Under the pieces are notes generated by a model. The model saw nothing but the letters and a program-made list of their open reading frames with translations, had not been told where the DNA came from and did no database searches. The position numbers and the translations under genes were made by a program. 39,163 nt of DNA from Gammaproteobacteria bacterium (lineage in GTDB: Bacteria > Pseudomonadota > Gammaproteobacteria > BMS3Bbin11), in the NCBI GenBank assembly GCA_013150915.1, contig JAADJE010000062.1, positions 1 to 39,163 on the forward strand. The letters are read 5' to 3'. Shown one piece after another: positions 1-39,163 of the stretch. How positions within the stretch are numbered: position 1 is the stretch's first letter; each line of letters begins with the position of its first letter.

Positions 1-1
1 C

Positions 2-265
2 GGCATTCTGCCTGCCGACCTGGATCTGGATCGACTCCACTGGCTCCGTAGTCGCGTGGTGGACAACGAGTTGCTGGCACCCCCTTCGGACGCAGAAGGT
101 GTTCCGTCGAGTGCCACGCGGTGTGGTCAAAGCAGGGACAGACGTCCGAACCTCTACGGTCCACTCATTGATTCACAGCTGGAGGCCTATGATTTTTACT
201 ACTTCCACCGGACGTTGGCGCATGAATCAGAGGTGACGGAACAAGAACCGTCTGAGCTTAAATGA
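2..265 (+). CDS. C-terminal fragment of an unrecognised protein (5' end off the window)
   Basis: An open frame runs from the left edge without a stop and ends at a TGA, giving 87 visible C-terminal residues. A Met exists at position 56, but the frame is open upstream of it, so this is most likely the tail of a larger protein. The fragment is rich in charged and aromatic residues (a YDFYYFHR stretch near the end) and shows no domain I can name. It lies 19 bases before the carrier protein gene on the same strand and shares the GC-rich base use of the next four genes, so it is probably part of the same operon. It could be the tail of another radical SAM enzyme, but nothing visible proves that. 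Confidence 0.55.
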   Translation, partial: GILPADLDLDRLHWLRSRVVDNELLAPPSDAEGVPSSATRCGQSRDRRPNLYGPLIDSQLEAYDFYYFHRTLAHESEVTEQEPSELK

Positions 266-284
266 TACTCAAGAGAAAAGTGTT

Positions 285-563
285 ATGAAACTACCAATCA
301 AACAAATCGAAGAACGACTCAAGAAGGTCCTTCTGGAATGCACGACCCAACCGATCAAGGCCGAAGATATCCATTCAGACATCGCCTTGCTGGAGCAAGG
401 GCTCGCACTCGACTCGGTCGCACTGCTGGAGTTCATTGTTGGGGCTGAAGAAGAGTTCAACATCCTCCTCGACGACAGCGCCCTGACAGTCGAACACTTC
501 CAGACTTTCAACACGATCGCCCGCTACATCCAAACACAGGTCGCAGAACAGAGGGCATCCTAG
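285..563 (+). CDS. Acyl carrier protein
   Basis: A small acidic 92-residue protein with the acyl carrier fold pattern. The phosphopantetheine site is the Asp-Ser pair D43-S44, in the context GLALDSVALLEF. The usual DSL is DSV here, which occurs in dedicated secondary-metabolism carriers. The helix after the serine ends in an EEEF motif typical of the family. The length fits a stand-alone carrier. It starts 19 bases after the preceding ORF, with a purine-rich AAGAGAAAAG upstream, and ends 4 bases before the AMP ligase. The inferred role is to carry the acyl or aryl group activated by that ligase while the radical SAM enzymes act on it. The substrate cannot be read from the sequence. Confidence 0.88.
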   Translation: MKLPIKQIEERLKKVLLECTTQPIKAEDIHSDIALLEQGLALDSVALLEFIVGAEEEFNILLDDSALTVEHFQTFNTIARYIQTQVAEQRAS

Positions 564-567
564 AGGC

Positions 568-2070
568 ATGCTCACTAACTTGCTTGTGAGCCAGGCCGCA
601 GAGCGTCCGGGACAACCGGCCCTCATTACCACCACCCAGACCCTGACCTGGTACGAACTGAAAGAGCAGACAGACCGTGTGGCCATCGGTCTTGCTACAT
701 GCGAAATCAAGGGAGGGGATCCGGTGGCACTGTTGCTCCCGAACTGTCCCTCTTTTGTCATCGGTTTCCTGGCTCTGGCGCGCCTCGGAGCCATTGCCAT
801 TCCCCTCAGCACCGAATTGAAAGCAGAAGAAATCCGTTCGGCTCTTCAAGCCTCAGCCTGCCGGACTCTGCTGGCGGATAACCGATTCTCGGATCTCTGC
901 CTAAGCCTGCTGCAGGACGGAACACTACTCCACGCCTTTGTGAGGGATGCGGAAGATCTGGGGCTACCAAGCCTCGCCAGCATGGCTGCCGAGGCAACTA
1001 GGCCCCTGAGAAACCCTGTGCCATCTGAAGATACCAACCTCGTGGAGCAATTCACCTCGGGCACAACGGGCCGGCCGAAGCGGATAATCCGAACCCACGC
1101 TCATCTCATGAAGGAAGCGGCTGCGTTTGCAGCCGCAGTAGGTACGTCCTCAGCGGATCGCATATTGGCTGTTGTTCCTCTGTCCCACGCTCACGGCCTG
1201 GGCAACTGCCTGCTGGCCGCCCTGCATGCCGGTGCAACGCTCGTACTGCAAGAGCGGTTCGATCGACGGGAGACCCTCCGCCTGCTTAGCCAGGAACGCA
1301 TCACGCTGTTTCCGGCCGTTCCGTTTATCATTTCCCTTCTGGCCGACACCCGGACCCGTGAACCGGTCGACCTCTCCGCTCTTCGCCTTTGTTTCACCGC
1401 TGGCTCTGCCCTACGGCACGAGACCTGGATCAAGATGCAAGACCGGCTCGGTATCTCACTTCGCCAGCTCTACGGCAGTACCGAGACCGGTGCACTGGCA
1501 ATCAATCTGGACGAGAATGTTGCAGGTACAATTGAATCGGTAGGCCGCCCGCTGGACGGGGTTAGCATCACCACCCTGGATGAGGCTGGAATATTCCTCC
1601 CTCCCGGTACTGAGGGGGAGGTCGCTGTGCAGAGTCCAGCAGCGGCCGAGTATACGGTCGGGCTACAGGGGAAAAAACGATTACCGGCCCCGGATGGGTG
1701 GATCAGGATGGGAGACCTGGGGAGGCTCGACCCGGAAGGACGTCTGTATCTCACTGGCCGCAAGACATTCGTCATCAACGTGGCTGGCCGTAAGGTGAAT
1801 CCCGATGAGATCGAGTCTGTCCTCATGGAGCATCCCAGCGTCCGAGAAGCGGTCGTAGTCGGGATCCAGGATCCATATGGGGAAGAGGTGGTCAAAGCTG
1901 TGGTCATTCCCAGGGGAGCAGGCACGGTCGAGGAGATTCTCACCCATTGCCGTGAACGATTAGCTGATTACAAGGTGCCCCGCATCGTCGAGTTTCGGTG
2001 CACCCTCCCACGTTGTCCGACAGGCAAGATTCTCCGTAAAAGACTCATGGATCCAGCATGCGTATCTTGA
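568..2070 (+). CDS. Acyl/aryl-AMP ligase (ANL superfamily), probably carrier-protein loading
   Basis: A full-length 500-residue adenylate-forming enzyme. Visible motifs in order are the P-loop TSGTTGRPK (about residues 162-170), YGSTETG (about 302), GDLG (about 382), the hinge region around LTGRK, and the C-terminal PTGK with the catalytic lysine K487. Family members convert a carboxylic acid and ATP to an acyl-adenylate, then pass it to CoA or a carrier protein. A carrier protein gene lies 4 bases upstream, so carrier loading is more likely than CoA ligation here (inference). A chorismate lyase-like gene downstream suggests an aromatic acid such as 4-hydroxybenzoate as one candidate substrate. 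A fatty acid cannot be excluded. The 3' end overlaps the next gene by 13 bases, which suggests translational coupling. Confidence 0.9.
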   Translation: MLTNLLVSQAAERPGQPALITTTQTLTWYELKEQTDRVAIGLATCEIKGGDPVALLLPNCPSFVIGFLALARLGAIAIPLSTELKAEEIRSALQASACRTLLADNRFSDLCLSLLQDGTLLHAFVRDAEDLGLPSLASMAAEATRPLRNPVPSEDTNLVEQFTSGTTGRPKRIIRTHAHLMKEAAAFAAAVGTSSADRILAVVPLSHAHGLGNCLLAALHAGATLVLQERFDRRETLRLLSQERITLFPAVPFIISLLADTRTREPVDLSALRLCFTAGSALRHETWIKMQDRLGISLRQLYGSTETGALAINLDENVAGTIESVGRPLDGVSITTLDEAGIFLPPGTEGEVAVQSPAAAEYTVGLQGKKRLPAPDGWIRMGDLGRLDPEGRLYLTGRKTFVINVAGRKVNPDEIESVLMEHPSVREAVVVGIQDPYGEEVVKAVVIPRGAGTVEEILTHCRERLADYKVPRIVEFRCTLPRCPTGKILRKRLMDPACVS

Positions 2071-3410
2071 TCGTCCAACCCGCTACAAACCCACACGTCT
2101 GGGGGGGTGATACCATCTTTATTATGGAACCCCTGTGGGCAGAGTATCTGGGAGCAGCCCTGAAACAGGAGCACGACGTCCAACTTCTGGATCTACGCTT
2201 GGGAGGTAACCTCGCCGAGACCCAGGCATCGTTTAAGCCAGACCTCATCGCCATGACGGCCTACACGGTCGATGTGAACACCGTGAAACGGCTCTGCCGG
2301 GAGTGCAAAGTCCGGGATCCGAAGGTGCGAACCGTTGTGGGTGGATACCATGCGAACCTAGCCGCTGATGACCTTGTCGCGGAGGAAATTGATCTAGTAA
2401 TTATCGGCGAGGGGGTTTTTACAATGGTCGAGGTCGCACGGGCCTACGAACAGGGTGCCCGCGTCGAAGACATCAATGGCGTGGGCATTCCAACACCTAA
2501 AGGTCTCCGACGAGCACCCCCCCGGCCTTGGCCATCCTTGGATGCCTTCCCTTTTCCAGATCGGTCGCTCACTGCAGGCACGCGCAAGCATTACTTCGAT
2601 AAATGGATGAAACCGATTGCCTCGATTCGTGGGTCCTACGGCTGCCCCTACCGATGTGAATTCTGCATCTTGTGGCCTCCGACAGGCGGAAAATACCTGT
2701 TCCGCTCCCCCGTGTCATTCGTAGACGAACTTGCCACGATTGAAGAATCGAACGTCTTTTTTACGGATGACGAGGCCTTGATCCAGCCCGCCCGAATGGC
2801 CGAGATCGCTCACCTTATCGAAGAACGTGGGATCCAGAAACAGTACTACTTCATGGCCCGCTCCGACTCAATTCGTAAGCACCGTAAAGTCTTCGAGAAG
2901 TGGGCCTCCATCGGGCTCAAACGGGTTCTGATCGGGTTGGAGTCCCGCCGATCCGAGGATCTTGATAACTACAATAAACAGGCAACGGTTCAAGATAATG
3001 ATGAGGCTATCGCCATCTGCGAGGCGAACGGTGTGGAAATCCAGGCCATGTTTGTGCTACACCCGGAGTACGAACTGGAGGACTTCGCAGTCCTCCAGAA
3101 GTACGTGGATGATCGTAGGTTGGATACCCCCGTCTACTGCATCCTTACCCCCTACCCTGGCACCAAAAGCTATGCGCACTACAAGGATCGTATCATCGTA
3201 GACAATTACGATTACTGGGACCTGCTCCACGCGGTGATACCTACGCAGATGCCCCTCAGAAAATACTACGCAGAATATGCCAAGCTCTGGGGGACCATTC
3301 CCGCTCTCCAGCGGGGGATCCTGGCCCATCGCGATGAGTTGCCTGCAGACGATACACTGGCGAATGTTCGCAAGATGCGTCGAGGATTCCGACAGACCAC
3401 ACCGGAATAA
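2058..3410 (+). CDS. B12-binding radical SAM enzyme, HpnR-like
   Basis: A 450-residue protein with an N-terminal cobalamin-binding Rossmann-type domain (about 1-150) and a radical SAM domain with the cluster motif C196-x3-C200-x2-C203 (CPYRCEFC). The Cys motif is followed by GGKYLFRSP, FFTDDEA and a late TPYPGTKSYAHYKDR segment. From memory this layout resembles HpnR, the hopanoid C-3 methylase, and related class B methylases. The N-terminal domain has DLRLGG where a His-on cobalamin domain would have DxHxxG, so no lower-axial histidine is evident. That is common in B12 radical SAM enzymes. The likely reaction is methylation or another radical change at an unactivated carbon of a carrier-bound or lipid substrate. 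It overlaps the ligase gene and sits 6 bases before a second radical SAM gene. Confidence 0.88.
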   Translation: MRILIVQPATNPHVWGGDTIFIMEPLWAEYLGAALKQEHDVQLLDLRLGGNLAETQASFKPDLIAMTAYTVDVNTVKRLCRECKVRDPKVRTVVGGYHANLAADDLVAEEIDLVIIGEGVFTMVEVARAYEQGARVEDINGVGIPTPKGLRRAPPRPWPSLDAFPFPDRSLTAGTRKHYFDKWMKPIASIRGSYGCPYRCEFCILWPPTGGKYLFRSPVSFVDELATIEESNVFFTDDEALIQPARMAEIAHLIEERGIQKQYYFMARSDSIRKHRKVFEKWASIGLKRVLIGLESRRSEDLDNYNKQATVQDNDEAIAICEANGVEIQAMFVLHPEYELEDFAVLQKYVDDRRLDTPVYCILTPYPGTKSYAHYKDRIIVDNYDYWDLLHAVIPTQMPLRKYYAEYAKLWGTIPALQRGILAHRDELPADDTLANVRKMRRGFRQTTPE

Positions 3411-3416
3411 CACACC

Positions 3417-4832
3417 ATGAAACTCCTACTCATCGCCCTAAACCGCGAGATGCACCCCTATCCAGTCCAGCCGATTGGGCTCGCCTACATAGCGGAGACC
3501 ACTCGCCGTGCCGGCCACGAGGTCGTTTTCCTTGATATGAACCTATGCAGCGATCCCCTCGAGTTCCTCGAACAGACGGTGGCGGACTTCGCACCGGACG
3601 TGATCGGATTTTGCCTCCGAAATATCGATAACTGCGCCTTCCCGAACTTGGAGTTCTATTTACCTTGGGCGAAAGAAGTCGTCACCCGCTGTCGTAACAT
3701 TTCCCCTGCCAAGTTGGTGATCGGAGGCTCTGGATTCGCGGTGATGCCCAAGGAGATTCTGGCATATCTGGATCTCGGAGTGGGTGTACTGGGAGAGGGA
3801 GAGAGGAGCTTTCTCGCACTCCTGGAGACTTGGCGCGGGAACGGAGCCAGTCCTCTTGACAGGATTGCAGGATTAGCCCTCCGGGAGGGAGCTATCTATC
3901 GGGAGACCCCACCCGAATGGCTTGCCTTTGGGAAGCAGGATTTCTTTCCGGCCAGAGATCTGCTGGACCTATCGTCTTATCTTCGCGGCGGAAGCCTCAC
4001 GGCCGTTCAAACGAAACGCGGCTGCCCATTTCGGTGTACCTATTGCACTTATCCCATGATTGAAGGAAGAACCCTACGAATGCGATCAAGTGCACACGTG
4101 GCACAAGAGCTGGAACATCTGCAACAAGCCTACGGGGTGGAAGAAATCTTTTTTACGGACAACGTCTTCAACAACCCCGTGAGGCATGCGCTGGAGATTT
4201 GCCAGGAGATCGTGCGAAGAGGAATCAAAATATCTTGGACCGGCTTCTTCAATCCGGCACTGATGACCGAAGAACTGGCCGACTGGGCCGTCCGATCGGG
4301 TTGTGTGGGCATTGAGTTTGGCACGGAAGGAGGGACCACTACGAGCCTCAGAGCTCTCCGCAAAGGATTCGGCATAAAGACACTCATCCGCTCGCATCAC
4401 ATCGCCCAGTCGGCGGGCCTAAACGTTTGCCACTATCTGATAGTGGGGTGCCCTGGAGAGACGTTGAGCACGGTTCGTGAGGGACTCGATCTCATTGCCT
4501 CTCTTCAGCCCACAGCGGTTATTGTCTCCACGGGCATACGGATATACCCCAGAACCGGAATCGCAAAAGTTGCGAAGTCCGAAGGATACGACACAAAGAA
4601 TTTGCTGATCCCCCAATTCTACTTTCCCCCCGCGATGCGGGAGGATCCCGGAGGGATGATCACAGCCATCTCGAAAGAATATCCCCGGTTTCGATTTGAA
4701 GGTTTCCACTCCCGTCCAACGCTAAAGCTACTGGAAGCACTGCGTAGGCGGGGACACCGGGGGCCAACCTGGCAGCTCCAGAGCCTTTTGGGAGAATTGA
4801 AGGATCCGACCCAGGGCCAGACCAAAAAATGA
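3417..4832 (+). CDS. Second B12-binding radical SAM enzyme
   Basis: A 471-residue protein of the same two-domain architecture: an N-terminal cobalamin-binding domain (opening MKLLLIALNRE, with GGSGFAV near residue 105) and a radical SAM domain with C203-x3-C207-x2-C210 (CPFRCTYC). An FFTDN motif and the EFGTEGG and GCPGET segments match B12 radical SAM enzymes in general. It is clearly diverged from its upstream neighbour, so this is a pair of different activities and not a recent duplication. It starts 6 bases after the preceding stop and ends the GC-rich operon. The role is presumably a second radical step on the same carrier-bound intermediate. The exact reaction (methylation, ring formation, C-C coupling) cannot be read from the sequence. 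Confidence 0.88.
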   Translation: MKLLLIALNREMHPYPVQPIGLAYIAETTRRAGHEVVFLDMNLCSDPLEFLEQTVADFAPDVIGFCLRNIDNCAFPNLEFYLPWAKEVVTRCRNISPAKLVIGGSGFAVMPKEILAYLDLGVGVLGEGERSFLALLETWRGNGASPLDRIAGLALREGAIYRETPPEWLAFGKQDFFPARDLLDLSSYLRGGSLTAVQTKRGCPFRCTYCTYPMIEGRTLRMRSSAHVAQELEHLQQAYGVEEIFFTDNVFNNPVRHALEICQEIVRRGIKISWTGFFNPALMTEELADWAVRSGCVGIEFGTEGGTTTSLRALRKGFGIKTLIRSHHIAQSAGLNVCHYLIVGCPGETLSTVREGLDLIASLQPTAVIVSTGIRIYPRTGIAKVAKSEGYDTKNLLIPQFYFPPAMREDPGGMITAISKEYPRFRFEGFHSRPTLKLLEALRRRGHRGPTWQLQSLLGELKDPTQGQTKK

Positions 4833-4949
4833 AAATACCTTCGTGCGGTGAATTACAGGCGGATGCTCATGCGGCACCCCTTGTTCACAGATGTGATGGG
4901 GAGAACTTACTATTGCGATCGGTAACAAGATCCTCCAGGAGAACCAATT

Positions 4950-5561
4950 GTGGATTCTAACAATCTTCCAGGCAGTAAGTTATTACGTGTTGATCTTCAA
5001 CGATCCTTAAAGCCTAGTCACATCAACCTAAAGGATCTAACGCCCTTTCAACGTATTCTTCTAACTACAGATGGTATGGTAACCGAGATACTGGAAGCAT
5101 ACCTATGGGAACGGATAAAGGTTACAAAGATATTTCAGGAGTACTTTATCTTGGAGCGTAGTATCCCCTCCTTGGAGATAGAAAGAGGGTGTAGGATCCT
5201 GAAGAGAAAGATATGCTTATCTGGAAGATTAAGTCATAAAAACCATATTTATGCTGAGACAATAATAGTCCCTGACCGACTTGATGAAAGGATAAGAGAT
5301 GGTTTGTTGAACAGCAATAAGCCTATTGGCCAATTAATCCTGGAAGATCGTTTAGAAACCTTTCGTGAGATTCTAGATTATGGTAAAGAACAGGCACGTG
5401 ATCTGGCAGTTTATTTCAATATCAAAAAGAATGATTTTCTAATCTTCAGAACCTATAGGGTTTTCACAAATTCATTGCCTATTATGTTGATCACTGAAAA
5501 GTTTCAAAAAAATGTTGGTCGGGATAGAAATACGACCCACACAAGTTTAGGGAACCTCTGA
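4950..5561 (+). CDS. Chorismate lyase-like protein (Rv2949c/DUF98 type)
   Basis: A 203-residue protein matching the chorismate pyruvate-lyase-like family that includes mycobacterial Rv2949c. Recognisable segments are LTPFQRILLTTDG with VTEILEAYL (about 30-53), VPDRLDERIRDGLL (about 108), KPIGQL and ETFREILDYG, and RTYRVF...PIMLITEKF near the end. The family makes 4-hydroxybenzoate and pyruvate from chorismate. The start is GTG at 4950, chosen for the clear AGGAG at 4937-4941. The gene is much richer in A+T than the five genes before it and is separated from them by 117 bases with its own ribosome site, so it may have arrived separately. Its last residues and stop codon lie inside the left inverted repeat of a MITE, so the native C-terminus may be replaced. 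Confidence 0.8.
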   Translation: MDSNNLPGSKLLRVDLQRSLKPSHINLKDLTPFQRILLTTDGMVTEILEAYLWERIKVTKIFQEYFILERSIPSLEIERGCRILKRKICLSGRLSHKNHIYAETIIVPDRLDERIRDGLLNSNKPIGQLILEDRLETFREILDYGKEQARDLAVYFNIKKNDFLIFRTYRVFTNSLPIMLITEKFQKNVGRDRNTTHTSLGNL

Positions 5562-5710
5562 TTAATTCTGGACGAAGTAGATTGCGATCTCAAAATATTC
5601 AGGTTTGAGGCGAAAATCGCACGTAATAGCTGGCTATTGCGAAGGTTTTCAACGAAAAAACTGGATATTTTAGGCGTAAGATATGAGTTCATGAATTGAT
5701 CAGAGGTTCC
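5551..5710. mobile_element. MITE copy 1 with TTAG target duplication
   Basis: A 160-bp non-coding element. The left end GGAACCTCTGATTAATTC (5551-5568) is matched by its reverse complement at 5693-5710 with one mismatch in 18. TTAG flanks it on both sides (5547-5550 and 5711-5714), a 4-bp duplication of the YTAR type known for the IS5 subgroup of the IS5 family. A central inverted repeat, CGTAATAGC-TG-GCTATTGCG, occupies 5622-5641. No transposase is present, so it would be moved in trans (inference). The upstream gene ends within the left repeat. This copy looks the youngest of three in the window, because it has the best terminal match and an intact duplication. Confidence 0.85.
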
Positions 5711-5761
5711 TTAGGTTAACAGGCCATTTTTATTCAATATTTATAGGACAGTGACTATTAA

Positions 5762-6781
5762 CTAAACCACCCCATTTACTCCGTAATACGCCCTGTACCA
5801 ACTGACAAATTCATGTAAGCCTTCTTCTATGGTAATTCCAGGCCTGTAGCCAAAATCTCTTTCCAGTGCTGATGTATCAGCGGTTGTCGCTTTCACGTCA
5901 CCATCCTGCATTGGCAGCATTTCCATGTCGGCCTTGATGCCGAGCGCATCTTCCAGTACTTCTATATAACGCAGCAGTTTTACCGGTCGGCCATTACCAA
6001 TATTGTATAGCCTGTAAGGTGCATCACTGGAAGACGGTAGCGGGTCATCATGACTGAATACGGGATCCGGCTCTGCGGGTTTATCGATCACCCTGATGAC
6101 ACCTTCAACGACATCATCAATATAGGTGAAGTCACGGATCATCTTGCCGTGATTGAACACCGGTATTTTCTTACCCTTCAGCATGGCTTTGGTGAATTTG
6201 AAAAAGGCCATGTCTGGTCTGCCCCAGGGGCCATAAACAGTGAAAAATCGCAGGCCCGTACAGGGGAGGCGATAAAGGTGGGCATAGGTATGTGCCATCA
6301 GTTCATTGGCTTTTTTGCTGGCGGCATAAAGAGAGATCTGATGATCCACCGCATCATTCTCGGAATAGGGCAGTTTGGTATTGGAACCATAAACCGAACT
6401 TGATGAAGCAAAAACCAGGTGCCCTACTTTTGAATGCCGACAACCTTCAAGTATATTTCCAAAACCAACCAGATTCGCATCGACATAAGCCGCCGGGTTC
6501 TCCAGCGAGTACCGCACGCCTGCCTGAGCGGCAAGATTCATTACGGCATCAAACTGAAGTGTCTCGAATAGCTTTTTAATGGCGGCTCTATCTGAGATAT
6601 CTGTTTTTTCAAAACTAAAACCGGGTTTTATGGCCAGGTCTGCCAGGCGGGCTTCCTTGAGGGAAACTTCATAATAATTGTTAAGCGTATCAATCACGTG
6701 CACTGTATCACCGCGATCCAGCAGTCTGTGCGCCAATGCGGCTCCGATGAACCCGGCACCTCCTGTAATCAAAACCTTCAT
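5762..6781 (-). CDS. NAD-dependent epimerase, UDP-glucuronate 4-epimerase-like
   Basis: A 339-residue extended SDR sugar-nucleotide epimerase. It opens with MKVLITGGAGFIG, which carries the GxxGxxG NAD site. The active-site region SSSSVYG is followed by the YAASK tyrosine/lysine pair and FFTVYGPWGRPDMA, typical of UDP-glucuronate to UDP-galacturonate epimerases (LpsL/Cap1J type). An upstream in-frame Met exists at 6826. I chose the ATG at 6781 because AGGTGA lies just before it and the NAD motif then starts at the family-typical position. The product would feed capsule or LPS sugars. No glycosyltransferase is adjacent, and the gene stands alone at the edge of the foreign block. Confidence 0.88.
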   Translation of the reverse strand: MKVLITGGAGFIGAALAHRLLDRGDTVHVIDTLNNYYEVSLKEARLADLAIKPGFSFEKTDISDRAAIKKLFETLQFDAVMNLAAQAGVRYSLENPAAYVDANLVGFGNILEGCRHSKVGHLVFASSSSVYGSNTKLPYSENDAVDHQISLYAASKKANELMAHTYAHLYRLPCTGLRFFTVYGPWGRPDMAFFKFTKAMLKGKKIPVFNHGKMIRDFTYIDDVVEGVIRVIDKPAEPDPVFSHDDPLPSSSDAPYRLYNIGNGRPVKLLRYIEVLEDALGIKADMEMLPMQDGDVKATTADTSALERDFGYRPGITIEEGLHEFVSWYRAYYGVNGVV

Positions 6782-6992
6782 TTCTGTCACCTGTCTAAAA
6801 TCAGCGAGGGATTCTAACATTTTCACCCTTAGGATACCCTTTATTTACCCACGGGTATGCTCAGCAAGTATCTACGAAGCAATAGAATTCATAACCACAA
6901 CTTCAAATAAGCAATAGGGGTATAGCTTTTTATTACTGGACAGGTAAATAACTGTTATGCAGAATGTGGTGTCAACAATGATGGAGGAGATC

Positions 6993-7340
6993 ATGACAGT
7001 TACTATTTACCACAACCCCCGTTGTAGTAAGTCTCGCGAGACAATGGAGTTTCTGGAGGAGAATGGCATTGAAGCCGAGGTCATTGAATATATGGACACC
7101 CCGCCAGATGAAGCTACCCTTAAAGAATTGCTTAAAATGCTGGGGATGACTCCACATGAACTAATGAGAAAACATGAAACCGTGTTCAAGGATGCGGGAC
7201 TGGATGACCCAACATTTACCGATGATGAACTGATAGAAGCCATGGTTCAGTGCCCCAGCCTGATTGAGCGACCCATCGTTATAAATAATGGAAAGGCAAT
7301 CCTGGCACGTCCGCCTGAAGCAGTACTGGACATACTCTAG
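6993..7340 (+). CDS. arsC: ArsC-like arsenate reductase (glutaredoxin-coupled)
   Basis: A 115-residue ArsC-family protein. The N-terminal MTVTIYHNPRCSKSRET holds the catalytic cysteine in the NPRCSKS context, and RPIVINNGKAILARPPE near the C-terminus holds the family's conserved arginine region. Family members reduce arsenate to arsenite with glutathione and glutaredoxin. Many chromosomal copies such as this one sit outside ars operons, so the true substrate is not certain. The start at 6993 is preferred over an upstream Met (6957) because GGAGGAG lies directly before it. No arsenite pump or ArsR is next to it. It precedes DUF2069 and hda, an order I recall from other gammaproteobacteria. Confidence 0.88.
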   Translation: MTVTIYHNPRCSKSRETMEFLEENGIEAEVIEYMDTPPDEATLKELLKMLGMTPHELMRKHETVFKDAGLDDPTFTDDELIEAMVQCPSLIERPIVINNGKAILARPPEAVLDIL

Positions 7341-7446
7341 ACCTATGGACAGAATAGAAATATTCCCTTCTCGGAAGATGAGAAAACGCTGTGCCACGCC
7401 CTCGTAAGGGAGTTTCCAACATTATCTGCCTGAGCACTCAAAAAGT

Positions 7447-7809
7447 ATGAATACACGACTGGCCTACACACTTAGTCTTGTATTCTGGATAACTCTAATT
7501 GCCCTCACCGTGTTATGGGAGGGCTGGCTGGCACCCTCTCCACCAATCGGTTTCTGGTTGACGATCAAGTCCTTACCGCTGTTGATTCCACTGTTCGGCA
7601 TGCTACACATGAAACGAAGATCATTCTCCGTCGCTGGCTTGATCGCTATGCTTTACTTTATTGAAGGTGTCATGATCAGCTGGGGAGAATTCGCTACAGG
7701 CACACAGAATTCAGCATTACTGGCCTTGAGTCTGGCCGAAGTTCTCCTGGTTCTTGCATTTGTTGTTTGTATTTATATCTATCTTAGAAACACGAAGTAC
7801 CTCAGTTGA
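7447..7809 (+). CDS. DUF2069 membrane protein
   Basis: A 120-residue hydrophobic protein with about four predicted membrane helices: LSLVFWITLIALTVLW, SLPLLIPLFGMLH, GLIAMLYFIEGVMI and LALSLAEVLLVLAFVVCIYIYL. It matches the DUF2069 family of small inner-membrane proteins, usually found near arsC, wrbA and hda in gammaproteobacteria. The function is unknown. It lies 106 bases after the arsC-like gene on the same strand and ends just before a repeat-bounded intergenic segment that separates it from the convergent hda. Confidence 0.78.
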   Translation: MNTRLAYTLSLVFWITLIALTVLWEGWLAPSPPIGFWLTIKSLPLLIPLFGMLHMKRRSFSVAGLIAMLYFIEGVMISWGEFATGTQNSALLALSLAEVLLVLAFVVCIYIYLRNTKYLS

Positions 7810-7815
7810 AAGCTT

Positions 7816-7971
7816 AAAGGGAAAAGGAAGGTCAAAATCGTCATTCCGGCGTATGCCGGAATCCAGAGGTTCTTTGATTTGGAATAACATGGATGCCCGC
7901 ATGATGTACTGTCGGCAAGTGGTTAATATAGAAGAAAGAGGGAGGGCGATTTTGACTTTCCTTTTCCCTTT
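7816..7971. repeat. REP hairpin enclosed by long inverted purine/pyrimidine arms
   Basis: Two arms, 7816-7840 and 7947-7971, are reverse complements with one mismatch in 25 (the purine-rich arm contains GGGAAAAGGAAGG). They enclose 106 bases that start with a perfect REP-like hairpin, ATTCCGGC-GTAT-GCCGGAAT (7843-7862), of the widespread GTCATTCCGG...CCGGAATCCAG type. The segment fills the gap between the convergent DUF2069 gene and hda. No gene is visible in it. Confidence 0.8.
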
Positions 7972-7990
7972 CCGCTTTCCCCTGCTTTTC

Positions 7991-8701
7991 TCATTCCAAT
8001 TCCAACGACCGCAAAAACGGTATCGTTATCAGTCTTTTTTGCTCCAGACTGGCCCTGTCAATTTGATCAAGTATTTTGAATAAATTCCCCGTCTCTCGCC
8101 GGTAACGATTTAGAATAAAATTTACTGCTTCCTCAGAGATCTCGAAGCCTCGATCAGAGGCACGTTCCCGCAGAGCGATAATTTTCTGCTCATCACCCAG
8201 CGGCAGCACCTGATAGGTTAAACCTGACATCAAGCGTGTCACCAGGTCACGTAGGCCTAGATTCAGACTGGTTGGTGGCTTGATTGCCGAAATAATGACC
8301 GACTTGTTCCTGTCACGGGCCATATTACAGAGCTGAAATAGTCTTTCTTCCCATCCGGGCAGGCCCGCAATGCTATCAAGGCCATCGATTAGATAAATAC
8401 CGTAATCATCGAGATCGGCGAGAATAGCCTCACCGCCTTTTTCAGCAGACAGCTCAGATAGCGAAACAAACCAGGGGCTTTGCCTGTTCTCTTCGGCAAG
8501 TCGATAACAGGAATTCAGTAAATGGCTCTTGCCGGCGCCGGATTCACCCCAGATAAACAGAGGTGCCAGCGTCTCCTTTCCTTCGGCCACCTTGATCAGA
8601 TGCTGCGCCAGCTCTGTGTTATGGCCAGTGACGAAGCTGTCAAAACAGACCGTATCCCGCAATGATAAATCCAGTGCCATCTGACCCTGTTTTATTACCA
8701 T
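7991..8701 (-). CDS. hda: Hda, DnaA regulatory inactivator
   Basis: A 236-residue DnaA-like AAA+ protein without the DnaA DNA-binding domain. An N-terminal clamp-binding motif (QMALDL, residues 7-12) fits Hda, which binds the beta clamp and stimulates ATP hydrolysis by DnaA after initiation. Walker A is GESGAGKSHLL (about residue 52), Walker B is IYLIDGLD (about 100), and the C-terminal LDQIDRASLEQKRLITIPF matches E. coli Hda (LDQLDRASITAQRKLTIPF). Its ATG overlaps the stop of the upstream phosphatidyltransferase gene by one base (TGATG), indicating translational coupling. Confidence 0.92.
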   Translation of the reverse strand: MVIKQGQMALDLSLRDTVCFDSFVTGHNTELAQHLIKVAEGKETLAPLFIWGESGAGKSHLLNSCYRLAEENRQSPWFVSLSELSAEKGGEAILADLDDYGIYLIDGLDSIAGLPGWEERLFQLCNMARDRNKSVIISAIKPPTSLNLGLRDLVTRLMSGLTYQVLPLGDEQKIIALRERASDRGFEISEEAVNFILNRYRRETGNLFKILDQIDRASLEQKRLITIPFLRSLELE

Positions 8702-9294
8702 CAGTCTGGGCCACCTGATTTTGGGGCATTTTGCTCTTCCTTCACACCGTCCACCATTTCAATTTCCTCTTTCACGACCCAGACCCAGACATAATGCACA
8801 CCACTGAGTATCGTTGTTATAAAAGTGGCATAAATTAGATAATTGGTAAAAGAGTTGTAATTCAAATCGAAGGTTTTTTGCGCCAGGATAGCCACCACAA
8901 GAGAAATCTGCATAAACGTATTGAGCTTGCTCAGATAGCTTGGCGCCATCTTGACCTTGCCGTTAAACGCTACATAAATCAGGCTTCCTACCAGAATGAG
9001 CACATCACGGAAGACCACAGTCAGAAATAACCAGAATGGAAGATCTCCCAGTATCATCAGCATCAGATAACTGCTGAATATCAGGGCTTTGTCAGCCAGT
9101 GGATCCAGTATAGCGCCAAGCTCACTGGCCATATCAAAGCGTTTGGCAATGAAGCCGTCCAGCCCATCGGAAATCCCGGCAATTAAAAAGATCAGAAAGG
9201 CCCATCCGTAAAACTGATCATGCAGTAACAGAATCAATACCGGCACTGTCGCGATCCGGAACATGGTAATAATATTAGGGATGGTAGTAATCAT
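8701..9294 (-). CDS. CDP-alcohol phosphatidyltransferase (PgsA-like)
   Basis: A 197-residue multi-helix membrane protein with the complete CDP-alcohol phosphotransferase signature: [10 protein letters not shown] followed by [10 protein letters not shown] (about residues 43-70), which supplies the metal-binding aspartates. The N-terminal [16 protein letters not shown] is typical of PgsA-type phosphatidylglycerophosphate synthases, and the length fits. The hydrophilic C-terminal tail ([14 protein letters not shown]) is slightly longer than usual. It would join CDP-diacylglycerol to an alcohol, probably glycerol 3-phosphate, at the inner membrane. The alcohol is not proven. It is divergent from purM and translationally coupled to hda. 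Confidence 0.85.
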
Positions 9295-9312
9295 CAGTGC
9301 CCCACTAAAAAC

Positions 9313-9343
9313 CTGACAGCATCCCCGCAGGTCATGATAAAAT
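9313..9343 (+). promoter_or_regulatory. Candidate sigma70 promoter for purM
   Basis: CTGACA (9313-9318) lies 17 bases before GATAAA (9336-9341), or 19 bases before TAAAAT (9338-9343). Transcription would start near 9350, just before the CAGGAG at 9364-9369. If it is real, the upstream in-frame ATG at 9334 falls inside the promoter, which supports the GTG at 9376 as the purM start. Confidence 0.4.
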
Positions 9344-9375
9344 ATGGCGCTAACCTTATCATACAGGAGCCACCC

Positions 9376-10422
9376 GTGGCTGATTCTAATTCCGGTCTGA
9401 CTTACCGTGATGCGGGCGTCGATATTGCTGCCGGTGAATCACTGGTAGATATGATCAAACCCATTGCCAAAGCAACCCGTCGTCCAGGCTGCATAGATGA
9501 TCTAGGTGGTTTCGGCGCCATGTTCCAGATCCCGCCAACATACAAAGAACCGATTCTGGTGTCCGGTACTGACGGGGTGGGCACCAAGCTGAGACTCGCC
9601 ATTGATACTGGCATTCATGACACCATTGGTATCGATCTGGTCGCCATGTGCGCCAATGATATTCTGGTACAGGGGGCAGAACCTCTTTTCTTTCTCGATT
9701 ATTTTGCCACGGGAAAACTTAATGTCGAAACCGCGGCCACCATCGTGCGCGGGATAGGAGACGGCTGCAAACTGGCCGGTGCCGCATTAATCGGTGGCGA
9801 GACAGCAGAAATGCCGGGTATCTATGCTGACGGAGATTATGATCTGGCAGGATTCTGCGTGGGTGTGGTCGAAAAATCATCCATTATTGATGCCTCAGAA
9901 GTTGCTGCAGGAGATGTCCTTATTGCCCTGCAGTCATCGGGCCCTCACTCCAATGGCTACTCCCTGATTCGCAAGGTCATTGAGGTCTCAAATACGAATC
10001 TCGGGCAAACATTCGGCGACACAACACTTGCCCGGGCCCTGCTCAAACCCACACGCATATACGTCAAATCACTATTAAATTTACTGCAGGAGATCCCCCT
10101 GCATGCACTGGCCCACATCACAGGTGGTGGTCTGTCAGGCAATATATGCCGGGTTATTCCAGACGGGCTTTGTGCGGTGGTCGAACGATCATCCTGGGAT
10201 TTTCCTGCGATCTTTGAATGGCTGCAGGATAACGGTGATATCGCCGAGGACGAGATGCTAAAAACCTTTAACTGTGGGATGGGTATGGTGCTGGTAGCAG
10301 CAGATAAAGATGCGCCCGCTGTCATTCATAATCTTGAGGCTCAGGGAGAAAAGGTCTGGCTGGCCGGACGAATCGAAAAGACTGCTACGGGTACGGGAAG
10401 TGAGCGTGTCCAAATCATCTGA
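9376..10422 (+). CDS. purM: Phosphoribosylformylglycinamidine cyclo-ligase
   Basis: A 348-residue PurM that makes aminoimidazole ribonucleotide from FGAM in purine synthesis. Segments that match E. coli PurM include [10 protein letters not shown] at the start, [13 protein letters not shown] (ATP site), [30 protein letters not shown] and TFNCGMGM. The frame is open to an ATG at 9334. I chose the GTG at 9376 because it has CAGGAG seven bases upstream and gives an N-terminus and length like E. coli PurM. It is followed by purN with an overlapping start, as in many gammaproteobacteria. Confidence 0.94.
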
Positions 10423-11074
10423 CGGGAACCCCTTTCCAATAGTTGTCCTGATCTCCGGCAGTGGCAGTAACCTACAGTCCATTATTGACCACCGTCAGGA
10501 TTTTGAACCTGGCATTGATATCTGCACAGTTATTTCTAATAATCCCGAAGCCTACGGACTGCAGCGGGCCAGTCAGGTAGGGGTAAGCACAACGGTCATC
10601 AATCATCAGGATTACCCGAACCGCAGCCGCTATGACGCAGCCTTAATGACCGAAATTGATCGCCATCAGCCGATGCTGGTTGTTCTGGCCGGTTTTATGC
10701 GCATACTTACAACCGAGTTTGTTAATCATTATTCAGGCAGGCTGATCAACATCCACCCCTCCCTCTTACCCCTTTATCCTGGGCTGAATACACATCAACG
10801 AGCCATCGAAAGTGCTGATAAGGAAGCGGGTGCGACAGTCCACTTTGTCAAACCGGAGGTCGATGCTGGCCCGATCATCATTCAGGCTCGTGTGCCTGTT
10901 TATGGCACTGACAGTCGTCAGCAACTCGCCGCCCGAGTACTTGCACAAGAACATCTTATCTACCCCAGGGCCATACAATGGTTCGCCCAGGGCAGGCTAT
11001 CCGTGAGAAACGATAAGGTATTGCTCGATGGGAATGAATCATCAAAGCAAATGGTCATAAGTGATGAAATATAA
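10406..11074 (+). CDS. purN: Phosphoribosylglycinamide formyltransferase
   Basis: A PurN of about 222 residues transferring formyl from 10-formyl-THF to [19 protein letters not shown] opens the fold. [10 protein letters not shown] and [16 protein letters not shown] carry the family's catalytic Asn and His, and a [14 protein letters not shown] segment follows. The start is uncertain: the frame opens at 10310 deep inside purM, and both GTG codons (10400 and 10406) lie in the purM 3' end behind a GGGAAG stretch. I use 10406. The gene therefore overlaps purM by about 17 bases and is probably coupled to it. The 3' end overlaps the DUF3108 gene by 11 bases. Confidence 0.92.
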
Positions 11075-11768
11075 ATTATCGGCACTCTTATTAATTTCAG
11101 GCCTTTTTCTAAACACAGCCCTGTTCGCCGCCACACTCCCCAAAAATCTCAATCTTGTCTACAGGGTAAAAATTGCGGGTATGAACATAGGGACACTCGA
11201 TCGCGAGTTAAACGCTGAAGGCAAAGGTATTTATACCGTTACTTCAGAAACCAATGCCACAGGAATTGCAGCGATTCTTCTCAATGACACCTACCGTGAA
11301 AAAAGTAGATTTAAAGTAAAAGATGGGATGATTTTCCCGCTCAACTACCGTCGGTCGCCTGATAAGAAACCAGAAAAAGCGCGTATCGCCAGTTTTGACT
11401 GGAACAAAAAAAAGGTCACACTGAATAATGACAGAGTCTACGATATCAGCCCCGGGGTACAGGATCCGGCCTCTTTCCTTTTTTTCTGGATGTTAACCCC
11501 CCCCAGGAAAGGACAGACCGGCAAAATCTCGTTAGTGGATGGTAAACGTATGTCTCAGTATGAATTCAAGATCATAGACCACGAAAAAGTTGAATCGCTA
11601 TGGGGAAAAATCAATACTCTTCGTATCGAACGACAGAAAGAAGGCAGCCCGGATAAAATCCTGCGCATGTGGTTAGCCACCGACTACAGCTACATTCCAG
11701 TCGTTATTGAAAACATCCGACCGAAGTATACGATGACGTTCAGGTTGGAGAAGGCTAACGGCTTGTAA
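11064..11768 (+). CDS. DUF3108 exported protein
   Basis: A 234-residue protein with an N-terminal signal peptide (hydrophobic ALLLISGLFLNTALFAA, likely cleaved after the Ala pair) and a beta-rich body. It begins LVYRVKIAGMNIG and ends in a YIPVVIENIRPKYTMTFRL segment typical of the DUF3108 family, which often follows purN in gammaproteobacteria. The function is unknown. The location is periplasm or outer membrane, inferred from the signal peptide and beta pattern. The start is the ATG at 11064, three bases after an in-frame GTG, inside the purN 3' end. Confidence 0.8.
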   Translation: MKYKLSALLLISGLFLNTALFAATLPKNLNLVYRVKIAGMNIGTLDRELNAEGKGIYTVTSETNATGIAAILLNDTYREKSRFKVKDGMIFPLNYRRSPDKKPEKARIASFDWNKKKVTLNNDRVYDISPGVQDPASFLFFWMLTPPRKGQTGKISLVDGKRMSQYEFKIIDHEKVESLWGKINTLRIERQKEGSPDKILRMWLATDYSYIPVVIENIRPKYTMTFRLEKANGL

Positions 11769-11797
11769 GATATGAAGTGTTTATGGCCTTCAATTTA

Positions 11798-11822
11798 TTT
11801 GTAGGAGCGACGCTCCTACAAA
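11798..11822. repeat. REP-like perfect hairpin
   Basis: A perfect inverted repeat of 12 + 12 bases around a single A (arm TTTGTAGGAGCG) between the convergent DUF3108 gene and clpA. No T-run follows on either strand, so it looks like a REP-type repeat and not a rho-independent terminator. A decayed relative lies at 35903-35921. Confidence 0.7.
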
Positions 11823-11882
11823 AATAGTATTGACTCACATACAAAATTTTAATTTAATCAGATATCCCTTCAACAGCAGGTT

Positions 11883-14138
11883 TTATTTTTCATCATCACC
11901 CCCAACATCAAGCACCAACTTACCCTCTTTCTCGCTGACAAACACCTCCCCACCTTTGTCTAACTTACCAAACAAAATCTCATCAGCCAGGGGTTTCTTG
12001 ATGTTCTCCTGAATCACGCGTGCCATGGGTCTGGCACCCATCGTCGGGTCATAGCCATGTTCTGCCAGCCAGCTACGCGCACTTTCATCAACGGAAATGA
12101 CTACATTCTTATCGGCCAGCTGTACCTCCAGTTCAAGAATGAATTTATCAACGACATGAACAATGGTTGATTTGTCCAGATCATTGAAATTGATGATGGC
12201 GTCCAGGCGGTTACGAAACTCCGGTGTGAACAACTTCTTAATCGCTTCGCCGCCATCACTGCGGTGATCCTGCTCGGTAAAACCGATTGAACTGCGGGCC
12301 ATCTGCTCTGCTCCAGCATTGGTGGTCATGACCAGGATGACATTACGGAAGTCCGTTTTCCTGCCATTGTTATCGGTCAACGCCCCGTGGTCCATCACCT
12401 GTAACAGGAGATTGAAGACATCAGGATGTGCTTTTTCAATTTCATCCAGAAGAAGTACTGCGTGCGGTGTCTTGTTGATAGCCTCGGTCAGCAAGCCGCC
12501 TTGATCAAAACCCACATAACCGGGGGGTGCACCGATCAATCTCGATACCGTATGGCTTTCCATATATTCAGACATATCATAGCGTATCAGATCAATACCC
12601 ATGGTATGAGCCAGTTGCCGTGTGACCTCTGTTTTGCCAACACCGGTCGGTCCGGAAAATAAAAAATTGGCAACCGGGCGGTCCTCCGGCCCGAGGCCAG
12701 AACGTGACATCTTGATGGCAGAAGACAATGCTGCGATAGCTTCATCCTGACCGAATATTACCCGTTTCAGATCGGTTTCCAGGTTAGTGAGTGTACGTTT
12801 GTCTGAACTGGTCACCTGCTTCGGCGGGATACGGGCCATTTTGGCAATGACTGATTCTATCTCACGAATACCCACTTTTTCCTTACGTTTGTTCGCTGGC
12901 AGCAAATGTACCCGTGCGCCAGCTTCGTCCAGCACATCAATCGCTTTATCCGGCAGGTGGCGATCATTGATATAACGATTCGACAGTTTTACTGCACCGG
13001 TAATCGCTTTATTGGTATAGCGAACCTGGTGGTGTTGTTCAAGAACAGATTTCAGGCCGTTAAGAATGGCAATTGTTTCATCGATAGACGGCTCAGGTAC
13101 ATCTATCTTTTGGAAACGACGTGACAGTGCGCGGTCTTTCTCAAATATTCCGCGGTATTCCTGGTAGGTCGTGGAACCAATAAAGCGAATCGCTCCAGTG
13201 CCAAGCACAGGCTTGAGTAAATTTGAGGCATCCATGGCGCCGCCCGATGCAGCACCTGCCCCAATGATGGTATGAATCTCGTCGATAAGCAGAATAGCCT
13301 TACCGTTCATATTTTTTAATTCACCGAGAACGGCCTTAAACCTTTTTTCAAAATCACCACGGTATTTTGTCCCGGCCAACAAGGCACCAAGATCAAGTGC
13401 GTACATGGTATTGTCCGCAATCACGGCCGGAACCTTTCCATCAACAATACGGCTCGCCAGACCTTCGGCCATGGCTGTTTTACCCACACCGGCTTCACCG
13501 ACATAGAGCGGGTTATTTTTTCTGCGACGACAGAGTATCTGCAGGGTGCGTTCAATTTCAAATTCACGTCCGATCATCGGATCAATCCGCCCTTCCCTGG
13601 CTTCATTATTGAGATTAACTGTGTATAATTCCAGTGCAGTCTTTCTGGTCTCAGTTTCACCCCCTTCGATATCTTCACCGGACTGAGGTTCAAATTCTAT
13701 ATCATCGTTACGGCTAACGCCGTGGGAGATATAGCTCGTCACATCAAGTCGGGTAATATCCTGCTGACTAAGGAAATATACAGCGAAAGACTCCGCTTCT
13801 GAAAAAAGTGCCGCCAGAACATTGGCGCCATTAACCTCTTTTCTGCCTGAGCCCTGAACGTGCAGGATTGCACGTTGAATAACACGTTGAAAACCCAGTG
13901 TCGGCTGGGTTTCATTCTCACTTTCTGATGGCAGTATCGGCAAAGTCGTATCGATAAACTCTTCCAGTAAGGCACGCAACTTGTTCCGGTCACATCCAAC
14001 TGCCTGCAACACTGAAGACGCACTCTGATCCTCCAGCAGAGCCAGCAGTAAATGCTCTACCGTGATGTACTCGAAATGGCGAGCGCGCGCCATTTTAACA
14101 GCATCATTCAATGTTTGTTCAAGTTCTACAGATAGCAT
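11883..14138 (-). CDS. clpA: ClpA, ATP-dependent Clp protease ATP-binding subunit
   Basis: A 751-residue class I Clp ATPase, close to E. coli ClpA in length. An N-terminal double Clp repeat ([14 protein letters not shown]..., about 1-145) is followed by two AAA+ modules with Walker [11 protein letters not shown] (about 213) and [10 protein letters not shown] (about 494). The sequence [11 protein letters not shown] lies in the second module. It unfolds substrates and feeds them to ClpP in the cytoplasm. clpP is not in this window. It lies 26 bases downstream of clpS, its adaptor, on the same strand. Confidence 0.96.
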
Positions 14139-14164
14139 ATTCGCCTACTCTCATATCCTGCCTC

Positions 14165-14494
14165 TCAATTATTCAGAATATCAGGTTCCATTTCACATTG
14201 CAGCGGATGCTGCCCCTGTTGGGACAGATCCATTACCTGGCGTACTTTGGTTTCAGCAACCTCCCGGGTGAAGACACCACAGACACCAACACCTTTGGTG
14301 TGTACATGCATCATGATTTGTGTTGCAGTATTATGGTCTTTACGAAAGACGCTTTGCAACAACATGATGACAAAATCCATAGGTGTATAGTCATCATTGA
14401 TCAGCAGCACTCGGTACATGTTCGGCCTTTTAAGCGCCGGTTTTGCTTCCTGTAATGCGAGCCCATCTCCTGGCTTATTGTCTTCGTCTGTCAT
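14165..14494 (-). CDS. clpS: ClpS, ATP-dependent Clp protease adaptor
   Basis: A 109-residue ClpS. The core YRVLLINDDYTPMDFV is the N-degron pocket segment with the conserved NDDYTPM, followed by VFTREVAETK near the C-terminus. ClpS binds the ClpA N-domain and delivers N-end rule substrates (bulky hydrophobic N-termini). The N-terminal 25 residues are variable, as usual. It is immediately upstream of clpA. Confidence 0.95.
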   Translation of the reverse strand: MTDEDNKPGDGLALQEAKPALKRPNMYRVLLINDDYTPMDFVIMLLQSVFRKDHNTATQIMMHVHTKGVGVCGVFTREVAETKVRQVMDLSQQGQHPLQCEMEPDILNN

Positions 14495-14513
14495 TCTATT
14501 AATATAGGCCTAT

Positions 14514-14609
14514 TCATTCATTTTCCAAGTGATACTTTAAAATACTGCTGTACAGCACGGCATCGTTACCGATTTCATAGGCGCGACAGATTCGCACAGG
14601 CATCTTCAT
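14514..14609 (-). CDS. Possible small protein of 31 residues upstream of clpS
   Basis: A short frame on the clpS strand, ATG to TGA, encoding MKMPVRICRAYEIGNDAVLY and 11 more residues. Codon choice looks like that of neighbouring genes (GCC, GGT AAC, GTG CTG, GAA), and there is no low-complexity bias. It sits in the 193-base gap between icd and clpS, 19 bases before the clpS start. No strong ribosome site is visible (weak purines AAAGCGCAA). A second ATG two codons in could also serve. I do not recognise the family. It could be a leader peptide, a small regulator, or chance. Confidence 0.35.
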   Translation of the reverse strand: MKMPVRICRAYEIGNDAVLYSSILKYHLENE

Positions 14610-14687
14610 TTGCGCTTTGTTTTATCCGAATGGATTCGGATCTACATCCAATTTACTTATTATCCTCGATACACCCCCTGAGTTCCC

Positions 14688-15944
14688 CTACATATTAGCG
14701 ATAATCGCGTCACCGAAACCGGAACAACTGACTTTCGTTGCATTCTCCATCAAGCGTTCGAGGTCGTAGGTGACTGTGCCGGTCTGAATCGCACCTTCGA
14801 TACCCTTGATAATCAGGTCTGCCGCCTCATTCCAGCCTATGTGACGCAACATCATTTCTGCTGACAATATCAGCGAACTTGGATTAACCTGATCCTTACC
14901 TGCATATTTTGGTGCAGTCCCGTGAGTTGCCTCGAAAATTGCTATCTCATCAGACAGATTTGCACCCGGCGCCAACCCAATTCCACCCACCTGTGCCGCT
15001 AGCGCATCGGAAATGTAATCACCATTCAGGTTCATCGTAGCTATCACATCATATTCTTTCGGGCGCAGCAGAATTTGCTGTAAAAATGCATCAGCGATGA
15101 CATCCTTGATGATGATCTCTTTGCCTGTATTCGGATTAATCATACGGCACCAGGGGCCACCATCAATCTCAGTTGCACCGAATTCCTTCTTTGCCAGCTC
15201 ATAGCCCCAATTCTTAAATGCACCTTCGGTAAATTTCATGATATTACCCTTGTGCACTAACGTAAGAGAATCCCGATCCTGATCAATGACGTATTGTAAT
15301 GCCCGACGAACCAGGCGCTCGGTACCTTCCTGCGAAATCGGTTTAATACCAATACCAGATGTCTCGGGGAAACGAATTTTACTGACCGACATCTCCGTGC
15401 GCAGGAAATCAATCACCTTCTTCGCCTCGTCACTGCCAGCCTCCCACTCCACACCGGCATAGATATCCTCGGAGTTCTCACGAAAAATTACCATTTCTGT
15501 ATCCTGAGGGCGTTTCAAAGGGCTGGGGACACCCTGAAAATAGCGCACCGGACGCAAACAGACGTAAAGATCCAGATTCTGGCGTAATAGGACATTGAGT
15601 GAACGTATGCCCCCACCGACAGGTGTCGTCAGCGGCCCTTTAATTGATACAATGTACTCTCTGGCGGCAGCCAGCGTTTCGGCGGGCATCCAGTTATCGC
15701 TGCCATAGGTAGCAACCGCTTTCTCCCCGGCAAAGATCTCCATCCAGGCAATTACCCGACCGTTATCGTATGCCTTTGCAATTGCTGCATCGATAACCTT
15801 ACGCATAACAGGGGTGATATCAATGCCAATGCCGTCCCCCTCAATATAAGTAATTATAGGCTTATCAGGTACATTCAGGCTGTAATCAGTATTTAGCGTG
15901 ATCTTCTCACCGCCTGTGGGTAGCTCTATCTTTTCGTATAACAT
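14688..15944 (-). CDS. icd: NADP-dependent isocitrate dehydrogenase
   Basis: A 418-residue enzyme of the E. coli type (TCA cycle, isocitrate to 2-oxoglutarate). The substrate loop [13 protein letters not shown] contains the serine that AceK phosphorylates in E. coli. HGTAPKYAG and TYDLERLM carry the Lys/Tyr and Tyr/Arg pattern of NADP-specific forms, and [13 protein letters not shown] is the metal-binding region. A palindrome, ATCCGAAT-GG-ATTCGGAT (14624-14641), lies just downstream but lacks a T-run. The gene is divergent from the CsgG-like gene. Confidence 0.95.
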
Positions 15945-16042
15945 GTGTACTCCAGTACTCTAAATGAAGCCGTAATTCTCACGATTTCCACAGCAAAAGT
16001 CCACCGCTGAACGCCAGGGAAACGCTATATCTTAGCTGTATT

Positions 16043-16071
16043 TTGCTATGCCAGCATAGGTGCAATATACT
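16043..16071 (+). promoter_or_regulatory. Sigma70-type promoter for the CsgG-like gene
   Basis: TTGCTA (16043-16048) and TATACT (16066-16071) are separated by exactly 17 bases, matching 4/6 and 5/6 consensus positions. It lies about 55 bases before the ATG at 16126, which is preceded by GGAGGA. Confidence 0.55.
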
Positions 16072-16125
16072 CTTCCGTCTGTACAAACAGCGAATAGCAA
16101 GAAATATAAAACCCTGTGGAGGATA

Positions 16126-16848
16126 ATGATGAAACTATTCAAACAAAGTGTCTTGGCACTAATAATAACGATGGGTCTAGTCACGACAGGAATTACACAT
16201 GCCGCATCAAAACCTGTTGTTGGCATAGCTGACTTTAAGAAATCTGTTTCCATCAGCTGGTGGGGAGGCCAAATAGGCAGAGATATGGCTGATATGCTTG
16301 CCAATGAATTAATGGGCACAAAGAAATTCAAGGTCGTCGAACGCCAGAAACTCAAAGCAGTTATTTCCGAACAGGATCTCGCTTCTAGTGGCAGAATCAA
16401 AAAAGGAACTGGCGCTAAAACAGGAGAACTTACCGGTGCTCAATATCTGATAACAGGAACCGTTACCTCGTATGAAGAGAGTGTTGCTAGCACCGGTGGT
16501 GGTCTGAGCTTCAAGGGCATATCTCTGGGTGGCAGCAAAGGCAAGGCCTACATTGCTGTTGACCTGAGGGTAATCGATACAACAACCGGTGAGGTTGTAG
16601 ACAGTCGTACGGTTGAAGCCAACTCAAGCAAAGGAGGGCTCAGACTGGGCTTTTTCAAGGGCGGACTGGGAGGCAACTTTAACACCAAGAAAAAGACACC
16701 AGCGATGAAAGCTGTTCGTGCAGTCATCATGGAGATATCGGAATATCTTGCCTGCTCAATGGTTGAAAAAAGCAGTTGCATAAACGATTACGATGCCAAA
16801 GAGAACCGTCGCAGAGAAAAAACTAAAGGTGCAATTACCCTTGAATAA
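16126..16848 (+). CDS. CsgG-like exported protein
   Basis: A 240-residue protein with a signal peptide (LALIITMGLVTTGITHAA) and a CsgG/TolB N-terminal-like body: VVGIADF, ELMGTKKFKVVERQKLKAVISEQ, AQYLITGTVTSYEE and VDLRVIDTTTGEVV. CsgG itself is an outer-membrane lipoprotein pore for curli. Here there is no cysteine at the cleavage region, so it is probably a soluble periplasmic relative, and no csgA/B/E/F is nearby. Two Gly-rich loops (about 125-140 and 175-190) interrupt the fold. The ATG at 16126 (alternative 16129) follows GGAGGA. The role is unknown. Confidence 0.75.
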   Translation: MMKLFKQSVLALIITMGLVTTGITHAASKPVVGIADFKKSVSISWWGGQIGRDMADMLANELMGTKKFKVVERQKLKAVISEQDLASSGRIKKGTGAKTGELTGAQYLITGTVTSYEESVASTGGGLSFKGISLGGSKGKAYIAVDLRVIDTTTGEVVDSRTVEANSSKGGLRLGFFKGGLGGNFNTKKKTPAMKAVRAVIMEISEYLACSMVEKSSCINDYDAKENRRREKTKGAITLE

Positions 16849-16867
16849 ACCGTATTTGAGTTTGTAG

Positions 16868-17024
16868 GGTACCCCTATTAATTCTGGCCACTCAACAACG
16901 TCCTGTTATCACGGCACTTGCGCATCCATATACTTCGTAATAGCCCGCTATTACGAAGATTCTTAATGTAGAGATAGCAAGTTTTGAATCACAACATGAT
17001 TATTTATAAATCAATAGAGGTGCC
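16868..17024. mobile_element. MITE copy 2 with perfect central hairpin
   Basis: Related to the element at 5551-5710. The left end GGTACCCCTATTAATTCTGG (16868-16887) matches copy 1 except for two substitutions and a missing G. The right end AATCAATAGAGGTGCC is a diverged inverted copy. A central palindrome with 12-base arms around CC (16933-16958, core CGTAATAGC/GCTATTACG) corresponds to the imperfect one in copy 1. No clean target duplication is visible, so it is probably older. It occupies most of the 244-base gap upstream of the PAS-GGDEF-EAL gene. No gene is visible in this gap. Confidence 0.7.
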
Positions 17025-17092
17025 CTGTATAGGCAGCCAGTGGTGATCCGCAATGATGATGCACCAGGAACAAGGACGTTCATTCAACGATC

Positions 17093-20000
17093 ATGAATAC
17101 ACCTGAGAAAAAAATTAAGCAGGTTTTTCATGCCATCAGACCATACTGGCTGTCACTGCTACTTGCCAGTACTGCGGTCATTGGCCTGACCCTTTTTAGC
17201 GCATGGTTAAAACTCAGTGATTTTAATAAATACCAGACAGAAATTTCGCAGAGTACTGCAAAGGGCACTGCATCAGAGATATCACGTTATGTCAGTAGTC
17301 TTGAGCACCAGCTACGAAGTTTTGCCTTGTATCATTCAACCCTGTTATCAAAAATAGCTGCTGAACCGACAAACAGTGACAATAAGCTGGAAATCGAGGC
17401 CCTGCTGGAAAATGAATTTCCCACCACCCTGAATTTTTCTATTGCCACTGAAACTGGCAGGCTCGTTGTGCAAGGGAATAAAGTTGAGATCGGTGACTTG
17501 TGCAAGCAGGATATAAGAAACTACGCGGTAAATGAGAAAAATATACCTAATTTTCATCCTGCCATAGAAGGTGACCATTTTGATATCATGACATCGTACA
17601 AGGATAAAAATGGGCAGAAAAGGATATTTTTTATCAGCCTGGCCGCTGAAATACTTTCCCCTATCCTGGCCGGTCACAAACTACCCGATTATCAGATTTT
17701 TCTTGTCTCGACAGCTACGCCTGATGTTGTTGACATTAGCTCAGAGGGGACACGGCAGTACATCGGCCACAATAGAGAATTAAGCTTGGCAGAGCTCAAA
17801 AGGGTTAATAGTCGTATCCCTGTGCGGAACACTGCCTGGCAACTGGTTATGGTGCCCGATGAATCGATATTAAGCAGGAAGTTTGGAGCCGTCCTTTGGA
17901 ACTCAATACTGTCTCTTCTTATCGCTGGCATCCTCGGGATAACAATTCTGCTACTCATAATAAAACGTCACAACACAAAAAAGAAAGACGAACAAAAATA
18001 CCAGCAGTTATTTACAGATATAAACGCACCAATGATCCTGATTGATCCGGAAGACGGTAGCATCATTGATGCCAATAAAGCTGCGGTAGAATATTATGGC
18101 TACCCACTGGGAACACTTAAAAACCATGATGTCAGCCTCATCAATACCAGCAGCTACCCCGAAATCAAAAGAACTATTTCAGAGGTTGTTAATGAGGGGA
18201 AAAATTCATGTATTTTTCAACACCGACTGGCATCGGGAGAAATTAGAGACGTCGAAATCTGGTCAGGTCCGTTGCAGATTAATGACAAAAAAATACTTTA
18301 TACCATCGTGCATGACATCACAGCTCGCGTACAGGCAGAACATGCATTACTTGAAAGCGAATCACGCTTTAAAACACTCACCAACCTGTCGCCTATAGGG
18401 ACTTTTTTCACCAATGAAAAAGGCATCTGTAATTATGTCAATGACGAGTGGGTAAAAATTACCGGGCGGCCGGAATCGTACTGGCGCAACAGAACCTGGA
18501 CTGAAGCGATACACAGTACGGACAGAGAAAAAATTATTGCCGACTGGGCAAGAATAGTGCTTAAACATGGAACCTTTGAAGTGGAGTGTCGAATCCGGAA
18601 ACCGGACGGCAGCGACACCTGGATTTTATGCAGGGCTACCGCCATCAAAGAGTCAGATCGGGGCCAGGATCTATTCATTGGTGCGGTGATCGATATCACC
18701 GACCGCAAGCAGATAGAATATGAATTGCAACTGATGGCGACGACATTTGAAACCCATGATCCAATCCTGATTACTGATGAAAAAAGTAAAATTCTCAAAA
18801 TCAACCAGGCATTCAGCAAGGTTTCCGGATATACGGAAGAGGAACTGATCGGGAAATCGCCCAATACCTTCAAGTCACGACACCATGACAGGGAATTCTT
18901 TAAAAATATGTGGAGTAATTTATCCCAAAAAGGTAACTGGCAGGGTGAGATTTATAACCGTTCAAAATCTGGCCATATCCACCAGGACTGGGTGACCATT
19001 ACCGCGATAAAAGATAACCGAGGCGAGATAGTCAACTACATAGGCCACTACCACGATATCACCGAGCGCAAAGAGGCGGAGGAACAAATCCGCAAACTGG
19101 CCTTTTATGATCCACTGACCAGCCTCCCTAACAGACGTTTGTTTCTGGAAAGGCTGGAAGATGAACTGGAAATCGCGCACCTTGAAAACAAGCAGGGGGC
19201 CCTGCTGTTCCTTGATCTTGACCACTTCAAGAACCTCAATGATTCACTCGGCCACCCGGTCGGTGATGCATTGTTAGTAGAAGTGAGCCGCCGCTTGAGG
19301 GAAAATACAGGAAAAGGTGAAACCATTGCCAGAATTGGTGGCGATGAGTTTGTCATACTGCTTCCCAATATTGCACCCATTGTTGAATTATCGGAAGAAC
19401 GTGCCGAACAACTTGCAAACAAAATTCGTATCGCCATTACCGAGCCTTTTTACATCCATGGTCATGAGTACCATATTTCTGTCAGTGTGGGGATATCACT
19501 GTTCCCGGAAGAAAATCAGAACTCCGCGGATATTCTAAAACGTGCCGATACCGCAATGTATAGGGCCAAGCAGGATGGCCGAAACTCTGTGTGCTTTTTT
19601 AAGCAGGAAATGCAAATTAGTGCAGACAAAAGACTGGCCATAGAAAAAGACCTGCGTCACGCCATCCGACAAAATGAATTGTTCCTTGTCTATCAGCCAA
19701 TGATTGACTGGGAAGGAAATATAGTTGGAGCCGAAGTGCTGCTGCGCTGGCAACATGAAAAGATCGGTCTGATCCCCCCGGGAGATTTTATTCCCATTGC
19801 TGAGGATACCGGGCTAATTTTTGATATTTCCCAATGGGTGCTGAATACCGCCTGCTCACAATTACGTGTCTGGATGGATGAGGATCAGGTGCTATCTGAT
19901 CAACTACTGTGTATCTCGATCAACCTCAGCCCGAAGGAATTCAATCAAAACGGCTTTGATGAAAAAGTCCTTAAAATCATCCGAAAATTTGATATTCCGC

Positions 20001-20422
20001 CGGACCGTATTGAATTTGAGATTACAGAACGCCTGATTATCAGCAACCTGGATAATACCATTGAGAAAATGCTGAAAATGAAACAACATGGCTTCCGTTT
20101 TTCAGTTGATGACTTTGGTACGGGATACTCTTCGCTTGCCTATTTGAAAGAGCTGCCCATTAATCGCCTTAAAATTGACCGTTCCTTCATCCGTGATATC
20201 ACTGAAGACCGTAATGATGCGACTATCGTCGAAACGATTATTTCTATGTCCCATCACCTTGGTCTTGAAGTCGTCGCCGAAGGCGTAGAAACGCCAGAAC
20301 AGCATTTTTTCCTTAGCCAGCATGCCTGTGATATCTTCCAGGGTTATTATTTCAGCAAACCTCAGATAGCCTCTGAATTCATTGTACTTGTCGAACAGCA
20401 CGACAAGGAAAATCTACTGTAG
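17093..20422 (+). CDS. Membrane sensor with three PAS domains, GGDEF and EAL domains
   Basis: A 1109-residue cyclic-di-GMP protein. Domain order: a membrane helix (about 17-38), a periplasmic sensor region of about 230 residues, a second helix (about 270-292), PAS 1 (about 300), PAS 2 (about 423) and PAS 3 (about 543). A GGDEF domain with intact GGDEF follows (about 748), then an EAL domain whose signature reads EVLLRW (about 880). Other EAL-domain residues are kept: NLSPKEF, EITERL, VDDFGTGYSSL and EGVETPEQ. Both synthesis and breakdown of c-di-GMP are therefore possible. The substitution of Ala by Val in EAL occurs in active enzymes. The ligand is unknown. It stands alone, with the MITE directly upstream, and is followed by mnmA. 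Confidence 0.92.
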   Translation: MNTPEKKIKQVFHAIRPYWLSLLLASTAVIGLTLFSAWLKLSDFNKYQTEISQSTAKGTASEISRYVSSLEHQLRSFALYHSTLLSKIAAEPTNSDNKLEIEALLENEFPTTLNFSIATETGRLVVQGNKVEIGDLCKQDIRNYAVNEKNIPNFHPAIEGDHFDIMTSYKDKNGQKRIFFISLAAEILSPILAGHKLPDYQIFLVSTATPDVVDISSEGTRQYIGHNRELSLAELKRVNSRIPVRNTAWQLVMVPDESILSRKFGAVLWNSILSLLIAGILGITILLLIIKRHNTKKKDEQKYQQLFTDINAPMILIDPEDGSIIDANKAAVEYYGYPLGTLKNHDVSLINTSSYPEIKRTISEVVNEGKNSCIFQHRLASGEIRDVEIWSGPLQINDKKILYTIVHDITARVQAEHALLESESRFKTLTNLSPIGTFFTNEKGICNYVNDEWVKITGRPESYWRNRTWTEAIHSTDREKIIADWARIVLKHGTFEVECRIRKPDGSDTWILCRATAIKESDRGQDLFIGAVIDITDRKQIEYELQLMATTFETHDPILITDEKSKILKINQAFSKVSGYTEEELIGKSPNTFKSRHHDREFFKNMWSNLSQKGNWQGEIYNRSKSGHIHQDWVTITAIKDNRGEIVNYIGHYHDITERKEAEEQIRKLAFYDPLTSLPNRRLFLERLEDELEIAHLENKQGALLFLDLDHFKNLNDSLGHPVGDALLVEVSRRLRENTGKGETIARIGGDEFVILLPNIAPIVELSEERAEQLANKIRIAITEPFYIHGHEYHISVSVGISLFPEENQNSADILKRADTAMYRAKQDGRNSVCFFKQEMQISADKRLAIEKDLRHAIRQNELFLVYQPMIDWEGNIVGAEVLLRWQHEKIGLIPPGDFIPIAEDTGLIFDISQWVLNTACSQLRVWMDEDQVLSDQLLCISINLSPKEFNQNGFDEKVLKIIRKFDIPPDRIEFEITERLIISNLDNTIEKMLKMKQHGFRFSVDDFGTGYSSLAYLKELPINRLKIDRSFIRDITEDRNDATIVETIISMSHHLGLEVVAEGVETPEQHFFLSQHACDIFQGYYFSKPQIASEFIVLVEQHDKENLL

Positions 20423-20479
20423 AATAATAAACCCTTACCGAAACAGATGTCTCCTGCATCAAAGCATTCATTACACAGC

Positions 20480-21601
20480 ATGGCAACTTCAGTATTCCTT
20501 GGACTCTCAGGCGGTGTTGATTCTTCCGTTGCAGCCCTGTTACTGAAGCAACAGGGCTACGATGTTACCGCCGTTTTCATGAAGAACTGGGAAGAGGATG
20601 ATGCAGAAGACTACTGTGCAGCGGCGGAAGACCTGGCAATAGCGAAAGAAGTTGCCGACATATTAGATATCCCATTGCGCACGGTTAATTTTGCAGCAGA
20701 ATACTGGGACAGGGTATTTGAGCACTTTCTGCAGGAATATCGCGCTGGCAGGACGCCTAACCCCGACGTATTGTGTAATCGTGAGATAAAATTTAAGGCC
20801 TTCCTGGATTATGCACTGGATCTTGGTGCTGACAAGATCGCTACCGGTCATTATGCTGACGTGCATCAGTGTCATGGCAAGGTCTATCTTGGCAAGGCAG
20901 CAGACAAAGACAAAGACCAGACCTATTTCCTTTATGCCATCGGCCAATATGCACTGGCACACAGCCTGTTCCCGCTCGCCACATTACAGAAATCTGCAGT
21001 ACGGGAACTGGCACGCCACAACAGACTGCCTAACTACAACCGAAAAGACAGCACCGGTATATGTTTTATCGGTGAACGACGTTTTCGCGATTTTCTGGCG
21101 CAGTATCTTCCTGCCCAGCCGGGTGATATCCGGCAGCTAGACGGGTCAGTTATCGGACAACACCGAGGTTTGATGTACTACACGATCGGCCAGCGTCGGG
21201 GACTTGGCATCGGTGGTCCGGGAAAGCCGTGGTTTGTCGTCGGTAAGGACCTGGAAAACAATATTCTCAACGTTGTTGAGGGCAATAATCACCCTGCGCT
21301 GTTCCAGTCCGGTCTGATTGCCGATGAATTGCACTGGATTGCCAATAAGCCTCCGGCCCTGCCCCTTAGCTGTACGGCTCGTATTAGACACCGGCAAGCT
21401 GAGCAAAACTGTCACCTTTCTGAAATGGATGATGGCTGTATCATCGTCGGTTTTGAGCAACCACAAAGAGCCGTAGCAACGGGCCAGTCCGTGGTCTTTT
21501 ATGAAGGGGATTCATGCCTGGGTGGTGGTGTAATCAGTTCATCGGAGGAATACCGAAAATCACCCGAATCAGTTAATATTTCAGAACCTTTCCGACAATA
21601 A
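20480..21601 (+). CDS. mnmA: tRNA-specific 2-thiouridylase MnmA
   Basis: A 373-residue MnmA that thiolates U34 of Lys, Glu and Gln tRNAs with sulfur delivered by the Tus relay. Motifs are the PP-loop [22 protein letters not shown], the first catalytic cysteine in [20 protein letters not shown], the second in [10 protein letters not shown], and [17 protein letters not shown]. An in-frame ATG lies 11 codons upstream (20447). Neither start has a strong ribosome site. I use 20480 because it gives the usual short lead before the PP-loop. purB follows after 19 bases. In E. coli hflD lies between the two, but here it does not. Confidence 0.94.
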
Positions 21602-21611
21602 ACAATTTTGA

Positions 21612-23069
<1,458 letters not shown>

Positions 23070-23118
23070 GGTAATTTTTCCTGGAATCTGGAACTAAACT
23101 CTATACGGAAAAATAGTT

Positions 23119-23619
23119 ATGGTAGAGAACAAAAATACCGACAACGATCGATTCCCGATCAATACACGTGAACAGGTTTCAGAAACAAGTACCCGTCTAT
23201 TTCAAGAAGCCAGCCGTAGCATTAACATTCTGCTTTATGACTACGATGAAGTGCTTTTGCCTACCAACAAAATTGGCGATCTACTGTCAATGTTCATCCG
23301 TCAGCATGAACACTGTCGTTTCCAGTATCTCTGTTCCGAGAATGATATTCTTCGCGAACGTGGCGGAAAGCTGATCCAGTTGGCCAGAAAATTTAGTACC
23401 TTCATCAAACTGCGTCAGCTGCCTGACGGCCTGAAGCCTATCCAGGAACAGTTTATCGTCATTGATGGAAACACCAGCATGCTTACACGAGATCACCGAT
23501 CCTACGACTATTATGCTCACCTCAATGATCGTGCCAGGGCACACAAACTGAATAACCACTTCGAAGAATTATGGCAACGCTCAGAACCTGTACCGGGCAT
23601 TCATGTGACTGGATTGTGA
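23119..23619 (+). CDS. Small protein resembling a degenerate phospholipase D-like domain
   Basis: A 166-residue soluble protein without signal peptide. ASRSINILLYDYDEVLLP near the start and EQFIVIDGNTSMLTRDHRSYDYYAHLND near the end resemble the strand-loop pattern of PLD-like proteins, but the HxKxxxxD motif is missing. The family often sits near GNAT acetyltransferases, and I am only moderately sure of the match. The function is unknown, and catalysis by a PLD mechanism is unlikely. It lies 85 bases after purB and 40 bases before an NlpC/P60 gene on the same strand. Confidence 0.6.
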   Translation: MVENKNTDNDRFPINTREQVSETSTRLFQEASRSINILLYDYDEVLLPTNKIGDLLSMFIRQHEHCRFQYLCSENDILRERGGKLIQLARKFSTFIKLRQLPDGLKPIQEQFIVIDGNTSMLTRDHRSYDYYAHLNDRARAHKLNNHFEELWQRSEPVPGIHVTGL

Positions 23620-23659
23620 AAATCTCAGGCTTCGCGCCGAAAGCAAACGCCTAAACCTT

Positions 23660-24106
23660 ATGACCAGGATAATTACGCCCCTAATACTGACCTTCCTTCT
23701 CATTTCCAGCTGCCAGCAGACGCAGACTATTCAGTATTCAAGGGCAGAAGCAGCAAGCCGGGTCGCTAAGAGTATGATAGGACAATCTTATCGCTACGGT
23801 GGTCAATCTCCCGGCGGCTTCGATTGCAGCGGACTGGTCTGGTACAGCTACAAGAAAGTTGGCGTGAAAACTGCCCGGACCACAAAAGGACTAAGAAAGC
23901 AGGCAAAAAAGATATCCCGCAAAGAATTACGGGCCGGTGACCTGGTTTTCTTTAAAGGCTGGATACGTACCAGTCATGTGGGGATCTATATTGGTGGCGG
24001 TCGCTTCGTCCATGCCCCGTCTTCAGGGAAAAAAATAAAAATAGACCGGCTGGATTCAGGTTACTGGGATGACCATTTTAAATCGGCGGGGAGAATTTTA
24101 AAGTAA
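23660..24106 (+). CDS. NlpC/P60 family lipoprotein, cell-wall endopeptidase
   Basis: A 148-residue protein with a lipoprotein signal (hydrophobic ITPLILTFLLISSC, Cys as lipid anchor) and an NlpC/P60 cysteine peptidase domain. The catalytic Cys is in GGFDCSGLV, the His in TSHVGIYIG and the third residue in RFVHAPSSG, all intact. Such enzymes cut D-gamma-glutamyl-meso-DAP bonds in peptidoglycan (Spr/MepS-like). Its length is that of a single minimal domain. Its stop is immediately followed by the heptamer array. Confidence 0.88.
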   Translation: MTRIITPLILTFLLISSCQQTQTIQYSRAEAASRVAKSMIGQSYRYGGQSPGGFDCSGLVWYSYKKVGVKTARTTKGLRKQAKKISRKELRAGDLVFFKGWIRTSHVGIYIGGGRFVHAPSSGKKIKIDRLDSGYWDDHFKSAGRILK

Positions 24107-24253
24107 CAGTGTTCAGTGTTCAGTGTTCAGTGTTCAGTGTTCAGTGTTCAGTGTTCAGTGGTTCAGTGTTCAGTAAGGGAGATGTTTGTGCAGACTCAAA
24201 GTTCCCGAGAACTACGCGGAAGACAATGTTTTTTTTGATGTTACTGAACACTG
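24107..24253. repeat. Heptamer array CAGTGTT with an inverted partner
   Basis: Seven perfect CAGTGTT units (24107-24155) are followed by an 8-base variant, one more unit and a partial. The last part, CAGTGTTCAGTAA (24164-24176), recurs inverted at 24241-24253. The array begins at the base after the NlpC/P60 stop, and the inverted partner ends 16 bases before hflD. There are no spacers, so it is not a CRISPR. Confidence 0.85.
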
Positions 24254-24269
24254 AAAACCGAAAACTGCC

Positions 24270-24908
24270 TTACTCATTCATCAGTTCCTTCGCCATCGCC
24301 GCAAACTGCTTACGCTTAAACAAAAACTGAACACGCCCGCCCCCTAGCTGCTCCCACAACACTGCTGCTCGAGCGCCAGCCAGTAACAGGCAGCGAATTC
24401 GAATAACGATGTCGTCTTGCTGCAGAAAATCCGGGCTGCCCTTTACAATAATCCGGGGCTGCAGGGTACTCATGGTTTTACTGTAGATATCAGCAAAACG
24501 GGCAAGCAGGGTGGCGTTAATACCTTCATTCTGCTGCATAGATTCAAAATAGTCTTTTTGTCGCTGTACACTCTGGATAAGCCTGGTTAATTGCCCATGT
24601 AACTCCGGTCGACGCAGCATTTTATGAGTCAAATGCATCAAACTGAATACGTAGGCCAGGATTGTCAGATTGGCTTCACTTTTATCGCTGCCGGCAAAGA
24701 CAGCCAATGCCCTCAGCCCAACTGAAACACCTTCTGTTCCTGAGAAGACCGATGGCACGTTATCGGCATCTATCTTAAACAGGCTTTCAATACTGGTGAG
24801 CGCGGCCGCTTCATCTGCTTTGCCTGTTGTCGCAAGTTGATACACCAGTGTCGCTGACTGAAAAATACCTGCCAGTGCAAATGTCCGGTCTGTCCACGAT
24901 GAGGCCAT
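24270..24908 (-). CDS. hflD: HflD, high-frequency lysogenization protein
   Basis: A 212-residue mostly alpha-helical protein matching HflD in length and sequence. Recognisable segments are DRTFALAGIFQSATLV at the start and GLRALAVFAG, then LTIYVFSL-like and RIRCLLLAGARAAVLW near the end. In E. coli it is a peripheral membrane protein that affects lambda CII and stands between mnmA and purB. Its normal cellular role is unclear. Here it lies on the opposite strand about 1.2 kb beyond purB. Its ATG overlaps the stop of the M14-type gene (TGATG), so it is coupled to that gene. Confidence 0.88.
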   Translation of the reverse strand: MASSWTDRTFALAGIFQSATLVYQLATTGKADEAAALTSIESLFKIDADNVPSVFSGTEGVSVGLRALAVFAGSDKSEANLTILAYVFSLMHLTHKMLRRPELHGQLTRLIQSVQRQKDYFESMQQNEGINATLLARFADIYSKTMSTLQPRIIVKGSPDFLQQDDIVIRIRCLLLAGARAAVLWEQLGGGRVQFLFKRKQFAAMAKELMNE

Positions 24909-25978
24909 CAGCTTGTCTGTACCTGAATATTCTCAGTTTCCGGTTTTTCATGAATGGACGTCCAGTCTATGCGCTCCATCAGATAGCAGAGGCAATCCAT
25001 TCGGATAATATTGGCGTCATCCGTCAGCATGGCTGGCATCACCGGTACTGCAAGTCTATAGTCTTCGCCGTCACGGGTAAAAAACTCAGCAGATTGATCC
25101 TTTCCATGTTCATCCCATGCCTCAAGGAAGGCATCCGAGCCTTCTTTTATCCGGCAAAAGCGGACGCCGCTGGCAATTTCAGAAAAGTTCGTTGAAGTAA
25201 GGCTCTTATCAAACACTATATCTGTCCCAGCACTCATGCCCGCACCATTAAAGGAAAAACTGTAGGTACTGGGTATTTTGACAACATAAACAAGGTGGTA
25301 CAAATCCATGTCTTGTTCCGGCAGCGGATGTTCAGGAAAGTGTGATAGATGCAAACAGGCGTCGATATATTCTACCGCATGTGCAACCCCGTGCTGATCT
25401 CCCGGTAGCCCACATTCCAACGTTACTGCCGGGCAAAACTCTGACATACCCCAGGTACTGGTAGTATCCGGTTTAACCGCATAGACGACAGTACGATTAA
25501 ACAACGTTGCCAGATGATAAAAGTCTTTTCCGTGCCTGCAAATGAGGGCGAAATGGGGGTTTTTACCTGTGTTATTATGGACATCAACAGCGGCAAAGAC
25601 TTGTCGCTCACACATCACCTGCATCACTTTATGCGTCATCCGATGCTCAGGGGTATCACCATAGCTCCAGATACGGTTGTAATCCGGCTGGCCAGGCAAG
25701 GCACGCAGTTTCTGTTCTGCTGCGGCAACATTACCGACAAAAATAGACAATGAACGCGGCAGTTTTCTATCCTGATAGCAACGTAATATCTGTTGCACCA
25801 CCAGCAGCCCAGTGTACTCATTACCATGCAGCATAATACTCAGGAATAAACTGTCTTTACGCTTGCCTTCGAGATGGATTAATGTAGGCCCGCCAAGCAG
25901 ATCAAGCAGACCTGTTGAATCGACATCCAGTAAACCCTCTGGTATCTGGTGCAATATCCTGAAACCTAAATCAACCAT
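24908..25978 (-). CDS. Succinylglutamate desuccinylase/aspartoacylase-like zinc hydrolase (M14 superfamily)
   Basis: A 356-residue zinc carboxypeptidase-type protein. The ligands fit LHGNEYTG (His and Glu) and DVHNNTG (His), and VTLECGLPG supplies the catalytic Glu of the AstE/AspA group. Family enzymes remove an acyl group from an N-acyl amino acid. The substrate is unknown. The start is placed at the Met at 25978 (MVDLGFRILHQIPEG), overlapping the upstream ligase by 13 bases, instead of 26044, which would overlap by 79. No ast arginine-catabolism genes are near, so it is probably not AstE. The coupling to a GCS2-type ligase suggests shared amino-acid or peptide chemistry. Confidence 0.78.
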   Translation of the reverse strand: MVDLGFRILHQIPEGLLDVDSTGLLDLLGGPTLIHLEGKRKDSLFLSIMLHGNEYTGLLVVQQILRCYQDRKLPRSLSIFVGNVAAAEQKLRALPGQPDYNRIWSYGDTPEHRMTHKVMQVMCERQVFAAVDVHNNTGKNPHFALICRHGKDFYHLATLFNRTVVYAVKPDTTSTWGMSEFCPAVTLECGLPGDQHGVAHAVEYIDACLHLSHFPEHPLPEQDMDLYHLVYVVKIPSTYSFSFNGAGMSAGTDIVFDKSLTSTNFSEIASGVRFCRIKEGSDAFLEAWDEHGKDQSAEFFTRDGEDYRLAVPVMPAMLTDDANIIRMDCLCYLMERIDWTSIHEKPETENIQVQTS

Positions 25979-27396
25979 TCGTGTACCGGCCTGAAAGACT
26001 GCTGATTTTTGATATATGCCTCGGTCATTTCCTGCATGCTGCATTTGTTATGATATAAGTAGTTACGCTGCCAGTTTGCACCGTTCTGCCCTGATTCAAC
26101 ACGTGCCTGGATGACACCAAGGAATTTATCGATGTCAGTCTTATCTATAGCCAGCATTGCCAAACCAGCTCGCGCACACGGCAACAGGTGGCTCATCAAT
26201 AATTTCTGCACATTCAGTTTTCCCAGGCCGGGCCAGTCAATATCAGCATCCAGGCCGTACTCAGCAACCGCAAAAAAATCACCTTTTACCTGACTAAAAT
26301 TGAGCCGTGATTCTGGGGCATATTTTTCATTGGCCAGGCTCACAACCAGGCCATAATAGAGTGCGGCATTCGCTATCATATCAATGATAGTTGGGCCAGC
26401 AGGTACTACACGTTGTTCGATACGTAGATGATAGCCCGCATTATCAATGCCTATCAGCGGGCGATTCCAGCGCCAGATGGTGCCATTGTGCAGTCGCAGG
26501 TGCCACAGCTTTTTCTCATCACCATCATTCAAGGTAGGCAATAATACAGGATACAACGTAATATTTTCTTCAAACATCTCGAATACTGATTCCTTACACC
26601 AGGCGTGCCCGAAGGTGGCACGTGAATGACCGGTGTGGCCGGTCAAACTCTCTTTTTCAGTATTTACCGCTTGCTCAAACAGCGGAATACGTGACTCCGA
26701 CCAGAGGTCTCTGCCGAAAAGAAAAGGGGAATTTACCGCGGCTGCCAGTAATGGCGCCGAGGCGAGAACTGAAGCATTGTAGTAACGAACTGCATGCTCG
26801 GGCCTGACCTGTAAGTGGATCTGAAATGACGTTGCCGCTGCCTCCAGCATGACATCATAATGACTACTTTGCAGATGATCACGGCCGCTAATATCGAGCC
26901 TGATTGGAAGGCCGCAACGTAGTTTGAGTATCTGTTCATTGAGTGCACGGTAGCGCTCTACCTCAGACATATTGTCTATCGTCAGATCTGCATCATCAAG
27001 CACCGGCAGTGTCCCCATCATGGCAAGACGGGTGCCCATTTTTTCCGACGTCTCCACGCATGACCGCCACAGGCCAGATAGATCCGACTGCATCAGACTC
27101 AGTACTTTCCCCCGTAGTTCATGTGGTTCAGAGTTTAGTTCCACATTAAATCGTGACAGCTCGGGGACAACCAGAGGATTCGACAAACGACGAATAAATG
27201 CCTGATTGACTGCTGCCGGTTGTGTTTCCTGATCGACCAGCCAGGCTTCCAGCTCGTAACCACCGACCTCATGACAGGATATGAACGCATTGTTATCAAA
27301 CAACTCGCGTAACAGGACGGTTTCACGCATCAGTCTGCGCTGAAATTGTTCGAAGTCAACACTTTTATACCCTGGTTTTTCAATCTCCTGGCCCAT
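25966..27396 (-). CDS. Glutamate-cysteine ligase-like protein (GCS2 superfamily)
   Basis: A 476-residue protein of the GCS2-type carboxylate-amine ligase superfamily. The N-terminal FISCHEVGGYELEAWLVD and RFNVELNSEPHELRG provide the acidic metal-binding pattern. LPIRLDISGRDHLQ and TSFQIHLQVRP follow, and RIEQRVVPAGPTIIDMIANA supplies the basic residue region. It could be the gamma-glutamylcysteine synthetase of this organism or a ligase for another amine. gshB is not in the window. It is on the minus strand, 127 bases downstream of the S9 peptidase, and overlaps the aspartoacylase-like gene. Confidence 0.75.
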   Translation of the reverse strand: MGQEIEKPGYKSVDFEQFQRRLMRETVLLRELFDNNAFISCHEVGGYELEAWLVDQETQPAAVNQAFIRRLSNPLVVPELSRFNVELNSEPHELRGKVLSLMQSDLSGLWRSCVETSEKMGTRLAMMGTLPVLDDADLTIDNMSEVERYRALNEQILKLRCGLPIRLDISGRDHLQSSHYDVMLEAAATSFQIHLQVRPEHAVRYYNASVLASAPLLAAAVNSPFLFGRDLWSESRIPLFEQAVNTEKESLTGHTGHSRATFGHAWCKESVFEMFEENITLYPVLLPTLNDGDEKKLWHLRLHNGTIWRWNRPLIGIDNAGYHLRIEQRVVPAGPTIIDMIANAALYYGLVVSLANEKYAPESRLNFSQVKGDFFAVAEYGLDADIDWPGLGKLNVQKLLMSHLLPCARAGLAMLAIDKTDIDKFLGVIQARVESGQNGANWQRNYLYHNKCSMQEMTEAYIKNQQSFRPVHEWLI

Positions 27397-27523
27397 ATTA
27401 TTATATTCTCACAGAGTATGGTTCCCTTGCAGGTTCTTAATTCATTTTCTCAATATCGTAGCTTGTTGATGCCCCTTGTACGAATGAATTCGGACAGGAT
27501 TTAAACGAATAGCAAACATAATC

Positions 27524-29530
27524 TCAATGACTGCCGACAGTTAGTATATGAGTGAAAAATTCGGCTTCCTTCTCCAGCGCATCAATACGGGTCTCCAGGC
27601 ACCTAAAGCCATGACCCTCCCCGGGGTACTCAATATACTGATGATAGATCCCACGCGCCTGTAGACTCCTAACCAGTTCACGGGAAAGTTCGGGTGGAAC
27701 CACTTTATCTTCAAGCCCCTGAAAAACAATCATTGGACTTTTTAATGATGCCAGATCATGCAATGGCGAACGATCATAATATGGGCTCCCAGGCTGGTCT
27801 GATTCCGAAGCATCATACGTTGCCGCAAGCAGACCATCGAGATAGTGGGCTTCGAATTTATGGGTGACCGCCATCAGGGTCACCAGATTACCGATGCCGT
27901 AATAACAAGCTCCGGCACAGAATAGATCGGGAAAAAGTGTCAACGCCCTTAATACAAGGTAGCCGCCGGCACTGCCGCCGCGAATACATATCTGTTGCGG
28001 ATGGGCAAGTTTCTGCTCAATTGCATACTCGACTGCATTGGCTATATCCAGACTGTCTATCAAACCCCATTGCCCCCGTAGAGACTGGCGGTAACTTCGG
28101 CCATAACCTGTACTGCCCCGGTGATTCACATCGAGTACGGCAAAGCCACGCCCGGTCCAGTATTGGTGCTGATAATTCAGCGCACTGTCGCAGCGTGATG
28201 TAGGGCCACCATGCACCATCACCAACAATGGCGGTTTATCACCTGCCGGGGCCTGAAAAAGGTGATTTTTTGGTTGATAATACCAGGCGTACGAGCGCTC
28301 ACCGTCAGAGGTACAATAAGACAGATGTTCCGGAACACTGATATCAACATCATCCAGCAGTGGTTCCGACGAAAACCATTCACTTATTTCTCTGTTTTCT
28401 ATTGAACAAACATGCGCCGCAGTTGCTCGGCTAAAGCTGGCCGCCGCATAGACTACCGCCTCCCGTCCCACGGGTGAAAGTTGAGACAGTCCTGTCGCAC
28501 ATTCAGCATCGAACACGCTGACTGTAGAATGCAACAGATCAATCTCGACCAACTGATCGCTGCCACTCAGGGTCCGGGCGGCTATAATCCGCTCTTCGTG
28601 CAGCACGGCATAACGTTGTTGGCCGAATATCCAGTGTGCCTCACCGTATTCGCTGGCATCATTCGTAATGCGTACTACCGACTGCCCATCCCAGGCATAT
28701 AAATCCCAGCAATCTGCCTGTAAACCCCTTTCATCATCCCGGCCGTCCAGTGCAAAAAAAAGTCGTCCGGCCGGTGAGTATTGCAACTGACAAACTGCAC
28801 ATTCAACACCACCAGCGATGATCTCTATTGAAGATGTCTTTACAGACAGACTTCCCTGATTATCCCATAAGATCCCGGTCTTTAGCAGACTGCCATCCCA
28901 GGGCATTTGTGGGTGATTCCATTCTATCCAGGCAAGCTGTAAGCCATCAGGTGAGATGACAGGATTGGCGTAAAAGTCCGCACCACTGACCAGTGTATAT
29001 GGCCTGGCAGGTAGCCCTTTTTTCAGTGGCAGTGCACACAGGGTGTTCTCGTTTTCGCCATCCACCACGGGATGCTCCCGTACGAAAATCAAATATTCAC
29101 CTCCTCCTGTCAGCTGGAAATCGATGAACATATCCTGACTGTCTGCTGCAGTCAGTGGCTCAGGCAAAACCAGTGGTGAGAGTTCCTGTTTGTATATTCG
29201 CCGGTCGACGTCATTACTGAACCAGACATGTTCATCAGCCAGCAGGAAGGCCTTGCCGCCGTATTCATGCACCCGACTGCGAATATTAAAACCATCCGCT
29301 GTCAGGGTTTCTTTTGTTCCGTCAGACTGCCGTCTGACCAGGACACAGCGGCCACCTTCGGCGGCCCGTTGCTCAAGACAGTAAAACTGTTCCCTATAAA
29401 ATGCAGGATACTGTGGCGGTGGCGCCTGTGAGTAGAGCTGTCGAGGATTCAGCCTTGCCTGCCACTGGAGGAATGGGAGTATGTCTACAGGCAATTCAGG
29501 TACAAGCCTTTCAGAGAAGCGCTGATTCAA
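27524..29530 (-). CDS. S9 family prolyl oligopeptidase-like serine peptidase
   Basis: A 668-residue protein with an N-terminal beta-propeller (about 1-400) and a C-terminal alpha/beta hydrolase. The catalytic serine is in GGSAGGYL (about 517), the Asp in GLEDKVVPPE (about 606) and the His in GEGHGF (about 640). NHRGSTGYGRSYR is the family's pre-nucleophile segment. No signal peptide is evident, so it is probably a cytoplasmic oligopeptidase or acylaminoacyl peptidase. Its start overlaps the 3' end of the aminotransferase gene by 20 bases. No other in-frame ATG is near, which favours this start and coupling. Confidence 0.88.
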   Translation of the reverse strand: MNQRFSERLVPELPVDILPFLQWQARLNPRQLYSQAPPPQYPAFYREQFYCLEQRAAEGGRCVLVRRQSDGTKETLTADGFNIRSRVHEYGGKAFLLADEHVWFSNDVDRRIYKQELSPLVLPEPLTAADSQDMFIDFQLTGGGEYLIFVREHPVVDGENENTLCALPLKKGLPARPYTLVSGADFYANPVISPDGLQLAWIEWNHPQMPWDGSLLKTGILWDNQGSLSVKTSSIEIIAGGVECAVCQLQYSPAGRLFFALDGRDDERGLQADCWDLYAWDGQSVVRITNDASEYGEAHWIFGQQRYAVLHEERIIAARTLSGSDQLVEIDLLHSTVSVFDAECATGLSQLSPVGREAVVYAAASFSRATAAHVCSIENREISEWFSSEPLLDDVDISVPEHLSYCTSDGERSYAWYYQPKNHLFQAPAGDKPPLLVMVHGGPTSRCDSALNYQHQYWTGRGFAVLDVNHRGSTGYGRSYRQSLRGQWGLIDSLDIANAVEYAIEQKLAHPQQICIRGGSAGGYLVLRALTLFPDLFCAGACYYGIGNLVTLMAVTHKFEAHYLDGLLAATYDASESDQPGSPYYDRSPLHDLASLKSPMIVFQGLEDKVVPPELSRELVRSLQARGIYHQYIEYPGEGHGFRCLETRIDALEKEAEFFTHILTVGSH

Positions 29531-30623
29531 TCACCTGACAAACCCTATCAACCTGCTGCGCTGTCATATCGGGGAAAACAGGCAAAGAAACCACTTCATT
29601 GCCCAGTGCGACCGAGACAGGGAAATCGGCAGCGTTGTATTCCAGATATTGATAGACTTCCTGCAAGGCCAGCGGGGCGGGATAACAGGTCGAATTACCA
29701 ATAGCGTTCTCCATCAGCGCCTGCCGTATCATATCTCTGTCTGCGCTGCGGATGGTATAAAGATTAAAGACATGTGAGCCATTTTTAGGCCGGGCGGGAC
29801 AGGTAATCCCCAGTTTTGCCAACCTTTCGTCATACAGACCCGCAATACGCTGGCGTGAAGCAATGTTATCACCCAGTTTTTTCAGCTTGAGTCGCAACAG
29901 AGCTGCCTGCACTTCATCAAGTCGGCTGTTCATGCCGACTTCATCATGCTGGAAAGCGGTGGCCGCACCATGGTTACGCAATTTTCGAACGGCTTCTGCA
30001 ATCTCATCACTGTCAGTGGTCAACAAACCGCCATCGCCATAACAGCCCAGCACCTTGGTCGGGTAAAAACTGAAACAACCGGTGTTGCCCATACTGCCGA
30101 CACGTTGTCCATTATGCTGTGCACCAAATGCCTGTGCGGCATCTTCTACCACTGCAAGATCGTATTTTTGTGCGATTGCATCAATAGCAGTCATATCAAC
30201 CGGGTTACCAAAGAGGTGAACCGGGATAATGGCACGGGTTTTTTCCGTTACGGCCTGTTCAACAAGCACTGGATTGATATTGAAACTATCGACTTCGATA
30301 TCGACAAATACAGGCCTGGCACCAACCATATCGATAACTTCAGACGTAGCAAAAAAGGTGTAAGGGGTTGTGATTACCTCGTCACCCGGGCAAATTCCCA
30401 GGGCGCGCAAGGACAGGTACAGGGCATCCGTCCCATTCGCCACGCCGATAGCATGCCGGGTCCCGATAAACTCAGCCGCCTCTTTTTCAAAGGCATGGAG
30501 ATTCGGTCCCAGTATCCAGCTGCCACGCGCGCCATCTTCTATAATCATGGCGAACCACTCATCTTTAAGAGCATCGAATTCCTTGCTCAGATCGAGATAG
30601 GGGACGCCTTCAGGTTTTGACAT
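29511..30623 (-). CDS. DegT/DnrJ/EryC1/StrS aminotransferase (GnnB- or WbpE-like)
   Basis: A 370-residue PLP-dependent sugar aminotransferase. VANGTDALYLSLRALG binds PLP, VVEDAAQAFGA has the conserved Asp, and CFSFYPTKVLG holds the Schiff-base lysine. NSRLDEVQAALLRLKL is typical. It adds an amino group to a keto-sugar nucleotide. The oxidoreductase directly upstream (1 base apart) would supply the 3-keto substrate. This pair is the layout of GnnA/GnnB (UDP-GlcNAc3N for lipid A) and WbpB/WbpE (O-antigen sugar). The two cannot be separated by eye. No other LPS genes are adjacent. Confidence 0.88.
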   Translation of the reverse strand: MSKPEGVPYLDLSKEFDALKDEWFAMIIEDGARGSWILGPNLHAFEKEAAEFIGTRHAIGVANGTDALYLSLRALGICPGDEVITTPYTFFATSEVIDMVGARPVFVDIEVDSFNINPVLVEQAVTEKTRAIIPVHLFGNPVDMTAIDAIAQKYDLAVVEDAAQAFGAQHNGQRVGSMGNTGCFSFYPTKVLGCYGDGGLLTTDSDEIAEAVRKLRNHGAATAFQHDEVGMNSRLDEVQAALLRLKLKKLGDNIASRQRIAGLYDERLAKLGITCPARPKNGSHVFNLYTIRSADRDMIRQALMENAIGNSTCYPAPLALQEVYQYLEYNAADFPVSVALGNEVVSLPVFPDMTAQQVDRVCQVIESALL

Positions 30624-30624
30624 A

Positions 30625-31578
30625 TTACTGTGTTCCGCTGCCTGCTTTTATGATGTCTGTCACCTGCATAGCGACACGCAGGGCCTCCATGCCATCTTCT
30701 CCACTCACCAGCGGATTAACACCATCACGGACGACTTCAATGAAATGTTTCAGTTCGGCATCCAACGGCTGGCTGGGTGTAATACTGTGGCTCTCATAGA
30801 CAATCTCGGGAAAATTCTGACCGTCAGGAATATCGCCCGGGTACGCGACTTCTAGCTGTTGATCAACAAAATTAATGGCCCTGTAGCTGTTTCGACCGAA
30901 CACCCTGATACGTCTGAATTTTCTGCTGGATACCCGACTTGCCGTGACATTAGCAACAGCACCGTTGGTAAACTCCAGTCGGGCATTGGCGATGTCAACA
31001 TGATCAGTGAGCACCGGTGTACCGGTCGCCGAAATGGAAGCCAACTTTTCACCCACCAGTGACAGCACAATATCGATATCATGAATCATCAGGTCGGTGA
31101 CCACATCAACGTCAGTTGCCCGTTCGACAAACGGCCCGAGTCGGTGTGCTTCGATAAAGCGCGGTTCAGTAACACGGTCAGCCAGCGCCATAACACCGGC
31201 ATTGAAGCGTTCAAGATGCCCGATTTGCAGTGTAGCACCATGCTTACGTGCTGCCTCCACTATTATCCCAGCATCCTCCAGCGTCGACGCCACAGGTTTC
31301 TCCAGCAGCATATGAATGCCTTTTTCAAGATAAGGAACTGCAACTTGCCTGTGTAAGGAAGTCGGCACGACAACGCTGACGACATCGACTTCATCCAGCA
31401 AAGCCATTGGATCGTAATAGGCACGGGTATCGTACTTACCGGCGACCCGGTTCGCTGTCTCGTGATCTGTATCGATAACACCAACCAGTTCTACACCGGG
31501 CATATCGTTGTAGATACGTGCATGAAAGCGACCCAGATAACCGACACCGATAACCCCTACGCGTAACACTTCGTTCAT
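30625..31578 (-). CDS. Gfo/Idh/MocA oxidoreductase (GnnA- or WbpB-like)
   Basis: A 317-residue NAD(P)-dependent sugar oxidoreductase. The N-terminal VGVIGVGYLGRFHARIY is the Rossmann GxGxxG, VVVPTSLH and LLEKPVA carry the EKP catalytic lysine, and HDIDIVLSLVG the conserved His/Asp. It probably oxidises the 3-hydroxyl of a UDP-sugar, passing the ketone to the aminotransferase that follows 1 base later. It heads the minus-strand run that continues down to hflD, and its promoter should lie in the 147-base gap to the divergent SDR. Confidence 0.88.
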   Translation of the reverse strand: MNEVLRVGVIGVGYLGRFHARIYNDMPGVELVGVIDTDHETANRVAGKYDTRAYYDPMALLDEVDVVSVVVPTSLHRQVAVPYLEKGIHMLLEKPVASTLEDAGIIVEAARKHGATLQIGHLERFNAGVMALADRVTEPRFIEAHRLGPFVERATDVDVVTDLMIHDIDIVLSLVGEKLASISATGTPVLTDHVDIANARLEFTNGAVANVTASRVSSRKFRRIRVFGRNSYRAINFVDQQLEVAYPGDIPDGQNFPEIVYESHSITPSQPLDAELKHFIEVVRDGVNPLVSGEDGMEALRVAMQVTDIIKAGSGTQ

Positions 31579-31725
31579 AATCTAACACTTACCTGTGGAT
31601 GGCTCATGATAAGCTTTGTCTCCAGTAGAAATACCGTATCCGTCCATTTTAATCGATTTCGCCTTCCAGGTAACCTATAAAGGGGGCTCCATCAATCCAG
31701 GAAGACCTATTTAGGGGGTCTAAAG

Positions 31726-32574
31726 ATGAACAGTACGCAAGATTCCCGTAAGGTGCTGATCACGGGTTGCTCCAGCGGTATCGGCCTCACCCTGGCAACG
31801 GGTTTGCATGAGCGGGGTTACCGGGTATATGCCAGTGTGCGGAAAAAACAGGATGTTGAAAAAATTCGGCAGATGGGCCTGAATTGTGTGCAGCTGGATC
31901 TGGCAAACACGGGTTCAATACGACAGGCTGTAGAGGAGGTGTTGGGGCAAACTGGCAACCAGCTGTACGCGCTCATCAACAACGGTGCCTACGGTCAACC
32001 GGGTGCTGTCGAAGACCTGAGTAGCGATGTATTACGCCGCCAGTTTGAAACAAACCTGTTCGGGACTCATGAACTGACTCGACTTCTTATCCCCAGACTG
32101 AGACAACAGCCGCGTAGTCATATTATTCAGATCAGTTCATTGCTGGGATTTATCTGCCTGCCCTATCGAGGGGCCTACAATGCCAGCAAATATGCCCTGG
32201 AAGCACTGACCGATACCATGAGACTGGAGCTCGCCAGCAGCGGGGTATATATAAGCCTGATCGAACCCGGCCCTGTCGCCAGCCATTTTCGGAAAAATGC
32301 CTACCGAGCATTTACCTCAGCGATCAATCCTGAAAACAGTATTTACAGAGAAGCCTATCAAAAAGAAATAAACCGCATGCAGTCAGACAAGCCGGTTCCC
32401 TTTACCCTGCCAGCCGATGCAGTACTGAAAAAAGTCATTCATGCACTGGAAAGCAAAAAGCCCCGCATACGTTACACGGTGACAAAACCTGCTCACGTGT
32501 TTAAACTTCTGAAACGAATATTGCCCGATCGGTGGATGGATTCGATTTTGATTTTGGCTTCAGGGCATAAATGA
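31726..32574 (+). CDS. Short-chain dehydrogenase/reductase
   Basis: A 282-residue classical SDR. TGCSSGIG (about 14-21) is the cofactor site, INNGAYG the NNAG-like strand, ISSLLG supplies the catalytic Ser and YNASK the Tyr/Lys. A C-terminal extension (RYTVTKPAHVFKLLKRILPDRWMD) resembles the YbbO-like group of NADP aldehyde reductases. The substrate is unknown. Preceded by AGGGGGT before the ATG. Divergent from the oxidoreductase gene and single in its transcription unit. Confidence 0.85.
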   Translation: MNSTQDSRKVLITGCSSGIGLTLATGLHERGYRVYASVRKKQDVEKIRQMGLNCVQLDLANTGSIRQAVEEVLGQTGNQLYALINNGAYGQPGAVEDLSSDVLRRQFETNLFGTHELTRLLIPRLRQQPRSHIIQISSLLGFICLPYRGAYNASKYALEALTDTMRLELASSGVYISLIEPGPVASHFRKNAYRAFTSAINPENSIYREAYQKEINRMQSDKPVPFTLPADAVLKKVIHALESKKPRIRYTVTKPAHVFKLLKRILPDRWMDSILILASGHK

Positions 32575-32616
32575 AACTAAATTCGTATCAGACAAACCAC
32601 TAAAATATTTTCCTCT

Positions 32617-32788
32617 CGCAGGGGTCGCAGAGAACGCGGGGAGATCAAAGTCTTTGTTTTTATTGAAAAGGGTTGTTTCTCTGGGTTCCCTGCATCCCAA
32701 GCACCACGACAACGACAACGACAACGACAGCAAAATAAGATCAGGTTAACGGGACAGCAGTGGTTTTACGTAAAACATACGTAAAACC
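32617..32788. repeat. Repeat island: 9-mer run, CGACAA hexamers, 14-bp word and hairpin
   Basis: The 228-base gap between the convergent SDR and DUF1015 genes holds four repeat types. 32617-32643 has three imperfect 9-base units like TCGCAGGGG. 32707-32730 has three CGACAA units plus one variant. 32745-32758 is GTTAACGGGACAGC, found inverted at 37931-37944. 32762-32788 is a hairpin with arms GGTTTTACGT and a 7-base loop. No gene is visible. The hairpin has no good T-run, so a terminator role is unproven. Confidence 0.7.
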
Positions 32789-32802
32789 TAAATTGCCGTT
32801 TT

Positions 32803-34044
32803 TCAATCCAGCACGTACGATACCAGCCCATCTGCAAGTTTGGGCTCGAACCAGGTGGATTTAGGTGGCATGACTTTGCCGGCATCGGCAACCGCCATCA
32901 GTTCATCCAGACCGGTGGGGTAAAGAGAAAAGGCCAGCACCATTTCACCACTGTTGACACGTTTCTCAAGCTCATCCAGACCGCGTATACCGCCGACGAA
33001 ATCGATGCGTGTATCATACCTCGGATCGCTGATGTTGAGGATGGGGGCTATCAGATTGCTATCCAGCACTTGAACATCCAGCTTTTCTACAGAATCACGG
33101 GAGGTCATCAGATCATCGTGTATCGTCAGGCAATACCACTGCCCGTCCAGGTACATACCGTAGAGCCCTTTACTCCCCGGTTTAACTGCTGCTGCAGATT
33201 TTTCAATGTCGAAGCTTTTAGCAACCTGTGACAGGAATTCTTCTTTCGATAAGCCATTCAGGTCTGCAATTACCCGGTTATAATCAATAATCTCCACCTG
33301 ATCATCAGGAAACAGTACCGCCAGGAAATACTTGCAGGAGCGGTTCCCAGCAAGCTTATATTCATTCATCGCACAAACCCGGCTGGCCGCCGCAGAACGA
33401 TGATGTCCATCCGCGATATACAAATAATCCAGGTGACTGAATACCGCATCAAATTGTACGAGCCGTTGGGTATCATCAATCACCCAGAAGCGGTGCCGTA
33501 CACCATCCTCGGAGGTTAAATCATAGACCGGTCTTTCACACTTTTTTTGTTCGACCAGTTGATCTACATCATCCCGTTGTCGATAGGTCAGAAATACCGG
33601 GCCGGTCTGCGCGCGCAATGCCCTGATCTGCTTGACGCGATCATCCTCTTTTACCGGTCGGGTAGATTCATGTTTACGAATGATGTTTTTATCATAGGCC
33701 TCGATTGATGCGGCGGCTGCTATTCCAGTTTGTACATGTTCACCCATGGTCAGTTCGTAGATGTAATAACAGGGTTCGTCATCACGAACAAGGATCCCCT
33801 CATCAATCATCTTCGCAAAGTTTTCAGCACCACGCTGGTAAACGGACTCATCATACGGATTCGTGCCTTGCGGCAGGTCTATTTCGGGTTTAGAAACATG
33901 CAAAAAACTCCAGGGCCTATTTCTGGCCAACTCACGTGCCTCAGCAGTATTGACGACGTCATAGGGTGGCGCGATTACATCAGCCACCCTGTCAGCAACG
34001 GGCCGCAGGCCTCGAAACGGGGAAAGAAGTTTCATATTTTCCAT
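32803..34044 (-). CDS. DUF1015 family protein
   Basis: A 413-residue soluble protein of the DUF1015 family, with FRGLRPVADRVADVIAPPYDVV at the start, RKHESTRPVKEDDRVKQIRAL in the middle and YIADGHHRSAAASRV (ADGHHR signature, about 212). Some members of the family have been linked to kinase-like activity, but the function here is unknown. The start is either this Met or the one three codons later (MKLLSPFRG). No sign of disruption. Confidence 0.85.
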   Translation of the reverse strand: MENMKLLSPFRGLRPVADRVADVIAPPYDVVNTAEARELARNRPWSFLHVSKPEIDLPQGTNPYDESVYQRGAENFAKMIDEGILVRDDEPCYYIYELTMGEHVQTGIAAAASIEAYDKNIIRKHESTRPVKEDDRVKQIRALRAQTGPVFLTYRQRDDVDQLVEQKKCERPVYDLTSEDGVRHRFWVIDDTQRLVQFDAVFSHLDYLYIADGHHRSAAASRVCAMNEYKLAGNRSCKYFLAVLFPDDQVEIIDYNRVIADLNGLSKEEFLSQVAKSFDIEKSAAAVKPGSKGLYGMYLDGQWYCLTIHDDLMTSRDSVEKLDVQVLDSNLIAPILNISDPRYDTRIDFVGGIRGLDELEKRVNSGEMVLAFSLYPTGLDELMAVADAGKVMPPKSTWFEPKLADGLVSYVLD

Positions 34045-34199
34045 ATCCGGTTACGGGTGATATTTCGATCTATTAGATTCAACAAAATTCGTCATTATAC
34101 AAGATTGTTTTCCCTGAGATGAGCATAATATACTGCACACTAATGAATAGAGTCCCCGATAGGGTGTTTAGAAAAATTAACAACTTCTGGAGCCACAGT

Positions 34200-34754
34200 A
34201 TGACCGAGCCAATTTCGAATACCGATCAGATTCGACGGTTTCACGCACAATTTATCAACGCCATCGCTGAGGCCTGCACGAAGCCTGATGAGCGTAACCA
34301 ACTGGAACTGCTACTGAAACAGGCAGAACAGGCCGGATGGAAAGACCTGGTTTCCGTTATTCGTAAAATCCATACCGGACAGAGAGAGACCGGCATATTG
34401 GAGATACTGGATGAAGAAGATCACGTGATCGCCAGCAGCATCCTGCAGGGGATACAGAACCCCGCCACCTTGCCCGATCCGGAACAGAAACCGGATGGTT
34501 CGATGGCAGCTCCCGGCCTGGCATCAATGATACAGGCAGCCGCTACCGGCAATGCCCAGGCCCTGTCTCTACTGGGAAACATGGGTGAACAAATGTCAAA
34601 AGTGGGTGGGGATATGTCCCGAATTTCTGGGATCTTCCGTCGCCTGCTTGGTGGTGAACGTGATCCGGATGCATTAACAAAAAGTATGACTAAACAGGCG
34701 AAAGGACTAACACTGTCTATTCTGGAAGAACTTGGGAAACTCGAAAGGCACTAG
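34200..34754 (+). CDS. Hypothetical protein, 184 residues
   Basis: A soluble, mostly helical protein with no signal peptide and no family I recognise. It has a Gln/Glu-rich N-terminal half (NQLELLLKQAEQAGWKDLVSVIRKI) and an Ala/Gly-rich C-terminal half (LASMIQAAATGNAQALSLLG). The frame is open upstream to 34119, but the ATG at 34200 has GGAG nine bases before it and is the better start. The stop TAG lies inside a CTAG directly at the edge of the third MITE-like copy, so the insertion may define or have altered the C-terminus. Its position before the agmatine genes may not be meaningful. Confidence 0.6.
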   Translation: MTEPISNTDQIRRFHAQFINAIAEACTKPDERNQLELLLKQAEQAGWKDLVSVIRKIHTGQRETGILEILDEEDHVIASSILQGIQNPATLPDPEQKPDGSMAAPGLASMIQAAATGNAQALSLLGNMGEQMSKVGGDMSRISGIFRRLLGGERDPDALTKSMTKQAKGLTLSILEELGKLERH

Positions 34755-34826
34755 GAGTCTCTATTTATTCTGGGTATATCAGATTGCGATTCAAAACCTC
34801 TCGTAGGGAAAAATTAAATGTAGGTC
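34755..34826. mobile_element. Short MITE-like remnant, copy 3
   Basis: After CTAG (34751-34754) comes GAGTCTCTATTTATTCTGG, a diverged version of the left end of copies 1 and 2. The AGATTGCGAT following (34781-34790) is also found in copy 1 (5579-5588). The rest is shortened, and the right end (TAGGTCC) is too diverged to place exactly. It fills the gap between the unknown gene and aguA. Confidence 0.5.
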
Positions 34827-34835
34827 CGAAGGTCA

Positions 34836-35861
34836 TTGAAACAATTTAAACCTCACCTTCCCGCTGAATGGGAACACCATAGCGGTGTCCTTATCAGCTG
34901 GCCGACAAAATCTACAGACTGGTACGATAACCTGGTAGATGCTGAGGCCACTTATGTTGAGCTGATTAAGTTAATTACACTGAATAACCATGTCTATATC
35001 TGCTGTTACGATTCAGATACCCGACAACATGTCCAGCAATGCTGTCGTGCAGTCGGCATTCCCTCTGAACGTTTTGAGCTCTTTACCATTCCCTATGACG
35101 ACACCTGGACAAGGGATTACGGTCCGATAAGCCTGGTCAGGAGAAACGAGACGGTATGGCTGAATTTTAGATTCAATGCATGGGGCAGTAAATACCCCTA
35201 TCAACAGGATAATCTTCTCACGCCATTACTGCACCAACAGTTCAGCCAGAAAATAATTCTTGAGAGTATCAATTTTGTCCTTGAAGGTGGCAGCATAGAG
35301 TGTGATGGCGATAATACTGTCTTAACAACCAGTGTCTGCCTGCTGGATTCAGCACGAAACTCGAACCTGTCGAAAAAACAGATTGAAGACAGATTAAAGT
35401 CTTCTCTCGGAGTTCAACGCATACTGTGGCTGGATCATGGACATATAGAAGGCGATGATACCGATACACATATCGACACATTGGCACGTTTTTGTTCCCC
35501 AGACACAATCACCTATGTGCAATGCAGAGACCCGATAGACCCACATTTTGAATCCCTGTCTAACATGGCAGAGCAGTTAAAATCGTTCACACAGACGAAT
35601 GGCCAGCCATACAATTTGATACCCCTGCCTCTCCCCACACCATGTTTCAATAAGCAGGGTCAGCGACTACCCGCTACCTATACCAACTTTCTGATACTTA
35701 ATGGCAGTGTATTGGTGCCCATCTATGGTGTTGAGACCGATACGCTGGCCCTGGCACAGCTACAGAAATGCTTTCCGAAACATGGGGTCATTCCTGTTCA
35801 GTGCCGGTCATTGTTAGAGCAATTTGGCAGTTTGCACTGCATCACGATGCAGATACTTTGA
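34836..35861 (+). CDS. aguA: Agmatine deiminase
   Basis: A 341-residue enzyme converting agmatine to N-carbamoylputrescine. WTRDYGP, LEGGSIE, GHIEGDDTDTHIDTLARF and the C-terminal GSLHCITMQ hold the conserved Asp, Glu, His and catalytic Cys of the guanidine-modifying family. The start is TTG at 34836, with GAAGGT just upstream. The nearest upstream ATG (34818) reads straight into a TAG stop. The ribosome site lies next to the MITE remnant. aguB follows after 152 bases, giving a two-step agmatine-to-putrescine route. Confidence 0.92.
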   Translation: MKQFKPHLPAEWEHHSGVLISWPTKSTDWYDNLVDAEATYVELIKLITLNNHVYICCYDSDTRQHVQQCCRAVGIPSERFELFTIPYDDTWTRDYGPISLVRRNETVWLNFRFNAWGSKYPYQQDNLLTPLLHQQFSQKIILESINFVLEGGSIECDGDNTVLTTSVCLLDSARNSNLSKKQIEDRLKSSLGVQRILWLDHGHIEGDDTDTHIDTLARFCSPDTITYVQCRDPIDPHFESLSNMAEQLKSFTQTNGQPYNLIPLPLPTPCFNKQGQRLPATYTNFLILNGSVLVPIYGVETDTLALAQLQKCFPKHGVIPVQCRSLLEQFGSLHCITMQIL

Positions 35862-35902
35862 AGTTTCAAGAGATGGATCATTAATAGAGAAAAAACTCAA
35901 TA

Positions 35903-35921
35903 GTAGGAGCGTCACGCCTAC
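35903..35921. repeat. Decayed REP-like hairpin
   Basis: GTAGGAGCGTCACGCCTAC can fold as GTAGG(A)GCG with CGCCTAC, one base bulged. It resembles the perfect hairpin at 11798-11822. It lies in the gap between aguA and aguB, which shows nothing else. Confidence 0.5.
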
Positions 35922-36013
35922 AAAATTAATAAGATGCCCTCAAGTTCCAGGACACCACAATCTACACTGCTATAATGTCATCCGATGAATATTAATGAAA
36001 AAACAAAATATTG

Positions 36014-36907
36014 ATGACCCGTTCACATTTCAATGCCGGGCTTATCCAGGCCTCTTTTACGGATGACCTTGATGAGAACTGGAAAAAGCTTACTCAACTG
36101 CTTGAACAGGCAGCAGTTAGCGGCCTGGAACTGGTTGTGCTACCTGAACTTCATAACGGCCTCTATTTTTGCCAGCATGAAGACCGTCAGGAGTTTGGCC
36201 GCTCAGAACCTATTCCCGGGCCCACCACAGGATTCCTGTCTAGCCTGGCCAGGCGGCTGAAAATGGTCATTGTGGGCTCAGTATTTGAGCGCCGGGCAGC
36301 TGGCCTGTACCACAACACTGCCGTTGTTCTCGACAGTGACGGGAGTCTAGCGGACTGCTATCGCAAAATGCATATCCCTGACGACCCCGGTTATTACGAA
36401 AAATACTATTTTGCACCCGGCGATACAGGGTTCAGACCGATTAAAACCAGCCTTGGTAAAATTGGTGTTCTGCTGTGCTGGGATCAATGGTTCCCCGAAG
36501 CGGCACGTCTAATGGCTCTCGCGGGTGCAGAACTACTGGTCTACCCAACTGCCATAGGCTGGGATCCCACCGATGATGCTTCAGAAAAACAGAGGCAGCT
36601 GGATAGCTGGATAACAATTCAGCGTGGTCATGCCATCAGTAATGGCATACCCTTGCTGACAGCTAACCGGCATGGGCTTGAAGCAGACCCATCAAATAAA
36701 TCACAAGGAACCGACTTCTGGGGCAATAGCTTTATCTGCGGCCCACAGGGTGAAATACTGTCACAGACTGGTAGCAACAAAGACTGTCTCCTACAGACTG
36801 GGATCGATCTAACACACTGTGAACGAGTCAGACAGACCTGGCCATTCCTGCGCGACCGTCGAACTGATGCCTATGCGGGAATAAACCAACGATATCTTGA
36901 AGATTAA
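36014..36907 (+). CDS. aguB: N-carbamoylputrescine amidase
   Basis: A 297-residue nitrilase-family amidase that releases putrescine, CO2 and ammonia from N-carbamoylputrescine. The catalytic triad is visible: Glu in LPELHNGLYF, Lys in YRKMHIPDDPGYYEKYYF and Cys in LLCWDQWFPE. The GYYEKYYF segment is characteristic of AguB as opposed to other nitrilases. The ATG at 36014 follows an in-frame TTG. No strong ribosome site is seen. hinT follows 12 bases later, so the two may be cotranscribed. Confidence 0.92.
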   Translation: MTRSHFNAGLIQASFTDDLDENWKKLTQLLEQAAVSGLELVVLPELHNGLYFCQHEDRQEFGRSEPIPGPTTGFLSSLARRLKMVIVGSVFERRAAGLYHNTAVVLDSDGSLADCYRKMHIPDDPGYYEKYYFAPGDTGFRPIKTSLGKIGVLLCWDQWFPEAARLMALAGAELLVYPTAIGWDPTDDASEKQRQLDSWITIQRGHAISNGIPLLTANRHGLEADPSNKSQGTDFWGNSFICGPQGEILSQTGSNKDCLLQTGIDLTHCERVRQTWPFLRDRRTDAYAGINQRYLED

Positions 36908-36919
36908 CTGGAGAAAGAC

Positions 36920-37264
36920 ATGACAGATTGCCTGTTTTGTAAAATGATAAATGGTGAGATCAAGCCCGATACCGTCTATGAAGATGATGACATACTGGCA
37001 TTTAATGACATCAATCCTCAGGCCCCTACACATGTCCTTATCATTCCCAAAAAACATATCGACACGCTTAATGATGTGGAAGAATCTGATGAATATTTGT
37101 TGGGAAAACTAAGCCGTATCGCAGTGAAACTGGCAAACGATGCAGGTTTTGCCAGGGACGGGTATCGGGTGGTGATGAACTGTAATAACGCAGGGGGTCA
37201 GGCAGTTTACCACATACATCTTCACTTACTCGGCGGCAGGCAAATGAGCTGGCCTCCCGGGTAA
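36920..37264 (+). CDS. hinT: HIT family protein (HinT-like)
   Basis: A 114-residue histidine triad protein. It begins CLFCKMINGEI, and YHIHLHLLGGRQMSWPPG contains the HxHxH triad with the last His in the catalytic place. It hydrolyses purine nucleoside phosphoramidates in the cytoplasm. The C-terminus WPPG is typical for HinT. GGAGA precedes the ATG. Simple GTTGAAA-type repeats follow the stop. Confidence 0.93.
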   Translation: MTDCLFCKMINGEIKPDTVYEDDDILAFNDINPQAPTHVLIIPKKHIDTLNDVEESDEYLLGKLSRIAVKLANDAGFARDGYRVVMNCNNAGGQAVYHIHLHLLGGRQMSWPPG

Positions 37265-37274
37265 AAGATGAAAG

Positions 37275-37296
37275 ATTGAAAGTTGAAAGTTGAAAA
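37275..37296. repeat. Short heptamer tract GTTGAAA
   Basis: About three units of GTTGAAA in the gap between hinT and the TerB-like gene, preceded by GATGAAAG. The same gap holds nothing else of note. Confidence 0.5.
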
Positions 37297-37316
37297 ATAA
37301 AAAGCGAAGATAAAAT

Positions 37317-37778
37317 ATGTTCAAGCGAATTACTGCCTTTTTTGAAAGCACTATGTCAGTCACGGCGACTGGCATGGCGTACGATGACGACCATAAGAAA
37401 CAGATGGCGGCTGCGGCTTTATTTATCGAAGTACTGAAATCAGATTTTGAATACCTCGATGAAGAATGGACAACCGTAGAATCGTCATTGCGAGAATTAT
37501 TTGACCTCAGTAACGATGAAATTTTCCAGATTACTGCTCTGGCGGAAGAAGAAGTAAACAGCGCAGTCTCATTACGAAGCTTCACCCATTGCATCAATGA
37601 AAATTACTCGAATGAAGAAAAGCTAAGAATCGTTGAAATGTTATGGCGAATCGCACTGGCCGATGGGGTGATCAATAAGTATGAAAATCATATCATGCGG
37701 AAGATTAGTGCCTTGCTTTATATTCCACATAAAGATTATGTTCGAGCCAAGCAACAGGCAAGATTGCATAGAAACTGA
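37317..37778 (+). CDS. TerB-like protein
   Basis: A 153-residue helical protein of the TerB/DUF533-like group. KKQMAAAALFIEVLKSDFEYLDEEWTTVE and EKLRIVEMLWRIALADGVINKYENHIMRKIS are the two paired acidic helices usual for the family. Such proteins are often linked to tellurite or envelope stress, but stand-alone copies like this one have no known role. No ter operon is nearby. It ends at the repeat-rich gap. Confidence 0.82.
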   Translation: MFKRITAFFESTMSVTATGMAYDDDHKKQMAAAALFIEVLKSDFEYLDEEWTTVESSLRELFDLSNDEIFQITALAEEEVNSAVSLRSFTHCINENYSNEEKLRIVEMLWRIALADGVINKYENHIMRKISALLYIPHKDYVRAKQQARLHRN

Positions 37779-38079
37779 GTTTCAAGTTTCAAGAATAATA
37801 ACAAAATCAAGAATCAAAGAATTTTCCCACAGAGGGCGCAGGGGTACACAGGGGTTTTTTATGTGTTCAAAACCGTATTGAACTGAAAATAATTCTGTTA
37901 GGACGAACATTCGATATATTTTTATTCACGGCTGTCCCGTTAACACCACATCGTCATGCCGGGCTTGACCCGGTATCCAGTCGTTGAAAGCGCTGGATTC
38001 CAGCCAGTGATTTTTATTATAAGTCCCTTTTAACCTCTGTGGTGAATGAATTTGATTTTGAACTTGAAACTTAAAACTA
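37779..38079. repeat. Composite repeat region between convergent genes
   Basis: A 301-base gap with no visible gene. It starts with two GTTTCAA units (37779-37792), and AAGTTTCAAG (37784-37793) recurs inverted at 38063-38072. Inside are three 9-base units like CACAGAGGG (37828-37855) and GCTGTCCCGTTAAC (37931-37944, inverse of 32745-32758). A REP-type hairpin ATGCCGGG-CTTGA-CCCGGTAT (37956-37976) and a small palindrome GCTGGA-T-TCCAGC (37992-38004) follow. Confidence 0.75.
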
Positions 38080-38502
38080 TCATTTCTTCTTCGTCGCCTC
38101 AGCGGCTATCAACGCCTCAATCAATTTTGAACTTGTCTCACTAAGACGATTAACCTGATCATTCAGACTGGCAAGCTCTGCTTCTATCTTTTTCTGATAT
38201 TCCATTAAACGTAAAACTTTCTGTTCTGCCGGCGCTTCCACTGCAATGTTTCTATCTGCAACCCAGACAATTCGGTCCTCGCTTATCTGAACCCTGACAA
38301 ATCGACCCTGCCGCTCAAGCAAGCTGGCTTTTTCACCACAGTTCAGTTTTTCCGACAATGGTGCAGTATCAGGAGCCGGGTAGGCCTTTATCCGACAGGG
38401 CTCCGCTGACTTCAAATAGATCACTTCATCTGCAATCGAGACATTAAAAGCCAGTAATCCGGTAACTATGCCCGTAGCGAATTTTATCGTGATTTGATGC
38501 AT
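38080..38502 (-). CDS. Exported SH3-like protein with C-terminal coiled coil
   Basis: A 140-residue protein with a signal peptide (IKFATGIVTGLLAFNVSIA, cleavage probably after the SIA), a bacterial SH3-like segment (about 27-87: EPCRIKAYPAP...LNCGEKASLLERQGRFVRVQI...WVADRNI) and a C-terminal coiled coil (MEYQKKIEAELASLNDQVNRLSETSSKLIEAL). There are two cysteines in the SH3 part, possibly a disulfide. No transmembrane end as in YgiM-like proteins. Probably periplasmic and of unknown partner. Confidence 0.68.
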   Translation of the reverse strand: MHQITIKFATGIVTGLLAFNVSIADEVIYLKSAEPCRIKAYPAPDTAPLSEKLNCGEKASLLERQGRFVRVQISEDRIVWVADRNIAVEAPAEQKVLRLMEYQKKIEAELASLNDQVNRLSETSSKLIEALIAAEATKKK

Positions 38503-38666
38503 ACGCCGCCCTAATTGATATTAATTTTGTATCCATTTTTACCGCAAATTTACGGAACGGGACACTCTATCATAAAATAGTGAATCGGGTGTGGGGTAGA
38601 GATCATTTGACCTCTGGAGCAAGGTTAGCAACAATCAACGATAATACAGATATAGGGGACAGTATT

Positions 38667-39163
38667 ATGGTGCCACTGCATCAGATGTTTATTGCGACGG
38701 CGAAAAAATATTCCAGCGAAATCGCTATTGTCGATCGCAATCTACGCAAAAATATCACCTATGGCAGGGCACTGATCGGTGCTCTATTACTCGCCAGACG
38801 CTTCCGCATATACCAGGATGGCTATCTCGGGATAATGATCCCTAATTCCAGTGGCAGCATACTGGCTATTATCGCCACCCTGTTTGCCGGCAAAGTCCCC
38901 GTGATGATCAATTATTCCACGGGTGCGGCAGAAAACTCGGAATTTGCCCAACAGAAATGTAGTTTTCATACAATTATCCCCTCACGTGCCCTGCTCGAAA
39001 AACTGGGTTGCCGGCTGGTGCCCGGTATGGTTTTCATTGAGGATCTGATCGGCTCTGTTTCAAAATATGAAAAAATTCTAGCGGCCATAAAATCGAAACT
39101 GCCTGTTTTTCTTCTGCAAAACCTGGTACACAGGGGTGACCTGGAAGAAACAGCAGTAATCTT
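38667..39163 (+). CDS. Aas-like acyl-ACP/acyl-AMP synthetase, N-terminal part (runs off the window)
   Basis: An open frame from ATG 38667 (GGGGAC upstream) to the right edge, 165 codons without a stop. The translation includes LGIMIPNSSGSILAIIATLFAGKVPVMINYSTG and AEFAQQKC-like sequence with IIPSRALLEKL, resembling the synthetase domain of Aas (2-acyl-GPE acyltransferase/acyl-ACP synthetase). The ATP-binding motif lies beyond the edge. It is divergent from the SH3 gene across 164 bases. The substrate is probably a fatty acid. Confidence 0.75.
   Translation, partial: MVPLHQMFIATAKKYSSEIAIVDRNLRKNITYGRALIGALLLARRFRIYQDGYLGIMIPNSSGSILAIIATLFAGKVPVMINYSTGAAENSEFAQQKCSFHTIIPSRALLEKLGCRLVPGMVFIEDLIGSVSKYEKILAAIKSKLPVFLLQNLVHRGDLEETAVI

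Follow-up and report, generated by a model that had tools for sequence, protein, structure and literature searches.

We propose, with somewhat better than even confidence, that positions 1 to 4,832 of the DNA analysed here (the window, 39,163 nucleotides of a gammaproteobacterial genome) form the 3′ portion of a biosynthetic operon, gained by horizontal transfer, whose enzymes would load an acid onto a carrier protein and remodel it in two radical steps. The operon would serve specialised metabolism or lipid synthesis, and its product is probably an unusual small molecule or lipid. Tight spacing on one strand, a uniform foreign third-position GC content (GC3) and an intact Fe-S cluster motif in both radical SAM proteins (RS1 and RS2) form the basis for this reading.

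Gene content and missing left part

The features of the left end of the window are:

2–265, + strand: C-terminal end of a gene (87 aa, open ORF), cut by the contig end and without a family match in Pfam, NCBIfam or PDB
285–563, + strand: ACP, stand-alone acyl/peptidyl carrier protein, 92 aa (PF00550)
568–2070, + strand: LIG, ANL-superfamily AMP-forming ligase, 500 aa (PF00501 and PF13193)
2058–3410, + strand: RS1, B12-binding radical SAM protein of the HpnR/ThnL/BchE superfamily, orphan branch (Pfam, NCBIfam, tree and motif)
3417–4832, + strand: RS2, B12-binding radical SAM protein, nearest family TIGR04072 (rSAM_ladder_B12) (NCBIfam and motif)
4950–5561, + strand: CPL, Rv2949c-like chorismate pyruvate-lyase, AT-rich, probably a separate gene (PF01947, 2nwi alignment and GC3)
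5547–5714, no strand: dispersed inverted-repeat element of ~166 bp bordering the species-specific region, with many copies in the same genome and in sister genomes

An earlier note, made from the sequence without database searches, had described this six-gene layout; the same ORFs were recovered, and Pfam and NCBIfam confirmed their domains. Spacing and domains also bore out its closely packed operon, in which a carrier protein and a ligase accompany two B12 radical SAM enzymes. Successive genes from the fragment to RS2 are separated by 19, 4, −13 (an overlap) and 6 bases, making translational coupling and a single transcript likely for the first five genes. The gap between RS2 and CPL is 117 bases. 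The description of five GC-rich genes followed by the lyase-like gene held for GC content (53–60% in positions 1–4850, compared to mostly 43–52% in the rest of the window), with the corrections that CPL is AT-rich (37.9% GC) and that the leading gene is no more than a C-terminal fragment, which had no match in any other search tried.

The window is one whole contig of a 2.65-Mb, 122-contig genome (97.7% complete), and the operon therefore begins beyond the assembly. The first 15–31 bases of the window were absent from the other contig parts read (~1.8 Mb of the genome). GC-rich contig ends considered as the missing left part turned out to hold a nif cluster, MoxR/Bat-type genes or a decayed aminotransferase region. 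Two of these ends deserve description. Positions 5957–10000 of contig C2 are GC-rich, carry SDR, GNAT-like, truncated DegT and class III aminotransferase genes, and are nearest to the operon in tetranucleotide make-up; no link between the two was found. Positions 1–11000 of contig C10 hold a GC-rich (57–62%) nitrogenase-type cluster in a genome of lower GC; gene calls by eye were nifHDK, nifEN-type and nifV-like, and the cluster was possibly acquired.

Composition and synteny

The operon is most likely foreign to its gammaproteobacterial host and acquired by transfer, judging from its composition and distribution. GC3 is 0.62–0.67 in ACP, LIG, RS1 and RS2 and 0.58 in the fragment, compared to 0.48–0.53 in six host genes and 0.37 (0.373) in CPL. 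Codon log-odds were +0.10 to +0.28 bits per codon for the operon and −0.10 to −0.18 for host genes, values trained on these same genes; the independent points are CPL (−0.20, on the host side or beyond) and the fragment (+0.02, between the groups). The tetranucleotide correlation of the operon region with the remaining window is 0.53.

RS1 and CPL were each absent from all six congeners, and DNA synteny with the sister genome restarts only at position 5768, directly past the repeat, so the left part of the window is species-specific and most likely acquired. At the corresponding left side, the sister genome carries a methyltransferase gene and a gene for a NusG-family antiterminator (NusG/RfaH-type), left of a conserved nucleotide-sugar epimerase. 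In the window, the epimerase lies at 5762–6826 on the strand opposite the operon and is part of the conserved host side. The left-flank genes of the sister genome had no close match in the ~1.8 Mb of our genome that was read, and the DNA of positions 1–5560 matched nothing among the plasmids searched.

The repeat element looks like a MITE. Its ends are AGGGAACCTCTGATTAATTC and GAATTGATCAGAGGTTCCTT, and several genomes of the genus carry tens of copies of it. CPL runs into the element with its last codons.

Ligase and carrier protein

The carrier protein scored 23.7 bits against PF00550 (cut-off 20.8) and keeps its attachment serine in GLALDSVALLEF. Its best NCBIfam model is AmcB-like, at 42 bits, under the cut-off of 80. 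The ligase is a predicted ANL adenylating enzyme with both an AMP-binding domain (PF00501, 248.6 bits) and a C-terminal lid domain (PF13193, 63.6 bits).

Fatty acyl-AMP ligases (FAALs) are defined by a FAAL-specific insertion (PMC11837247). LIG is collinear with FadD13 and does not have this insertion, and we rejected its assignment as a FAAL. Its best scores were to acyl-CoA ligase families and benzoate-type models scored lower; aryl-CoA and aryl-AMP ligases are among its relatives. Given the missing insertion and these top-scoring families, LIG may instead form a CoA thioester. Gene adjacency favours the carrier over CoA as acceptor, whereas the sequence itself does not decide. In this adjacency of a ligase gene and a presumed carrier gene, the operon resembles FAAL/ACP loading modules such as JamA/JamB (PMC11837247). 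It differs from them in the missing insertion and in having no PKS or NRPS in view. The earlier note had likewise seen no polyketide synthase or glycosyltransferase, and we found no glycosyltransferase in positions 1–5561.

Two B12-binding radical SAM proteins

RS1 and RS2 are predicted cobalamin-dependent radical SAM enzymes. Each has a B12-binding and a Radical_SAM domain and an intact CxxxCxxC motif, which is CPYRCEFC in RS1 and CPFRCTYC in RS2.

RS1 had been called HpnR-like. It does belong to the superfamily and HpnR (TIGR04367) is its best NCBIfam model; however, its score of 237.5 bits misses the equivalog cut-off of 650 by more than 400 bits, and the protein is ~60 aa shorter than HpnR. 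A 22-sequence tree split RS1 from three HpnR sequences with 95/93 support and put it with a mixed set including ThnL, without resolving its position there. The ThnL group itself had 100/100 support and left RS1 outside. RS1 was thus rejected as a hopanoid C-3 methylase and is, on this phylogenetic evidence, an orphan branch.

The closest characterised relative of RS1 is ThnL of S. cattleya (36% identity), a carbapenem enzyme that forms a C-S bond. The corresponding S. cattleya gene adjoins one for a 681-aa protein that matches TokK at 1278 bits, a match that points to thienamycin and led us to discard the idea of an unknown cluster. We take this locus to be the thienamycin (thn) cluster, and the RS1 relative hence to be ThnL. 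Further genes of the locus encode a third B12 radical SAM protein, a reductase and two proteins that resemble a ligase and an asparagine synthetase. A review assigns thioether formation to ThnL (PMC13331322). Both loci combine a B12 radical SAM enzyme with an adenylating ligase-like protein, and thn has two further B12 radical SAM enzymes. They differ in that RS1 falls outside the ThnL clade and that neither carbapenem genes nor others of thn type are visible in the window, which is truncated on the left. No match to LIG was obtained with the ligase-like protein of thn.

A one-protein search for RS1 orthologues returned no hit, and no homologue at 1e-50 was present in 399 genomes of the phylum. 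The nearest relative found (42% identity) was the only match in the class sample. Its gene (genome G609) adjoins a luciferase-like monooxygenase gene, with no ligase match on its contig. A degenerate-motif scan of GTDB r220 contigs, which can overlook orthologues with an altered motif, recovered only ThnL-type relatives of 35–37% identity.

The match of RS2 to TIGR04072 covers almost the whole model and scores 358.5 bits, 1.5 bits short of the cut-off of 360 (357.1 bits in the phylum-sample search). The next-best model, BzaD, scored 240.7 bits. None of 299 sampled phylum genomes passed the TIGR04072 cut-off, with the highest score coming from the host genome itself. The short name of the model, rSAM_ladder_B12, points toward ladderane-type lipid clusters.

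The chorismate-lyase-like gene

CPL is a predicted Rv2949c-like chorismate pyruvate-lyase. The family match is good (PF01947 at 59.6 bits, cut-off 22) and the protein is collinear with the solved structure 2nwi (E 3.9e-12), in agreement with the Rv2949c-type assignment made earlier. CPL is thus like other Rv2949c-like lyases, but it is set off from the operon by composition and distance. Its composition matches neither operon nor host, and it was probably a separate acquisition. Its closest relative (43% identity, genome G039) is encoded next to a polysaccharide-flippase-like gene.

Proteobacterial UbiA was over its cut-off in five of the seven genus genomes, the host included, and UbiC (Pfam) was detected in none of the seven. 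4-hydroxybenzoate therefore has a housekeeping use in the genus. CPL could even serve ubiquinone synthesis, although congeners do without it.

Proposed pathway and alternatives

In the pathway that we propose, the ligase would adenylate a carboxylic acid and pass it to the adjacent carrier protein, as gene adjacency and intact domains suggest. The chain, still tethered or already released, would next be modified by RS1 and RS2. By analogy with their nearest characterised relatives, the radical chemistry may be C-methylation or the formation of C-C or C-S bonds. We infer this order of steps, and do not favour 4-hydroxybenzoate as the acid. A bolder version, which we offer tentatively and consider rather less likely than not to be right, is that a carrier-tethered acid is rebuilt sequentially by RS1, an orphan branch between HpnR-type methylases and ThnL-type bond formers, and by the ladderane-associated RS2, yielding a new carbon skeleton or ring in an undescribed pathway. 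Three observations run against the operon reading as a whole: the four-gene set turned up in no other genome searched, the nearest RS1 homologue lies beside a monooxygenase gene on a contig without a ligase match, and LIG lacks the FAAL insertion and has its top scores with acyl-CoA ligase families.

Other products can be imagined for the same genes. The operon might be a fragment of a ladderane or polyunsaturated-lipid-type pathway, with RS2 acting on an ACP-bound acyl chain, as would B12 radical SAM enzymes encoded in anammox fatty-acid clusters. The near-full-model match of RS2, far over its next family, and the lack of any score over the cut-off among the sampled phylum genomes speak for this. 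Gene sets of Kuenenia contain ACPs and SAM radical enzymes as well as a phenylacetyl-CoA ligase (PMC4790861), and one Kuenenia SAM radical enzyme with a B12 domain, Kuste2803, has been put forward as a candidate for forming the ladderane rings (PMC2649909). ACP and ligase genes are present here. However, no fatty-acid synthase genes are in view and neither FabF, FabZ nor a desaturase was recognised in the window, the left side of which is cut off. Ladderane gene sets have no stated counterpart of RS1, and TIGR04072 was not named in any paper of the literature searched; we consider this lipid pathway unlikely. The scheme of the earlier note, in which 4-hydroxybenzoate from CPL would be attached to the carrier by the ligase and have its aryl group altered by the radical SAM enzymes, draws on consecutive genes on one strand, the good family match of CPL and the aryl-activating relatives of LIG. 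It fits poorly with the low GC3 and host-leaning codon use of CPL, the 117-base gap before it and the preference of LIG for acyl-CoA over benzoate-type models. The link from CPL to the ligase is weak because of this mismatch in composition and because UbiA, in a genus where no UbiC was found, gives 4-hydroxybenzoate a housekeeping outlet; we therefore regard the scheme as quite improbable. There is also a small chance that the operon is a decoration cassette that supplies an exopolysaccharide or O-antigen with an acyl or methylated group. The epimerase, the NusG/RfaH-type antiterminator to its left in the sister genome, the flippase-like neighbour of the CPL homologue and the joint occurrence of B12 radical SAM and glycosyltransferase genes on several plasmids would all suit such a role. 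Yet positions 1–5561 contain no glycosyltransferase, polymerase or flippase, and the epimerase is on the other strand, in the conserved host side.

A different kind of explanation is that the GC-rich end stems from a foreign genome and that an assembly or binning artefact fused it to this one close to, or at, the repeat or CPL. The GC change at ~4850 is abrupt, a high-copy repeat lies beside the synteny break and no matching contig end appeared in the ~1.8 Mb of genome read. An acquired island would yield the same picture, however, and the repeat is found throughout the genus, so DNA joined through it would most likely come from the same genus. We judge an artefact very unlikely, and retain an acquired operon that activates and remodels an acid as our preferred reading.

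B12 radical SAM enzymes catalyse carbon reactions that rank among the most difficult known, and to our knowledge most of their families have no assigned substrate. In the operon, an orphan ThnL/HpnR-type enzyme and one of the ladderane family come together with a dedicated ligase and carrier, which offers a route to the substrate through loading in vitro. RS2 could serve as a model for uncharacterised ladderane-family enzymes. The value of the locus is limited by the cut-off cluster and the single assembly.

Comparable loci in other genomes

The set of ACP, LIG, RS1 and RS2 was not found in any other genome searched, and their putative joint function consequently rests on adjacency in one assembly. 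This agrees with the earlier statement that no named pathway is known with this exact set. Loci combining a ligase, a carrier and multiple B12 radical SAM proteins do recur elsewhere. A stretch of ~17 kb on a Burkholderia stagnalis plasmid contains three tandem B12 radical SAM genes and genes for an insulinase-family protein, an AMP-binding enzyme, two carrier-like proteins and a ketosynthase. Positions 2702–14088 of a mobilizable Citrobacter portucalensis plasmid, from a gull, encode a GH3-type ligase, five radical SAM proteins, an N-acetyltransferase and a desaturase. The proteins of both plasmids are distant from those of the operon (~21–29% identity), and plasmid relatives of LIG reach at most 36% identity among the matches listed. 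Because several B12 radical SAM proteins are seen together with activating enzymes on plasmids, these loci support, by analogy, the kind of pathway proposed, not the identity of the pathway here.

It should also be noted that the right end of the window (38580–39163) carries the start of another AMP-binding-type protein (weak PF00501 match), cut by the contig end. Genes of thn type were seen in two further organisms. Catellatospora tritici has ThnL-like, ligase-like and reductase-like genes (57–68%) in one stretch found on two scaffolds, with no ThnK match within the 8 kb examined. Outside the actinomycetes, positions 1–5459 of a locus in the Acidobacteria MAG HKST-UBA06 hold carbapenem-type genes, with homologues of ThnL (65%), ThnK/TokK (64%), the thn ligase-like protein (68%) and an asparagine-synthetase-like protein (43%), together with a crotonase.
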